The notes under the pieces are model-generated. The model was not told the DNA's origin, searched no databases, and worked only from the letters and a program-made list of their open reading frames with translations. From Thiomicrorhabdus lithotrophica (GTDB lineage Bacteria; Pseudomonadota; Gammaproteobacteria; Thiomicrospirales; Thiomicrospiraceae), in the NCBI RefSeq assembly GCF_029201445.1, contig NZ_CP102381.1, forward strand, positions 1,674,001-1,738,000: DNA of 64,000 bases, in the 5' to 3' direction. The position numbers and the translations under genes were made by a program. Shown here one piece after another: positions 1-64,000 of this stretch (positions within the stretch are counted from its first letter, which is position 1; the number at the start of each line of letters is the position of its first letter).

Positions 1-489
1 TCCAAATTTGCTAGTTAAGCCTTTATAGTTAGCTATAGCATGACCACTAGGTATCATATTAAGCATAATACTTTTACCTAACGTGTTCAGCTGAACTTGC
101 TTAACCCTCTCAACATATGGCAGTTTTTCAGGCTCTTCAGCATCAACACCTACCAAACGTTCTAAGCCTTGCAAAGACTGATCCAAAAAAGCAACTTCCG
201 CACTTTTTTGTTCCAAATCAGCCTCTAAAGCCTGCTTTTCATCTAACAATCTTTCGTAATCAGAACGGGTTTTTTTTAACGTTTTATTAAAAGCAACTAC
301 CGATTGTGCATTTTGAGTTTCTAGCTCTTGAGCTTCAGAAGCTAGCCACCATAAGGAGAACGCTCCAACACCCCAAATAAGAAAAAAAACAGCTAATACC
401 CCCCAAGCAAACTTTCTAAAAAAATGCTTAAAGGAATAGTGACGTGAACCATGCACATCACTAATCGTGACTGTAAAGTAATTTCTCAT
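1..489 (-). CDS. M23 family metallopeptidase, C-terminal part outside window
   Basis: Reading leftwards from an ATG at 489 there is an open frame of 163 codons that runs off the window edge. Residues about 28-52 form one hydrophobic membrane anchor, followed by a coiled-coil stretch (about 55-105) rich in Glu, Gln and Lys. The last visible residues, IPSGHAIANYKGLTSKFG, match the usual entry into an M23 (LytM) endopeptidase domain, so the catalytic zinc site lies beyond base 1. The family cleaves peptidoglycan cross-links or activates amidases at the inner membrane. It starts 19 bases after the leuB stop on the same strand, so it may be read through from the leu operon; no strong Shine-Dalgarno sequence is visible. 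The fold assignment rests on the N-terminal layout only. Confidence 0.75.
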   Translation of the reverse strand, partial: MRNYFTVTISDVHGSRHYSFKHFFRKFAWGVLAVFFLIWGVGAFSLWWLASEAQELETQNAQSVVAFNKTLKKTRSDYERLLDEKQALEADLEQKSAEVAFLDQSLQGLERLVGVDAEEPEKLPYVERVKQVQLNTLGKSIMLNMIPSGHAIANYKGLTSKFG

Positions 490-508
490 TTGAAGTTATC
501 TAAACCGT

Positions 509-1582
509 TTACAACGCTGCAACAACCGCATCACCCATTTCACTACATGAAACACGTGTCATACCGTCAGAGAAGATATCACCAGTACGTAAACCTTGAT
601 CCAACACCTTACCTACAGCTGTTTCAATTTTTACCGCTAGGTCTTCGCGACCTAGAGAATAACGTAACATCATGGCAGCTGACAAAATAGTAGCCAGTGG
701 GTTTGCTAAGTTTTGACCTGCAATATCAGGTGCTGAACCATGACTTGGCTCATACATACCTTTGTTATTTGCATCTAAAGATGCTGAAGCCAGCATACCA
801 ATAGAACCCGTTAACATAGAAGCTTCATCAGATAAAATATCACCGAACATATTGCCCGTTACCATAACGTCAAACTGTTTAGGATTCAGAACCAACTGCA
901 TCGCTGCGTTATCCACATACATGTGATTAACTTCCACTTCTGGATATTCAGGTGCAATTTGATCAACCACTTCTCGCCATAACTCTGTTACCTCAAGAAC
1001 GTTGGCTTTATCTACAGAAGTCAGTTTTTTATTACGCTTCATTGCCGCTTGGAAAGCTACATGCGCAATACGCTTGATTTCAGATTCTGAGTAGACATAA
1101 GTGTTATAACCTTGACGTTCACCATTTTCTAAAGTACGCACGCCACGAGGCTGACCGAAGTAGATACCACCTGTTAATTCACGAACAATAAGAATATCTA
1201 AACCTGCAACCACTTCTGGCTTAAGTGTAGATGCATCTGCAAGCTGAGGGTATAAAAATGCAGGACGTAAGTTAGCAAATAATTGCATTTCAGAACGTAG
1301 ACGTAATAGACCTTTTTCGGGACGAACTGAGATATCCAAAGACTCCCACTTGTATCCACCTACCGCGCCAAGAAGTACCGCATCTGCTGCGTGTGCTTTA
1401 GCCATAGTTTCATCCGCTAAAGGAACACCGTGTACGTCATAAGCCGCACCACCAACAAGATCTTCTGTTGTGTTAATGTCTAAATTATCAGACGCTTTTA
1501 AGGCTACTAATACTTTTACCGCTTCTGCAGTAATCTCAGGACCAATACCATCACCAGGTAAAATCAATACTTCTTGTGTCAT
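509..1582 (-). CDS. leuB: 3-isopropylmalate dehydrogenase
   Basis: The 357-residue product oxidatively decarboxylates 3-isopropylmalate to 2-oxoisocaproate with NAD+, the third committed step of leucine synthesis in the cytosol. It begins with the typical [13 protein letters not shown] segment. It carries ELTGGIYFG in the substrate region, the catalytic Lys/Tyr area ([17 protein letters not shown]), the metal-binding Asp cluster in [18 protein letters not shown], and the NAD-binding [18 protein letters not shown] near the C-terminus. Length is normal for bacterial LeuB. It is the third gene of leuC-leuD-leuB on the minus strand and is separated from leuD by an 85-base gap that holds an exact copy of the iterated palindrome. 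Confidence 0.97.
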
Positions 1583-1638
1583 TTTTAAATACTCTTAAAT
1601 TTTAAAATTTTAATCTTTGAATTCTGTTTTTTAAACCT

Positions 1639-1650
1639 ACCAGGCCTGGT
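1639..1650. repeat. Iterated palindrome ACCAGGCCTGGT, exact copy
   Basis: Exact 12-bp palindrome (14 bp if the flanking T and A are counted) in the leuD-leuB gap. It lies inside the leu operon and has no T-run next to it, so it does not look like a terminator here. Confidence 0.9.
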
Positions 1651-1667
1651 AGATTTATTCTCTGAAC

Positions 1668-2309
1668 TTAACCAGCAAACAGCCAAGGTGCAGTTTTTTT
1701 GGTTTTTTCTTCGTAAGCTTTAATATCATCTTGGTATTGCAAAGTAAGACCAATATCATCTAAACCGTTAATTAAACAGTGACGTCGGAAACTATCTACT
1801 TCAAAATCAATCGTTTCACCGCTTGGCTTAATAATCTGCTGATTTTCTAAATCAACGGTTAACTCATAACCCTCAGTTGCAAAGACTTCCTGAAATAAAC
1901 CATCGACAATCGCTTCGTCTAAAACTATTGGCAATAGGCCATTTTTAAAACTGTTGTTAAAAAAGATATCGGCATAACTTGGGGCAATAATCACATCAAA
2001 ACCGTAATCTTTTAATGCCCAAGGAGCGTGTTCACGACTTGAACCGCAACCAAAGTTTTCACGCGCCAGAAGGACTTTTGCACCTTGATAACGAGGCTGA
2101 TTTAATACAAAATCTTTACGTAATGGACGTTTTGAGTTATCAGCATCTGGCTCACCTACATCTTCGTAACGCCACTCATCAAATAAGTTAGGCCCAAAAC
2201 CAGTGCGTTTGATTGATTTTAAAAACTGCTTTGGAATAATGGCATCGGTGTCTACATTAGCACGATCCATAGGTGCCACAATGGCGGTCTTTTTTACAAA
2301 CTTTTCCAT
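1668..2309 (-). CDS. leuD: 3-isopropylmalate dehydratase small subunit
   Basis: This 213-residue protein is the swivel-domain subunit of isopropylmalate isomerase, which pairs with LeuC to convert 2- to 3-isopropylmalate. The N-terminal [20 protein letters not shown] segment and the [17 protein letters not shown] motif are diagnostic of LeuD; the latter helps form the active site around the LeuC iron-sulfur cluster. Length is usual for the proteobacterial form. It lies 22 bases downstream of leuC on the same strand with a purine-rich ribosome site (GGAGAG), so the two subunits are almost certainly co-translated from one transcript. Confidence 0.97.
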
Positions 2310-2331
2310 TTTATCTCTCCGCTATTGTCTA

Positions 2332-3747
2332 TTAAAGGTAGTCACGAACATCAACAAAGTGACCTGCAACCGCAGCTGCTGCTGCCATCTCTGGACTAAC
2401 TAAGTGAGTTCGCCCACCCGCACCTTGACGACCTTCAAAGTTACGGTTTGAAGTAGATGCACAATGTTTACCCGTTGGTAACTTATCCGCATTCATTGCT
2501 AAACACATAGAACAACCTGGGTTACGCCATTCAAAACCAGCCTCAATAAAGATTTTATCTAATCCCTCTTGTTCAGCCTGCTGTTTAACCAATCCTGAAC
2601 CTGGAACAACCAAAGCCTGTTCAACTTTATCTGAAATTTTTCGGCCTTTCAAAACGGCGGCTGCAGCACGAAAATCTTCAATACGTGAGTTTGTACAAGA
2701 GCCAATAAACACATAATCTACCGGAATATCTTTAATTGGCATATCGGCTTCTAAGCCCATGTACTTTAAAGCCCTTTCAATACCACCAGCCTTAACGGGA
2801 TCAGCTTCATTGGATGGATTTGGCACTTTACCATTAACATCTAACACCATTTCTGGTGAGGTTCCCCACGAAACCTGTGGTTCAATTTTTGAACCATCTA
2901 TTTCAACAACCTTATCAAATACAGCGTCTTCGTCAGACTTTAAGTCCATCCAAGCGATTACCGCCGCGTCCCAATCATCACCTTTCGGTGCGTATGGTCG
3001 ACCCTGAACATATTCAACTGTTTTTTCATCTACGCCAACAAGGCCTACACGAGCACCGGCTTCAATCGCCATATTACACACCGTCATACGCCCTTCAACA
3101 GACATATCACGGAATACTTGGCCACCAAATTCCATTGCATGACCATTACCACCAGCAGTACCAATTTTACCTATAATCGCTAAAACCACGTCTTTTGGGG
3201 TAACACCAGGCTGAAGCTTGCCATCAACCTTGATTAACATGTTTTTCATTTTCTTCTGAATCAAACACTGAGTAGCGAGTACGTGCTCTACTTCAGAAGT
3301 ACCAATACCGTGAGCCAAAGCTCCTAAAGCGCCATGTGTTGCAGTATGTGAATCACCACATACCACCGTCATACCAGGTAAAGTCGCCCCCTCTTCAGGA
3401 CCAACAACATGCACAATTCCTTGACGAATATCGCCCATACCAAATTCAGTAATCCCAAATTCACGAGCATTCATACCTAAAGTGACTACTTGAATACGTG
3501 AAACAGGGTCAACAATTGATTCAGCACCACCAGTCAACTCTGTAGTAGGAACATTGTGATCACACGTTGCCAAGTTAGTATCTATTCGCCATGGCTTACG
3601 GCCAGCCAAGCGCAGACCCTCAAACGCTTGCGGTGAAGTTACTTCGTGCAGTAATTGACGATCTATATAAATTAACGCCGTACCATCATCTTCTTGACGC
3701 ACAATGTGTGCATCCCACAATTTGTCGTATAAAGTCTTTGCTGACAT
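2332..3747 (-). CDS. leuC: 3-isopropylmalate dehydratase large subunit
   Basis: The 471-residue aconitase-family subunit carries the [4Fe-4S] cluster of isopropylmalate isomerase. The three cluster cysteines are visible: one in [14 protein letters not shown] and two in [13 protein letters not shown], about 60 residues later. The N-terminal [11 protein letters not shown] and CDHNVPT segments and the [16 protein letters not shown] motif are typical. Length matches family members. It is the first gene of the leu operon. The upstream gap shared with queE holds a candidate -10 box and a hairpin just ahead of the start, but no leucine-rich leader peptide was found. Confidence 0.97.
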
Positions 3748-3771
3748 CGATCTAAACCCAACCTACGTAAA

Positions 3772-3798
3772 GAGACCTACAATTAATACAGAGGTCTC
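3772..3798 (-). promoter_or_regulatory. Inverted repeat in the leuC leader
   Basis: GAGACCT and AGGTCTC form a perfect 7-bp stem with a 13-base loop, 25 bases upstream of leuC and inside the predicted leader. A short T-run follows on the minus strand. It could be a weak attenuator or an operator; no leader peptide with leucine codons was recognised. Confidence 0.35.
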
Positions 3799-3820
3799 GT
3801 AAAATAAAAAATAGTGGCAA

Positions 3821-3826
3821 ATTATA
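3821..3826 (-). promoter_or_regulatory. Candidate -10 box of the leuCDB operon
   Basis: Read on the minus strand these bases are TATAAT, a perfect -10 hexamer 74 bases ahead of the leuC start. No good -35 is seen at 16-18 bases, so this is a candidate only. Confidence 0.4.
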
Positions 3827-3898
3827 TCACTTCATCTTTTATTCGACATAGTAAAATAGGCTCACAAAGTCTTAAATCAATCGAAAAGGAAGTAAAAA

Positions 3899-4543
3899 AT
3901 GAGTTATTCGGTCAAAGAAGTATTCTACTCCCTGCAAGGAGAAGGATTTCATAGTGGACGACCTGCTATTTTTTGCCGAATGAGCAAATGCAACCTTTGG
4001 ACCGGAAGAGAGGCTGATCGCGCTGAAGCCGTTTGCCAATTTTGTGATACCGACTTTATTGGTACCGATGGTCAAAATGGCGGCAAGTTCGTGGATGCAG
4101 AAACACTCTGCCAACACTTATTGCAGTTCTGGCCTCAAGACACTTTAGCAAAGCCTTTTGTTGTTCTAACTGGTGGTGAGCCACTGCTTCAAGTAGATAA
4201 TACACTCATTCAAGCCTTGCACTCCCACCAGTTTGAAATAGCTGTGGAAACGAACGGCACGAAAAGCGCACCGGCCGATATTGACTGGATTTGTATGAGT
4301 CCAAAAGCCAATGCCCCAATTATTTTAGACTGCGGCCATGAATTAAAACTGGTTTACCCACAACCAGATTTGATGCCAGAAAAAGTGGCCAACCTAGATT
4401 TTGAATACTTCTATCTCCAACCTATGGACGATAAAGATCCAGAGGTAAGTCAAAACAATATTAAACAGGCGGTAGATTATTGCTTAAAGAATCCACAATG
4501 GCACTTAAGTTTACAAACTCATAAGTTACTAGGGATTGATTAG
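3899..4543 (+). CDS. queE: 7-carboxy-7-deazaguanine synthase
   Basis: This 214-residue radical-SAM enzyme converts 6-carboxytetrahydropterin to 7-carboxy-7-deazaguanine, a step towards queuosine in tRNA. The N-terminus (VKEVFYSLQGEGFHSGRPA) is typical. The cluster motif is the divergent C31-x14-C46-x2-C49 form of many proteobacterial QueE proteins, not the standard CxxxCxxC, because the segment WTGREADRAEAVCQFCD is inserted. TGGEPLLQ matches the SAM-binding GGEP motif. It is divergent from leuC and no other queuosine gene is in the window. An AAGGAAG ribosome site lies just ahead of the chosen ATG. Confidence 0.95.
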   Translation: MSYSVKEVFYSLQGEGFHSGRPAIFCRMSKCNLWTGREADRAEAVCQFCDTDFIGTDGQNGGKFVDAETLCQHLLQFWPQDTLAKPFVVLTGGEPLLQVDNTLIQALHSHQFEIAVETNGTKSAPADIDWICMSPKANAPIILDCGHELKLVYPQPDLMPEKVANLDFEYFYLQPMDDKDPEVSQNNIKQAVDYCLKNPQWHLSLQTHKLLGID

Positions 4544-4608
4544 CTTACTCACTGCTTATGAGTAGCTGACCTAAATTTAGAGTGAATATCGATAAAACAG
4601 CACAATAC

Positions 4609-4620
4609 ACCAGGCCTGGT
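4609..4620. repeat. Iterated palindrome ACCAGGCCTGGT, exact copy
   Basis: Exact copy in the gap between queE and rlmD, 40 bases ahead of the rlmD start. Confidence 0.9.
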
Positions 4621-4659
4621 AACTTACAATAGCGCTTAAAAAATCCTCAAAGGCATAAA

Positions 4660-5901
4660 ATGCAAACAAATAACGACATACAAGAAGCAATTACAATCGA
4701 AAACCTCTCGCATGATGGCCGAGGTATCGCTCGTATTGAAGGTAAGACTGTATTTATTGCCAACACCGTTCCAGGCGACATCATCAGTTTGCGCATTACA
4801 AAACAACAAGACAAATATGACGAAGCTGAGTTAATTAACATTGAAACGCCATCTGCCGACAGAGTTGAACCTTTTTGTGCTTTATACAATCAATGCGGCG
4901 GTTGCCAACTGCAGCACGTTAGCATTGATGCTCAACGTCATTTCAAAGCAGAAAACTTCATTACCCGTTTAACCCAAGCAGTGAACTCTAAAAACTGCAA
5001 AATTAGTCCACCGCTAATTGGAAATGATAAAAACTACCGCAGACGTGCTCGCTTTGGCTTATCTATCAGCAAAAAAGACAAAATTGCTCGTTTAGGTTTT
5101 CGTGAAAAGGCCTCTAATGAGCTAATTGATATTGAACAATGTCCAATATTAACGCCTGGCCTAAATCAAGCCTTAGCAGAACAACGCCCCCTGCTATTAG
5201 AGCAAGCCAGCCGAGCCTATAAAGAGATTACCTTTGTTGAAGCCGATAATGGCGTGTTTGTTACCAATAGCACCAGTGATGAACCTAGCAGCCTAGAACC
5301 TTGCTATAAAACTGAAGGCCTGAATATCCACTTTCCAGCAGATGGATTTATTCAGGTAAACAGCCTTCAAAATGAACAGATGATTAATCAAGCGATGAAT
5401 TGGCTAGAACTAGAATCAAAACACAAAGTATTAGACTTGTTTTGTGGTGTAGGAAACTTTACTTTACCGATTGCGAAAAAGGTTAAAAGCGTTACAGGTA
5501 TTGAAGGTTTAGCTGACTTAGTGGCAACCGCCTCAAGTAACGCAAGAACTAACGAAATAGACAATGCCGACTTTTTTAAAGCTGATTTGTTTGACGAATG
5601 TCACAAACTACCTTGGTTTAGAACCCAAAAGTACCACCGAGTATTGTTAGATCCAGGCAGACAAGGCGCATTTGAAATCAGTAAAGTTTTACACTTACTG
5701 AAAGCCGAAATTATCGTGTATGTCTCATGTAATGCTGCAACCTTAATTAGAGATATTCAAGAACTGGAAAAACAAGGTTATCAGCTTTACAAAGCAGGCC
5801 TGGTAGATATGTTTCCACATACAACTCATACAGAAGTCATGGTGCAACTTAAAAAAGCCAAACCACCTAAAAAGAAGAAATCAAATATCTTTCGCTTTTA
5901 G
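4660..5901 (+). CDS. rlmD: 23S rRNA (uracil-1939-C5)-methyltransferase RlmD
   Basis: The 413-residue product methylates U1939 of 23S rRNA using SAM. An N-terminal TRAM domain (about residues 5-65) is followed by the [4Fe-4S] cysteines of FCALYNQCGGCQLQH and a later IEQCP. The Rossmann SAM motif is LDLFCGVGNFTLPIA, the nucleophilic Cys lies in VYVSCNAATLIRD, and the final Glu is in TTHTEVMVQL. The order and spacing fit RlmD (RumA), which is about 430 residues long. A near copy of the palindrome lies inside the gene at 5793-5804, encoding Ala-Gly-Leu-Val. A strong intrinsic terminator follows. Confidence 0.95.
   Translation: MQTNNDIQEAITIENLSHDGRGIARIEGKTVFIANTVPGDIISLRITKQQDKYDEAELINIETPSADRVEPFCALYNQCGGCQLQHVSIDAQRHFKAENFITRLTQAVNSKNCKISPPLIGNDKNYRRRARFGLSISKKDKIARLGFREKASNELIDIEQCPILTPGLNQALAEQRPLLLEQASRAYKEITFVEADNGVFVTNSTSDEPSSLEPCYKTEGLNIHFPADGFIQVNSLQNEQMINQAMNWLELESKHKVLDLFCGVGNFTLPIAKKVKSVTGIEGLADLVATASSNARTNEIDNADFFKADLFDECHKLPWFRTQKYHRVLLDPGRQGAFEISKVLHLLKAEIIVYVSCNAATLIRDIQELEKQGYQLYKAGLVDMFPHTTHTEVMVQLKKAKPPKKKKSNIFRF
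5793..5804. repeat. Iterated palindrome, near copy inside rlmD
   Basis: AGCAGGCCTGGT, one base off the consensus, read in frame as Ala-Gly-Leu-Val in RlmD. Confidence 0.7.
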
Positions 5902-5936
5902 TAATAAAAACGTCAAAAGCGCACAATATTTAAATC

Positions 5937-5960
5937 GAGAGGCTCAAACGCCTCTTTTTT
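5937..5960 (+). terminator. Intrinsic terminator after rlmD
   Basis: AGAGGC and GCCTCT form a 6-bp stem with a six-base loop, followed by a run of six T. It lies 36 bases past the rlmD stop. Confidence 0.8.
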
Positions 5961-6125
5961 GTAGCTTTAATAAACAAACTCCATTTAATCAACGAGCTAT
6001 AACCTATTAAATAGAATGTAGAACATTTCATGACTTAATGATATAGTTCAACTTAACAATTAAATTAGCCAAGACTAACTTTTTATTTAGCCAGTGATAA
6101 TCTTAGCCAAAAGAACAATAAAAAC

Positions 6126-7037
6126 ATGAAGATAAATAACAAACCAACTTTAATTAACACCTTTATTTTAGGCTTAACCCTTTTTACGGCAAGCTTTACG
6201 AGTCAAGCACAACTTAATATCATTACCACCACAGGCATGATTGCTGACCTAGCCCAAAATATTGGCGGCAAACACGTTAAAGCAACCTCTCTTATGGGAA
6301 CGGGCGTCGATCCGCACTTATATAAAGCCACACAAGGTGATTTAAGACGTCTGACCCGTGCAGACATTATTTTCTATAACGGCCTCCATTTAGAAGGCAA
6401 GATGCAAGAAATCTTCGAAAAGCTGGCTCGTAAGAAAACTGTCGTTGCCGTTGGTGCAAACATAGACCAAAACAAATTAATGCACCACGGCAGTTATCCT
6501 GACCCACATATTTGGTTTGACTTGAGCTTATGGCAACAAGCAGGGCAACGCGTATTAGAAACACTTCAAGAACAAGACCCAAAACATAAAGCAGATTATC
6601 AAAATCAAGCAGATGAATATCTAAAGCAAATGGCAGAACTAGACTCTTGGATCAAACAACAGATATTAGAAGTACCAGAAAACCAGCGAATTCTCATTAC
6701 TGCGCATGATGCCTTCGGTTATTTTGGTAAAGCTTACGACATTAAAGTAATGGGACTGCAAGGCATTAGTACCGCAGCTGAATTTGGTCTTCAAGATATC
6801 AAAAAGCTAAAAAATGTCATCGTAAAAAACAATGTTAAAGCGGTCTTTGTAGAATCGAGTGTATCACCGCGTTTTATTGAATCTTTAGTCGCTGGTGTAA
6901 CGGCCGAAGGTCATAAGGTTGTCATTGGTGGCGAGCTCTACTCTGATGCAATGGGACCTCAAGGCACACCAACCGATAACTACTTTGGCATGGTAAAACA
7001 CAACGTGCAAACCATTGTTAATGCGTTAAGACAGTAA
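6126..7037 (+). CDS. Metal ABC transporter substrate-binding protein (TroA/ZnuA family)
   Basis: This 303-residue periplasmic protein has a signal peptide (residues 1-29, cleavage near SQA-QLN) and is a cluster A-I metal-binding protein of the ZnuA/TroA/PsaA class. Metal ligands are expected at His in MGTGVDPHLYKATQGD, His in SYPDPHIWFDL, Glu in VFVESSVSPR and Asp in ELYSDAMG. There is no long His/Asp-rich loop of the ZnuA type, which suggests manganese or iron rather than zinc; this is inference. It is the first gene of a four-gene uptake operon and is preceded by a 224-base gap that may hold its promoter. Confidence 0.92.
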   Translation: MKINNKPTLINTFILGLTLFTASFTSQAQLNIITTTGMIADLAQNIGGKHVKATSLMGTGVDPHLYKATQGDLRRLTRADIIFYNGLHLEGKMQEIFEKLARKKTVVAVGANIDQNKLMHHGSYPDPHIWFDLSLWQQAGQRVLETLQEQDPKHKADYQNQADEYLKQMAELDSWIKQQILEVPENQRILITAHDAFGYFGKAYDIKVMGLQGISTAAEFGLQDIKKLKNVIVKNNVKAVFVESSVSPRFIESLVAGVTAEGHKVVIGGELYSDAMGPQGTPTDNYFGMVKHNVQTIVNALRQ

Positions 7038-7100
7038 GTAGACTGTAAAAACCAAAAGCGATACTGAATAGCGCTATACATAAAGAAAAGAATTACTATT

Positions 7101-7898
7101 ATGGCAAACAACTCAAACAGAACATCTCCTTTATCCGTTGAACATCTAAGTATGCGTTATCACCATAAACCAGTGTTAACGGATGTGAGCTTCAATATTC
7201 CAGAGGGAAAAAGTATCGCTATTGTAGGCCCGAATGGGGCTGGGAAATCGACATTACTTAAAGGCATTATGGGTTTAGAGCCAATGATTGAAGGCCAAGT
7301 GAACTTCTTTGGTCAATCATTAGACAAAAAGCGTCTATCTACCGCTTATGTACCGCAACGTGAAGAGATTGACTGGGATTTTCCCATAAACGTTATGGAT
7401 GTGGTTTTAATGGGGCGTCATGGGCATTTAAAACTTTGGCAGCGTCCGTCTAACATTGACCGTCAAATTGCTGAAAAGGCCTTAAAAGACCTACAAATGT
7501 GGGACTTTAAAGACCGTCAAATCAGCCAGCTTTCAGGCGGACAGCAACAACGTGTATTTTTAGCGCGCGCGCTTGCACAACAAGCTAACCTTTACTTAAT
7601 GGATGAACCTTTTGCTGGAGTGGATGTGGCAACTGAAAAAGCCATTATTGAACTGTTTAAAAACCTCAAGCAACAAGGCAAAACCATTATTTGTGTTCAC
7701 CATGATTTAAATACAGTGGGCGAATATTTTGATTGGATTATCTTTATTAATGCTCGTTTGGTTGCCGCTGGGCCAGCAGAAGAAGTATTGACTAAAGAAA
7801 ACCTAAATAAAACCTACGGTGGCCGTCTCTCGTTACTAAACGACTTAACCGAAGAGATGTATCGTACCCAACTTAACAAAGCGCATGATACGGACTAA
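7101..7898 (+). CDS. Metal ABC transporter ATP-binding protein
   Basis: The 265-residue cytosolic ATPase energises the metal importer. Walker A is GPNGAGKST, the Q-loop is in YVPQREEIDWDFP, the signature is LSGGQQQRVFLARAL, Walker B is LYLMDEPFAGVD, and the switch His is in CVHHDLNTV. The sequence around YVPQREEIDWDFPI is characteristic of the manganese/zinc/iron (MZT/TroB) subfamily. It lies between the binding protein and two permeases and is followed four bases later by the first permease, so the subunits are translated together. Confidence 0.94.
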   Translation: MANNSNRTSPLSVEHLSMRYHHKPVLTDVSFNIPEGKSIAIVGPNGAGKSTLLKGIMGLEPMIEGQVNFFGQSLDKKRLSTAYVPQREEIDWDFPINVMDVVLMGRHGHLKLWQRPSNIDRQIAEKALKDLQMWDFKDRQISQLSGGQQQRVFLARALAQQANLYLMDEPFAGVDVATEKAIIELFKNLKQQGKTIICVHHDLNTVGEYFDWIIFINARLVAAGPAEEVLTKENLNKTYGGRLSLLNDLTEEMYRTQLNKAHDTD

Positions 7899-7901
7899 TC
7901 C

Positions 7902-9251
7902 ATGGAAGCTTTTACTCTACTTCAACCGACTTCAATCTGGGACAATCTCTTAGCATTTTGGCGCTTTGAGGATATGAATGTACTTTGGGTTTTAGTTGGC
8001 AGCATTCTTCTTGGAATGAGCGCATCGGTCATTGGCGCTTTTGCATTCCTGCGTAAACGTTCATTAATTGGTGATGCTTTAGCTCACGCGGCCCTGCCGG
8101 GTGTCATGATGGCTTTTTTACTTTTCCAAACACGTGATCCGCTAGTGATGTTTTTGGGTGCGGCGGGAAGCAGCTTTATCGGTTTTTTCTTAATCGACTG
8201 GTTACCTAAAAACACCAAAATCAAACCCGATGCGGCCTTAGCGATAACCCTCTCCTTCTTTTTTGCCTTAGGGTTAATGCTGCTCTCTTACATTCAAGGT
8301 TTAAATGTCGAAAATAAAAGTGGTTTAGATAAAATTCTGTTTGGGCAAGCCGCTGCAATGACTCAAGATGACATTCGCTTACTAGGCTATGTTGCGATTA
8401 CGATATTAATAACGGTTGCACTCTTCTTTCACAAACTACGTTTAATCGCCTTTAATCGTACCTATGCCATCACAATTGGCATGGCGGTTAACCGTTACGA
8501 GCTACTGTTAGCCCTATTAATTGTTATGTCTGTTGTAGTGGGTTTACAACTCGTTGGTGTCGTATTAATGGCCGCCGTTCTATTAACTCCTATTGCCGCA
8601 GCCCGGTTTTGGAGTGGTGAACTCAGTCACATGCTAATACTTTCTGCGATTTTAGGGGCGTTAAGCGCCATTATCAGTACCCAAATATCCTACATGGCCC
8701 CTGCTATGCCCACAGGCCCTTGGATGGTGGTAAGTTTATCAATATTGTTTATCCTATCTCTATTATTCGCACCACAAAAAGGGCTACTCAAACGTTTTTT
8801 GGAACATAAACTTCTACGCCAGAAGGTCGCTGAAGAGAATATTCTTCGTACGCTATACAAGCTGGTAGAACGTAACAAAGTAGATCAGCTTGATTTTAAT
8901 CATTCTGATATTCAAGCTTTACGAAGCGTACCCACAGAAATTTTACAAAAAACCTTAAAAACATTATGTAGAAAACAGCTAATTGAATCCTCTAGCAAAG
9001 GATTTAGATTAACAAAAAGTGGACTAGACCTCGCGACACAATTAACTCGTCGCCACCGTCTATGGGAAAACTACCTTAATGAACATGCCGAGCTGACACC
9101 TGAACAGGTACACAATCAAGCAGAACGTATTGAACATATTTTAACTGACTCTCAAGAAAAACAATTACAGGCTGAACTGGAAAATGCGGATTCTGATCCA
9201 CACGGCAACCCTATTCCTAGTCAAGCAACTCTGACAGGAGGTAAAAGCTAA
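7902..9251 (+). CDS. Metal ABC transporter permease with C-terminal DtxR/MntR-like domain
   Basis: Residues about 20-290 form an ABC-3 family permease with eight or more hydrophobic segments and the conserved RKRSLIGDALAHAALPG loop. The protein is 449 residues, far longer than usual (about 280-300). Residues about 310-430 are soluble and look like a winged-helix plus metal-binding/dimerisation region of the DtxR/MntR family: an initial helix pair, then SSSKGFRLTKSGLDLATQL, then RRHRLWENYLNEH and QAERIEHILTD. In DtxR proteins the corresponding HRLWE..L and AE..EH motifs carry metal ligands. The tail is therefore a plausible metal sensor on the transporter itself. It overlaps the next gene by one base. 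Confidence 0.9.
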   Translation: MEAFTLLQPTSIWDNLLAFWRFEDMNVLWVLVGSILLGMSASVIGAFAFLRKRSLIGDALAHAALPGVMMAFLLFQTRDPLVMFLGAAGSSFIGFFLIDWLPKNTKIKPDAALAITLSFFFALGLMLLSYIQGLNVENKSGLDKILFGQAAAMTQDDIRLLGYVAITILITVALFFHKLRLIAFNRTYAITIGMAVNRYELLLALLIVMSVVVGLQLVGVVLMAAVLLTPIAAARFWSGELSHMLILSAILGALSAIISTQISYMAPAMPTGPWMVVSLSILFILSLLFAPQKGLLKRFLEHKLLRQKVAEENILRTLYKLVERNKVDQLDFNHSDIQALRSVPTEILQKTLKTLCRKQLIESSSKGFRLTKSGLDLATQLTRRHRLWENYLNEHAELTPEQVHNQAERIEHILTDSQEKQLQAELENADSDPHGNPIPSQATLTGGKS

Positions 9252-10153
9252 TGCTAAGTGAATTAGGTATGAATGACGTTTGGATAATCGCCACGGCAAG
9301 CTTAGTCGCAGCTGCTTCTGCTTTAGTGGGCGTCTTTCTCATTTTACGTAAACAAGCCCTTATTGGTGATGCAATCAGCCACTCTGTCCTTCTAGGGATT
9401 GTGCTAGCGTTCCTTCTAACTGATAGCCACTCTTTACCCGTCATGTTAGCGGGTGCGGTATTAATTGGACTCTTAACCGCCTGGCTAAGTGACACCTTGC
9501 ACAGAGTAGGTAAACTACAGAGTGATGCCAGTATCGGTATTGTCTTTACCCTGTTTTTTGCCATCGGCGTAATTTTAGTCTCACTCTATGCTGGCCAAAT
9601 TGACCTAGACCAAGAGTGTGTTCTTTATGGTGAAATTGCTTTTGTTCCATTTGATACGATTTATATTGGCGGTTTAGAGAGCGGGACAGATATTGGCCCA
9701 AGAGCTTTTTGGGCAATCGGCATTGTTTTTATGATTGTTTTAGCTAGCATCTTACTCGGATTTAAACGATTAGAAACCATCGCTTTTCATCCAAACTTAG
9801 CCTTATCACTAGGGATTAACGTTGTATTTTGGCATTACTTTTTAATGACTTTGGTCTCAATGACAACGGTTGCGTCATTTGATGCCGTTGGCGCTATTTT
9901 AGTGGTCGCCTTACTAGTGATACCAGCCAGTAGTGCTTACTTATTGGCAAACTCTTTAAAAGCGATGCTATGGATTGCCGTAGCGTACTCTCAAGCATCG
10001 GTAATCATTGGTTATAGCTTGGCATTCACCTTAGACAGTTCAATTTCTGCATCCATTGCGGTAAGCGCAGGCATATTGTTATTTATAACGATTGCAGCAT
10101 TACAAGTACAAAAAGCCGTTATGCGTTTAAAGAAAGTAGCCGTTACGAATTGA
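9251..10153 (+). CDS. Metal ABC transporter permease, second subunit
   Basis: This 300-residue ABC-3 permease has about eight to nine membrane segments and the conserved coupling loop LRKQALIGDAISHSVLLGI near its N-terminus, matching the first permease. It lacks the regulatory tail seen on its neighbour. Two different permeases with one ATPase and one binding protein is the TroABCD/SitABCD arrangement, so this is likely the TroD-type partner of a heterodimeric membrane channel. The start codon overlaps the stop of the upstream permease (TAATG). After the stop the palindromic repeat separates it from the convergent HAD gene. Confidence 0.93.
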   Translation: MLSELGMNDVWIIATASLVAAASALVGVFLILRKQALIGDAISHSVLLGIVLAFLLTDSHSLPVMLAGAVLIGLLTAWLSDTLHRVGKLQSDASIGIVFTLFFAIGVILVSLYAGQIDLDQECVLYGEIAFVPFDTIYIGGLESGTDIGPRAFWAIGIVFMIVLASILLGFKRLETIAFHPNLALSLGINVVFWHYFLMTLVSMTTVASFDAVGAILVVALLVIPASSAYLLANSLKAMLWIAVAYSQASVIIGYSLAFTLDSSISASIAVSAGILLFITIAALQVQKAVMRLKKVAVTN

Positions 10154-10169
10154 TGTAACTAAAATAACT

Positions 10170-10181
10170 ACCAGGCCTGCT
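10170..10181. repeat. Iterated palindrome, near copy
   Basis: ACCAGGCCTGCT, one mismatch, in the 45-base gap between convergent genes (metal permease and HAD phosphatase). Confidence 0.75.
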
Positions 10182-10198
10182 TACTGTTTAAACGATAG

Positions 10199-11035
10199 TT
10201 AATCGCTTTTTAGAATGGTTTTTTGAAGATAAACAGCCACACCATCTACCGCATTAGAGTTAGCAAGAATTGCATTAGGTAACAGCGTTTTTACCTGTTC
10301 ACTTGCATTATCCATGACAACAGCATGTCCTACCAAATTCAACATTTCAATGTCATTCATGCCATCCCCTAAAGCCATTACCTCTTTAAACGATAACGCT
10401 CTCTGCTTTAACACCATCTTTAAAGCTTGTCCTTTTGACACACCTAAATTCATCACCTCTAGGTACTCAGGCGAAGTAAAGGTAATGCAAAGCTGTTGGG
10501 ATAAATGCTGTTTCAATAACGTTTCTAGTTCAACTAACTTGTCATGCTCAGCGGTAAAATAAATTTTATCAATGTGCGCTAAATCAATTGCTGAAAAGTC
10601 GCATATTTTATATTTAAAACCCGATTCATGGTGAATTGCCAACAGTGCTTCATGTGGTTCCTCAACCAGCCAAAAATCTTGTTGATAAAGATTCCTGTGA
10701 ACGTCAAAGCCTTCAGACAAATAAAGTACCTTTTTGACAAGATGAGATGGCATATGATTTTCATACAATAGTTCTCCACTAGAGTTATGAACCCGTGCAC
10801 CATTAGAAGTAATCAGACATATATCCACATTTAACTGCTTTGCAATAAGATAAACATCTTGATAATGGCGGCCTGTCGCTAACATAAACTGAACACCTTG
10901 TTCGACCAATGCTTTTACCGCATCAATGGTAGATTTTGTAAGTTTATGTTCAGAGTTCAGTAGCGTTCCATCCAAATCGGATACCACCATTTTTACTGGA
11001 ACATCCATAAGCGTATCAGTCTTTAAAGTAGTCAA
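10199..11035 (-). CDS. Cof-type HAD-IIB family hydrolase
   Basis: The 278-residue cytosolic protein belongs to the Cof/SupH branch of HAD phosphatases, which dephosphorylate sugar phosphates, flavin or PLP-type substrates. The nucleophile motif is VVSDLDGTLLNSEHKLT (two Asp in DxDGT), motif II is FMLATGR, and motif IV is ALGDGMNDIEMLNLVG, with a C2B cap in between. The substrate cannot be told from sequence. An in-frame ATG at residue 10 (MDVPVKM) is an alternative start. It is convergent with the metal transporter and followed on the same strand side by a BFD-like gene upstream. Confidence 0.92.
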   Translation of the reverse strand: MTTLKTDTLMDVPVKMVVSDLDGTLLNSEHKLTKSTIDAVKALVEQGVQFMLATGRHYQDVYLIAKQLNVDICLITSNGARVHNSSGELLYENHMPSHLVKKVLYLSEGFDVHRNLYQQDFWLVEEPHEALLAIHHESGFKYKICDFSAIDLAHIDKIYFTAEHDKLVELETLLKQHLSQQLCITFTSPEYLEVMNLGVSKGQALKMVLKQRALSFKEVMALGDGMNDIEMLNLVGHAVVMDNASEQVKTLLPNAILANSNAVDGVAVYLQKTILKSD

Positions 11036-11044
11036 AATAAAGTT

Positions 11045-11056
11045 ACCAGGCCTGGT
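11045..11056. repeat. Iterated palindrome ACCAGGCCTGGT, exact copy
   Basis: Exact copy between the HAD and BFD-like genes. It ends three bases before the end of the BFD-like gene. Confidence 0.9.
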
Positions 11057-11058
11057 GA

Positions 11059-11331
11059 TTATATAGAAGTGTTATCAGAAGCATTATCAAGATGTGAATC
11101 ACCTGATTTGTCAGAAGGATGTAATAGTTCAATCAAGCGTTCAACCTGACGAACACAACAACCGCTCCCTTGGCATGCATAGGTTTTATTGCTCACCTCT
11201 TCTAAGGTTTTAGCTCCTTGTTTAATGGTATCAATAACATCTTGTTTGCTAACGTCATAGCAAACACAGAGGTTTTTGTTTAGATTTTTGGTGAGTTCAC
11301 GAGGAAGTTCATTTGTTTCTTTATTTGGCAT
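11059..11331 (-). CDS. BFD-like [2Fe-2S] protein
   Basis: This 90-residue protein has the four cysteines of the bacterioferritin-associated ferredoxin / NirB-type Fer2_BFD fold: CVCYDVSKQDVIDTIKQGAKTLEEV carries the CxC pair, and ACQGSGCCVRQVERLI carries the second pair about 30 residues later. The family binds a [2Fe-2S] cluster and either donates electrons for iron release or forms part of larger oxidoreductases. Both termini are polar and low in complexity. No bacterioferritin gene is nearby, so its partner is unknown. Confidence 0.85.
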   Translation of the reverse strand: MPNKETNELPRELTKNLNKNLCVCYDVSKQDVIDTIKQGAKTLEEVSNKTYACQGSGCCVRQVERLIELLHPSDKSGDSHLDNASDNTSI

Positions 11332-11668
11332 AAAGCTTATTTTAGCCTAAGAATAGATTTTTCTAATGTTTTGAATGAAATTATTCATTACAAAAAATTT
11401 ACAAAACACTTTATGCTTTAAGACCTTGGCTTTTTTATTTTATTCTCAGTTGCTTAAAGTTGAAGCTTCATGCTAGGGAGTTTTTATCATGAAGCTCTAA
11501 CTCTTTAGCCATTAAATAACGGACAATATGCGCACTATGTTCTGAAAATATGTCATCAAATTGAAATGAGTTTTTTAATCCATTCTATAATTTGCCAGAC
11601 CAAAACAATTGAATTAACGTTTTTTATGTCACACTTAAATTAGCTCGGAGTTAAACGCTCTTCAAATA
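11332..11668. other. Non-coding gap with a long imperfect inverted repeat
   Basis: No convincing gene is seen in these bases. The main structure is an imperfect inverted repeat at 11458-11502 (15-base arms, two mismatches, around AGCTTCATG and CATGAAGCT). The rest is AT-rich and would include the promoter of the BFD-like gene. Confidence 0.5.
11458..11502. repeat. Imperfect inverted repeat
   Basis: Arms AGTTGAAGCTTCATG and CATGAAGCTCTAACT match as reverse complements at 13 of 15 positions and enclose a 15-base loop. No T-run follows on either strand, so it is not a standard terminator. Confidence 0.6.
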
Positions 11669-11694
11669 AAAAAAGCACCCTAAGGTGCTTTTTA
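11669..11694 (-). terminator. Intrinsic terminator after the SulP gene
   Basis: AAAAGCACC and GGTGCTTTT pair around a four-base loop, with T-runs on both strands. It lies 20 bases beyond the SulP stop on the minus strand and could act in both directions. Confidence 0.85.
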
Positions 11695-11712
11695 ACAAAC
11701 TAAACTCAATGT

Positions 11713-13305
11713 TTAATTGGATTTACCACTAGTGGAAACATGGTAATGAGGGTCTTCTGAAACATTCACCTCAATCAAATCTTTCGCATCTTCCAGCAAA
11801 ACCTGGCACTCTGGACTTAAATGTTGAAGCGTAAGTGTTTTACCTGCCTTAAGGTATTTCTTGGTTAAACCGTTAATCGCTTCAAGTCCAGTATGGTCAT
11901 AAACACGAGAGTGTTTAAAGTCTATACGCACACAATCAGGATCATTTTTAGGGTCAAACATCTCAATAAAGTTTTGTGCCGATGCAAAGAACAATGGCCC
12001 TTGAACTTTATAAGTTTTAATCACTTTGCCATCAATCTCTTCAGTTGTTTCTTGCAGGATAATACGTTGAGCATGTTCCCAAGCAAATACCAACGCAGCC
12101 ACAATAATACCAGCAATCACCGCTACCGCTAAATCAAACATCACCGTCAAAACCGTTACCATGACCATAACAAAAGCATCCGCCTTAGTCATACCGCGCA
12201 TAATGTTCCAGCTTGCCCAGTTAAAAGTCGCAATGACTACAAAGAACATCAAACCAACTAAAGCACCGATTGGTACCATTTCAATCCAAGAAGAAGCAAT
12301 CAAAACAATTACCAATAAACCTAATGCCGCGCTTATACCAGACCAACGCCCTGTTCCGCCAGAGTTAACGTTAATCATAGATTGACCAATCAATGCACAA
12401 CCACCCATCGTTCCAAAAGAACCTGCTGTACAGTTAGCCGCACCTAAAGCAATACACTCTTTGTTGGCTTTACCACGAGTTTCAGTAATATCATCAATCA
12501 ATGTCATGGTTAACAACGATTCAACCGAGCCGATAATGGTCAAAATGACCGCATAAGGTAAAACAATCCATAAGGTTGCTAAAGACCAAAAGCCTTCAGG
12601 CAAAGTCGTAAACCAGCTTAAACCTTGAAAACCACCTTCCACACCATCACCGTAAATTAAAGATTCAAGCGTACCTGAAACAGATGCCTTATCACCTACG
12701 GTCACCGCATTAATATCAAAGAAAATGACCGCTAAAGAGACCAATACAATCGCGGCTAAAGCAGAAGGAACCGCTTTAGTAATTCTAGGAAGTAAATAAA
12801 TAATAGCCAGTGTCGCAACAATAATCATAATCATGATATTTAAGCTGTCACCTGATAACCAGTTACCTGATGCATCTTTAAATTGTGTGAACTGAGCAAC
12901 AAGGATAATGAGCGCTAAACCGTTAACGAATCCGAGCATAACCGAACTCGGTACCATGCGTATAAACCGCCCCCATTTCATTACTCCGATAAATATCTGG
13001 AATACACCCATCATAATAACGGCTAAGAATAAAAATGAAGCACCATGTTCCATCACTAAATGCATCATAACAACGGCAAGCGATCCAGCTGCCGCAGTAA
13101 TCATTCCAGGACGACCACCAAACACGGCCGTAATCATTCCCACAATAATGGCTGCATAAAGCCCCACTAATGGATGAACACCCGCAACAAAAGCAAAAGC
13201 GACCGCTTCCGGCACTAGTGCTAATGCAACGGTAATCCCAGAAAGGGTATCGTTTTTATAGGTTTGCCACTGAAAGGGCTGCCCAGGTTTAGTGGAATGG
13301 CTCAT
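11713..13305 (-). CDS. SulP family inorganic anion transporter
   Basis: The 530-residue inner-membrane protein has the SulP core: VTVALALVPEAVAFAFVAGV in the first helices, NGLALIILVAQ, and VESLLTMTLIDDITETRGKANKECIALGAANC, which contains the SulP signature. About 12 hydrophobic segments run to residue ~410. A C-terminal STAS domain (about 425-520) contains the typical RIDFKHSRVYDHTGLEAI segment. SulP proteins carry sulfate, bicarbonate or other anions. In related autotrophs some act as bicarbonate importers, so that role is possible but not shown by sequence. The gene stands alone. Confidence 0.92.
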   Translation of the reverse strand: MSHSTKPGQPFQWQTYKNDTLSGITVALALVPEAVAFAFVAGVHPLVGLYAAIIVGMITAVFGGRPGMITAAAGSLAVVMMHLVMEHGASFLFLAVIMMGVFQIFIGVMKWGRFIRMVPSSVMLGFVNGLALIILVAQFTQFKDASGNWLSGDSLNIMIMIIVATLAIIYLLPRITKAVPSALAAIVLVSLAVIFFDINAVTVGDKASVSGTLESLIYGDGVEGGFQGLSWFTTLPEGFWSLATLWIVLPYAVILTIIGSVESLLTMTLIDDITETRGKANKECIALGAANCTAGSFGTMGGCALIGQSMINVNSGGTGRWSGISAALGLLVIVLIASSWIEMVPIGALVGLMFFVVIATFNWASWNIMRGMTKADAFVMVMVTVLTVMFDLAVAVIAGIIVAALVFAWEHAQRIILQETTEEIDGKVIKTYKVQGPLFFASAQNFIEMFDPKNDPDCVRIDFKHSRVYDHTGLEAINGLTKKYLKAGKTLTLQHLSPECQVLLEDAKDLIEVNVSEDPHYHVSTSGKSN

Positions 13306-13408
13306 AAAAACTCCTAAAATTTAAAGTGTGCAAATTCTACCAAAAACGCAGTACAATTGTCGGATATTCAACACCTTAGTTTTATGGCAACCTTTAGGAT
13401 AAACATCT

Positions 13409-13543
13409 ATGTGGATAAATCATATTGGCGAAATCGCCATCGGTTTTTTTGTTTTTTTAATACTGATTCATTTTGGACTGCACTTTCTTTTTAAATACCA
13501 AAAGAACAAACAAGACAAAGCAAAAGCACCTAAGGAATCTTAA
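13409..13543 (+). CDS. Small single-span membrane protein, 44 residues
   Basis: An ATG at 13409 sits eight bases after an AGGAT ribosome site and opens a 44-codon frame. Residues about 8-30 (IAIGFFVFLILIHFGLHFLF) form one membrane helix, followed by a short basic tail (KYQKNKQDKAKAPKES). No family is recognised. It is transcribed away from the SulP gene and ends just before a strong palindromic terminator, which supports it being a real transcription unit. Confidence 0.6.
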   Translation: MWINHIGEIAIGFFVFLILIHFGLHFLFKYQKNKQDKAKAPKES

Positions 13544-13583
13544 AACTCCTTTAGCGAAACAAAATACCCAAACCCAAAACGAA

Positions 13584-13620
13584 AAAACCCAACTTACCAG
13601 GCCTGGTAAGTTGGGTTTTT
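13584..13620 (+). terminator. Palindromic terminator built around the iterated repeat
   Basis: AAAAACCCAACTTACCAG and its exact complement form one uninterrupted palindrome centred on the repeat (core 13596-13607), with A and T runs at the ends. It lies between the convergent 44-residue gene and ppnP, and should terminate both. Confidence 0.85.
13596..13607. repeat. Iterated palindrome ACCAGGCCTGGT, exact copy in terminator
   Basis: Exact copy forming the centre of the palindromic terminator at 13584-13620. Confidence 0.9.
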
Positions 13621-13662
13621 AATAGGTTAATTAGCTATCACTAATCAAAAATTATGCATGAC

Positions 13663-13980
13663 TTATTCAGCAATATATGAACAGCAGTAATCCGCAATAG
13701 CATTTACTTTAATGCCAAACTTTGAGTTTGCAGGCACATCAAAACTGGTACCGTTTGGAATCGCTTTCCACTCTGTTTCACCTGGTAATAAAACCTCTAC
13801 ATCCCCAGAAGCCATTTCCATGTTTTCGGCTAAATCGGTACCAAATTCATATTCACCTGGCATCATAATACCCAATGTTTTTTTGCTACCATCTGCAAAA
13901 ATAACTGTACGGCTTGTTACTTTGCCATCAAAGTAAACTGAAGCTTCTTTTAAAACGGTTACATTTTCAAACTTAGACAT
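13663..13980 (-). CDS. ppnP: Pyrimidine/purine nucleoside phosphorylase
   Basis: The 105-residue cupin-like protein matches PpnP (YaiE, formerly DUF1255) over its whole length: [23 protein letters not shown], then [20 protein letters not shown], then the conserved C-terminal [14 protein letters not shown] and DYCCSYI. The family phosphorolyses several purine and pyrimidine nucleosides, releasing ribose 1-phosphate. Length is normal. It stands alone, with a palindromic terminator beyond its stop and an AAGGAAAT-like ribosome site ahead of the ATG. Confidence 0.95.
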
Positions 13981-14033
13981 TTTATTTCCTTTTCTACAAT
14001 CTGATTTACATAAATTTTTGGCGTATTTTACAC

Positions 14034-14525
14034 CTATTTATCCTGAGCTCTTTGCATAAAATACGTTGCCATAAATATTTCTCTAATAAATAAACTCATT
14101 GAAGTCATGAAAGCCCCCATTCCTAGAATGAATAAAGAAGCTATCAACAACCCTCCGTCAAATGCAAAAAAGGAACTTAAAAAAAGAATCATGATAACGG
14201 AAGCTACTAATAAACCAGTCAAAATACAAAACAAAATCGCGACATTCATATTCTTCGCTCTTATCTGCAAATAATGTCTTTGTCGTTTTAACGATGTCGA
14301 CGTTTCAGCTGAGACATCCGTCGCTCTTCTATTCTGTCCTTCGTCACTCACTGTCTGATTAATTTTAATGTTCAATCTTTCGATGCGATCAGTAATACGA
14401 GCTAACCGTTGAGAAAGAACCCCTAAAATTGCTCCTACACCCGCAATTAAAAACACAGGGGCAACTGAGAGTTGAATTAAATGAGATACCGTATTAACTG
14501 CGGTATCTTCAATTGGAAACATCAT
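14034..14525 (-). CDS. DUF2721 membrane protein
   Basis: The 163-residue protein matches the DUF2721 family: an N-terminal membrane segment ([20 protein letters not shown]), the conserved [13 protein letters not shown] amphipathic stretch, a polar middle, and two more membrane helices at about 95-155. Function is unknown. It is 16 bases downstream of gloA on the same strand and probably co-transcribed with it. ATG-ATG at the start leaves one residue of doubt about initiation. Confidence 0.8.
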
Positions 14526-14541
14526 ATTAAAACCTTATTTA

Positions 14542-14937
14542 CTATTTACGAACATGATTTTCGCCAATAAATTCAATTTGATAGCCATCAGGATCTTCAG
14601 CAAACGCAATGATAGTTGTACCGGCATTCATAGGCCCTGCTTCACGAATGATTTTACCGCCACCCGCTTTTACGGCCTCTGCCGCCTTGTATACATCTGG
14701 CACTTCTACTGCAATATGGCCATAGCCATTACCTAAGTCATAGCTATCTGTGCCCCAATTGTAAGTAAGCTCTAACACCGTATTTTCTTCTTCATTGCCA
14801 TAACCTAAAAACGCCAAGGTGAACTCCCCTTTTGGGTATTCTTTTTGACGTAACAGTTGCATACCCATGACTTCGGTATAAAACGCGATCGATTTTTCTA
14901 AATTGCCTACTCGTAACATTGTATGTAATAAACGCAT
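14542..14937 (-). CDS. gloA: Lactoylglutathione lyase (glyoxalase I)
   Basis: The 131-residue enzyme isomerises the methylglyoxal-glutathione adduct to S-lactoylglutathione. It opens with [20 protein letters not shown], giving the first metal-ligand His. It then carries LELTYNWG (Glu ligand), [12 protein letters not shown] (second His) and [11 protein letters not shown] (last Glu). Size matches the short Ni2+-type bacterial GloA. It lies upstream of the DUF2721 gene and downstream of the MFS transporter, all on the minus strand. Confidence 0.96.
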
Positions 14938-14980
14938 GATGCTTACCTCTTATTCGATTTTGATTAATTCGTTATTGTAT

Positions 14981-16126
14981 TCATTTTGTCCAGCGCCAAG
15001 CAATCATAAATGCCAATGCCACCATAATAGTACTTAAACCATAGGCAAGCTCTGCTCCTCCTGCCGTCCAAGTATAACCGGCTAATAGCATACCTAATGC
15101 ACCGCCTAAACCATGACTGGAAGCGGCAAATATAGCTTGGCCCTTACCGTGATTGTTACCTTTAAAGTAAGTATCAATTAAATAGATTGCCCCTGCGTGA
15201 AATAAGCCAAAACTTGCAGCATGCAAGAGTTGAGCAAATAACATCCAAAAAAACGAGTCGGCTAATGAGCCTATAATTAGCCAACGTAATATCGTCAGTG
15301 CAATACTCAATAAAATCAAAAAACGTACGGCATAACGTCTAAATAATTGGCTCATCCAAAAGAAAACACCAATTTCAGCTAACACGCCTAACGCCCATAA
15401 CAGTGAAATGGTGGTTTTGTCATAGCCGAGTTCAGAAAGTTGAATGGTATAAAAGGCATAGTAAGCACCATGAGACAGTTGAACTAAAAAGCTGACAATT
15501 AAAATACTGGCGACTTCAGGACGCTTTAAGATTTGAATAAACCCATACCCATCGCCCTCTTCCTGAATCCGCTTACCGTCTTTTACAAGGTAACTGCTTC
15601 CCCAAACGATTAACAAAATAAACAGCAAATCAATGGGTACTAAGGCAACGCTAAAGTGTTCAATTTGCCAACCAATCGCCACTACGGCAGCAATAAAACC
15701 AATTGAACCCCAAAGGCGGATTTGTCCATAACGATGCTTGTCTTTGCCTAAACAAGTTAAGGTATAGGATTCAAACTGTGGCAAAGAGGAGTGCCAAAAG
15801 AAACTAAAAATCATAAGCGTTAAGAAAACGGACCAATAACTTTCAAATAGGATTAATCCAATAGAGGCAACCGCCGCTAACACCGTAGCTAAGCGAACCC
15901 AAAATATAGATCGCCCACTTTTATCCGCCAGCCACCCCCAAATATTCGGGGCAATCACTTTAGTGAACATCATAATGCCCAACAACTGACCAATCTCAAT
16001 CGCAGAGAACGATAACGACTGCAGATACAACCCCATATAAGGCACGGTTGTACCCAACACGGCAAAATACAAAAAGTAATGCAATGAAAGCTGTTTATAA
16101 GCCGTTTGATAAGAGCAGTTTTTCAT
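14981..16126 (-). CDS. MFS transporter, HcaT / nucleoside-symporter-like
   Basis: The 381-residue protein has 12 hydrophobic segments. Its N-terminus (LHYFLYFAVLGTTVPYMGLYL) and the following WGWLADKSGR loop fit the MFS_1_like group that includes E. coli HcaT and nucleoside:H+ symporters. The substrate cannot be assigned. Length is normal. It is followed 43 bases later by gloA on the same strand; upstream lie a composite repeat hairpin and the aroC terminator, so it probably has its own promoter. Confidence 0.85.
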   Translation of the reverse strand: MKNCSYQTAYKQLSLHYFLYFAVLGTTVPYMGLYLQSLSFSAIEIGQLLGIMMFTKVIAPNIWGWLADKSGRSIFWVRLATVLAAVASIGLILFESYWSVFLTLMIFSFFWHSSLPQFESYTLTCLGKDKHRYGQIRLWGSIGFIAAVVAIGWQIEHFSVALVPIDLLFILLIVWGSSYLVKDGKRIQEEGDGYGFIQILKRPEVASILIVSFLVQLSHGAYYAFYTIQLSELGYDKTTISLLWALGVLAEIGVFFWMSQLFRRYAVRFLILLSIALTILRWLIIGSLADSFFWMLFAQLLHAASFGLFHAGAIYLIDTYFKGNNHGKGQAIFAASSHGLGGALGMLLAGYTWTAGGAELAYGLSTIMVALAFMIAWRWTK

Positions 16127-16161
16127 AATCTAATGTGTTTCTATTTCTAACAGCGTTAGCA

Positions 16162-16200
16162 AGTTACCAGGCCTTTATACCCCCTTGCGGGGTGTGGTAG
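16162..16200. repeat. Composite hairpin variant of the iterated palindrome, copy 1
   Basis: The left half TTACCAGGCCT is kept, but the right half is replaced by a GC-rich hairpin (ACCCC-CTTGC-GGGGT) ending in TGGTAG. The same arrangement occurs at 56622-56662. Confidence 0.8.
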
Positions 16201-16228
16201 TCATTATAAAAAGGTAAATGAAATAAAA

Positions 16229-16262
16229 ACGGAGTATGTAGATTAAATCCACATACTCCGCA
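16229..16262 (-). terminator. Intrinsic terminator after aroC
   Basis: CGGAGTATGT and ACATACTCCG form a 10-bp stem, followed on the minus strand by TTTTT. It lies 35 bases past the aroC stop. Confidence 0.88.
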
Positions 16263-16296
16263 TTGAGTCAGCCAATATGAATAATGTTATAGTGCC

Positions 16297-17397
16297 TTAA
16301 CCACCCGCGTGAGCTAAATCCATAATGGGCGGAACAACATCACCATTCTGAGCTCGGTTGCGCATAAAGTGATCAAGTAAAACAATCGCCATTTGTGCTT
16401 CTGCAATTGGGGTTGCTCTAATACCGACACATGGGTCATGACGACCTTTAGTTACCATCTCTATGGACTCGCCTGATGTATTAATACTCTTACCTGGCGT
16501 CATAATGCTTGAGGTCGGCTTTAAAGCGATATGCGCCACAATGTCCTGACCCGTTGAAATACCACCTAAAATACCGCCAGAATGATTTGATTCAAATCCA
16601 TTAGGGCTCATTTCATCGCGATGTTCCGTTCCTAATTGACCAGCTACAGCAAAACCATCACCAATCTCAACACCCTTAACCGCGTTAATGCTCATTAATG
16701 CATGCGCTAAATCGGCATCTAAACGATCAAAAACAGGCTCACCTAACCCGACTGGCACATTTTTAGCCACAATAGTAATTTTAGCTCCAACAGAATTTTT
16801 TTGTTTTAGCAGATTATCCATATATTGACGAATTTCTTCGCTCTTCTCAGGACTTGGGCAGAAGTATTCGTTTGAGTTATCAAAAGGCCATGTCACGTTA
16901 TCAACTGTAATAGGCCCTAACTGAGAAAGGTAACCTTTCACTTCAACGCCTAATCGGTCTTTTAAATACTTTTTAGCAATGGCCCCTGCTGCAACACGCA
17001 TGGCGGTTTCACGAGCAGAAGATCGCCCACCACCACGATAGTCACGGAAACCATACTTCTGTGTATAGGTGTAATCAGCATGTGCAGGACGGAACGTTTC
17101 TGCTACTTTAGAGTAATCCTTGGAACGTTGGTCCTTGTTATGAATAATCATCCCAATCGGAGTACCTGTTGTTTTGCCTTCAAAGACACCCGATAAGATT
17201 TGCACTTCATCATCTTCACGGCGAGCCGTTGCATGCTTTGATGTACCAGGCTTTCTACGGTCTAATTCCGCTTGAATATCCGCTTCACAAAGTTCCATGC
17301 CTGGAGGACAACCGTCAACAATACAACCTAATGCAATACCATGACTTTCGCCAAAGGTTGTGACTCTAAAATTTTGACCTAATGTATTACCAGACAT
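16297..17397 (-). CDS. aroC: Chorismate synthase
   Basis: The 366-residue enzyme makes chorismate from EPSP using reduced FMN, the last shared step of aromatic amino acid synthesis. Visible signatures are [18 protein letters not shown] at the N-terminus, the [19 protein letters not shown] phosphate/FMN region, [14 protein letters not shown], and the C-terminal [17 protein letters not shown]. Length is normal. It stands alone between a divergent thioesterase and its own terminator. SD-like purines precede the ATG only weakly. Confidence 0.97.
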
Positions 17398-17483
17398 AAA
17401 CCGTTCTCAATATTCGTTATAATCGGTGTATTCTACCTAAAATCCACTTAAATTGCATTTTCGCACAGTCGAGTTTTCAGCAA

Positions 17484-17921
17484 ATGACACAATTAAATTG
17501 GCAATATCCCCACCCTTTTATTTCTAACCATGTGGTTGGGCAAGAAGACCTAGATTTTTTAGGTCATGTTAACAACAAAAGCTACCTTGCCTGGATGGAA
17601 AACGTGGCATGGGAACATGCCAAATCCGTTGGCATTAGTCATGAAAAACAGCGTGAATTAAATCGAATTATGGCGGTGTATGAAAACTGTATGCAGTATT
17701 TAGCAAGCTGTTATTTAGGAGATGAGTTATTGATTGCCACTTGGGTTGGCAAACAACAAGGCTGTTGCTTAAGAAAACGCCATTTTCAAATCATAAGAAA
17801 AAGTGACTTTAAAACCGTTTTTACCGCAGAAACCACTTATGTTTGTATTGATCTAACCAATCATAAACCCAAAAAGATTCCCAAAGCGTTTAGTGAACCC
17901 TATCAAATTAAAGATAGATAG
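17484..17921 (+). CDS. Acyl-CoA thioesterase, hotdog fold
   Basis: The 145-residue protein fits the 4-hydroxybenzoyl-CoA thioesterase / YbgC-like hotdog family. The key stretch is VVGQEDLDFLGHVNNKSYLAWMENVAWEHA, in which the Asp and the GHVNN turn form the typical active-site entrance. The substrate is unknown. A second protein of this type is at 55856. It is divergent from aroC with a gap under 90 bases, so both promoters must be compact or overlapping. Confidence 0.88.
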   Translation: MTQLNWQYPHPFISNHVVGQEDLDFLGHVNNKSYLAWMENVAWEHAKSVGISHEKQRELNRIMAVYENCMQYLASCYLGDELLIATWVGKQQGCCLRKRHFQIIRKSDFKTVFTAETTYVCIDLTNHKPKKIPKAFSEPYQIKDR

Positions 17922-17945
17922 AGCCAATACTGCAAAGTATTAGCA

Positions 17946-18170
17946 CTATTCTTTAATTAAACTTCCAACCAGTTTACGTACCATAGGTGCCACAAATATC
18001 ACTATCGGAAAAGCCACGATAAACGCCATAAACCAAGCTTTCATCCAAATAACTAAAAAATCTTCAGGTAATCCAACATTAAAATAACTAATGATAGCGG
18101 ACATCAAAAAAGACATAAAAAATGCCATAAAAAAGGCAAATAGAATTGGTTGAAACTTGGCATGGAACAT
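17946..18170 (-). CDS. DUF2798 family membrane protein
   Basis: With the start at 18170 (MFHAKFQPILFAFFMAF) the product is 74 residues with two membrane helices, matching the short DUF2798 family. The frame stays open up to 18263, but a longer protein is unlikely because an intrinsic terminator for the upstream yceI gene lies at 18219-18254, inside the extension. An ATG at 18215 is a second alternative, with its codon directly in the terminator T-run. The chosen start has only a weak AAGAG ribosome site. Function is unknown. Confidence 0.65.
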   Translation of the reverse strand: MFHAKFQPILFAFFMAFFMSFLMSAIISYFNVGLPEDFLVIWMKAWFMAFIVAFPIVIFVAPMVRKLVGSLIKE

Positions 18171-18218
18171 GGATTTTATACTCTTACGTTTTAATATATT
18201 GGTTTGATTAATCATAAA

Positions 18219-18254
18219 AAATCCAGGTGAGCCATCTTTAAGCCCCCTGGATTT
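18219..18254 (-). terminator. Intrinsic terminator after yceI
   Basis: On the minus strand AAATCCAGG pairs with CCTGGATTT around an 18-base loop, followed by TTTTTT. It argues against the long form of the DUF2798 gene. Confidence 0.75.
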
Positions 18255-18292
18255 AGAGTTCATTTAGTCGTTTTAAAACTAACAAAAGTCAA

Positions 18293-18877
18293 TTACTTTT
18301 TGGTCCCTTCAATATGCAATTCCAGTAAAACATTTGCCGATGCAGGACCTAAGTCTTTCGTTATATTATAGTCCGCTAATTTAATTTCAGTTGTACCCAT
18401 AAAACCGGAGCGGTAACCACCCCAAGGATCTTTGCCCTCTCCAATTTTAGATGCTTGAATTGTAATCGGTTTTGTCACACCATTTAAGGTAAAGTCACCT
18501 TGAACCTGCATATTCTCATCAGATCCAGATATAGAAGTACTAACAAAACTAGATTCTGGGTACTTACTGACATTTAAAAAGTCTGAACTGCGTAAATGTT
18601 TATCTCGCTCTGCATGATTGGTATTGACACTTTTAGTATCAATTTTAACTGAGATTTTGCTATTCGCTAAGTTAGTAGCATCGTATTGATAGTCACCTGA
18701 GAATTTATTAAAACGCCCTGTTAACCAACTGTATCCAAGATGCTTAATCTTAAAGTTAATCGATGCATGCATACCAGGAGTATCAATCGCATAACTGACT
18801 GGAGCAGAAATAGCCGTTGTTGAAACAGAAAGTAAAGCTGCCGATAAAAAAAGTGTCGTGATTTTAGTCATTGTCAT
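18293..18877 (-). CDS. YceI family periplasmic protein
   Basis: The 194-residue product has a signal peptide (residues 1-24, ISA-APV cleavage region) and the YceI lipocalin-like domain: YAIDTPGMHASINFKIKHLG, the NHAERDKHLRSSDFLNVSKYP segment, and DFTLNGVTKPI. The family binds polyisoprenoid or similar lipids; its physiological role is unsettled. It is 25 bases downstream of a cytochrome b561 gene on the same strand, a pairing common in proteobacteria, and a terminator closes the unit. Confidence 0.93.
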   Translation of the reverse strand: MTMTKITTLFLSAALLSVSTTAISAPVSYAIDTPGMHASINFKIKHLGYSWLTGRFNKFSGDYQYDATNLANSKISVKIDTKSVNTNHAERDKHLRSSDFLNVSKYPESSFVSTSISGSDENMQVQGDFTLNGVTKPITIQASKIGEGKDPWGGYRSGFMGTTEIKLADYNITKDLGPASANVLLELHIEGTKK

Positions 18878-18901
18878 TTCTCCTAAGTTAAAAATAATGG
18901 T

Positions 18902-19465
18902 TTAATTTTCTAAATCATTTAAAGAAGGTTTAAGCATGCGTTTTAAAGTATTGTCTTTATCTATAAAGTGATGCTTTAATGCGGCTAAAGCATGAAGTGC
19001 TACAAACCCAATTAAAGTAAAAGCCAATAACTCATGTATCTCGCCAGCGATATCGGCTTGATGTTCAAAAGGTTCAAACCAGGCAGGAACGTCAAACCAG
19101 TTAAAAACTGAAATAGCTTGAGATTCCGCTGTTGAAATCAAATAGCCGCTCATACCAATTAATAGCACTAATAAATAGAACAACAAGTGAACCGTTGATG
19201 AGACTGCCCGAAGTATTGCCGAATCTCCCAGTGCTTTTGGTTTAGGATTAAACACGTTCCAAAAAAACCTGAGCAACATCGCCAAGATTAATAAAACACC
19301 CACCGATTTGTGAATATTAGGTGCATCGTGATACCAGTTTGAATAGTAATCTAACTCAACCATCCACAAACCCAGTGCAAACATACTCAGCACCGATATG
19401 GCTATCACCCAGTGAAAGGCAATAGAAATCCATCCATAAGAAGATTGTTGGTTTTTGAGTTGCAT
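18902..19465 (-). CDS. Cytochrome b561 family protein
   Basis: The 187-residue integral membrane protein matches prokaryotic cytochrome b561 (YodB/CybB). It has four helices, with haem-ligand His residues in SIAFHWVIAIS, NIHKSVGVLL, GEIHELLAF and ALAALKHHFID. It probably passes electrons between quinone and periplasmic partners. An ATG at 19465 (MQLKNQQSSYGW) is chosen because the only upstream in-frame start is a TTG at 19546 and the extra residues are not typical of the family. It forms a two-gene unit with yceI. Confidence 0.88.
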   Translation of the reverse strand: MQLKNQQSSYGWISIAFHWVIAISVLSMFALGLWMVELDYYSNWYHDAPNIHKSVGVLLILAMLLRFFWNVFNPKPKALGDSAILRAVSSTVHLLFYLLVLLIGMSGYLISTAESQAISVFNWFDVPAWFEPFEHQADIAGEIHELLAFTLIGFVALHALAALKHHFIDKDNTLKRMLKPSLNDLEN

Positions 19466-19671
19466 GACGTGGCTCTCGTCTGAGTTATGTAAATTTAACA
19501 ACAGTTTACAAAGGTTTTTGAGAGAGAGAAACTCATTAAAAGACAAAAGACTGTTGTCTTTTTAAGAACAGTATTGAGGATTTTTCCGCTATAGTTCTCT
19601 AAATCTGCATTGATTTAAAGGACTACAACCCTGAAAACACAACTAGAAAATGTATTTAAGCCTTATGTTAC

Positions 19672-19986
19672 TTAAAGAAGCAAATCTCCAAACCCCCAAA
19701 TAAGGGTACCAGTGATGATAGTAAGATGAGAAAACAATACTTTTTTGATATGCCACTTAGAAGGAGATAAATCAGGTATATCGTCATCACTATCAATCTT
19801 AGATAGCCTAGCGTACAAAATATTTAACTCACCATGAAGCAAAAAGTACTCACTCATTAAAGAGAACAGCACCACCAAACTACCAAATCGTGCAAACCAT
19901 AACGGTTCTACGACAAATCCTAAAATTAAACCTACCAGGCCTGCTAACCAGGCTAACAATAGCAATAAACCACTTTTCTTTTGCAT
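19672..19986 (-). CDS. Small membrane protein of unknown function
   Basis: The 104-residue protein has an N-terminal pair of hydrophobic helices (about residues 5-45), a polar loop with an Asp cluster (KIDSDDDIPDLSPS) and a final helix (about 84-103). No family is recognised. A near copy of the iterated palindrome is inside the coding sequence at 19934-19945 and is read as Ala-Gly-Leu-Val within the first helix. It stands alone on the minus strand. Confidence 0.6.
   Translation of the reverse strand: MQKKSGLLLLLAWLAGLVGLILGFVVEPLWFARFGSLVVLFSLMSEYFLLHGELNILYARLSKIDSDDDIPDLSPSKWHIKKVLFSHLTIITGTLIWGFGDLLL
19934..19945. repeat. Iterated palindrome, near copy inside a membrane-protein gene
   Basis: ACCAGGCCTGCT, one mismatch; encodes Ala-Gly-Leu-Val on the minus strand. 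Confidence 0.7.
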
Positions 19987-20146
19987 TTATTAATCCCTCA
20001 AGTATTCAATAAAATCAATCACACTCTTTTCAGAGTGCTTCAATATTTGGAACAAGGTTGCATAAACGTTCAGTGCTAAAGTTAACTCAAACCACATTAA
20101 ATAGTCGACTAAAAATTTAACTCATAAAATGTGATTGGAGAAATTT

Positions 20147-20743
20147 ATGAAACGTTTATTTATAGGTTCAACTTTATTACTATCCGCTAATATTTTTTTA
20201 ACGGGTTGCGTATCACATGCACCAATAAAGTCAGTGCATATTGTTAAGGCACACCCAAACCATTACAATTCTTACTACGTAAAAAAGCAAGCTTACAACA
20301 CTCACTCAACGGTAAACGTGTATCAAACTCATCATCCTAAAGCCGTAATATATGAACCACAACGTACTCGGCCTAATGTTTACAACCAACCTATATATAA
20401 ACAACGTGATGGTTATGTAAAAACACATAAATCAATTAAGCCATATCAAAGCACCAATAATAAAAATCATGCGTATTCAAAAAAGAAAATTATTAAAAAT
20501 GAAAGAACGGTAAAAGTGGTCAAAAAAAGCAGGCCCATTGTTGTAAATAAACCGAAAAACCAAGTTCATCAATCAAGAAGCTCATATATCAAAAACCCAA
20601 AAACTCATAAAAACGATAGAAAAGAGAACAATAAAAAAGACGAATCACGTTCAGAACAAAGAAATGAACGAAGAGGTGCTGACAACAATAAGATAAAAAA
20701 AGTAAGGGGCATTCAAACCGAGAACACCTACTCTCGTCGTTAA
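20147..20743 (+). CDS. Putative lipoprotein, basic and low-complexity
   Basis: The 198-residue product starts with a lipoprotein signal, MKRLFIGSTLLLSANIFLTGC, where LTGC is the lipobox. The mature part is rich in Lys, Asn, Tyr, His and Arg, and ends in a highly charged region (DRKENNKKDESRSEQRNERR). No domain is recognised. The ATG at 20147 is preferred over an in-frame TTG at 20135 because the GGAG ribosome site lies seven bases ahead of the ATG. A strongly basic surface lipoprotein could bind DNA, peptidoglycan or lipopolysaccharide, but that is speculation. Confidence 0.7.
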   Translation: MKRLFIGSTLLLSANIFLTGCVSHAPIKSVHIVKAHPNHYNSYYVKKQAYNTHSTVNVYQTHHPKAVIYEPQRTRPNVYNQPIYKQRDGYVKTHKSIKPYQSTNNKNHAYSKKKIIKNERTVKVVKKSRPIVVNKPKNQVHQSRSSYIKNPKTHKNDRKENNKKDESRSEQRNERRGADNNKIKKVRGIQTENTYSRR

Positions 20744-20774
20744 TGACATTTAAATTCAGTTAAGTTCTATATAA

Positions 20775-20786
20775 AACAGGCCTGAT
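20775..20786. repeat. Iterated palindrome, degenerate copy
   Basis: AACAGGCCTGAT, two mismatches, in the gap between convergent genes (lipoprotein and DjlA-like); a T-run follows 20 bases later. Confidence 0.55.
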
Positions 20787-20813
20787 AACATCCACAAGCC
20801 TATTTTTTTATAG

Positions 20814-21638
20814 CTACAAGCCTTTACGTTTTTTAATATCTTCAAACGCCGCATTAATATCCTGCATTTTTTCGGTTGCGGCTTTAATTTCAGCATCATC
20901 CATTCCCTTGCCATGCATAAAATCAGGATGATTCTCTTTAACCATTTTGCGGTACGCTTTTTTAATCAACGCAAAATCATCTGACTCTTTACAACCTAAA
21001 ACAGCATATGGGTCTTCACCCATTTTAGGGTCTGAGTAAGCCGAGCCACCCTGACCATTTACCTGATCAATCAACTGTTGGATTTGCTCATCACTAAACG
21101 TCATCAAACGACCAATTTCAAAAACCAGTTCCAACGTCTTTTCTGATAAACCATCCAAAGAAGCAAAGCTAATCATTTGCATCAAAGCACCTGCACGCAC
21201 TTCTAAACCTGATTCACTTAGAGTTTGACAATAATAGGAGGTTGGGTTCTGATCTTTTTTGGCTTTATTCGCTAAAGCAAACAATCGTTTTTTTGCTGAC
21301 TTCACAACAATATCTGGCAAACCTGCGGCTTTCATTGCATGCGCCATCGACTTAATCGTGTCGCTCATAAACTCAACTTCAAGGTCACTGATTTTGCCAT
21401 CACTTTTAGCAATTTTAGCCATTAAAGCGATTATCTCTTCAGGTACACTCATCCGAGTTTTAGCGTATTGATTACTGGTAAAGTTTTTATAAGCTTCATC
21501 AAAGCTTTCGCTATGTTTTACAGATTTATAAGCATCAACCCCAATGTCAACGGTTTTGCGTGTGGTTTTAAAAGCCAAGCTAATCAACCACGCAATAATT
21601 CCAACAACAATTAACAACAGATACTTTAAAAAACGCAA
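20814..21638 (-). CDS. DjlA-like membrane-anchored J-domain protein
   Basis: The 274-residue protein has an N-terminal membrane segment (residues 3-24), a TerB-like helical domain (about 60-190; MSVPEEIIALMAKIAKSDG with the acidic SDGKISDLEVEF turn), and a C-terminal J domain (about 210-270; DPYAVLGCKESDDFALIKKA with the HPD motif in ENHPDFM). This order is that of DjlA, a DnaK co-chaperone of the inner membrane. The start has a hydrophobic run directly after Met-Arg-Phe, as in the family. It is convergent with the lipoprotein gene. Confidence 0.88.
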   Translation of the reverse strand: MRFLKYLLLIVVGIIAWLISLAFKTTRKTVDIGVDAYKSVKHSESFDEAYKNFTSNQYAKTRMSVPEEIIALMAKIAKSDGKISDLEVEFMSDTIKSMAHAMKAAGLPDIVVKSAKKRLFALANKAKKDQNPTSYYCQTLSESGLEVRAGALMQMISFASLDGLSEKTLELVFEIGRLMTFSDEQIQQLIDQVNGQGGSAYSDPKMGEDPYAVLGCKESDDFALIKKAYRKMVKENHPDFMHGKGMDDAEIKAATEKMQDINAAFEDIKKRKGL

Positions 21639-22056
21639 AATCTAAACCTTTCTATTTTTAACTTTTAAAATGCAGCTTAACAAGCGCAGACACGGAAGCG
21701 ACCAATCAACTAAGCATTGTTCAACGCCATATAAAACCATAGCTGATTGTACGGGTTAATAGTTGAAATACAACGATTGAATTACAACACTCATTACAAA
21801 TTTGATTGTAAACTGAACAGGTCTCGTTAAAAAATTAAAGCTGCGAGACGGGCTAGCCTAAGAGATAACACTACCCATCTAAATTGATTGACCAGAGACT
21901 TTCTTGATAAGAATCATTATTTTAATCATTTTAAATGAACTCTAACGCCAATAAGATTAAACTTATTATGAAGGTAGTTTTAATCACACGCTTTTAAACA
22001 AAGCATTTTACCTCGACACACAAGTTTATGTTCTATAACAAAATATGAGGTGAGTT
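21639..22056. other. Non-coding gap of 418 bases
   Basis: No gene is recognised. Visible items are a small inverted repeat (AATAAG-ATTAAA-CTTATT at 21950-21967) and a Fur-box-like stretch at 21905-21919 (TGATAAGAATCATTA), matching the 7-1-7 consensus at about 11 of 14 positions. In AT-rich DNA this is weak evidence. Confidence 0.4.
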
Positions 22057-22587
22057 ATGACACTTAAAAAAGAGTATGAGAAGATTTTAGACAGGCTACA
22101 AGACGAACGAAAGCAGATTCATTCCCGCTTGAACCAAGCCTCAGACGAAGTGAAACAAGAACTTGAAGTCGTTGAACAGCGTTGGCAAACTCTAAAAGAG
22201 GATTTAGCAGAGTTATTAGATGAAACTAAAGAGACCTCAGAAGAAATGGCTAACAAAGTTAAACTGGAGGGCGAGCATCTTAAACAGGCTTACCAATCAG
22301 TTAATCAAAAAATATCAGATAGTGCTAAGTCAACAAAAACGGAGTTTGAGTCTTTAGTTAAAGCTTTACAGCAAGAACGCGATGAAATTAGATTACAGTT
22401 ACATTTAGCTTCTCAAGAGATTAAACAGGAGTTTGAACCTCTAGAGAACCAATGGCAAACTCTCAAAGTTGAGACTGCCAATTTAGCAAATGCCAGCAAA
22501 GAAACATCCAGTGAATTACAGGAAAAAACCAAAATAATTGCTCAAGAGCTAAAAGAGGCTTATCAGCGGATTAAACAGCGTCTTTAG
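22057..22587 (+). CDS. Coiled-coil protein made of two tandem repeats
   Basis: The 176-residue protein is almost entirely helical heptads and has no signal peptide or membrane segment. It is an internal duplication: residues about 7-90 and 93-176 align, with DERKQIHSRLNQASDEVKQE against QERDEIRLQLHLASQEIKQE and EQRWQTLKEDLAEL against ENQWQTLKVETANL. No catalytic motif is present. A structural or apolipoprotein-like role is conceivable; no family is assigned. A GAGGTG ribosome site precedes the ATG. Confidence 0.75.
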   Translation: MTLKKEYEKILDRLQDERKQIHSRLNQASDEVKQELEVVEQRWQTLKEDLAELLDETKETSEEMANKVKLEGEHLKQAYQSVNQKISDSAKSTKTEFESLVKALQQERDEIRLQLHLASQEIKQEFEPLENQWQTLKVETANLANASKETSSELQEKTKIIAQELKEAYQRIKQRL

Positions 22588-22634
22588 AAAATTGAACGAT
22601 TCAATTTGAAAAATTTTAACAGCCTAAAAAAGCT

Positions 22635-22646
22635 AACAGGCCTGGT
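22635..22646. repeat. Iterated palindrome, near copy
   Basis: AACAGGCCTGGT, one mismatch; first of two copies in the same gap. Confidence 0.75.
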
Positions 22647-22659
22647 AATAGTTAAATCA

Positions 22660-22671
22660 ACCAGGCCTGTG
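22660..22671. repeat. Iterated palindrome, near copy
   Basis: ACCAGGCCTGTG, right end diverged; second copy, 25 bases from the first, between convergent coiled-coil and carbonic anhydrase genes. Confidence 0.7.
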
Positions 22672-22699
22672 CTCAATTTTAAATAAATAAGTTTAGAAT

Positions 22700-23680
22700 T
22701 TAATAAAACTCATACATAGGTGGTTCTTGCAATTGCTCCGCCCATGATTTCAGTACTGCACGTGAATTTATCTCTTGAACTGGACGTGCATTTTCACCCA
22801 TCACTTCGTTCATTTTCTGAATCTGTTCAGCAGAAGCTTCAATTGGTTGTTTAAATACCATCCAGTAAACACCTTCAGAGCAAGGTGGAGTGGTTAAAGA
22901 ACCGCTATATTTATAAAAATCGGTATTGCCAGGCATAAACAACACAGGGTTTAAATTCACATTTCTATGAATTTCTTGTTTACCCACTTTTTTAGGTAAA
23001 TGGTTGAGTAACGTCTGCACATGTTCATTATCCTCCCCTTCCTGGAAAATAACCCCCATTACGGCCAGATTTCCATCGCCATCCTTATGCACTAGGTGAA
23101 CTTCCATAGGGTAGTTAAAACCTTCTTTCTTGTGCTCGCTTGGGGTATGAAAATGGAACTGCAATAATTCATAACGATGCCCTCCAACCTTGATGTAACT
23201 ACCCAAAGGGTAATTCACTTGCAGAGTATGACCATTATTTAAAACCTTGAGCGGTACATCTCGGTAATGAATGTCTAGCTGTGGCAAACCGTTTGTACCG
23301 ACAGCCGTTTGGTCACGTAAATCAATAGGGGACTGATTTTTACCAATTTTACAGTTAATATTTTCTGGTGCTAAATCCCCCCAATGACGAGGTCCAGATT
23401 CACCACTATAACTCCAATGCGTAGCATGTGAAACGGCTGATTTGTTTTCAGAACGGGCATTCACAGCATTGTTAACACTCTTCTCTGTGTTTTTAGATGC
23501 GTTATTAGACGGGGCTGGAGTTCGAGGAACATTGATATCAGCTCCTCCCTTTGCTTTTAACTCCGCCCCCAAATCGATTAAAACCTCATCAGATTTTACG
23601 GGTTTAGGGGTTTCTGCCATGACTTGTGACGCACATAAACTGAACGCCACAATCAATGTCTTTGAAGCTAAATGTTTCAT
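22700..23680 (-). CDS. Periplasmic alpha-carbonic anhydrase
   Basis: The 326-residue product has a signal peptide (residues 1-22, cut after VMA) and interconverts CO2 and bicarbonate in the periplasm. The alpha-class zinc ligands are in LLQFHFHTPSEH (two His) and MEVHLVHKDG (third His). Other family marks are HWSYSGESGPRHWGDL, KNQSPIDL and SGSLTTPPCSEGV. An extra stretch of about 60 low-complexity residues (Asn, Ala, Lys, Ser rich) lies between signal peptide and catalytic domain. In sulfur-oxidising autotrophs such enzymes help inorganic carbon supply or pH balance; it is not next to a transporter here. Confidence 0.95.
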   Translation of the reverse strand: MKHLASKTLIVAFSLCASQVMAETPKPVKSDEVLIDLGAELKAKGGADINVPRTPAPSNNASKNTEKSVNNAVNARSENKSAVSHATHWSYSGESGPRHWGDLAPENINCKIGKNQSPIDLRDQTAVGTNGLPQLDIHYRDVPLKVLNNGHTLQVNYPLGSYIKVGGHRYELLQFHFHTPSEHKKEGFNYPMEVHLVHKDGDGNLAVMGVIFQEGEDNEHVQTLLNHLPKKVGKQEIHRNVNLNPVLFMPGNTDFYKYSGSLTTPPCSEGVYWMVFKQPIEASAEQIQKMNEVMGENARPVQEINSRAVLKSWAEQLQEPPMYEFY

Positions 23681-23750
23681 GTTTTACTCCAGGTAAAAAT
23701 AAGGTGCTTTGACTAACTAATTTAATTTTAAGCAATGAAGCAATAAGTTT

Positions 23751-23762
23751 GCCAGGCCTGGT
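23751..23762. repeat. Iterated palindrome, near copy
   Basis: GCCAGGCCTGGT: the central ten bases are exact. It lies in the gap upstream of the carbonic anhydrase gene. Confidence 0.8.
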
Positions 23763-23835
23763 TACAAAATTCTGACGGCTGCGGTTACAAAACTCAAAAC
23801 TCTGCAACCACATAAAAGAGGAAAGGATATAACGT

Positions 23836-24774
23836 TTATTTTGTAGGCAAAAGTTGAGCGTCTAAAACATCTTGAAAGAGCTCTAATTCTGATTTTTGAA
23901 TGGCAAAGACACCTTCGCCACCATTTTCAAAATCAAACCAAAACAGTGGTAATTCAGGATACGTTTGTTCAACAAAATATTGAGAAACCCCTACTTCCAC
24001 AATCAGAACACCGTCATCTTTTAAGTATTTAGGTGCTTCGGCCAAAATTTTACGAACTAAATCTAATCCATCATGCCCGGCCGCTAAACCTAGGCTAGGT
24101 TCTTGTTGAAATTCTTCTGGTAGCGCATCCATCTCAATTTCATCCACATACGGAGGATTGGAAACAATTAAGTCGTATTTTTTACCTTTTAAACTAGAGT
24201 ACAAATCCGATTCAATAGCATGTGCAAAATCATTTAAACCATATAAATCAATATTTTGCTGTGCAACGGCTAACGCTTCAGGCGAGATATCCACTAAATC
24301 CACTTCGGCATGTGGAAACGCTTGTAAAGAAGCAATTCCTATACAACCACTTCCCGTACAAAGATCTAAAACATTAGTCACAGAATCAGCATCAACCCAT
24401 GGCTCGTAACGTTGTGCAATTAATTCTGCAATAGGAGAACGTGGTACTAAAGTAGATTCGTTAACAATAAAACGAATACCAGAGAACCAGGCCTCCCCCG
24501 TTAAATAGGCGGCAGGCTTTCGTGTCTCAATTCTTCTTTGAAAAAGTTCAGTGATCAGATGTTTTTCTTGCAGCGTTAACTTAGATTGCCAATAGTTTTC
24601 AGGCACTTCTAGCGGCAGTTTTAAAGCAAAAAAAACTAATACTCTAGCTTCATCAAAAGCGTTATCGGTTCCATGACCAAAAAATAGGTTAGCGCGTTTA
24701 AATAGAGTGCCACCCCAACGAACAAAATCGGTAACGTTCTCTAAACCTTCATATTGGTAGTTAATATTGGTCAT
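23836..24774 (-). CDS. prmB: 50S ribosomal protein L3 N5-glutamine methyltransferase
   Basis: The 312-residue enzyme methylates a glutamine of ribosomal protein L3 with SAM. The N-terminal helical domain precedes PVSRSPIAELI-like text (visible as LVPRSPIAELIAQRYEPWVD). The SAM motif is LDLCTGSGCIGIAS and the catalytic NPPY motif lies in IVSNPPYVDEIEMDALP. This combination separates PrmB from PrmC. Length is normal. It is 35 bases downstream of mogA on the same strand. Confidence 0.95.
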   Translation of the reverse strand: MTNINYQYEGLENVTDFVRWGGTLFKRANLFFGHGTDNAFDEARVLVFFALKLPLEVPENYWQSKLTLQEKHLITELFQRRIETRKPAAYLTGEAWFSGIRFIVNESTLVPRSPIAELIAQRYEPWVDADSVTNVLDLCTGSGCIGIASLQAFPHAEVDLVDISPEALAVAQQNIDLYGLNDFAHAIESDLYSSLKGKKYDLIVSNPPYVDEIEMDALPEEFQQEPSLGLAAGHDGLDLVRKILAEAPKYLKDDGVLIVEVGVSQYFVEQTYPELPLFWFDFENGGEGVFAIQKSELELFQDVLDAQLLPTK

Positions 24775-24809
24775 AAATATTTGGCCTTTTGTTAAAGCTA
24801 TTATCAGAT

Positions 24810-25364
24810 TTAAGCGTTTGGTTTTTTAGCGTGTTTCGGTCTAAAGCCTTTTACAAAACTATCGTCCGTTTCTAAGTATGGCCCTTCAATCAAATCAACA
24901 CAATAAGGAACCGCAGGGAAAACGGCTTCTAAACATTCACCAATGGCGGATGGTTTGCCTGGTAAGTTAATAATTAAACAGCTACCGCGGGTACCCGCAA
25001 TTTGGCGCGATAAAATTGCCGTTGGCACGTATTGCAAAGAAACCGCACGCATCTGCTCTGCAAAACCATCTAAAATTTTGTCGCATACCTGCTCAGTTGC
25101 TTCTGGCGTCACATCTCGCTTGGCTGGCCCAGTTCCACCCGTCGTTAAGATAAGCCCACAACCCTCGTTATCCACCATATCAATTAAAGTAGATTCAATC
25201 AGGCTTTGCTCGTCTGCAATCACTTTGGCAACCGTAGTCCATTCGTTCGTTAACGCTTTAGATATCCACTCTTGCATAGCTGGGCCACCTAAATCTTCAT
25301 ACTCTCCACGGCTCGCTCTATCTGATACGGTAACAAAACCTATTTTAATTTCACTCTTTTGCAT
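24810..25364 (-). CDS. mogA: Molybdopterin adenylyltransferase
   Basis: The 184-residue protein adenylylates molybdopterin before molybdenum insertion. The N-terminal IGFVTVSDRASRGEYEDLGG and the LILTTGGTGPAKRDVTPEAT motif are diagnostic of MogA, as is the C-terminal GTRGSCLIINLPGKPSAIGE. Length fits MogA, not the MoeA fusion form. It heads a two-gene unit with prmB. The divergent lon gene starts 82 bases away and the two share the gap. Confidence 0.95.
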   Translation of the reverse strand: MQKSEIKIGFVTVSDRASRGEYEDLGGPAMQEWISKALTNEWTTVAKVIADEQSLIESTLIDMVDNEGCGLILTTGGTGPAKRDVTPEATEQVCDKILDGFAEQMRAVSLQYVPTAILSRQIAGTRGSCLIINLPGKPSAIGECLEAVFPAVPYCVDLIEGPYLETDDSFVKGFRPKHAKKPNA

Positions 25365-25372
25365 CTTGCACT

Positions 25373-25401
25373 CTTGAATCTATGAATTTATGTCCACATA
25401 T
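25373..25401 (+). promoter_or_regulatory. Candidate heat-shock (sigma-32-like) promoter of lon
   Basis: CTTGAAT, a 14-base spacer, then CCACATAT resembles the sigma-32 consensus CTTGAAA / CCCCATTT (6 of 7 and 6 of 8 matches). An overlapping TATAAT at 25399-25404 could also serve sigma-70. Confidence 0.4.
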
Positions 25402-25445
25402 AATACCGTATTCCTCCCAAAATTTAGACAGATACAAGCAAAAAT

Positions 25446-28127
25446 ATGACTGATAAAAATAATAACAATGACCTGCTAGAAAACGATTCCGCTCAAGCAC
25501 AAGTGACGGATACAGAATCAACCGAAAAGGTGCCGTTTGCAGACTATGGTGAGAGTGAAGATTTTATCCTTAGTGATGAAGATGAGCTTGAGACTGAAGT
25601 GGATACCGATGCGATTAAAATCGAAGTCAATGAAGAGCTTGCGCAAAGGCTAATTGATACGGCTAATGCCGTTCTTGAAGGTGAGCATATCGTGGCTAAC
25701 CCTGGCAGCATTTTTGGTCAATTGGCTAAACCTGAACTTACCATTCCAAAAGAAATCTTTCTACTTCCTGTTAAAGAACGTCCTTTCTTTCCTGGACAAC
25801 AGCTACCTGTTTTACTCAACAAAGATAGCTGGGGTGAAACTTACGATGCTATTAAGGCTGGCAAGTGTAAGTACATTGGAATCATTTTTGTTAATACTGA
25901 AGATCACGATAAAGCCGAACCCAGTGACTTTTGCAAAATGGGAACCTTAGTCAAAATTCACGACCCAAAAGTAAAAGAAGATTACATTCAGTTGATTGCT
26001 GAAGGTGTGAAACGTTTTGATATTGAAAACTGGGTGTCTGGTAAAGCACCTTATCGCGCCCAAGTAAACTACCCAAAAGACATTATTGATGGTTCTGAAC
26101 AAGAGTTTAAGGCTTATGGCTTAGCAATTATGAATGCGTTTAGAGAGTTATTGCCACTTAACCCTTTATACAGTGAAGAGCTTAAGTATTTCTTAAACCG
26201 CTATAGCGCTAGTGAACCCTCACAACTTGCCGACTTTGCTGCAGGATTAACGACAGCAGAAAATGACAAGCTTCAAGATGTACTTGAAACACTAAACCTT
26301 GCCGAAAGAATGGAAAAGGTTTTAGCGCTATTCAAACAAGAAATTGAGGTCACTAAAATTCAGTTTAATATCCGTGAACGTGTTGAAGAGAAACTCTCTG
26401 ACCATCAACGCGAGTTCTTTTTGCGCCAACAGTTAAATGAAATTCAAAAAGAGCTAGGCATGGTTAAAGATGACCAAACCTTAGATACCGACCGTTTTAG
26501 AGAGCGCATTGAAAAATTAACCTTATCTAAAGAAGCCACTAAAAAAGCCGAAGAAGAATTAAGTAAGCTCAGCATGCTTGATCCTCAGTCTCCTGAATAT
26601 AATGTAGCGCGCAACTGGTTAGACTGGTTGACCCAGCTTCCTTGGGGCAAATACAGTGAAGATTTATTAGATTTAAAGCGTGCCAAAAAAGTGCTTGATA
26701 AAGGTCACGACGGCTTAGAAGATGTTAAGGATCGTATTCTTGAATTTTTGGCTGTAGGCTCACTTAAGGGCGAAGTATCTGGTTCCATTATCTGTTTAGT
26801 TGGTCCTCCTGGTGTCGGTAAAACCTCTATTGGTCGCTCTATTGCTGAATCTTTAGGGCGCAAGTTTTACCGGTTTTCAGTAGGTGGCATGCGCGATGAG
26901 GCTGAAATAAAAGGTCATCGACGTACCTACATTGGTGCTATGCCAGGTAAGTTTATGCAAGCCTTAAAAGATTGTGAAACGGCCAATCCGGTAATCATGC
27001 TGGATGAGATTGATAAAATTGGCGCTTCTTTTCAAGGCGATCCAGCATCGGCGTTGTTAGAAGTTTTGGATCCAGAGCAGAACCATGAATTCATGGATCA
27101 CTTTATGGATATTCGTTTCGACTTATCCAAAGCTCTTTTTGTGTGTACCGCAAATACGTTAGACACGATTCCAGGTCCTTTACTTGACCGTATGGAAGTC
27201 ATTCGACTATCAGGTTACATCACAGAAGAAAAAGTCCAAATTGCTAAACATCATCTATGGCCTAGTCTACTTAAGGAGTCAGGTTTAACCAAAGAACAGG
27301 TGCAAATAACCCCTGCGGCGATTCGTCACGTTATTGAAGGTTATGCGCGTGAATCAGGTGTGCGTAATCTTAAAAAACAACTGGCAAAACTGGTTCGTAA
27401 ATTAGCCATAAAGTTCGTGACAACCGATTTAGAAAGCACCAAAATCCATGTTAATGAGCTTGAAGAAATGCTTGGACAACCGCGCTTTACGCCAGAAAAG
27501 ACCAATCAACAAATTGGTACAGTGACTGGTTTAGCTTGGACCTCTATGGGTGGTGCAACCTTAACGATTGAGGCTGGACGAGTCCATACCTTAAATCGAG
27601 GATTTAAACTTTCTGGCCAACTTGGTGATGTTATGCAAGAGTCAGCTGGAATTGCGTATAGCTTTATCTCTTCAAACTTAGAAAAGTACAAAGCTGACCC
27701 TGAGTTTTTTGATAAGGCTTTTGTTCACCTTCATGTGCCTGATGGTGCAACCCCAAAAGATGGTCCTAGTGCGGGTGTCACTATGGCAACAGCCCTACTC
27801 TCTTTAGCGCGTGATGAAGCGATTAAAACCCCTTTAGCCATGACAGGAGAATTGAGTTTGACTGGTTTGGTTTTACCTGTTGGTGGAATTCGTGAAAAGG
27901 TCATTGCCGCTAAACGAATTGGCATTAAAGAGTTAATTTTGCCGGAAGATAATCGTAAAGATTTTCAAGAGCTTCCTGATTATTTGCAGGAAGGAATAAC
28001 AGTACATTTTGCTAAACACTTTGATGATGTTGCGCGTTTAACCTTTAATATCAGAAGCAAATCATTAGCTTTAAAAACCTTTTTATCACAAAAGGCCGCC
28101 GCTGAAGATATAAGCACACAACATTGA
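25446..28127 (+). CDS. lon: ATP-dependent Lon protease with acidic N-terminal extension
   Basis: The 893-residue cytosolic AAA+ protease degrades misfolded and regulatory proteins. After an unusual acidic extension (about residues 1-85, rich in Glu and Asp) come the LON substrate domain (about 100-310), a coiled coil, and the AAA+ module with Walker A GPPGVGKTS (453-460) and Walker B VIMLDEIDKIG. The proteolytic domain has the Ser-Lys dyad: Ser775 in DGPSAGVTM and Lys818 in GIREKVIAAK, 43 residues apart as in E. coli Lon. It is about 110 residues longer than E. coli Lon. A palindromic terminator follows. Confidence 0.95.
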   Translation: MTDKNNNNDLLENDSAQAQVTDTESTEKVPFADYGESEDFILSDEDELETEVDTDAIKIEVNEELAQRLIDTANAVLEGEHIVANPGSIFGQLAKPELTIPKEIFLLPVKERPFFPGQQLPVLLNKDSWGETYDAIKAGKCKYIGIIFVNTEDHDKAEPSDFCKMGTLVKIHDPKVKEDYIQLIAEGVKRFDIENWVSGKAPYRAQVNYPKDIIDGSEQEFKAYGLAIMNAFRELLPLNPLYSEELKYFLNRYSASEPSQLADFAAGLTTAENDKLQDVLETLNLAERMEKVLALFKQEIEVTKIQFNIRERVEEKLSDHQREFFLRQQLNEIQKELGMVKDDQTLDTDRFRERIEKLTLSKEATKKAEEELSKLSMLDPQSPEYNVARNWLDWLTQLPWGKYSEDLLDLKRAKKVLDKGHDGLEDVKDRILEFLAVGSLKGEVSGSIICLVGPPGVGKTSIGRSIAESLGRKFYRFSVGGMRDEAEIKGHRRTYIGAMPGKFMQALKDCETANPVIMLDEIDKIGASFQGDPASALLEVLDPEQNHEFMDHFMDIRFDLSKALFVCTANTLDTIPGPLLDRMEVIRLSGYITEEKVQIAKHHLWPSLLKESGLTKEQVQITPAAIRHVIEGYARESGVRNLKKQLAKLVRKLAIKFVTTDLESTKIHVNELEEMLGQPRFTPEKTNQQIGTVTGLAWTSMGGATLTIEAGRVHTLNRGFKLSGQLGDVMQESAGIAYSFISSNLEKYKADPEFFDKAFVHLHVPDGATPKDGPSAGVTMATALLSLARDEAIKTPLAMTGELSLTGLVLPVGGIREKVIAAKRIGIKELILPEDNRKDFQELPDYLQEGITVHFAKHFDDVARLTFNIRSKSLALKTFLSQKAAAEDISTQH

Positions 28128-28160
28128 TTTAATTCACTCTGTTTTAAAACCTTTCTAAAC

Positions 28161-28200
28161 AAAAAAGCCAAACTACCAGGCCTGGTAGTTTGGCTTTTTT
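28161..28200 (+). terminator. Palindromic terminator built around the iterated repeat
   Basis: AAAAAAGCCAAACTACCAGG and its exact complement form a 40-base perfect palindrome centred on the repeat (core 28175-28186). It lies between convergent lon and the HDOD gene and ends in T-runs on both strands. Confidence 0.88.
28175..28186. repeat. Iterated palindrome ACCAGGCCTGGT, exact copy in terminator
   Basis: Exact copy at the centre of the terminator shared by lon and the HDOD gene. Confidence 0.9.
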
Positions 28201-28252
28201 CATTTAATTTCATGCTCAATCTTAATAACCGAGTTAAAAACCCACCGTTGCA

Positions 28253-29146
28253 TTAATCTTTAAAACTATAAGACATTAAAGCAGTACGAATCTCTGTAAT
28301 AACATTATCTTCAATCATTAATTCTTGCAAACCATCAAATTCATAAGCCTTCATTTCTCCACCTCGATAAGCACCTAAAGAGATTTCTGAAACAATCGCG
28401 CTGGCTAATTTAATCATAGCCACCATTGCACGTACGTTATCATTTTTAATAAGCTCACACTTTTCATTGTGATGGAGCATGATAGCATTTAGCATTTCTG
28501 TTGGTAAGTGCCACTTTTTACCAATCAAAACCCCTATTATGGCGTGATTGGATCCATAAGCAGCTTCCTCTTTGGCGATACAAGAAATTGGCAATGACAA
28601 GCCAGCTCTGAACAAAGGATCGTACTTTAATTCATCTTTAGAGGCCAACAGCATTGCGCCTACATTGTGAAATAGACCTAGCATATAAGCTTCGTCACGA
28701 CTAACGCCCTCAACCCATTCAGAAATATCCGCCATACAAAAAGCGATATCCACACTATGATCCATAATGTCTTTTAAAAGACCTTCACCACCAAATAGGT
28801 TTTTAACTGCGGCAGCGACAACCAGATTATAGATATTATCCAAACCCAATACATTGACTGCCTCACGAATGGATCGAACAGGCTCTCGCAGTTTAACTAT
28901 GGGAGAATTTACAATGCGCATCACTTCACCAGACAAGGTGGTGTTTTTTTCAATAATTTCAGCTACAGTCACTATACTAGCTAATTTACTGTTAATTTCT
29001 TTTTCTAACTGTAAAATTTCAGCCGGAAACTCAGGAATTTTTTGACCATGAATTGCTTGAATAGCATTACGAAATCTTTGTTGCATTGGTTCAACTTTCT
29101 TTATAGGTTTTTTCCATTTTTCTCTAGAGAAAAATCTGATGTTCAC
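28253..29146 (-). CDS. HDOD domain protein
   Basis: The 297-residue cytosolic protein consists of an HDOD domain (about residues 40-240), recognisable from EFPAEILQLEKEINSKLASI, MRIVNSPIVKLREPVRSIRE and AVNVLGLDNIYNLVV. Later YMLGLFHNVGAMLL and AIIGVLIGKKW mark the degenerate HD region. There is no second output domain. HDOD-only proteins are linked to signalling, motility and stress; the ligand is unknown. A related protein is at 41788. It is convergent with lon. Confidence 0.85.
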   Translation of the reverse strand: MNIRFFSREKWKKPIKKVEPMQQRFRNAIQAIHGQKIPEFPAEILQLEKEINSKLASIVTVAEIIEKNTTLSGEVMRIVNSPIVKLREPVRSIREAVNVLGLDNIYNLVVAAAVKNLFGGEGLLKDIMDHSVDIAFCMADISEWVEGVSRDEAYMLGLFHNVGAMLLASKDELKYDPLFRAGLSLPISCIAKEEAAYGSNHAIIGVLIGKKWHLPTEMLNAIMLHHNEKCELIKNDNVRAMVAMIKLASAIVSEISLGAYRGGEMKAYEFDGLQELMIEDNVITEIRTALMSYSFKD

Positions 29147-29397
29147 CTTCTTGCGAATTATATAGTAATATGAATTCAGCTTTACATTCTCAGCCTATTT
29201 TGTTCACTAAAAAGAATAGACATCAATCTGTATTAAAACTACTTTTCAATTATAAAGCCACTAAATTTTACTTAACCAGGTCTAGTAAACTAGAAAAGCA
29301 CTCAAAGCAAAACAATACAGAAGTTATTTAAGTAATAAATCAATTCTGTTTCAGAAGCTTTAAAGTATTACGAGTCACTTCTTATTACTTTCAAAAT

Positions 29398-30108
29398 TTA
29401 ATTGGCTTCTAGATTTTTTACAGCACGCTCCACCAAAGGCGCAACTCTCTCTAAGATAACCGGTTGAGCTTCTGAGTTAGGATGCAATCCATCCCATTGC
29501 ATTAAGTCTGGGTCTAAAGCGACTGGCTCTAAAAAGAAAGGATCAAACAATAGTGAATTTTTCTCTGCTAGCTTTTTATACATCTTTTGAAACAACGCAT
29601 CATAAGCAGGACCATAATTAGTCGGTAACTGCACCCCTAATAAAATGACTTTACAGGCCTGGTTAAACAGAGGACAAGCTTCAATCATTTGCTGCAAGTT
29701 TGCTTGACTTACATTTAAGTCTTGCCCTCTTAATGCATCATTGGCGCCTAATTCTAAAATCATAATGTCAGGCTTATGCTTTTCTAGGAGGCTAGTAAGC
29801 CTTTGTTTACCGCCTGAAGTGGTCTCTCCACTAATGCTTGCGTTTACCACATTAAGCTGTGGATATTGGTTTTGTAATAGACTTACCCAACCCTGATGAA
29901 TATCTAGCCCATAAGCCGCACTCAAGCTGTCCCCCAACACCAATAAGCTTTTATTGCCAGTTGACGTTGGAACAGTCATATTTCCTTCATTGATTGGTGC
30001 TTGCGGTTCTGCGAAGCTTAGACTAGGATTGAAGACAATCAATGTTAATAATAAGAGCTGTCCGAGTCTATGAACCCGACGAACATAATTGAATTGCAAA
30101 ACGTGCAT
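29398..30108 (-). CDS. tesA: Arylesterase / acyl-CoA thioesterase I (GDSL family)
   Basis: The 236-residue periplasmic SGNH hydrolase has a signal peptide ([20 protein letters not shown]) and the catalytic set: Ser in LLVLGDSLSAAYGL, Gly/Asn in ELGANDALRG, and the Asp-His pair in WDGLHPNSEA. The ATG at 30108 follows an AAGGGA ribosome site; a TTG six bases upstream is less likely. Its 5' end overlaps the divergent ybbA gene by 39 bases. The tesA-ybbA-ybbP neighbourhood is also known from E. coli. A near copy of the palindrome lies in the gene at 29652-29663. Confidence 0.92.
   Translation of the reverse strand: MHVLQFNYVRRVHRLGQLLLLTLIVFNPSLSFAEPQAPINEGNMTVPTSTGNKSLLVLGDSLSAAYGLDIHQGWVSLLQNQYPQLNVVNASISGETTSGGKQRLTSLLEKHKPDIMILELGANDALRGQDLNVSQANLQQMIEACPLFNQACKVILLGVQLPTNYGPAYDALFQKMYKKLAEKNSLLFDPFFLEPVALDPDLMQWDGLHPNSEAQPVILERVAPLVERAVKNLEAN
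29652..29663. repeat. Iterated palindrome, near copy inside tesA
   Basis: TACAGGCCTGGT, two mismatches at the left end. On the coding strand it reads Asn-Gln-Ala-Cys, a different frame from the other gene-borne copies. Confidence 0.6.
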
Positions 30109-30762
30109 TACCAAATCCCTTCCGATAATAGTATTTTAGATATCATAAAAGCCTGCGACTTAAGAGTCCAGCCACATGAAACAATCGCCATTGTCGGACG
30201 TTCTGGTTCAGGTAAATCAACCCTTCTGTCAATCATGGCTGGTCTAGAAAATTCTACATCAGGCCAGGTAACTTTATTAGGTCAAGCGTTAAATGACTGT
30301 TCTGAAGATCAGCGTGCTCAAATACGAGCTCAGCAAGTTGGTTTTATTTTTCAAAACTTTCAACTCATGCCTAGTATGACAGCTTTAGAAAATATCTTAA
30401 TGCCATTAGAACTGTTTCAAATTGAAGATGCCGAACAGAAAGCATTAAAAGCATTAGAACAAGTTGGCTTAGCTAATAGAGCAAACCATCGCCCTGCTGA
30501 ACTATCGGGTGGTGAACAACAACGTGTGGCCATTGCACGTGCATTTGTGACCGAACCCAAAGTTTTATTTGCTGATGAGCCAACCGGTAACTTGGACGAA
30601 GAAACCGCTGAACAAATCCAATCTTTACTTTTAGAGCTTAATAAAACACTTAGTACCACCTTAATATTAGTTACTCATGACAATCACTTCGCGCAGCGTT
30701 GCCAACGCGTTTACCAGCTTATTAATGGACATTTAGTTGAAAAAACGGAAACTGCCCAATGA
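30070..30762 (+). CDS. ybbA: ABC transporter ATP-binding protein, YbbA/LolD type
   Basis: The 230-residue ATPase has Walker [10 protein letters not shown], the Q-loop in [20 protein letters not shown], signature [15 protein letters not shown], Walker [15 protein letters not shown] and the switch His in LVTHDNHFA. This is the MacB/LolD-like class that works with FtsX-type permeases. The stop overlaps the ybbP start (ATGA), so the two form one transporter. The N-terminus overlaps tesA; no better internal start exists without losing the first ABC strand. By synteny it may export lipids or precursors, but the substrate is unknown. Confidence 0.92.
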
Positions 30763-33263
30763 TTAAGAACGTGACACTTGAGGCTATTACAGCTTCTAAA
30801 TGGTTTTATCGTAGCCTTAAAAAAGGCGATTGGTTGTGGTTAATCATCGCAGTAATCATAGCAAGCGCAACGGTAACGGTGGTAAAGCAACTTGGTGAAA
30901 CCGTTCAGCAAAGTATGTTGCGTAAAGCGGCTGAATCAATGGGGGCGGATTATGTCATTAAAAGTTCTCGTCCAATTGATCTCAAATGGCAACAGCAAGC
31001 AGAAAACTTTGGACTTACAACTAGACAAAGCATCTCAATAGTCACAATGGCGTTGGCAAATGATAAAAATGCACAGCAACAGTTTCAACTGGTTCAACTT
31101 AAAGGCGTATCCTCACCAAACCCTTTAAGAGGTGAATTAGCACCTAATAAAATTTTGTCCTTTAGCAATCTAACCTCTGATTCAATCTGGGTTGAACCCA
31201 AGTTAATCTCTTTAATGCAAATTAACGAGAGCAGTCTCATTACCTTGGGAACCAAGCAGTTTACACTTGCCGGTAGTGTTGACGGTCCTCAACTGATAAA
31301 CCCCATAGCAAACTTTGCACCTCAAATTTGGATGGACCTTGAACAACTCAAACAGATTGAATTAATTGGTCCTGGTAGTCGAGTAAGTTATGAGTTAAGT
31401 TTGGCCGGTACCGATAAAGCAGTTAACCGATTCTCAAAACTCATCGAAAATAATAAAGAAGCACACTGGCAACTTCTCTCAGCTAAAGCCCCTTCTGAGG
31501 ATTTAGGTAATTCACTTGATACTGCTTGGTTGTTTTTAGATTTATCTGCTCTTTCGGCTGTTTTAGTGGCAGGAATGTCGATATTGATTGCAAGTCGTTT
31601 TTATTTGACCCGCTGGAAAAATAGCATGGCGTTAATGCGAGCCTTTGGTGCCAGTAATGCCACAATGACACGCTTGTTTGCGTTTCAACTAACGTGGATT
31701 GCTTTTTTTAGTAGCTTAATAGGTGTAACAATCGGCTACCTGCTCACCTTACTAATAGCGCCCTACCTAGCAGACTACTTTACCCCTTTAGTCATCGCTA
31801 ACCCAACACCAGCCATTCTAATTGGCTTTTTCAGTGGTCTACTTGTACTTTGGACTTTTGCTTGGCAAGCCTTTCAAACTGCAATTAAAACATCGCCTAT
31901 TCAAATTCTAAAATCGGTGCCTGTTCAGACACATTACATACACTGGTTTATTAGCTTCTTTCTTTTACTTGTATTGATTAGCTTAATGCTCGATATTGAT
32001 TCAGTCTTATGGATCGTAGTAGGCATTATTTTGATTAGTTTTGCTCTTTTCGCAGCTTCTGTTCTGCTACTTAAGGCGATGCTGTTCTTACAACGTTATA
32101 GTCGTGGCTGGTTCAAAATTGCATTATCTAATTTAACTAAAGAACCAGGCCTGGTAAAGATTCAATTAGTTTCGGTAGGCATGGTGTTGTTTGTCTTAAT
32201 GCTCATGACCTTTGTCAGACAAGATTTACTCCAAAATTGGCAAGCATCCTTGCCAGAGAATACACCCAATACCTTTGTTATGAATATTCAACCTAGCCAA
32301 AAGGGACAGGTAGATGACATCCTAAAAAATATGCAATATAAAAATGATGCGCCGATGGCAAGAGGTCGTTTAATCAAAGTTAATAATCAAGAGCTACTTG
32401 TAGAGCAACAGACGAGTGAACGTGCTCAAAGACTTTTACAGCGAGAAGCCAATATCGCTGTAATGTCAGAAATTCCAGAACATAACATGATTGTTGAGCA
32501 ACAAATAGAACAGAGTGAATTGCCAAAAGTATCGGTAGAACAAGGCATTGCCGAACTATTCAATATCAATCTAGGTGATAATCTACAGTTTAATATCGCT
32601 GGTCAAAAGCTTGAATATCAAGTGAACAGTATTCGTAAAGTTCAATGGCAAAGCTTTCAACTAAATTTCTTTTTTATCATTGAACCTACTCCAGAAAGAG
32701 CCCTACCGCTTTCTTATCTGAGTAACTTTCATTTACCAAAACTCTCAGCTGACTCCAAAGTCGATATAGCCTCGGAACTCACAAAACAACTCGCCATAAC
32801 AACACCTGGTGTTTTGCTGATTGATGTTAGAAAAATCATGTTACAAATTCAAGACATCATGACTCAAGCTAGTTGGGCAGTATCCGCTCTATATGCCTTT
32901 ACTTTATTAGCGAGTATTGGCGTATTGTTTACCGCTACTCTAGCAAGTCAGCAATCGAGAATCCAGAACTGGCTACTACTTAGAACCATTGGCGCAAAAA
33001 ATAATACGATTATAAAAATAGGTTTAACTGAATTTGCCTTTTTAGGCGGACTAGCAGGCTTTTTAGCAGCCAGTTTTGCACAAGTTTCAAGCTTATTGAT
33101 CAGTCAGTACCTTTTGAAAACCGATCCAATGTTCTCACCTGCCCTATGGCTATCTAGTATTATTATTGGTAGTGGTTTGTTTCTACTTATCGGCTTAATC
33201 ACCCAATGGTCCTACTTACATAAAAACCCACAAAGCCTAAAACGTTATCTAAATAGCAATTAA
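30759..33263 (+). CDS. ybbP: FtsX-like ABC transporter permease, YbbP type
   Basis: The 834-residue inner-membrane protein has an N-terminal anchor (LWLIIAVIIASATVTVVKQL), a large periplasmic domain (about 50-245), then a cluster of helices (about 255-440). A second periplasmic domain (about 470-690) and a final helix cluster follow. Such two-module FtsX architecture of about 800 residues matches YbbP. It pairs with YbbA. An exact copy of the palindrome lies in the coding sequence at 32144-32155, read as Glu-Pro-Gly-Leu-Val. No clear terminator follows. Confidence 0.9.
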   Translation: MIKNVTLEAITASKWFYRSLKKGDWLWLIIAVIIASATVTVVKQLGETVQQSMLRKAAESMGADYVIKSSRPIDLKWQQQAENFGLTTRQSISIVTMALANDKNAQQQFQLVQLKGVSSPNPLRGELAPNKILSFSNLTSDSIWVEPKLISLMQINESSLITLGTKQFTLAGSVDGPQLINPIANFAPQIWMDLEQLKQIELIGPGSRVSYELSLAGTDKAVNRFSKLIENNKEAHWQLLSAKAPSEDLGNSLDTAWLFLDLSALSAVLVAGMSILIASRFYLTRWKNSMALMRAFGASNATMTRLFAFQLTWIAFFSSLIGVTIGYLLTLLIAPYLADYFTPLVIANPTPAILIGFFSGLLVLWTFAWQAFQTAIKTSPIQILKSVPVQTHYIHWFISFFLLLVLISLMLDIDSVLWIVVGIILISFALFAASVLLLKAMLFLQRYSRGWFKIALSNLTKEPGLVKIQLVSVGMVLFVLMLMTFVRQDLLQNWQASLPENTPNTFVMNIQPSQKGQVDDILKNMQYKNDAPMARGRLIKVNNQELLVEQQTSERAQRLLQREANIAVMSEIPEHNMIVEQQIEQSELPKVSVEQGIAELFNINLGDNLQFNIAGQKLEYQVNSIRKVQWQSFQLNFFFIIEPTPERALPLSYLSNFHLPKLSADSKVDIASELTKQLAITTPGVLLIDVRKIMLQIQDIMTQASWAVSALYAFTLLASIGVLFTATLASQQSRIQNWLLLRTIGAKNNTIIKIGLTEFAFLGGLAGFLAASFAQVSSLLISQYLLKTDPMFSPALWLSSIIIGSGLFLLIGLITQWSYLHKNPQSLKRYLNSN
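32144..32155. repeat. Iterated palindrome ACCAGGCCTGGT, exact copy inside ybbP
   Basis: Exact copy within a coding sequence, read in frame as Pro-Gly-Leu-Val. Confidence 0.9.
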
Positions 33264-33471
33264 CAGTTATCTCTTTTTGGTCGCTTTAACACCTAGATTT
33301 GGGCTCTATAGAAAACAAATCTGGGGTAATCATAGTCAACAATCTAAAGAAGTTACCCACTAATTACCTTCACTATTCACGCTATCTCTATGTTAAATCA
33401 TAAATAAATTTGATTAACCGCAAAAGTAGTAATATAATATTACCAACTAATATAGTTAATGGAGTTTAGTT

Positions 33472-33618
33472 ATGGAAAATTCTAAATTAGAAAAAAAGTT
33501 AAACAAAACTTGGAAAAAGTTACTTAAAGCGAATACAAAGCACAACGAAGAGTTAGCGACAAACTTATTTAAAGAGATGATTGCTTTAGAAATAGAACAG
33601 AAAAAACGTCGTCATTAA
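33472..33618 (+). CDS. Small charged protein, 48 residues
   Basis: An ATG at 33472 lies seven bases after a GGAG ribosome site and opens a 48-codon frame. The product is helical and highly charged (MENSKLEKKLNKTWKKLLK at the start, EIEQKKRRH at the end). No family is recognised and there is no membrane segment. It sits in the gap between ybbP and tRNA-Pro, with its own AT-rich upstream region. Confidence 0.55.
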   Translation: MENSKLEKKLNKTWKKLLKANTKHNEELATNLFKEMIALEIEQKKRRH

Positions 33619-33695
33619 TTGCGAATCAATAGAAATAGCAAAGTATGTAATGCGGATATTTGAAAATATCTTCAAAATTTCCCCATCAATGAAAG

Positions 33696-33772
<77 letters not shown>

Positions 33773-33880
33773 AAATAGAATAACTAAATATCAGTCAAAG
33801 TAATCTGAATGCATTTGTATCAGATTAGGCTGTATTTATAATAAATTTGATTAAGCTGGATTTAGCTTATTTAGAATTAA

Positions 33881-33892
33881 CCCAGACCTGGT
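33881..33892. repeat. Iterated palindrome, degenerate copy
   Basis: CCCAGACCTGGT, two mismatches, one at the centre. It lies between tRNA-Pro and the MerR-type gene. Confidence 0.5.
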
Positions 33893-33926
33893 TAATTTGA
33901 ACAACATTAAAAAATCAAATAGTATC

Positions 33927-34325
33927 TTATTGATATCTTTTATTAAGGTAGTTTCTAAACTCTTCTGCTTCTTGCTTCATTTGTTGAAGCTGTTCAACAG
34001 CCGTTTTTTGCTCATGGTTTAGAGCTGTATCGGACAAATCCACATCTCTTTTAGAAAGACGGGTTTTAGCCCCTGGAATAGTAAAACCTTGATCATGTAA
34101 AAGGCTTTTTATCTCTAATACCAAAATAACATCGTTCTTTTGATAGTAGCGACGACCACGACGTTTACTAGGCTCAAGTTGTGGAAAAACTTGCTCCCAG
34201 TAACGTAAAACATGTGATTTCAACTCACAAATATCAGCTACTTCACCGATAGTAAAGTACTTCTTATCTGGCAACTCAATTTCAAGTTGCTCTGCAAATT
34301 GACTTTGTTTCTTAGGCTTGGCCAT
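33927..34325 (-). CDS. MerR family transcriptional regulator
   Basis: The 132-residue protein has a MerR winged helix: [20 protein letters not shown] (first helices), [20 protein letters not shown] (wing) and a short coiled coil at the C-terminus. There is no cysteine effector site. It is the standard MerR-like gene that follows ihfA in gammaproteobacteria, and its targets are unknown. Its start overlaps the end of ihfA by 14 bases, so the two are translationally coupled. Confidence 0.92.
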
Positions 34326-34605
34326 GATTATCTATTTGAGCACGCAATTTTTGTCCAGGCTTAAATGTTACCACTCTTCTCGCAGAAATGGGAACATCTT
34401 CTCCTGTTCTTGGATTACGGCCTGGTCGTGGTGCTTTATCACGCAATTCAAAATTACCAAAACCTGATAACTTAATTTGCTCACCAGAAACCAGTACATC
34501 ACTGATTTCATCATAAAACTGCTCTACTAACTCTTTAGACTCACGTTTATTGAATCCAAATGTATCTGCTAGATCTTGTGCTATATCTGCTTTAGTCAAC
34601 GTCAT
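34312..34605 (-). CDS. ihfA: Integration host factor alpha subunit
   Basis: The 97-residue DNA-bending protein matches IHF-alpha: [20 protein letters not shown] at the start, [20 protein letters not shown] in the body, and the arm [20 protein letters not shown]. It pairs with IHF-beta, which is not in the window. It lies downstream of pheT in the same operon, as in E. coli. Confidence 0.96.
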
Positions 34606-34661
34606 ATGATTTTCCTATTACATTTAGCTTGTTATAAATAAAATTATAAAGATGCTTAATA

Positions 34662-37052
34662 TTAACGAAGTTCAGCATTAACAGCTTGTTTAGCTGCTGC
34701 AAGAATTTCTAATACTAAGCTTTCAACTTCTTCGTCTTGTAAAGTTCGGTCTTGGTGCTGAATACGTAACGTAATCGCAACACTCTTCTGAGTGTCTTCA
34801 ATACCTTGACCACGATAGATATCAAAGATGTCTACCGACTGTAAAATATCTGATTTAACAGAAACAACTGCATCGATTAAGTTTTGTACTGGAAGACTTT
34901 CTTCGACTACAAACGCTAAATCACGCTGCATCTCTGGGAACTTTGAGATTGCATTTGCGCTTGGTACAGCCATGGTCATTAAAGCATCTTGACGAATTTG
35001 GAACATAAAGACTGTGCCACTCACACCCATTGTTTTAACTAACTGTGGGTGAAGCTGCCCCATAACACCAATTTCTTTACCATCAACAGTAATACTGGCT
35101 GACTGCCCTGGATGTAATGCTGAATTTTGACAAGGTTCAAAACGTACCTTATCCAGCTGGTGACTCATACTTAGCAATGTTTCAACATCACCTTTTAGGT
35201 CATAGAAATCAGCATTACGTGAATCCATATCCCAGCCAGAAGCCAACGCTGGCCCGACTATCGCACCACCAAACATTGGGATTTGAGTTGCACCCGTTGG
35301 ATCTGAATCATTTTTATAAAATACCAGGCCTGTCTCAAATAGACGGACTCGTGATTGTTGACGATTTTGATTATAGGCAACACTTTGTAAAATTCCAGGG
35401 AAAAGCGTGGTACGCATCGCTTTCATATCATCTGAAATAGGGTTCTTTAATAATACATAGGGCAAGTTAGGTGCAATGGCTTGCTGTTTATCTTCAGCAA
35501 CAAAACTGTAAGTAACCACTTCGTTATAGCCACGCTGTACTAAACCTGTTTTCAAAGCATTTAATGACTGCTCAGACTCAGGCAATTCATTAAGCGTCAT
35601 TGGAGCCATAACAGGTGTTTCTGGTAAGTTGTTATAACCAAAAACACGGCCAATCTCTTCGATGAGATCCATTTCAATCGCCATATCAAAACGGAATGAA
35701 GGCGCTGTTACGCTCCAACCCGAATCGGTTGCTGCGATTGAAAATCCTAAGTCTTTAAAAATCTGCTCAACTTTCTCATCTGCAATTTCAACACCTAATC
35801 GGCTTGCGATTGTTTGACGACGCAAGTCAATCACGGCGGCTTTAGGTAAATCGGCATCAGAAACGATTGATTCAACAGCACTTACTTCACCACCAGCCAC
35901 TTCTGTAAACAACTGCAGTGCACGATTTAACGCACGCTCTGGAAGCTTCGGATCTACTCCACGCTCAAAACGCATTGAAGAGTCTGTATGCAAACCGTAC
36001 TGACGGGCTTTTCCAGTAATAGCTAAACGTGCAAAGTGCGCACATTCAAAGAAAATTTTGGTTGTACTGTCGGTTACTGAAGTAGATAAACCACCCATAA
36101 TTCCAGCTAATGCGATTACACCACTGTCATCAGCAATCACAAGCGTATTTTCAGACAATGTAATTTCTTTTTCATCAAGAGTGGTTAACTTTTCTCCTGA
36201 GTTGGCCATACGGACTTGGATATCACCGTTAAGGCAGTCCATATCAAACGCGTGCATTGGTTGCCCAAGTTCAAGTAATACATAGTTTGTGATATCAACA
36301 ACTAAACTCAATGAACGTAAACCTGAACGCTGTAATTTTTGAACCATCCAAGCTGGTGTAGAGGCTTGGGTATCAAAACCAGTCACCATACAACCTAAAT
36401 ACTTTGGACAGGATTGTGGTTCAGCTATAACCACCTTTTGGGAACAAGCTGTCGTACCAGACATTTCTTTATCTTCAAATGGCTGAGTAAAATCGGCATC
36501 ACTGATTGCAAACACATCACGAGCAAGCCCTAAAACACTGAAACAATCTGCGCGGTTAGGTGTTAAATCCACATCAATGGTAAAGTCATTTAGATCTAAG
36601 TATGCACGAACATCCATACCCACTGGTGCATCATCAGGTAATACAAACAAACCATCTACACCATCATCAGGCAATCCAATTTCGGTTGCGCCGCAAAGCA
36701 TCCCATGTGAGGGTACACCACGTAATTTTGCTTTTTTAATTTTAAAGTCACCAGGCAATACCGCACCTACTTTGGCACAACAAGCTTTCATACCCGCTAC
36801 AACATTTTTTGCGCCGCACACAATTTGAACAGGCTCATCTTCACCTACATCTACTTGAGTTACATTTAACTTGTCTGCATCAGGGTGCTTTTCAATTGAT
36901 AGCACATGACCTACAACCACATTAGTAAACGCGCCAGCTACTGGCTCTGCACCATCTACTTCTAGGCCTGCTAAACTTAATGCTTCTGAAAGTTCATTTG
37001 TATCCCACTGAGGATTTGTCCACTCTCTTAGCCAATTTTCACTAAATTTCAT
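34662..37052 (-). CDS. pheT: Phenylalanyl-tRNA synthetase beta subunit
   Basis: The 796-residue beta chain of the (alpha-beta)2 enzyme starts with [14 protein letters not shown] and has the EMAP-type tRNA-binding domain at about 40-150 ([15 protein letters not shown]). B3/B4 editing domain follows (about 210-390), then B5, the catalytic-like core, and the C-terminal FDX-ACB anticodon domain from about 700 ([16 protein letters not shown]). Length is normal. A near copy of the palindrome lies inside at 35323-35334. It is 23 bases from pheS, with an exact palindrome copy in the gap. Confidence 0.97.
35323..35334. repeat. Iterated palindrome, near copy inside pheT
   Basis: ACCAGGCCTGTC; on the coding strand it reads Thr-Gly-Leu-Val. 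Confidence 0.65.
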
Positions 37053-37064
37053 ATTTCTATTCTC

Positions 37065-37075
37065 ACCAGGCCTGG

Positions 37076-37076
<1 letters not shown>
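37065..37076. repeat. Iterated palindrome ACCAGGCCTGGT, exact copy
   Basis: Exact copy within the 23-base gap between pheS and pheT, next to the pheS stop. It sits inside an operon where termination would be harmful. Confidence 0.9.
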
Positions 37077-38074
<998 letters not shown>

Positions 38075-38198
38075 TTAATAAATGTCCCAAAACGGTTTGT
38101 AATAGATATGAAGCATTGTACTAATCGTTAAATTAATAGAATCTTTCATAGCTATTGTTATAAAGATATAAGATTATTGAATTAAACTTAATTCTATG

Positions 38199-38227
38199 AA
38201 AAAAATAGGGGACCAAAGTCCCCTATT
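38199..38227 (-). terminator. Intrinsic terminator after rplT
   Basis: AATAGGGGAC and GTCCCCTATT form a perfect 10-bp stem with a four-base loop, followed on the minus strand by seven T. It separates the ribosomal operon from pheST. Confidence 0.92.
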
Positions 38228-38255
38228 CAACTACTGGTCTAAACCAGTATGCAAA

Positions 38256-38612
38256 TTAAGCTAAAGCTGCTTTTGCTTTTTCAGCGATTGCAGTAAATGC
38301 TGCTGCATCGTGAACTGCGATATCTGCTAGTACCTTACGGTCAACAGCAACACCTGCTTTAGTTAAACCGTTGATGAAACGACTATAAGTCATATCGTTC
38401 ATACGAGCTGCTGCGTTAATACGCGCAATCCATAAACGACGGAACTGACGCTTCTTAGTACGACGGTCGCGGTATGCATATTGACCAGCTTTGATTACTG
38501 CTTGCTTAGCAACGCGAAAAACCTTGCTACGAGCTCCATAATAACCTTTAGCTGCTTTTAATACTTTATTGTGTCTACGGCGTGCGATGACACCTCTTTT
38601 TACTCTTGCCAT
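38256..38612 (-). CDS. rplT: 50S ribosomal protein L20
   Basis: The 118-residue protein matches L20 throughout, from [20 protein letters not shown] through [20 protein letters not shown] to the C-terminal [15 protein letters not shown]20 binds 23S rRNA and in many bacteria also represses its own operon. It is 16 bases downstream of rpmI and ends at a strong terminator. Confidence 0.98.
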
Positions 38613-38627
38613 GTCTTAAATCTCCAA

Positions 38628-38825
38628 TTAAGCGTAAGGTAACATGCGGCGAACCATCGCTACATCGTGATCATGAATCATGCTTGCAGCACGAAGTTGA
38701 CGTTTACGCTTAGTCGATTTCTTAGTCAGAATATGACGAAGGTGAGATTGTTTACACTTGAAACGACCTGAGCCAGTTTTTGAGAAGCGCTTTTTAGCAC
38801 TACTATTTGTTTTCATCTTTGGCAT
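38628..38825 (-). CDS. rpmI: 50S ribosomal protein L35
   Basis: The 65-residue protein matches L35: [19 protein letters not shown], then [20 protein letters not shown]. The ATG at 38825 gives the standard length; a longer frame is open upstream but adds non-family residues and the GGAG ribosome site fits this ATG. It sits between infC and rplT, as usual. Confidence 0.97.
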
Positions 38826-39023
38826 TGAATGAAACTCCGCATTTAAGTGATACCCATAATCTATATGAGCCACTTCAGTTTTATATATAAATCTAAAATA
38901 ATTTAGATTCATTCATGGAACAACGAACAGCACTGAGGGAGCTGCACCAGAAATCTACTTATATAACTAAATACAAATAAACCCCAGCTGTTGTGTAGCA
39001 ACTATAAAGTCTGGTTAACTACG
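38826..39023 (-). promoter_or_regulatory. infC-rpmI intergenic leader
   Basis: This 198-base stretch on the minus strand could hold the rpmI promoter or the L20-type translational control leader. A perfect 8-bp hairpin (AATCTAAA-ATAA-TTTAGATT at 38890-38909) is visible. No pseudoknot could be confirmed by eye. Confidence 0.35.
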
Positions 39024-39596
39024 TTAACTTTTCTTAGTAGTGCTTTTCTTTGTTGGAGCAACCATCATTTGCATTTGACGGCCTTCCATCTTAGGCATTT
39101 GTTCAACGGTCGCAACCTCTTGAATTTCATCCCTAACACGTTCCAACATTTTAAGTCCCAGTTCCTTGTGAGTGATTTCGCGACCACGGAACCAAATGGT
39201 TACCTTGACACGATCTCCCTTGTCTAAGAATTTCAGCAGGTTGCGTAGTTTGACCTGATAATCTCCTTCCTCAGTTCCTGGGCGAAACTTAACTTCTTTA
39301 ACCTGGACTTGCTTTTGGTTTTTCTTAGCTTCATGCTGCTTTTTCTGCTGCTGATAAAGATATTTACCATAGTCCATGATTTTACAAACTGGAGGTTTGG
39401 CTTTCGCAGTAATTTCAACCAGGTCCAACCCTGCCTCAGCTGCTTGCTCTAAAGCTTCTCTAATTGAAACTACTCCAGCTTGCTCGCCTTCCGCATCAAT
39501 CAGTCGTACTTCAGGAGTAGCTGTAATGGCTTGGTTAATTCTATCTTTTGGTGCTTCTGGTTGTTGTGGTCTTCCACGACCTCTTCTAATTGCGAT
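39024..39596 (-). CDS. infC: Translation initiation factor IF-3, non-ATG start
   Basis: The roughly 190-residue factor has the IF-3 N domain ([59 protein letters not shown]) and C domain ([34 protein letters not shown]). No in-frame ATG exists near the start. A strong GGAGG at 39605-39609 has an ATC codon (39594-39596) eight bases away. ATT codons lie at two bases (39600-39602) and 14 bases (39588-39590), and a TTG at 39609-39611 overlaps the GGAGG. ATC is chosen by spacing. Rare AUU/AUC starts let IF-3 repress its own translation. It lies 53 bases after thrS. Confidence 0.9.
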
Positions 39597-39663
39597 AGCA
39601 ATATCCTCCAATTAATTAAATTATTTTACAATGTTTGCTCACCTAATAAGGTGTCAAACAACT

Positions 39664-41598
39664 CTAGTCGTGCGTTTCTACAACACGTCCTAGGTTTGAT
39701 ATATCTGTTTCTAATAAATCTACTAGCTGTTCTAAATCATAAGAACCTAAGTTTTCTCCGGTTCTTGCACGAACATTTACAGTGCCATTTTCCATCTCTT
39801 GATCACCTACAACCAAAATATATGGAACACGTTGCATTGTGTGTTCGCGAATTTTAAACCCAACCTTCTCATTTCTCAAGTCCGATTCGACTCTAAACCC
39901 ATGTTTTTTCAATTTTTTCGTCATTTCAACCACATATTCACTGTGTGCACCCGCAATTGGAGCAACAACACACTGAACAGGAGCTAACCATGTTGGGAAG
40001 CGCCCTTCGTAATGCTCAATCAAAATACCAACAAAACGTTCAAGCGACCCTAAGATAGCACGGTGAATCATTACAGGGTGATGCTTTTCATTATCTTGGC
40101 CAATATAAACCGCATTTAATCGTTCAGCTTGAGTCATTGAGAAATCTAATTGAATCGTTCCACACTGCCAAACACGACCAATACAATCCTTCAATTGAAA
40201 CTCAATCTTAGGACCGTAGAACGCACCTTCGCCAGGCTGCAATTTATAATCTAATCCAGCATCTTTTAATGTTTCTTCTAGTGCCGTTTCAGCCAAATCC
40301 CAAACCTCATCCGAACCTACACGCTGTTCTGGGCGAGTGGAAAACTTAACCGCTATGTTATCAAATCCAAAATCGGCATAGGTTTGGTAAACCAAATCAA
40401 TACACCCTTGAACTTCTTCTTTAATTTGCTCTTCTGTACAAAAAATATGTGCATCATCTTGGGTAAATGAACGCACTCGCATTAAACCATGCAAGGTTCC
40501 AGAAGGCTCATTTCGATGCACTGTTCCAAATTCAGCAATACGGATAGGAAGATCGCGATAACTATTTAAGTGACGGTTATAAACCTGAATATGCCCTGGA
40601 CAGTTCATTGGTTTAACCGCGTAATCACGGTTATCCGTTTCTGTAGTAAACATATTGTCTTTAAACTTATCCCAATGCCCTGATTTTTCCCACAATGTGC
40701 GATCTAAAATCAATGGAGTACGAATTTCATCATAATCATTTTCAACCAATTGACCACGCATGTACTCTTCAACAATACGGTATAAGGTCATCCCTTTCGG
40801 ATGCCAAAAAGCCATACCTGGGGCTAAATCTTCGACATGGAATAGGTCTAACGTTTTACCTAATTTACGGTGATCACGCTTCTCAGCTTCTTCCATCATG
40901 TGTAAATAATCTTTTAGAGATTGTTTATCCTGGAAGGCAACACCGTAAATGCGCTGTAGCATTTTATTATCTGAGTTTCCACGCCAATAAGCACCTGCAA
41001 CATGAGTCAACTTTAACGCTTTAACAAAACTCATGTTCGGTAAGTGTGGACCAACACACATGTCTACATATTCTTCGTGAAAATAAAAACCAAACTCTGT
41101 TTCATTTGGTAAATCACGAATCAACTCTAATTTGTAGTCTTCACCACGCGCTTCAAACGTTGCAATAGCTTCTTCGCGCGATAGCATTTTCTTAACTACT
41201 GCATATTTTGTTTTAGCTAGCTCTTGCATACGCTTTTCGATTTTTTTCAAATCGTCTGGCGTAATTTTATATTCCATATCAATATCATAATAAAAACCAT
41301 TATCAATGACAGGACCAATCGCCATCTTCACATCTGGATACAATTGCTTTAACGCATGTCCTAGCAAGTGGGCACATGAATGGCGCATAATGTGAACACC
41401 ATCTTCATCACGCATCGTGATAATTTCCAACTTAGCATCTTCGGTAATTAAATCGCACGCATCTTTTAATTCGCCATCCACACGTCCTGCTACCGTAGCC
41501 TTTGCAAGACCCGTTCCAATATTTTCTGCCACTTGCATGACTGAAACAGCTTCATCAAATTGTCTAGTAGAACCATCTGGTAACGTAATGATTGGCAT
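39664..41598 (-). CDS. thrS: Threonyl-tRNA synthetase
   Basis: The 644-residue class II synthetase has the N-terminal TGS domain ([20 protein letters not shown]). The editing domain's zinc-type motif [16 protein letters not shown] follows, then the catalytic core with [14 protein letters not shown] and [20 protein letters not shown], and the anticodon domain ending in [17 protein letters not shown]. Length is normal. It is the first gene of the thrS-infC-rpmI-rplT block on the minus strand. In E. coli thrS controls its own translation; that cannot be judged here. Confidence 0.98.
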
Positions 41599-41730
41599 CG
41601 ATTTATTCTCTTTAAAGATCGTTGAAAAAGTAAGCCCGTTATTTTAGCATTTTCTTATACAACTTATCTAGAATTTACTTCTCTAAATAAGCAGAACCGT
41701 AAACTAAAATAGTTTTAGAACATTAAAAAC

Positions 41731-41758
41731 AAAAAAGCCACCAGGCCTGGTGGCTTTT
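41731..41758 (-). terminator. Palindromic terminator built around the iterated repeat
   Basis: AAAAAGCCACCAGG and its complement form a near-perfect palindrome centred on the repeat, with T-runs on both strands. It lies between the HDOD gene and thrS on the minus strand, 30 bases past the HDOD stop. Confidence 0.85.
41740..41751. repeat. Iterated palindrome ACCAGGCCTGGT, exact copy in terminator
   Basis: Exact copy forming the centre of the terminator after the second HDOD gene. Confidence 0.9.
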
Positions 41759-41787
41759 AACAGTAAAACATTAACCAAATAGCTTAA

Positions 41788-42660
41788 TTACACCCCCATA
41801 TTTTCCGCATCTTCATAAGCTGTCTGAATTAACTCATCGTACACTTCAATTGCCAAGCCAAAATATTCCAAAGCATTTAACAACTCTTCTGACGGAACTT
41901 CTCTTTCCTCCTCTGTAATATCCGCAATACCATTATCAAAACCTAATCTAAAAACAGCTTGCTCAGAAAGAAAAGTCAAATAGGCATATGCCTTATATGC
42001 CTCTTCTGCCTTTTCTGGAGTGTGATGAAAAGCCACACCCATAATAATTTCTTTTGGAAACTTCCACTGCTGTAAAAGACGAGCACTCATTAAGGCATGA
42101 TGAGTACCAAATATTTTATTTTCACAAGCAGAAAGTTTAGAAACATCATAATCCGCAAGTTTAATAACCTCTAAATACTTTTCTCTGTCCTCAACCGCTA
42201 ATAGGTAAACACCAATATCTCGCATTAATCCACATAAAAAAGCTTCACCCTTATTTACATGTAAACTCTTAGCCAAAGCTTGCGCAATAAAAGCAGATAA
42301 CATCGCATGCTTCATAAAATGCTTTTCACTAAATGGCGGCTTAGATTTAAAAGAGGATTTATAATTAATAGCATGAGCCATCACACGAACATCGTTAATA
42401 CCAACACGAACAATGGCTTCTGACAAATCAGAAATAGGAACACCCGTAGTATATTTAGCTGTGTTAACCACTCCTATCAAACCCGCAGCTAACCTTGGAT
42501 CTTGAGCAATTAATTGTACTATATCTTGAACCTCTAATGGCTCATCGGATGCTACGGCGCGTTCTAATTTAACAAGTGCATCAGGAAAATGAGGCAAATC
42601 ATCTAACGCTTTTAAGCGATCGATAATTCCTTTACTGACATTCGGTTTTTCTGTACTCAT
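41788..42660 (-). CDS. HDOD domain protein, second copy
   Basis: The 290-residue protein is another HDOD-only protein: DLPHFPDALVKLERAVASDE, then VVNTAKYTTGVPISDLSEAI, then the HD-like region FLCGLMRDIGVYLL and HHALMSARLLQQWKFP. The C-terminal tail is acidic. It shares layout but little sequence with the protein at 28253. Function is unknown. It is divergent from the TPP riboswitch operon. Confidence 0.85.
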   Translation of the reverse strand: MSTEKPNVSKGIIDRLKALDDLPHFPDALVKLERAVASDEPLEVQDIVQLIAQDPRLAAGLIGVVNTAKYTTGVPISDLSEAIVRVGINDVRVMAHAINYKSSFKSKPPFSEKHFMKHAMLSAFIAQALAKSLHVNKGEAFLCGLMRDIGVYLLAVEDREKYLEVIKLADYDVSKLSACENKIFGTHHALMSARLLQQWKFPKEIIMGVAFHHTPEKAEEAYKAYAYLTFLSEQAVFRLGFDNGIADITEEEREVPSEELLNALEYFGLAIEVYDELIQTAYEDAENMGV

Positions 42661-42791
42661 TAAACACCCTCTACACTTAGTTACTTAAGGTTAAAATTGA
42701 TATCAGGCTACTAATTTACTGGATTCCATTTTAAACAAATTTCATGTACAATCGGCACATTTTTTAAAACCTGAAAAATCAATTAGATAGC

Positions 42792-42820
42792 TTTAATTAA
42801 AATCTTTAGCATTTTATAAT
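42792..42820 (+). promoter_or_regulatory. Candidate promoter of the thiamine operon
   Basis: A perfect TATAAT (42815-42820) lies 17 bases after a weak -35 (TTTAAT). Transcription would start at about 42827, right at the 5' edge of the riboswitch. Confidence 0.6.
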
Positions 42821-42827
42821 AAAGCGA

Positions 42828-42915
42828 TATTCGCCAGGGGTGGTCAATTTAGACCTGAGATTTCTTTTTAGAAAGACCCTTTGAACCTGATCCAGATAAT
42901 ACTGGCGTAGGAACG
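42828..42915 (+). ncRNA. TPP riboswitch (THI element)
   Basis: All core parts of the thi-box are present in order: CAGGGGTG, CTGAGA, ACCCTTTGAACCTGATCCAG, then ATAATACTGGCGTAGGAA. CGCCAG and CTGGCG close the fold. It binds thiamin pyrophosphate and usually shuts the downstream gene off. It lies 120 bases before a TonB-dependent receptor, marking that receptor as thiamin-related. Confidence 0.95.
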
Positions 42916-43008
42916 GCACAAAACCAATTTCAACCTGAGCGTATAGCAATAAGTTAATCTTATATTAACCTTTGTCCTATTACTTGTTTTCGTTCGAAAT
43001 GGCGTAGT

Positions 43009-43031
43009 GTTTCCTATTCCCAAAAGGAAAC
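43009..43031 (+). promoter_or_regulatory. Hairpin sequestering the receptor ribosome site
   Basis: GTTTCCT and AGGAAAC form a perfect 7-bp stem around a nine-base loop. The right arm contains the AGGAAA ribosome site for the GTG at 43035, so this is a likely expression platform for the riboswitch. Confidence 0.55.
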
Positions 43032-43034
43032 GAA

Positions 43035-45062
43035 GTGAACACCAAATTAAGACCCCTATTAATTGCTATCACAGCAATCCTAGCTAGCACCCCCGCTATA
43101 GCTGAAGAACTTCAACCTGTTATTGTAAGTGCTGATTTACGTGAAACAGCTGAACAAGATATCGCAGCAAGTGTTGATGTTAAAACCCAAGCAGAACTAC
43201 AAGACCAAGGTGCAACTCACTTTGATGATGTTCTATTAAAAACACCTAACGTAAACTTCTCAGGTCAAAGTTCTCGTGCTCGTCATATCCTTATTCGCGG
43301 CATGGGCGAACGTGATGAATATACCGGCGCTCCAAATACAAGTGTCGGGTTTGCGATTGATGATATCGATTTTAGCGGCATCGGTATGGCAGCAAGTTTA
43401 TTTGATACAAAACAAGTTGAAGTACTTCGCGGTCCGCAGAACACACGCTACGGACAAAGCTCTCTTGCGGGTTTAATCAACGTTCAAACAAATGATCCTA
43501 CCCCTTATGAAGAAGGCATGGCTGAATTGACCGTTGGACAAGACAATCTTAAAGAGTTTGGCATAATGACAAGTGGTCCATTCAGCGCTAAAGAGAATGC
43601 ACCGCAATATAGAATCTCTATTTTCAAACATGGCAGCGATGGTTTCCGTAATAATGAAACTCTAGATCGTACAGACACAAATGGTCGTGATGAACTAAAT
43701 CTTCGAGCAAAACTTCGCTTCACACCAAATCAAGATACTAAAATTGATGTTTCTTTAATTCATGCTGACTACGATAATGGTTACGACGCATGGGCGGCAG
43801 ACAATTCGTTTACCACTCTTTCAAATGATCCTGGTAAAGATACTCAGCTAACCAATGCTGGGGCCGTAAAAGTAGAATGGAAAGGCAGTCCTAATTATGT
43901 CCTAACCAGCAAAACAATCTTAACTAACTCAGATATGCTCTATAGCTATGACGATGAATGGTCTGCTGCTGACTGGGAAACTTATGAGAATGGCAAGCAC
44001 CAACACAGCTACAGCCAAGAGTTACGCTGGACTTCTACAGAGCAATCTCGTATTTTCAACGATTCAACAGCTTGGATTGCTGGTGTATACGCTTCTAATT
44101 TGGAAGCTGAAAATACTACCGAATATTACGGCACTGTTAGCAATACCTACAGTATGAAAAAAATTGCTGGTTTTGGACAACTCGATTTTGCAATGACACC
44201 TAAAGCAACTATTTCTGCTGGCCTAAGAATTGAAAACGATTCTAGCAATTTTAAAAATAACTTAGGTGAGGACTACTCTCCAGAAGAAACTTTATGGGGG
44301 GCTAACTTGTCTTATAGCTATAAATACAATGAGACTAACACCGCCTATATAGGAATTACCAGAGGCTATAAAGCTGGCGGATTTAACCCAGACCAACCGG
44401 CAGGTACACCAAGCGAGCAACTAAGCTTCGATGCCGAAACATTAATGAACTATGAACTTGGACTTAAGTCTAATTTCGCAGAACACAACCTAAAAACAAA
44501 TATCACCGCCTTCTATATGGACAGAAAAAATCCTCAGTTTGATGGTAACTTTTGGGACGGCAACTGGTATTTCTACACAGAAAACTTAGATTCTGCTCAA
44601 AACTATGGTATTGAAGCAAACTTTGATTGGCAAGCATCTAAAAATCTTCAGTTATTTGGTACTGTAGGCTTATTAAGAACAGAAGTAACAGGCACAGCAT
44701 TACATGATTCATTTGAACTTGATGGCCGAGAACAAGCACACGCTCCTAACTATCAAGCAAATTTTGGAGCGAAGTACCGCAATACTTCAGGTTTCTATGC
44801 ACAATCAGACATCACCGCTGTTGATAGCTTCTATTTTAGTAACAGTCACACTAAAACTTCTGATGCTTATCTATTGGTTAATGCTCGTTTAGGTTATGAA
44901 ACAGAAGACTTTGAACTTTATTTGTGGGGTAAAAACCTAACTGATAATAAATACGCAACTAGAGGCTTCTACTTTGATCTTGATTGGGACGGAATCAAAA
45001 ACCAGTTTGTGCGCCTAGGCGACCCTCGCCAATTAGGTGTTACAGCGAGAGTCTATTTCTAA
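43035..45062 (+). CDS. TonB-dependent outer-membrane receptor, thiamin-regulated
   Basis: The 675-residue protein has a signal peptide (residues 1-23, IAE-ELQ region), a TonB-box-like PVIVSA, a plug domain (about 40-155, with VDVKTQAELQ and VEVLRGPQNTRYGQSSLAGLIN) and a beta-barrel ending in terminal Phe (GVTARVYF). It would bring a substrate across the outer membrane. The TPP riboswitch upstream points to thiamin or a precursor. The start codon is GTG with AGGAAA ahead of it. A terminator directly after it partly insulates the downstream thiamin genes. Confidence 0.93.
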   Translation: MNTKLRPLLIAITAILASTPAIAEELQPVIVSADLRETAEQDIAASVDVKTQAELQDQGATHFDDVLLKTPNVNFSGQSSRARHILIRGMGERDEYTGAPNTSVGFAIDDIDFSGIGMAASLFDTKQVEVLRGPQNTRYGQSSLAGLINVQTNDPTPYEEGMAELTVGQDNLKEFGIMTSGPFSAKENAPQYRISIFKHGSDGFRNNETLDRTDTNGRDELNLRAKLRFTPNQDTKIDVSLIHADYDNGYDAWAADNSFTTLSNDPGKDTQLTNAGAVKVEWKGSPNYVLTSKTILTNSDMLYSYDDEWSAADWETYENGKHQHSYSQELRWTSTEQSRIFNDSTAWIAGVYASNLEAENTTEYYGTVSNTYSMKKIAGFGQLDFAMTPKATISAGLRIENDSSNFKNNLGEDYSPEETLWGANLSYSYKYNETNTAYIGITRGYKAGGFNPDQPAGTPSEQLSFDAETLMNYELGLKSNFAEHNLKTNITAFYMDRKNPQFDGNFWDGNWYFYTENLDSAQNYGIEANFDWQASKNLQLFGTVGLLRTEVTGTALHDSFELDGREQAHAPNYQANFGAKYRNTSGFYAQSDITAVDSFYFSNSHTKTSDAYLLVNARLGYETEDFELYLWGKNLTDNKYATRGFYFDLDWDGIKNQFVRLGDPRQLGVTARVYF

Positions 45063-45100
45063 AACTTATTTTTAGAACTTAGCTTTAATAAGCAATACAA

Positions 45101-45126
45101 TAAGGGCTCAAATGAGCCCTTTTTTG
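45101..45126 (+). terminator. Intrinsic terminator after the TonB receptor
   Basis: AGGGCTC and GAGCCCT form a stem with a four-base loop followed by six T. It lies between the receptor and the small thiamin-binding gene and may reduce expression of the latter. Confidence 0.9.
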
Positions 45127-45153
45127 TATCTGCATTATCCTTTAGGAAGAACC

Positions 45154-45396
45154 ATGAAAGTTTCGATTGAAATTAGTATGTATCCGTTAAAAGAAGATTA
45201 TCGTCAACCTATTCGTGAATTTATTGATACCCTTGAGAAACAAGACACATTTACAACAATTCGTAATAGTATGAGTACAACCCTGATTGGTAACTATCAG
45301 GCCATTATGCCAGTACTTAACCAAGCAATGGAATCTTCACTTAAAGACTTACCAGAAAGCGTCTTTGTTATTAAACTTTCTGGCGGTTGCCTTTGA
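45154..45396 (+). CDS. Thiamin-binding-family small protein (YkoF/MTH1187-like), copy 1
   Basis: The 80-residue cytosolic protein matches the MTH1187/YkoF-type thiamin-binding fold: KVSIEISMYPLKEDYRQPIR, RNSMSTTLIGNY and ESVFVIKLSG. These proteins bind thiamin or its pyrimidine. The ATG at 45154 after GGAAG is chosen over an in-frame start at 45112, which lies inside the terminator. A paralog of about half identity follows at 46074. Confidence 0.88.
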   Translation: MKVSIEISMYPLKEDYRQPIREFIDTLEKQDTFTTIRNSMSTTLIGNYQAIMPVLNQAMESSLKDLPESVFVIKLSGGCL

Positions 45397-45425
45397 ATCC
45401 CAATTTAATTAAAGAGTAGTAAACA

Positions 45426-46055
45426 ATGCCAAAAACTCAAGGTTACGAATCCCATGCTTCTGAATATGATCAATGGTTTAATGAAAACCCAGAAATCTAT
45501 CAAGCTGAAATCGAGGCGATTAGACAACTTCTACCAGAAGGTAAAGGCATTGAAATCGGCGCTGGTAACGGACGTTTTACCAAGCCTTTAAATATTGACT
45601 CCGGTATTGAGCCTGCAAAAGCAATGCGGGAAATTGCTCAGGCACAAGGTTTAAACGTGATTGATGGTGTTGCTGAATCACTGCCTATTGCAGATAAAAG
45701 CTTTGATTATGCTTTATTTATTACCTCTACTTGCTTTTTGGATGACCCACAAACAGCCTATAAAGAAGCGGCTCGTGTTATTAAAGACAAAGGCTCGATT
45801 ATTATTGCCTTTTTAGAAAAAAATTCGGAACTGGGCAAGATTTATGAAGCCCACAAACACGAAAGCCCTTTTTATTGTGATGCTACCTTTTATAGCTATA
45901 AAGAAATACAAAACTTTTTATCCACTGCGGGTTTCTCTGACTTCAAAACATTACAAACAGTTCTGCCAGAAAGCTTAGAAAACGCACAAACACACGATAT
46001 TCTTTCCGGCCATGATAAAGGCACATTTATCGTGGTTCGGGCTGAAAAACAATAA
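45426..46055 (+). CDS. SAM-dependent methyltransferase, class I
   Basis: The 209-residue protein has a Methyltransf_11-type core: motif I GIEIGAGNGRF (residues 41-51), then the acidic loop DSGIEPAKAMREIA, and motif IV in SFDYALFITSTCFLDDP. The substrate is unknown. It lies between two paralogous thiamin-binding-family genes in a TPP-riboswitch cluster, which suggests a thiamin-related substrate (pyrimidine or thiazole part) or a repair role. This is inference only. Confidence 0.85.
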   Translation: MPKTQGYESHASEYDQWFNENPEIYQAEIEAIRQLLPEGKGIEIGAGNGRFTKPLNIDSGIEPAKAMREIAQAQGLNVIDGVAESLPIADKSFDYALFITSTCFLDDPQTAYKEAARVIKDKGSIIIAFLEKNSELGKIYEAHKHESPFYCDATFYSYKEIQNFLSTAGFSDFKTLQTVLPESLENAQTHDILSGHDKGTFIVVRAEKQ

Positions 46056-46073
46056 AACCTTAGGAGTAAAAAT

Positions 46074-46343
46074 ATGAAAGTCTCAGTTGAAATCAGCATG
46101 TACCCATTAAAAGAAGCGTACTGCCAACCGATTATTGATTTTATTGATTGTCTTGAGAAAAAACCCGATGTAAGCATTCAACGCAACAGTATGTCTACTC
46201 ATATTTATGGAGACTACCGTAATGTAATGGATACTTTAGATTCAGAAATGCTGAATGTTTTAGAGCAGATTCCTGAAACCGTTTTTGTGATTAAACTGAT
46301 TGGAACCAATCGAGAAAAGGCTGTGATTGATGCTTGCGGATAG
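46074..46343 (+). CDS. Thiamin-binding-family small protein, copy 2
   Basis: The 89-residue protein is a paralog of the one at 45154: KVSVEISMYPLKEAYCQPII, RNSMSTHIYGDY and ETVFVIKLIG match motif by motif. A C-terminal tail (NREKAVIDACG) is extra. AGGAG lies seven bases before the ATG. It overlaps the following pnuC-type gene by 14 bases, so it is probably coupled to the transporter. Confidence 0.88.
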   Translation: MKVSVEISMYPLKEAYCQPIIDFIDCLEKKPDVSIQRNSMSTHIYGDYRNVMDTLDSEMLNVLEQIPETVFVIKLIGTNREKAVIDACG

Positions 46344-46947
46344 TCAATTAATTACTGATATTTTCAATGCCTTTTTGGCTCAATCCGGTTGGGAATGGCT
46401 TGGAGCCTCTTTAGGTATTTTGTATGTTATTTTGGCCGCAAAAGAATCTATTTGGTGCTGGCCTGCAGCTTTTGCCAGTACGCTCATTTATACCGTGCTT
46501 TTTTGGGAAGGCCAACTTCCTATGCAAGCGATATTGAATTTTTACTATATGGGTATGGCTGTTTATGGTTTTACTCTTTGGCAAAAATCGAAGACTGAAT
46601 CCAATGACATCGTCATTAGCACAAGACCCTTTAAGTTTCATGCTATTTACATCTTAGCAGGCCTGGTAACTTCTTTATTAATTGGATATTACCTTTCAAC
46701 CCTATATGAAGCACGCCTACCGTATTTAGATGCATTGGTTATGGTTTTTTCCGTAATGACTACTGTTCTTATGGCTCGTAAGGTCATGGAAAACTGGCTA
46801 TATTGGATTGTGATTGATGCTTTTGCCATCGCGCTCTATTGGCAAACAGGGTTCTATGTGACGATTGTTATGTTTTTAGTTTATCTGGTGCTTGCTGTTT
46901 ACGGATACCGCAACTGGAAGAAACTGTCTACTCAACAATCTAATTAA
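46330..46947 (+). CDS. PnuC/PnuT-family vitamin transporter
   Basis: The 205-residue inner-membrane protein has seven hydrophobic segments and PnuC landmarks: WEWLGASLGILYVILAAKES, WCWPAAFASTLIYTVLF, NFYYMGMAVYGFTLW and, near the end, YRNWKK. PnuC proteins carry nicotinamide riboside, while PnuT forms in TPP-regulated operons carry thiamin; context favours thiamin. The ATG at 46330 is preferred over a TTG just upstream. A near copy of the palindrome is inside the gene. Confidence 0.9.
   Translation: MLADSQLITDIFNAFLAQSGWEWLGASLGILYVILAAKESIWCWPAAFASTLIYTVLFWEGQLPMQAILNFYYMGMAVYGFTLWQKSKTESNDIVISTRPFKFHAIYILAGLVTSLLIGYYLSTLYEARLPYLDALVMVFSVMTTVLMARKVMENWLYWIVIDAFAIALYWQTGFYVTIVMFLVYLVLAVYGYRNWKKLSTQQSN
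46656..46667. repeat. Iterated palindrome, near copy inside the pnuC-type gene
   Basis: AGCAGGCCTGGT, one mismatch, read as Ala-Gly-Leu-Val. Confidence 0.7.
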
Positions 46948-46962
46948 GTAAATCTGGAATCA

Positions 46963-46999
46963 AAAAACCGTGCTTTTTAGTCATCAAAAAAGCATGGTT
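46963..46999 (-). terminator. Terminator overlapping the end of the phosphotransferase gene
   Basis: AACCATGCTTTTT and its partner AAAAAGCACGGTT (one G-U) pair on the minus strand, followed by TTTTTT. The stem includes the stop codon region of the gene at 46977. Confidence 0.7.
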
Positions 47000-47948
47000 G
47001 ACTCATCCACTTTTCAATATCACTTTCACCTAATGCATTGATTAAAAAGAACAATACTCTATATACATTTCTAACCTTTGCAACTGTAGGCACTCTCAAA
47101 TTATTTGCCCCGGCTTCTTCATAAGCTTTTTTAAATATTGTTAACTGCTGAGTAGTAAGCAGGTATTCGAGAATGACAAAATCTAGTTCAATCGGTGCAA
47201 ATACAAAGGCATCTAAATCAAATACACCAACTAACTCTCCCTCTATTTGAGAGAATTGGTCCCAACGTAAATCCATCATCAGTGGCACTATTTTTTGTAT
47301 CGTTAGATCACTCGTATTTTTCACTGCCTCTATCACCCAAGGAGATTGAGCCAACTCGTCTGATACCAGGGTTTGAATTGTTAACAAAATATCTCTCTGC
47401 CAAGCTTTTGAGTCATATATTAAGCCCTGTTCTGCTTCAGAGTTTGCGACTATAGACCCCATTCTGATAACTGGCTGGCTATGCATTTCAGCTAAGAACT
47501 TTGCTAACTGTTTCACTAAAGAATCAGCAACCCCTGTAGCCTCAATCAATTCCCCATAAATCTTCTCTAAAACCAATGCGCAATGAGTTTGACCAACCAA
47601 TACATCACAAACCTGAGGAATTTTTAAATCGGTTAACGTATCGATAAATGTGTAAGTGGCTTTAGCGTCTCGATATGAATTACAGATAGAACGCTTAAAC
47701 AGTAAATTCATTCCTTGCCAAAACGAACTTGGATCGGATACTTGATGAGACTTAATAACATAATTTATAAGTTTTGAACTATCTTCAAAACAAACACCTT
47801 GTATTTCCCACACATCACTACTGCTATCATCGAACAGGCCTGGTAACTTCTTAACTTTTGAAATATTTTCATACCGTTTTAAAACGGTCTTATCGAAAGA
47901 ATCAAAGGGTTGTTGGGTCAATAGTGGGTTATTTATAAAGTCAGTCAA
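46977..47948 (-). CDS. Phosphotransferase-like protein (APH/choline kinase fold), divergent
   Basis: The 323-residue cytosolic protein resembles aminoglycoside-phosphotransferase-like kinases in the region ADSLVKQLAKFLAEMHSQPV, and again at LRWDQF...GVFDLDAFVFAPIELDF. The usual catalytic HGDxxxxN motif is replaced by MDLRWDQF, while the following metal-binding Asp is kept in FDLDAF, so catalysis is uncertain. It is convergent with the thiamin cluster; a thiamin-kinase-like role is possible but unsupported. A near copy of the palindrome lies near its N-terminus. Confidence 0.7.
   Translation of the reverse strand: MTDFINNPLLTQQPFDSFDKTVLKRYENISKVKKLPGLFDDSSSDVWEIQGVCFEDSSKLINYVIKSHQVSDPSSFWQGMNLLFKRSICNSYRDAKATYTFIDTLTDLKIPQVCDVLVGQTHCALVLEKIYGELIEATGVADSLVKQLAKFLAEMHSQPVIRMGSIVANSEAEQGLIYDSKAWQRDILLTIQTLVSDELAQSPWVIEAVKNTSDLTIQKIVPLMMDLRWDQFSQIEGELVGVFDLDAFVFAPIELDFVILEYLLTTQQLTIFKKAYEEAGANNLRVPTVAKVRNVYRVLFFLINALGESDIEKWMSQPCFFDD
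47833..47844. repeat. Iterated palindrome, near copy inside phosphotransferase gene
   Basis: AACAGGCCTGGT, one mismatch; reads Pro-Gly-Leu-Phe on the coding strand. Confidence 0.7.
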
Positions 47949-48074
47949 AACTTAATCAAATCCATAATAAATTGAGTCGGGTAATCATACCGAGTTCATA
48001 CTTAAATTTCTAACAATATGTTGAAATACACGCCATACAAAGACACCGAACTTAACAAGTTTGCTAACAAAGCA

Positions 48075-48103
48075 TTTATAAAATATGTGTAATTGGATAT
48101 AAT
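48075..48103 (+). promoter_or_regulatory. Candidate promoter of the pcm-like gene
   Basis: A perfect TATAAT at 48098-48103 lies 17 bases after TTTATA, which matches the -35 consensus at four of six positions. Confidence 0.4.
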
Positions 48104-48188
48104 CATGCGATTAAAATTTTGTGGTGTCTTCTTGATAGCCTGTAAACCCACATAATACGTCAAGAATTGAAGTAAAAAGGATATAAAA

Positions 48189-48836
48189 ATGAATCTAGAT
48201 CAAGCGCGCTTTTTCATGGTAGAACAGCAAATCCGCCCTTGGGATGTACTAGATCCCAAAATTCTTGATTTATTAATGGATATTCCGCGCCACCAATTTG
48301 TGGAAGCTGGGAATGAAGAGCTCGCTTATTCTGATATTGAACTGCCTATTGGTCAAAACCAAAGTATGATGCACCCTAAGGTTGAGGGTCGTCTACTTCA
48401 AGCTTTAGATATCGATGAAAATGACACCGTATTAGAAATTGGTACGGGTTCAGGTTATCTAACCGCTTTATTGGCTAACCTCGGTAAAACAGTAACTACC
48501 ATTGAAATTCATGAAGAAATTCAAGAGATCGCTAAAACACGTCTTGAAAGTTATAAAAACATTGAATTTGTAACAGGTGATGGTGCTAATGGTTGGAATG
48601 ATGGTCAAGAGTATGACGCAATCATCTTAACGGGTTCTGTGGAAATCGTTCCTCAATCATTCAAAGAACAACTCAAATTAGGCGGTCGTCTTGCAGTAGT
48701 AACAGGACAAGCACCGGCCATGACTGCACAAGTGATTACCCGTATTAGTAATCAAGAATGGGAAACAGAGACCCTGTTTGAGACCAACCTAGCACCTCTT
48801 GAAAATGCCTCTATAACTAATCATTTTACATTTTAA
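48189..48836 (+). CDS. Protein-L-isoaspartate O-methyltransferase family protein
   Basis: The 215-residue protein matches the Pcm family: MVEQQIRPWDVLDPKILDL, IPRHQFVEAG, SMMHPKVEGRLLQAL, and the SAM motif VLEIGTGSGYLTALLA. The NQSMMHP segment departs from the usual GQTISQP, as in the divergent group often encoded near tolC in proteobacteria, so true isoaspartate repair activity is uncertain. AAAAGGA precedes the ATG. It is a single-gene unit with its own terminator. Confidence 0.9.
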   Translation: MNLDQARFFMVEQQIRPWDVLDPKILDLLMDIPRHQFVEAGNEELAYSDIELPIGQNQSMMHPKVEGRLLQALDIDENDTVLEIGTGSGYLTALLANLGKTVTTIEIHEEIQEIAKTRLESYKNIEFVTGDGANGWNDGQEYDAIILTGSVEIVPQSFKEQLKLGGRLAVVTGQAPAMTAQVITRISNQEWETETLFETNLAPLENASITNHFTF

Positions 48837-48873
48837 GGGCATGCTAAGTAGCCGTTTACTAAATTAAAGATAG

Positions 48874-48900
48874 AGGCTGGCTTCCAATTGCTAGCCTTTT
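48874..48900 (+). terminator. Intrinsic terminator after the pcm-like gene
   Basis: AGGCTGGC and GCTAGCCT form an 8-bp stem (one G-U) followed by four T. Confidence 0.75.
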
Positions 48901-49123
48901 AAAAGATCTCTACCCCTCTACGTACTTTAAGCAATTAATTAAGTAAATCATCAGAAATTTACTGTAAACTTACCCTATTGCAGTATAAAACCTCATAAGT
49001 TTTTTTATACCCTTATCAATAAAATGTTTTGAATTCAAAAAACATACCTAAACCAATACAATACGTCCAACGCATAAGTTCACCTTATGCAGTCATAACC
49101 ATATTAATAGTAAGGAAATTCAC

Positions 49124-50581
49124 ATGGATTTGATTAGCCTCTATCCTACTTGGTACGAACCGATGGTCGGTTCTGGCTGGGTAGTAGCACTAATCGCAAC
49201 CTTTCATGTTCTTGCCTCCCACACTTCTGTGGGTGCGGCCATGTTATTTGCGTATCTTTCACACAAAGCTTACCGCGAAGATCGTGACGATCTTCTAGAA
49301 TTCGTCAAGAAATACGGTCTCTTCTTAATGGTGTTTACCTACGTAGCCGGCTCTATCACAGGCCCTGGTATTTGGTATTCAACCACTGTAGCAAGCCCTA
49401 ACGGTATTGGTGCTCTTATACATTCTTTTGTATGGAAATGGGCTACTGAGTGGGTCTTCTTCGTAATCGAAGTTGTTGGTGTATATATGATTGTTTACCT
49501 TGTTGGTAAGGTAGATAAAAGAACTCACATGAAAATCTCTTTAATATTTGGTATTGCCTCTTTTGCAACCATGATTATTATCGTCGGTATTCTGTCTTTC
49601 ATGATGATGCCTGGTAAAGAAGCTTGGTTTAATGATGGTGGATACTTAAATGGTTTCTACGGAACGAATACATTCATCCAGACAGGTATGCGTGTTGCAT
49701 TCATGTTCACAATGACTGCGGTTGTTGGTGGTATTGTAATTGCCGGCATTAAAGACCCAGCCTTCAAAAAAGAGATGGCACGTAAACTGGGTTGGTTAGG
49801 GATTATCTCAACACTGACTGGTGCAGCTCTATTCCAGTGGTATATCACTGCAGTACCTGATCAAGCATTACTGGTAATGGAAAACCGTTTACCGGCTTAT
49901 TTTGGACCAAGCATCATGATTGTGTTAGCTGGTACCCTATCTTATTTCATCGTAACGATGCTTAAGCCAAAAATAATTGTTGAAAGTTTTGCGGGTGCAA
50001 TGGCTATAATCATACTGGTTGCAGGTTTATGGCCTGAAGAAACGGCTCGTGAATCGATGCGTAAACCATATGTTGCTGGTCAATACGTATACTCGAACCA
50101 AGTAATTGGTCGAGATGTACCAGGAATGGGAATTAAATCAGATCTACCTACTATTGAAAAAGTCGGTATTTTAAAAGCACATCCATTTACTCCTGAACAC
50201 TTAAAAACAGTAAATGCAGGCAACAAAATCCAAGCTGGTGAATATATCACTATGGTTTATTGTTCAAACTGCCACTCACCAAGTAAAACAGGAATCCGCC
50301 CTCTTCACCGTTACTTCCCTGATGGCGTAACAGAAGAACGTATGCAAAAGTATGTTAAGGGTGTTCTAACAACCGGTAATATCGCTTACATGCCAAAAAT
50401 GCCAATGTTAGATTCTGAAATTGAAGCTATTTCTGCCTATCTGGTTATGAATAATGACGGTGGCCAAAAAGCAATTACAGCCGCCATTCAACAAGAAGTA
50501 GATAACCGTAATCGCGCTTTAGCAGAAAAAAACGCAACGGATAAAGTTGCTGCGCTTGAAATCTCACAGGAGGTGAAATAA
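49124..50581 (+). CDS. Cytochrome bd subunit I (CydA)-like protein with C-terminal cytochrome c domain
   Basis: The 485-residue protein has about eight membrane helices (residues 15-330). The first contains ATFHVLASHTSVG, with His28 at the place of the CydA haem-b ligand, and WATEWVFFVIEVV carries two Glu like the paired E99/E107 of CydA. A periplasmic tail holds one c-type haem site, CSNCH (380-384), with a later MPKMPML as likely sixth-ligand region. No CydA Q-loop is evident. It is the first gene of a six-gene operon with flavocytochrome c. It may be an oxygen reductase or an electron-transfer subunit. Confidence 0.7.
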   Translation: MDLISLYPTWYEPMVGSGWVVALIATFHVLASHTSVGAAMLFAYLSHKAYREDRDDLLEFVKKYGLFLMVFTYVAGSITGPGIWYSTTVASPNGIGALIHSFVWKWATEWVFFVIEVVGVYMIVYLVGKVDKRTHMKISLIFGIASFATMIIIVGILSFMMMPGKEAWFNDGGYLNGFYGTNTFIQTGMRVAFMFTMTAVVGGIVIAGIKDPAFKKEMARKLGWLGIISTLTGAALFQWYITAVPDQALLVMENRLPAYFGPSIMIVLAGTLSYFIVTMLKPKIIVESFAGAMAIIILVAGLWPEETARESMRKPYVAGQYVYSNQVIGRDVPGMGIKSDLPTIEKVGILKAHPFTPEHLKTVNAGNKIQAGEYITMVYCSNCHSPSKTGIRPLHRYFPDGVTEERMQKYVKGVLTTGNIAYMPKMPMLDSEIEAISAYLVMNNDGGQKAITAAIQQEVDNRNRALAEKNATDKVAALEISQEVK

Positions 50582-51828
50582 TGGATGCTTCACAAGTTGC
50601 TCAAGTAACTGACATGATGTACGCCTTACGCAACCCTGCAGGTGTACCAACTTATCCAATTATCTTCATTGGTTTAGGTGTTTTAACTTTTGCCCTACAT
50701 ATTCTTTTTGTACAGCTTATGTTAGGCACTTCAGCCATTACGATTTTTGGTGCTTTTAAAGACGATGCGAAGTGGCGTCGTCTTGCTGCTGCTATGCTTG
50801 AAATTTCGAAGGTTTCAGTATCAGTAGCGATTGTAATTGGGGTTGCCCCGTTACTGTTTGTACAGGTTGTCTATGACCCACACTGGTACACGTCAAACGT
50901 ATTATCAGCAAATTGGGTAATTGGTTTTATCATTATATTAATCTTTGCTTATTGGGCTATGTATGCTTATTACTTCATGAATAGCAAAGAGAAAGATAAA
51001 ACTAAAGAACCTAAAGGCAAAATATGGATGTTAGTCAGCCTAGCGCTAATGCTAGTAGTTGGTTTCATTATGCACAGCTTAACCTCACAAATTCTGCACC
51101 CAGAATTATGGAAAGAGTGGTACTTACAAAACGGCGTACTTGATTACTCAGGTTCTAAATTACATGCTAATAACCTTTGGCGCTTTGCTTTCTTTATCAG
51201 CATGGCTATTCCTGTAACAGGTGGCATGCTCGTAACTTACCGTCGTTTTAAAATGGTTCGTGAAGATGCTGATCATGAATACCTAAACTGGGCTGCTAGT
51301 GTTGGTAAAAAATGGATCAAAGTAGGTTCTGTTATCTCTGCCGCTTTATATGTAGCATGGATGTTAACCATTCCTGAAACAGCTGGTGATTTTGCAACCT
51401 CTTTCTGGGGCATTATTGGTGGTGTAATGGTTCTATTCTATGCGATTTGGGCACAAGTACGCCTTAATGGTGAAGCGATGTTCTGTAGCTATATGGCTCT
51501 ACCAATGGCACTAGTTATTGGTTTGGTTGTCGCAATCTCTCGTGAGATGTTGCGTTATGGAATTCTTGATGGCTTCTTTGGTTACGACTTTATGGACTAT
51601 AAAATCGTAATGGACTGGTATTCAACTGGTATGTTTTTCTTAACCTTTGCCATTGTTGGTGGTTCAGTTTTAGCTTACTACCTCACCATTGCATGGAAGG
51701 TCGGTCAAACCGTTGGTGTTTATACACCAAGTCCGTTTGTTAACCGTCTTGGAACGATTGCTCTTTGGATACTAGCCATTTGGACACTGCAATTCTTCGT
51801 AGTTGGTTTCTACGTTTGGGCGCAATAG
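50581..51828 (+). CDS. Second integral membrane subunit of the bd-like complex
   Basis: The 415-residue protein has eight or nine membrane helices. The first is GVLTFALHILFVQLMLGTSA, again with a His at the position of a haem ligand, and others follow, including LEISKVSVSVAIVIGV and NWVIGFIIILIFAYWAMYAYYF. It has no cytochrome c motif. It looks like a distant paralog of the N-terminal part of the upstream protein rather than CydB; homology should be tested. The start overlaps the upstream stop (TAATG), so equal amounts are made. Confidence 0.65.
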   Translation: MDASQVAQVTDMMYALRNPAGVPTYPIIFIGLGVLTFALHILFVQLMLGTSAITIFGAFKDDAKWRRLAAAMLEISKVSVSVAIVIGVAPLLFVQVVYDPHWYTSNVLSANWVIGFIIILIFAYWAMYAYYFMNSKEKDKTKEPKGKIWMLVSLALMLVVGFIMHSLTSQILHPELWKEWYLQNGVLDYSGSKLHANNLWRFAFFISMAIPVTGGMLVTYRRFKMVREDADHEYLNWAASVGKKWIKVGSVISAALYVAWMLTIPETAGDFATSFWGIIGGVMVLFYAIWAQVRLNGEAMFCSYMALPMALVIGLVVAISREMLRYGILDGFFGYDFMDYKIVMDWYSTGMFFLTFAIVGGSVLAYYLTIAWKVGQTVGVYTPSPFVNRLGTIALWILAIWTLQFFVVGFYVWAQ

Positions 51829-51834
51829 GAGAAT

Positions 51835-52212
51835 ATGATGAAAACAAAATTATTAATTAGCGCCTTTGCCCTTACGCTTGCACAACCAGTATTAGCCGAA
51901 GGTCAAAACCCAATTGCTACTGGTGCAGCAATGGCATGGCAGTGTGCTCCTTGTCACGGAACAAATGGACAAGAATTTTTAGAAGCAATGCCTCCATTAG
52001 CAGGTATGCCTGTAGAGCAATTTACTAAAGCGATGATTGCTTATCGTGAAGGTACGCGCCCTGCCATTATTATGGACCGCGTTGCACGTGGTTTTACAGA
52101 TGCTGAAATTGATGCCATGGCAGTATGGTTTGAAAAACAACCGCTTAAGCAGTGGGAAAACACGAGCTTAAATGAAGCCCAAAAGGTAAATTCGACAGGA
52201 GGTCAAAAATGA
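51835..52212 (+). CDS. Monohaem cytochrome c (FccA-like)
   Basis: The 125-residue protein has a signal peptide (MKTKLLISAFALTLAQPVLA) and one haem site, CAPCH (residues 37-41), with the usual GTNGQ following and a likely Met ligand in MPPLAGMP or later. It resembles the small cytochrome subunit of flavocytochrome c sulfide dehydrogenase. Its stop overlaps the start of the flavoprotein gene (ATGA), as for partner subunits. Confidence 0.85.
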   Translation: MMKTKLLISAFALTLAQPVLAEGQNPIATGAAMAWQCAPCHGTNGQEFLEAMPPLAGMPVEQFTKAMIAYREGTRPAIIMDRVARGFTDAEIDAMAVWFEKQPLKQWENTSLNEAQKVNSTGGQK

Positions 52213-53540
52213 GCCAGTTAGAAAATAAAACTTTTGATCAAAAAATCACGCGACGTGACTTAATCAAAGTATTTGGTGCTGCTGCTGTTGCAGGAACAGG
52301 TATCTTTGGCGCTAGCTCAAAAGCCTTCGCAAAATCTGCAGCACATGTTGTGGTTTTAGGTGGTGGTGTTGGTGGATCCACTTTTGCCAAATACCTACGT
52401 TTTGCCGATCCTGATGTAAAAATCACCATTATCGAACAAGAGCCTGAGTACATCACTTGCTTAAGAAGTAATGATGTTATTGTGGGTATGCACACTTTAG
52501 ATGAACTAACATTCAATCTAAATACCGTAAGTTCAAAATACAATATCAATGTCATTATTGATAAAGTCATCGGTGCAGATTTTGATAAGAAAACCGTGCG
52601 AACTGCAAAAGGTGAAACGGTTTCTTACGATAAATTAGTTGTGTCTCCAGGTATTGATTTCAAGTTTGAAGACTATGAAGGTTATGATGCTGAATTGGCT
52701 GCGGGTGACTTCCCTCACGCTTATAAAGCTGGACCACAAACACTTAAACTTAGAGAACAACTGCTTGCTATGCCGCAAGGTGGGACAGCCATTATTGCGA
52801 CTCCGCAAAACCCTTTTCGTTGCCCTCCCGGGCCATACGAAAGAGCCTCATTTTTTGCAGAGCATTTTAAAAAGCACAATCCAACCGCTAAGTTAATCGT
52901 GCTTGATCCTAAAGACCGCTTCACTAAAGATGGTCCTTTTAAAAAGGCATGGGAACGTTTATACGGATATAAAACGGATAACGCATTAATTGAATGGGTT
53001 TCAGGTTCTGATGGTGGTCGTGTTGTACGTCTAGATGCTGCAAACAAAATGGTTGAAACGGATGGCGGTGATTTTAAAGCTGACTTAATCAATATCATTC
53101 CTAATCAACGTGCTGGTGTATTGGCTCAAAAACTGGGTTTAACTAATGCTTCTGGCTGGTGCCCTATTGAACGCAATACTATGGAATCTTCTCTTCATAA
53201 AGAAGTCTATGTATTGGGTGATAGTTCTATTGCTGATGCAATGCCCAAATCAGGGTATTCTGCAAACTCACAGGCTAAAGTTTGTGCTCAAGCCGTTGCA
53301 GATACTCTAAAAGGTCAAAACCCGGGCAAAGCGATTTACTCAAACGTATGTTATAGCTTAGCGGGAGAAAACTATGGTGTTTCAATAGCCGCTATTTATG
53401 AGGTACGTGATGGCTTGATTAAACCAAAAGGTAAATCTGCAGGTGTTTCACCTATTACAGATAAAACTGCACAACCTATTCTAGAAGCCGTTTACCAAAA
53501 GAACTGGCAGCGTGAATTTGTTAAAGATGTGTTCTCTTAA
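52209..53540 (+). CDS. fccB: Flavocytochrome c sulfide dehydrogenase, flavoprotein subunit
   Basis: The 443-residue periplasmic FAD protein oxidises sulfide. It has a twin-arginine signal (TRRDLIKVFGAAAVAG), the FAD-binding VVVLGGGVGGSTFAKYLR, and the redox cysteines of FccB: Cys205 in NPFRCPPGPYERAS and Cys318 in SGWCPIERNTMESS. The C-terminal region contains VYVLGDSSIADAMPKSGYSA, typical of the FAD-binding end. Tat export fits folding with bound FAD before transport. It is coupled to the preceding cytochrome. Confidence 0.95.
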   Translation: MSQLENKTFDQKITRRDLIKVFGAAAVAGTGIFGASSKAFAKSAAHVVVLGGGVGGSTFAKYLRFADPDVKITIIEQEPEYITCLRSNDVIVGMHTLDELTFNLNTVSSKYNINVIIDKVIGADFDKKTVRTAKGETVSYDKLVVSPGIDFKFEDYEGYDAELAAGDFPHAYKAGPQTLKLREQLLAMPQGGTAIIATPQNPFRCPPGPYERASFFAEHFKKHNPTAKLIVLDPKDRFTKDGPFKKAWERLYGYKTDNALIEWVSGSDGGRVVRLDAANKMVETDGGDFKADLINIIPNQRAGVLAQKLGLTNASGWCPIERNTMESSLHKEVYVLGDSSIADAMPKSGYSANSQAKVCAQAVADTLKGQNPGKAIYSNVCYSLAGENYGVSIAAIYEVRDGLIKPKGKSAGVSPITDKTAQPILEAVYQKNWQREFVKDVFS

Positions 53541-53563
53541 TTAAAAGTAGTGAGGAAAAAGAT

Positions 53564-54268
53564 ATGTTAAAACAGACTTTATTAGTCACTGCTTTAATTG
53601 GTACAACACTTGCCAGCAGTGCGGCCTTTTCAGGTCACGGTGAAAAACCACATGCCACGCCATGGTCTAACTTTGCTTTAGAAAATAAAATCAAAGCGAT
53701 GCCTAAAGGAGATGCTTTAAAAGGCCAAAAAGTTCATGAACAGATGATGTGTAACGCTTGTCATGGTGAAAAGGGTGAATCGCCTTCACGTAACTACGCT
53801 TCTTTAAATGGCCAAACAGCAGAATACACCACCAAGATGATGTTAGATTATCGTGATGGTCGTCGCTGGGAAGACTATAAACAAGCCAATATTATGGTGA
53901 AACTTGCCAAAGCAATGGACGACCAACAAATTGCGGATGTTGCAGCATTTTATGCTAGCAACCCATCTACAGTTTGGGATATTGAAACTCAACCGGTTAC
54001 TGCAAAGATTGATCGTTTAGTGCGCAAGGGTGATGTTAGCCGTATGATTGTTCCATGTGCTTCATGCCATGGCGCCCACGGAGAAGGTAAAGGGATTACT
54101 CCGGCTATTGCTGGACAAGTCCCAGAATACTTTGTTCGTACAATGAAAGCCTACCAAACTAAGCATCGTAAAAATGATGTTGCAGAAGGTATGGCACAAT
54201 TTACCCATGACTTAACAAGCGATGAAATCCAAGCTCTAGCGGATTACTACGCAACGTTAAATAAGTAA
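53564..54268 (+). CDS. Dihaem cytochrome c (c4-like)
   Basis: The 234-residue protein has a signal peptide (about residues 1-22) and two haem motifs, CNACH (63-67) and CASCH (165-169), one per domain, as in cytochrome c4. Both domains contain MPKGDALKGQ- or KGDVSRM-type leads and MMLDYRDGRRW / TMKAYQTKHRK helices. It probably shuttles electrons between flavocytochrome c and a terminal oxidase. It belongs to the operon, 23 bases after fccB. Confidence 0.9.
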   Translation: MLKQTLLVTALIGTTLASSAAFSGHGEKPHATPWSNFALENKIKAMPKGDALKGQKVHEQMMCNACHGEKGESPSRNYASLNGQTAEYTTKMMLDYRDGRRWEDYKQANIMVKLAKAMDDQQIADVAAFYASNPSTVWDIETQPVTAKIDRLVRKGDVSRMIVPCASCHGAHGEGKGITPAIAGQVPEYFVRTMKAYQTKHRKNDVAEGMAQFTHDLTSDEIQALADYYATLNK

Positions 54269-54278
54269 GGAGACAAAC

Positions 54279-54377
54279 ATGAACGGAATTAAAGCCATTA
54301 TTTGGGGTCTAATTTTAACGTTTGGCTCTATTGCGTTAATGTGGTGGTTAAGTACCATCACAGTTGTTGCGGTTTAA
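54279..54377 (+). CDS. 32-residue membrane peptide (CydX/CbdX-like)
   Basis: An AAGGAG ribosome site lies seven bases before an ATG that opens a 32-codon frame, MNGIKAIIWGLILTFGSIAL and then a MWWLSTITVVAV end. It has a single membrane helix and an N-terminal WG-like motif, similar in size and shape to CydX/CbdX, the small subunits of bd oxidases. It ends the operon just before a terminator. Confidence 0.6.
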   Translation: MNGIKAIIWGLILTFGSIALMWWLSTITVVAV

Positions 54378-54418
54378 ATTAATTTAAACTTGCCTCAACA
54401 AGACTCTCCTAAAAGTCG

Positions 54419-54451
54419 CCTCTCAGAACAACTGTTTTGAGAGGTTTTTTT
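54419..54451 (+). terminator. Intrinsic terminator of the bd-like/flavocytochrome operon
   Basis: CCTCTCA and TGAGAGG form a 7-bp stem with a 12-base loop, followed by seven T. Confidence 0.9.
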
Positions 54452-54594
54452 GATTATAACCCTTGATAAAACCTTATTTATCATAATGTTATTAAACTAT
54501 TTTTTATATAAACTTATTTTTCAAATAAATGCGTCTGTATAAAAAATGGTTTACATCAGCTAAATAGATAACGATTTACACACATGAGAATCCT

Positions 54595-54885
54595 ATGAAA
54601 ATATTAAAAACCTTATCGATACTTGAAGGCTCCTCACTTCTACTATTACTATTCCTTGCCGTTCCTTTAAAACGCATGTTAGACATGCCTGAAGCGGTAT
54701 CTATAATTGGGCCTATTCACGGTGTACTGTTTATTGCATTTAATTTAGCACTCATTATTGCGGTAGGTAAATCACAGCTAAAAGCAAGCTATGGCCTAAT
54801 TGGGTTTATCGCTTCACTGATCCCGTTTGGCAGCTTTGTCTTTAAAGCAAAACTGCTCAATCAAACACCAGATTCATCACTTTAA
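54595..54885 (+). CDS. DUF3817 family membrane protein
   Basis: The 96-residue protein matches DUF3817: LKTLSILEGSSLLLLLFLAV, the MLDMPEAVSIIGPIHGVLF stretch and LIPFGSFVFKAKL at the end, with three membrane helices. Function is unknown. It is 15 bases upstream of a SLAC1/TehA-type gene and starts a four-gene run with little spacing. Confidence 0.82.
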   Translation: MKILKTLSILEGSSLLLLLFLAVPLKRMLDMPEAVSIIGPIHGVLFIAFNLALIIAVGKSQLKASYGLIGFIASLIPFGSFVFKAKLLNQTPDSSL

Positions 54886-54900
54886 AAACAGGAAGAAAAC

Positions 54901-55869
54901 ATGATGGAAAGATTAAAAAACATCGCCTACTTTCCTGCCAGTTTTTTTGGCATGATTATGGGACTTACTGGATTAAGTATTGCCTTTATCAACTTAGCTG
55001 AAGTTTATGAAACCACCGCTTTACTTTCCAAAATTTCAATAGCTTTAACCTTAATTTTAATGCTGATTTTACTCGCTATGTACAGCTATAAAATCATTCG
55101 TTTTCCCAAAGAAGTCATTGCTGAATTAAAACACCCTATTAAAATGAATTTTGTTCCCGCAATCAGCATTAGCTTACTATTATTAAGCATTGCTTTTTAC
55201 GCTTTGGGTTACATAGCAATATCAAAATACACTTGGACTGTTGGCGCTGTATTACAACTTTCACTAACCTACTGGGTACTTTATAACTGGGTTCACCATG
55301 ATTTTTTTACTCCAGAGCACTCTAACCCTGCTTGGTTTATCCCAATTGTTGGTAACATCATTGTGCCAATAGTTGGCGTTCACCACGCACCTGCTGAGCT
55401 GAGTTGGTTCTTTTTCTCTATCGGGTTAATTTTTTGGATTGTTGTAAAGTCCATTTTAGTGAACAGAATTATCTTTCACACACCATTACAAGAGCGCCTA
55501 ATTCCAACACTATTTATATTTATTGCACCACCTGCGGTTGGATTTATCTCTTACTTAGCGTTAAACAATCACGAACTGAATCAGTTTGGAATGGTTTTAT
55601 ACTTTTTTGGTTTGGCGATGACCTTACTCATGATGGTATCAATCGGTAAGTTTATGAAACTGTCATTTGCTCTTTCATGGTGGGCATTTACATTCCCTCT
55701 AGCGGCTATGGCAATTGCTAGTTACAAGATGTCGCAAGTGGCCCACTCTGATTTTTATCTCTATATTGCGATAGGCATACATGCCGTGCTTTTTATTTTA
55801 ATTTTGAACTTCTTAGCTAAAACGGCAAAAGCCGTTTATTTACAGCAGATTTGTAATGACAAACACTAA
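54901..55869 (+). CDS. SLAC1/TehA family anion channel or transporter
   Basis: The 322-residue protein has ten hydrophobic helices. The opening LKNIAYFPASFFGMIMGLTG and the conserved NPAWFIPIVGNIIVPIVGV match the SLAC1/TehA (TDT) family, whose members pass anions or export dicarboxylates, sulfite or tellurite-related compounds. The substrate is not evident. There are two adjacent ATG codons at the start. It overlaps the next gene by 14 bases. Confidence 0.87.
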   Translation: MMERLKNIAYFPASFFGMIMGLTGLSIAFINLAEVYETTALLSKISIALTLILMLILLAMYSYKIIRFPKEVIAELKHPIKMNFVPAISISLLLLSIAFYALGYIAISKYTWTVGAVLQLSLTYWVLYNWVHHDFFTPEHSNPAWFIPIVGNIIVPIVGVHHAPAELSWFFFSIGLIFWIVVKSILVNRIIFHTPLQERLIPTLFIFIAPPAVGFISYLALNNHELNQFGMVLYFFGLAMTLLMMVSIGKFMKLSFALSWWAFTFPLAAMAIASYKMSQVAHSDFYLYIAIGIHAVLFILILNFLAKTAKAVYLQQICNDKH

Positions 55870-56254
55870 AAAATTCAGCTTAACTATGGAAGCTCGCGAC
55901 CATGAGTGTGATATTCAAGGTGTCGTGAATAATGCTCATTATCAACATTATTTTGAGCACGCTCGTCACCGTTTTTTACTCAATCATAAAATTGATTTTG
56001 CAGAGTTAGCGAAACAAGGTATTAACCTAATGGTTTCAAAAATAGAGATTGAATATAAAGCATCACTGAAGGCGCATGATCAATTTCAAATTACCGTTGA
56101 ACCAGAAAAGGTTACCAGATTAAAAGTTTGTTTCCTGCAAAAGATATATAACACACAAACACAGGAACTTATGGCTATTGCTAAAACAACGGTTGTTACC
56201 GTAGGCAAGGATAATAAACCTCTTCGTAACAGTCCGTTAGAAGGTCTGTTTTAA
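55856..56254 (+). CDS. Acyl-CoA thioesterase, YbgC-like hotdog
   Basis: The 132-residue protein has the hotdog active site in EARDHECDIQGVVNNAHYQH, with Asp and the VVNN turn, followed by YFEHARHRFL. The substrate is unknown. It overlaps the upstream channel gene by 14 bases and is followed by the NifX-like gene after 19 bases. It differs from the related protein at 17484. Confidence 0.87.
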   Translation: MTNTKKFSLTMEARDHECDIQGVVNNAHYQHYFEHARHRFLLNHKIDFAELAKQGINLMVSKIEIEYKASLKAHDQFQITVEPEKVTRLKVCFLQKIYNTQTQELMAIAKTTVVTVGKDNKPLRNSPLEGLF

Positions 56255-56273
56255 AATACACAAGGATATAAAT

Positions 56274-56591
56274 ATGAAAATAGCAATTACCAGCCCCAAT
56301 GCAAAAACGATTGCAGGCCATGCTGGGAAATGCCCTGGTTATCTAATATATGAAATTGAAAATAACAACGTCACTAAATCTCATATTAGATTATCAAAAG
56401 AACAGGTTTTTAAAAACTTCTCTGGCCCCTTGTCAAAGACCCCTGAACACCCGCTTTATGGGATTAACGTCTTTATCACGCAGAGTTTAGGTGAAGGTTT
56501 AAGTAATCGACTTACTCAAGATAACATCAAAGTTTATACAACTGCAGAAGAAAATCCCGAAGTGCTTATCCCTTCTATAATTGCTGCTTAG
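56274..56591 (+). CDS. NifX/NifB-associated (dinitrogenase cofactor) family protein
   Basis: The 105-residue protein matches the NifX/Nif11-like cofactor-binding fold: KIAITSPNAKTIAGHAGKCP at the start, a polar middle, then INVFITQSLGEGLSNRL and VYTTAEENPE. No nitrogenase genes are in the window, so a general iron-sulfur or metal-cofactor role is more likely. It ends the run of small genes before a composite repeat. Confidence 0.82.
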   Translation: MKIAITSPNAKTIAGHAGKCPGYLIYEIENNNVTKSHIRLSKEQVFKNFSGPLSKTPEHPLYGINVFITQSLGEGLSNRLTQDNIKVYTTAEENPEVLIPSIIAA

Positions 56592-56621
56592 TTATATATT
56601 TTTCACCGAACAAGCATACAA

Positions 56622-56662
56622 AGTTACCAGGCCTTCATACCCCCTTGCGAGGTGTGGTAACT
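56622..56662. repeat. Composite hairpin variant of the iterated palindrome, copy 2
   Basis: Same arrangement as at 16162-16200: AGTTACCAGGCCT, an ACCCC-CTTGC-GAGGT hairpin, then TGGTAACT. The outer arms AGTTACCA and TGGTAACT pair perfectly. Confidence 0.8.
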
Positions 56663-56689
56663 AATAAAACCGTACAATACGACTATAAA

Positions 56690-56724
56690 AAAAACCCAAG
56701 CTGGCTGAACCAACTTAGGGTTTG
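56690..56724 (-). terminator. Intrinsic terminator after katG
   Basis: On the minus strand CAAACCCTAAGTTGG pairs imperfectly with CCAGCTTGGGTTT... and is followed by eight T. It lies about 75 bases past the katG stop. Confidence 0.75.
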
Positions 56725-56800
56725 AAATACAAAGACTATAAAATCTTTTATCGCTTCATGTTTAAAAGCAAATAACTTACTTTTAATTTGTTTGGAAGTT

Positions 56801-59008
<2,208 letters not shown>

Positions 59009-59047
59009 TCAAGAGTCGTTATACCCTGAACTGATCAAATGCACCTA

Positions 59048-59084
59048 ATTAATTAAAACTTGTTTTTTAATAGTTAAAAACTAT
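59048..59084 (-). promoter_or_regulatory. Candidate OxyR operator upstream of katG
   Basis: ATAGTTAAAAACTAT (59070-59084) fits the OxyR element ATAGnTnnnAnCTAT at every fixed position. A weaker second element (59048-59062) lies seven bases away, giving the tandem spacing OxyR uses. The region is AT-rich, so chance remains possible. Confidence 0.5.
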
Positions 59085-59283
59085 TAATTTGGCTAAGTTC
59101 CCAGAATCAATGGCCTCTAAAACAGTTTAACAACTTTATTTAAGAAACCTTTTAAGCTGTGACTAATATTTATTCTTTTAATACCATAATAAAATTATTA
59201 CCTTTTCTTGAACTCAAAGACCTTTCTACAAAAATTTACGAGCCTGCAAAACAAACAAATAAATACAAGTAAATAACCAACCC

Positions 59284-59295
59284 ACCAGGCCTGCT
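59284..59295. repeat. Iterated palindrome, near copy heading unit 1
   Basis: ACCAGGCCTGCT, one mismatch; first base of tandem unit 1. Confidence 0.8.
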
Positions 59296-59324
59296 AACTT
59301 CAAAACTCTCAAAATTTAGGCATT

Positions 59325-59360
59325 AAAAAACCCCATAATCCAAAAGAATTACAGGGTTTT
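59325..59360 (-). terminator. Terminator hairpin in tandem unit 1
   Basis: On the minus strand AAAACCC pairs with GGGTTTT through a loop that itself has TAAT/ATTA, followed by TTTTTT. Confidence 0.7.
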
Positions 59361-59474
59361 AAAACATACCATTTTTAGCGAGCGTTTTGGCTAGGGTCAA
59401 GGCGGTTAATGCCGAAGCTTACATTAAGTAACTGAGTCATTAACCAATGAAGATATTTGTAAACTAGACTACCT

Positions 59475-59486
59475 ACCAGGCCTGGT
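59475..59486. repeat. Iterated palindrome ACCAGGCCTGGT, exact copy heading unit 2
   Basis: Exact copy at the start of tandem unit 2. Confidence 0.9.
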
Positions 59487-59515
59487 AACGTCGAAACTCT
59501 CAAAATTTAGGCATT

Positions 59516-59551
59516 AAAAAACCCCATAATCCAAAAGAATTACAGGGATTT
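59516..59551 (-). terminator. Terminator hairpin in tandem unit 2
   Basis: Same hairpin as in unit 1, with one arm changed (AAATCCC for AAAACCC), which weakens the stem; T-run kept. Confidence 0.6.
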
Positions 59552-59665
59552 AAAACATACCATTTTTAGCGAGCGTTTTTGCTTAAGTCAAGGCGGTTAA
59601 TGACGAAGCTTATACTAAGTAAATGAGTCATTAGCCAACGCAGAGATGTACAAATAAGCCAACCT

Positions 59666-59677
59666 AGCAGGCCTGGT
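59666..59677. repeat. Iterated palindrome, near copy heading unit 3
   Basis: AGCAGGCCTGGT, one mismatch; start of tandem unit 3. Confidence 0.8.
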
Positions 59678-59706
59678 AACTTTTAAAATATCAAAATTTA
59701 GGCATT

Positions 59707-59742
59707 AAAAAACCCCATAATTCAAAAGAATGACAGGGTTTT
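59707..59742 (-). terminator. Terminator hairpin in tandem unit 3
   Basis: On the minus strand AAAACCC and GGGGTTTT pair, followed by TTTTTT. It is the first terminator met by ilvC transcripts. Confidence 0.7.
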
Positions 59743-59767
59743 AAAACATATCATTTTTAGCGTGCGT

Positions 59768-59845
59768 TTTTGCTAAGGTCAAGGCGAAGCTAGATGAAGT
59801 TTAGTAAACTAAACGAATCTAGCGACAACGCAGAGATTAGCAAAA
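59768..59845. repeat. Nested inverted repeat at the end of unit 3
   Basis: Outer arms TTTTGCTAA and TTAGCAAAA enclose a long hairpin (59789-59823) with arms GCTAGAT-GAA-GTTTAG and CTAAAC-GA-ATCTAGC around TAAA. It lies immediately past the ilvC stop. Confidence 0.8.
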
Positions 59846-59860
59846 CAAGCCGTCAAAAAA

Positions 59861-60892
<1,032 letters not shown>

Positions 60893-60995
60893 TTATATGA
60901 ATACGTTTATATCGTATTCGTTGTTACTATTAAATATTAAAAATTTGGGAGTTTGAAATGCCCAACAACTTATGCGGGCATTATCAACGACTTAG

Positions 60996-61487
60996 TTAAA
61001 CGTGTAAACACTTTTCTCCACGTAAAACACCAACTGTTCCTGAGCGTACTGTTTCTAAAATCAGTACAGGATCAATTGCATCGATAAACGCATCTAGCTT
61101 TTTAGACTCACCTACCATTTGCACAGTGTAAGTTGTCGAAGTAACATCAATAATGTCACCTCTAAAAATGTCCGCTAAACGCTTGTATTCTTCACGCATA
61201 TCACCGGTTGCAGAAAGCTTAATTAACATTAATTCACGCTCAATGTGCGAACCTTCTGTTAAATCTAAAACCTTTACTACATCGATTAATCGATTTAAGT
61301 GCTTAACAATCTGCTCAATTTGAGCCGCTGTTCCACTTGTAACCAAAGTTAAACGTGAAAGAGAATCGTCTTCAGTAGGCGCTACTGTTAAAGCATGAAT
61401 GTTATAGCCACGCGCTGAAAATAACCCTGATACACGCGAAAGTGCACCTGATTCATTTTCCATCAACATTGAAATTATATGTTTCAT
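60996..61487 (-). CDS. ilvN: Acetolactate synthase small (regulatory) subunit
   Basis: The 163-residue subunit has an N-terminal ACT domain (KHIISMLMENESGALSRVSG with the GLFSARGYNIHALTV stretch that binds valine) and a C-terminal domain (DIIDVTSTTYTVQMVGE, FIDAIDPVLILETVRSG). It gives feedback inhibition to IlvB. The ATG at 61487 follows an AGGTG ribosome site; a GTG at 61496 just after the ilvB stop is the alternative. It lies between ilvB and ilvC. Confidence 0.97.
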   Translation of the reverse strand: MKHIISMLMENESGALSRVSGLFSARGYNIHALTVAPTEDDSLSRLTLVTSGTAAQIEQIVKHLNRLIDVVKVLDLTEGSHIERELMLIKLSATGDMREEYKRLADIFRGDIIDVTSTTYTVQMVGESKKLDAFIDAIDPVLILETVRSGTVGVLRGEKCLHV

Positions 61488-61496
61488 CGTTTGCAC

Positions 61497-63200
61497 CTAT
61501 ACCAAAATCATTTCATTCAAACCTGCACCAGCAGGAATCATTGGGTAAACGTTCTCTTGCTGATCAGTCAAAATATCGACAAATACCAAACGGTCTTTGT
61601 TTTTATCAGAGAAAACTTCTGCAAGCTGTGCTTTCATTGTCTTAGGATCTTCAATACGTACACCAACGTGTCCGTAAGATTCTGCTAACTTAACGAAGTC
61701 AGGTAAAGACTCCATGTAAGACATTGAATAGCGACGCTCATAGAAAAACTCTTGCCATTGACGAACCATACCTAAGAATCCATTATTCAAACAGATAATT
61801 TTTACTGGCAAGCCGTACTGTAAACAAGTCGAAAGTTCCTGAATATTCATTTGGACAGAACCTTCACCTGTTACACAAACAACCGTTTCATCCGGAAATG
61901 CCATTTGCACACCCATTGCAGCAGGAAGACCGAAGCCCATAGTTCCTAAACCACCTGAGTTAATCCAACGACGCGGCTTATCAAACGGATAATATTGCGC
62001 TGCGTACATTTGGTGCTGACCAACATCAGATGTTACATAAGCATCTCCGTTAGTTGCTTCCCAAACGGCTTGTACCGCTGCCTGAGGCTTAATTTTAGAG
62101 CCCATCGTGTCATAACGAAGACAGTCAGTCGCACGCCACTCTTCAATTTGAGACCACCAATTAGCCAATGCTGCTTCATCAGACTTCAATTCAGTTTTAT
62201 CCAGAATCGCATTCATCTCTGTTAAAACTTGTTTAACAGGTCCAACAATAGGGATGTCGACAATGACATTTTTAGAAATTGACGCTGGGTCAATATCAAC
62301 ATGAATGATTTTGGCATCTGGACAAAACTTCTCAAGATTACCTGTTACACGGTCATCAAAACGTGCACCAATAGCGATAATTAAATCACTGTGGTGCATC
62401 GATAAATTAGCTTCATAAGTACCATGCATTCCCAACATGCCAAGAGACTGTTTATCTGAAGCCGGGAATGCCCCTAGCCCCATCAACGTCTGCACAATTG
62501 GGAAGCCAAGCTTATGTGTCATTTCAGTGAGTTCAGCCGCAGCTTCACCCAAGACAACACCACCACCGCTATATAAAATCGGTTGCTTCGCTGAAAGCAT
62601 CATTTCTACTGCTTTCTTAATCTGTCCACTATGGCCCTTTGTTACAGGCAAATAGGAGCGCATATCAACTTCTTGTGGATATACATAGGAGCTTTTGGCG
62701 GTTTGAATATCTTTTGGAATATCAACTACAACTGGGCCTGGTCGGCCCGTTGTTGCTAAATAAAACGCTTTTTTGAGCGTATCAGCAAGTTCGTTAACAT
62801 CCTTAACTAAGAAGTTGTGTTTTACGATAGGTCTTGTAATACCAACAGTATCAATCTCTTGGAACGCATCTAAACCAATCATTGCCGTAGGCACCTGACC
62901 AGTAATACATACCATTGGAATTGAATCCATATAAGCTGTTGCTATCCCAGTGACAGCATTAGTTGCTCCTGGTCCTGAAGTTACAAGTACCACTCCTGGT
63001 TTACCTGTAGAGCGCGCATAACCATCTGCAGCATGCACTGCAGCTTGTTCGTGACGCACTAAAACATGGCTTAATTTATCAGCGTCCGTATCAAGGGCAT
63101 CGTAGATAGGCAAAACAGCCCCACCAGGATAACCCCATATATGCTCTACCCCCTCATCCTCGAGATAATGTACAAGGATTTGGGCACCAGTCATTTCCAC
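61497..63200 (-). CDS. ilvB: Acetolactate synthase large subunit
   Basis: The 567-residue thiamin-diphosphate enzyme condenses pyruvate units for branched-chain amino acid synthesis. It opens with [20 protein letters not shown] and [13 protein letters not shown]. The activating Glu lies in [20 protein letters not shown]. The ThDP motif is [19 protein letters not shown], ending with CLNN. Length is usual for the biosynthetic form. It heads the ilv operon. Confidence 0.98.
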
Positions 63201-63493
63201 AACGTAGTTCCTCTTAGTAAAATGAGACCTTTACCATTGAGTGGATTCACTCGTGCAAAGATCTCATAAGTCGATTTCTATAAATCTCATAGTTTGAAAT
63301 TAACTTATAAAAATCGGCAATAATTAAATAAAAAATGCCACATACTTTTTTAAATGACAAGGGAGGAATTATATAAGATTTTGTACTCGTTTAGAACCGC
63401 AAAGGGGGATTTTTACGCTCTTTTTATGACAAAAGAGCCTTAGATATTAAGGATTTAAAAAAGAACGGTCAAAAAAGTCCCTTTTTTGAGTTT
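63201..63493 (-). promoter_or_regulatory. ilvB upstream region
   Basis: This 293-base gap should contain the ilv promoter. A small hairpin (GAGTG-AATC-CACTC, about 63239-63252) lies in the leader. No leader peptide rich in Val, Leu or Ile was found, so classical attenuation is not supported. Confidence 0.35.
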
Positions 63494-63495
63494 TT
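63469..63495 (-). terminator. Terminator hairpin beside the orn stop codon
   Basis: TCAAAAAAG and CTTTTTTGA form a 9-bp stem with a three-base loop, just past the orn stop codon on the minus strand. The stem is AT-rich, so its strength is uncertain. Confidence 0.5.
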
Positions 63496-64000
63496 AGTCA
63501 GACAAACGAGGCATTATTTCTTTTTGAAACTCAGGCAGTAATAAATATTGTCGGTAATGATTTAGCTCGTCAATAGATTCTAAAACATCCGCTAAAGCTA
63601 AGTGAGCCCCACTTTTTTGATGCGACTGATAAACTTTTGGAGCCCAGCGTCGTGCGAGCTCTTTTAAGGTACTGACATCTAAATTACGATAATGAAAAAA
63701 TTGCTCTAACAACGGCATTTGCTCAACCATAAAACGCCTGTCTTGACAGATACTATTTCCACACATTGGGGACTTCCCTGCCGGAACATAGTCTTTTAAA
63801 AACTCAATCGTCATGCGCTCAGCCTCTTGCATTGAAACTTGACTCTCTTGCACACGTTGAGTTAAGCCTGAATTTCCATGATGAGTGGTGCACCACTCGT
63901 CCATTAAATCTAACTCTGACTGTTCAGTTTGAATTGCAATGACAGGCCCTTCGGCTAAGACATTCAGCTCACTGTCGGTAACCACTGTCGCAATTTCAAT
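63494..64000 (-). CDS. orn: Oligoribonuclease, N-terminus outside window
   Basis: The 168 visible residues match the C-terminal nine-tenths of Orn, a DEDDh 3'-5' exoribonuclease that degrades short RNAs and pGpG. The frame is open through the window edge ([19 protein letters not shown]). Motif II Asp is in SICQDRRFM and the final His/Asp pair is in [17 protein letters not shown]. Motif I (the first Asp and Glu) lies beyond base 64000. A GTG at 63985 is an internal codon and not the start. Confidence 0.95.

Follow-up and report, generated by a model that had tools for sequence, protein, structure and literature searches.

Non-quinol members of the cytochrome bd superfamily have reportedly been grouped into two families, OR-C and OR-N, a division ascribed to Murali, Gennis and Hemp in 2021, and the OR-C enzymes are said to carry c haems, which we use as a lead only. 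OR-N has been described as a likely cytochrome-c-oxidising CydAA' and is still called putative or uncharacterised (PMC10839748; PMC12342949), so that both O2 reduction by the non-quinol branches and the identity of their electron donor are unsettled; profiles for OR-C have already been run on Pseudomonadota (PMC11707229). In the canonical bd-II oxidase of E. coli, His19 ligates haem d, Glu445 haem b595 and His186 and Met393 haem b558 (PMC8585947). As for the flavocytochrome c sulfide dehydrogenases (FccAB), an FAD-linking cysteine has been described as one of their conserved features (PMC12010331), a published survey of fccAB neighbourhoods found that the surrounding genes are not conserved (PMC6382920), and the flavocytochrome c of Thiobacillus sp. 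W5 is credited with a Km of 1.7 uM for sulfide, as quoted in PMC3504083.

We report here the analysis of an operon in which these two kinds of enzyme are joined. The window is a stretch of 64,000 nucleotides of Thiomicrorhabdus lithotrophica, the genome of which is a single contig of 2.5 Mb and the nearest named relatives of which, among the genomes compared, are Thiomicrorhabdus, Hydrogenovibrio and Thiomicrospira. Six open reading frames, all on the plus strand and separated by overlaps or by gaps of fewer than 25 bases, fill positions 49124-54377:

49124..50581, plus strand: gene A, predicted CydA-fold subunit of the bd superfamily, 485 aa, with a C-terminal haem-c domain
50581..51828, plus strand: gene B, second CydA-fold subunit, a CydA'-like paralogue of A, 415 aa
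51835..52212, plus strand: gene C, class-I cytochrome c with a single haem, encoded immediately upstream of FccB
52209..53540, plus strand: FccB, flavocytochrome c sulfide dehydrogenase flavoprotein with a Tat signal
53564..54268, plus strand: gene E, dihaem class-I cytochrome c (c4/FccA-like)
54279..54377, plus strand: gene X, 32-aa single-TM peptide
54418..54445, plus strand: intrinsic-terminator-like hairpin, 12-pair stem followed by a T run

A and B overlap by 1 base and C and FccB by 4 bases, and the hairpin is the probable end of the operon. One CxxCH haem-c motif is present in A (residues 380-384, with Met423), one in C and two in E. An earlier note on this DNA had described a compact operon of six genes, with a monohaem and a dihaem cytochrome c and with CydB missing, and its coordinates and motifs are correct: none of the six genes is of the CydB type. 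A profile search of the whole host genome likewise gave no match to the CydA family PF01654.

By profile methods, the relationship of A to CydA is a distant one. PF01654 was reported for 26 of 34 A homologues (best E 1.2e-5) and not for the A of the window itself, the Thermus homologue fell below the cut-off at E 5e-4, and a search of the A and B sequences against the PDB matched only the haem-c domain of A. Since the direct profile comparison of A with CydA was weak (hhalign, E 0.01), the comparison of folds had to carry the case. A structure model of A, built from 34 sequences and of moderate quality (pLDDT 74), has CydA as each of its top 10 Foldseek matches and aligns to CydA of E. coli with a VIA-align Z of 23.4 over 310 residues and to that of Geobacillus with a Z of 23.3, the next other fold being alternative complex III at 17.3, and residues 365-449, at the C-terminal end, are similar to class-I cytochromes c. 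On its model, A is a bd-superfamily protein of CydA fold with an added haem-c domain, as was first proposed from the sequence.

Gene B had been noted only as a second polytopic protein. It is indeed a membrane subunit of the bd-superfamily fold, and can now be identified as a paralogue of A: its model (pLDDT 87) aligns best to CydA of E. coli bd-II (Z 25.7, against 17.5 for the next fold, alternative complex III) and the profiles of A and B match one another with an hhalign E of 1.7e-8. The Foldseek list for B also includes CydB, and in all ten bd entries the best chain is CydA; the better match to CydA, together with the paralogy, rules out B as a CydB. Because A and B are paralogues and both of CydA fold, they form a pair that is CydAA'-like instead of CydAB.

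To identify candidate haem ligands, residue conservation was counted over 42 A proteins of 27-93% identity, including relatives from Thermus and Agrobacterium (27-32%). H28, H33, E109, R190, E306, R309, E310, R313, the CxxCH motif and Met423 are invariant in all 42, and the candidate ligands and channel residues are H28, H33, E109, E116, R190, E310 and R313. In the structural alignment, H28 of A corresponds to H19 of E. coli and E116 to E107, and the equivalent of E99 lies one residue off. The invariant motif RExxRKP (E310, R313, P315) pairs with E445/R448/P450 in a short-segment alignment only (P 0.05), and E310 falls on residue 378 of 5doq, which we take to be the Glu ligand of the Geobacillus enzyme, at the very end of the structural alignment (322 to 390). 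On the quinol side, the position of H186 is occupied by R190, again in 42 of 42 proteins, and the Q-loop and the region of M393 find no counterpart in A when it is aligned to E. coli CydA. In B, H40 and R325 are kept in 42 of 42 proteins and E322 in 38 of 42, forming an ExxR motif (E322xxR325), with H165 as a further listed residue. The disappearance of the quinol-side ligands of haem b558, alongside invariant residues on the side of the active site, suggests that A has lost quinol oxidation and has kept a di-haem active site; bd-superfamily members lacking a quinol site and bearing c haems are known, as the earlier note had remarked.

The same residues bear on the possibility that A-B passes electrons to or from the quinone pool, with cytochrome c as its partner, as a quinone reductase or oxidase or as an uphill point of entry, and does not reduce O2. 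The next closest folds to A and B are quinone-reactive membrane subunits, those of alternative complex III (Z 17) and of polysulfide reductase (Z 14), and these autotrophs need reverse electron flow. With the H186 and M393 ligands and the Q-loop region missing from A, however, and with those residues that are kept lying on the active-site side, we judge a role at the quinone pool to be quite unlikely.

The flavoprotein of the operon contains the FCSD_central (7e-42) and FCSD-flav_bind (7e-16) domains and, as had been stated from the sequence, both redox cysteines, C205 and C381, which are present in all 53 FccBs from such operons. The FAD-linking cysteine, C84 in the FccB of the window, is replaced by Pro or Gly in 25 of these 53. 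In a maximum-likelihood tree the 53 operon FccBs form one clade (support 98/99), apart from 20 stand-alone FccBs. A further 13 stand-alone copies, the best-scoring in a scan of 369 gammaproteobacterial genomes made without reference to A, were then added, and in the enlarged tree the 58 operon sequences still separate from 31 stand-alone ones. These trees rule out the operon FccB as any ordinary FccB.

Which of the two cytochromes is FccA is also suggested by the stand-alone genes. In nearly all of the stand-alone pairs that we examined, FccB is immediately preceded by a cytochrome gene whose best match is gene C, which makes C the likely FccA. The candidacy of E is weakened both by this and by its habit of staying with A-B where FccB is lacking. 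Of the two cytochromes originally recognised, it is therefore the monohaem C that sits in the place of FccA, and the dihaem E that follows A-B.

Using A alone as the query, 60 loci were found, 48 of them with enough contig sequence around A to be compared, and A, B, C, FccB and E occur together in 48 of these 48, in the order A-B-C-FccB-E or C-FccB-A-B-E. The carriers are gammaproteobacterial (Thiomicrorhabdus, Thiothrix, Halothiobacillus, Thioalkalivibrio and Marinobacterium), betaproteobacterial (Thiobacillus, Thiomonas and Rubrivivax) and alphaproteobacterial (Roseospira); phylum-wide sampling added few further A proteins. The grouping is not due to chance, and the link of A-B to FccAB is real, widespread and, within our sample, exclusive. 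In more distant relatives A-B is retained without FccB, as a rule accompanied by a cytochrome c: in one locus (L103) E stays with A-B and no FccB is adjacent, in another (L104) B and a dihaem cytochrome c form one fused protein, and two second copies of A-B within the same genus are accompanied by a short monohaem cytochrome c. As E or other c-type cytochromes remain with A-B where FccB is missing, the gene content points to a core made up of A-B and a c-type cytochrome, to which C-FccB is added as a sulfide module. T. heinhorstiae (L006) carries two tandem operons in which the A-B genes are identical (2705 of 2705 bases) and the C-FccB-E sets differ, as if one oxidase served exchangeable dehydrogenases, unless this is an effect of assembly. 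Plasmid records name the A-B pair 'cytochrome c' and 'hypothetical protein', and it is under such names that the system is hidden in annotations.

Several of the FccB-less A-B copies adjoin a HATPase/HisKA kinase together with a response regulator, of Fis type in those tested, the same combination as in RegBA systems. These neighbours could be read to mean that A-B does no more than anchor FccAB and the cytochromes to the membrane or sense electron flow for them, with electrons passing on to soluble cytochrome c and cbb3, and membrane-bound flavocytochromes c have been reported, in Thiobacillus sp. W5 and in Ectothiorhodospira vacuolata. That the candidate haem-ligand residues are strictly invariant among proteins of 27-93% identity is, however, unexpected for a mere anchor, and makes such a role very unlikely in our estimation.

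Gene X occupies the same position in 20 loci, and among 12 copies of equal length the differences number 75, 30 and 233 at codon positions 1, 2 and 3, respectively; this recurrence, with differences concentrated at third positions, marks X as a real gene. Its description as a CydX-like peptide finds no support in Pfam, where the peptide has no match at E 1, 32 aa being short for a profile search, and it is conserved only in the loci of Thiomicrorhabdus, Hydrogenovibrio and Thiomicrospira.

The account that we favour, and hold to be moderately probable, is that A-B is a quinone-independent, cytochrome-c-fed reductase of the bd superfamily, probably of O2, with FccAB as its dedicated sulfide module. 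In outline, periplasmic FccB would oxidise sulfide at its FAD/disulfide site and pass the electrons to the monohaem C (FccA), from which the dihaem E would relay them to A, at its haem-c domain. From there A-B, as a CydAA'-like heterodimer lacking the quinol-side haem b558, would carry them to a two-haem site in A (H28, E310) and most likely reduce O2, drawing protons from the cytoplasm via E116/E109. The enzyme would charge the membrane as it turns over, since its electrons would arrive from the periplasmic and its protons from the cytoplasmic side. We infer complex formation, haem loading and this electron path, as well as O2 as the acceptor, the last from the conserved active-site side, the RegBA-like neighbours, and the presence in the host genome of cbb3 as its one haem-copper oxidase, set beside the contrast in sulfide sensitivity between haem-copper oxidases such as bo3 of E. 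coli (IC50 1.1 uM) and the bd oxidases of E. coli, which are insensitive to 58 uM (PMC4815019). If A-B were as sulfide-resistant as E. coli bd, the cell could respire sulfide at levels that poison cbb3. Soluble cytochrome c and cbb3 could just as well take the electrons of FccB.

Sequence alone does not identify the acceptor, and A-B might instead be a cytochrome-c-fed reductase of NO, peroxide or sulfur species, that is, a detoxifying enzyme; NO and peroxide side activities of bd enzymes are established for E. coli bd. The retention of the active-site residues of the bd superfamily, and the redox-sensing two-component neighbours, which suit respiration, speak against detoxification as its function, and we consider it unlikely. 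Returning to O2 as the acceptor, the fullest form of our proposal is a self-contained, membrane-bound sulfide:oxygen oxidoreductase, in which a dedicated FccB, FccA and dihaem cytochrome c deliver electrons to a c-haem CydAA'-type bd enzyme that is electrogenic, quinone-independent and sulfide-resistant, the whole being present in sulfur oxidisers of the alpha-, beta- and gammaproteobacteria; we offer this tentatively, its chances lying a little short of even. An operon common to sulfur oxidisers of three classes does suggest that electrons may pass directly from sulfide to oxygen without involving quinones, and, if correct, this would be a third route of sulfide respiration besides SQR-quinone and FccAB-cytochrome c-cbb3, and one that may provide an explanation for the membrane-bound flavocytochrome c. 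Furthermore, the gene linkage names FccAB as the donor in culturable sulfur oxidisers, which makes the question directly testable.

In the searchable literature we found neither a purified member of this A-B group nor a description of it with FccAB, in agreement with the original impression that the gene set is not a described system. The coupling of A-B to FccAB is real, conserved and apparently undescribed, and the bd branch itself has probably been catalogued already, in OR-C or OR-N. Compared by description only, A-B resembles those families in the CydA fold of A without quinol-side ligands, in the pairing of two paralogues and in the c haem, and differs from their descriptions in being tied to FccAB. 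With CydABX it shares the fold of both membrane subunits and, in A, the TM1 His, E107 and a candidate E445/R448-like motif, but A-B lacks the b558 ligands and the Q-loop, B is nearer to CydA than to CydB, and A has gained a haem-c domain. Like FccAB, the operon encodes the FccB domains, the two redox cysteines, the FAD-linking Cys in the copy of the window, and a cytochrome gene directly upstream; unlike FccAB, it has a separate FccB clade tied to A-B, the loss of the FAD-linking Cys in 25 of 53 copies, and an extra dihaem cytochrome and membrane pair. Finally, Visser et al. (1997) reported a sulfide dehydrogenase on the membranes of a colourless sulfur bacterium, the flavocytochrome c of Thiobacillus sp. 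W5, and we regard its link to this operon as a lead only.

The cysteine that links FAD in the sulfide dehydrogenase flavoprotein FccB (C84 in the window) is replaced, at the equivalent of codon 84, by proline or glycine in 25 of the 53 operon FccBs, the clade linked to the paralogous CydA-fold membrane subunits A and B (loci L021-L059). From sequence, these replacements suggest that FAD is bound non-covalently in the beta branch of this clade and in those of Thiothrix and Halothiobacillus. A second FccB in the window's genome (G000:C1:1994102-1995382, L145), 48% identical to the operon copy and with a dihaem FccA upstream, falls in the stand-alone clade.

In Thiomicrorhabdus heinhorstiae (L006) two copies of the operon lie in tandem, with A-B at 3999-6703 and 9756-12460. 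Comparison of both copies showed the 2705 bases of A-B to be identical and the genes for the monohaem cytochrome C, FccB and the dihaem cytochrome E to differ, exact identity stopping no farther than 14 and 3 bases from the edges of the A-B block; either gene conversion or an assembly effect would account for this pattern.

Downstream of the operon in the window lies a further gene:

54595-54885, DUF3817 membrane protein

Similar-looking small membrane proteins are also encoded behind gene E in loci of Hydrogenophilales (L030, L035, L038, L042 and L058), and the DUF3817 protein may on this ground belong loosely to the module.

Thermus thermophilus plasmids carry A-B, 32% identical, without further module genes (L171, 6001-8567), under the record names 'cytochrome c' and 'hypothetical protein'. 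A further bd-superfamily-like protein, with a partial PF01654 match, shares its gene run with several c-type cytochromes (L139, 6322-8742, 806 aa; L140, 7017-8837, 606 aa).

In methanotroph-like genomes, relatives of A-B lie near genes resembling those of soluble methane monooxygenase (L105, 4581-10031; L103, 17736-17999), a likeness judged by eye from MmoX-like N-termini. On a Methylosinus plasmid (L170, 7001-14522) an A-B-cytochrome c-kinase-regulator set adjoins the methanobactin genes mbnF and mbnM, a neighbourhood hinting at a copper-free oxidase used when copper is scarce.
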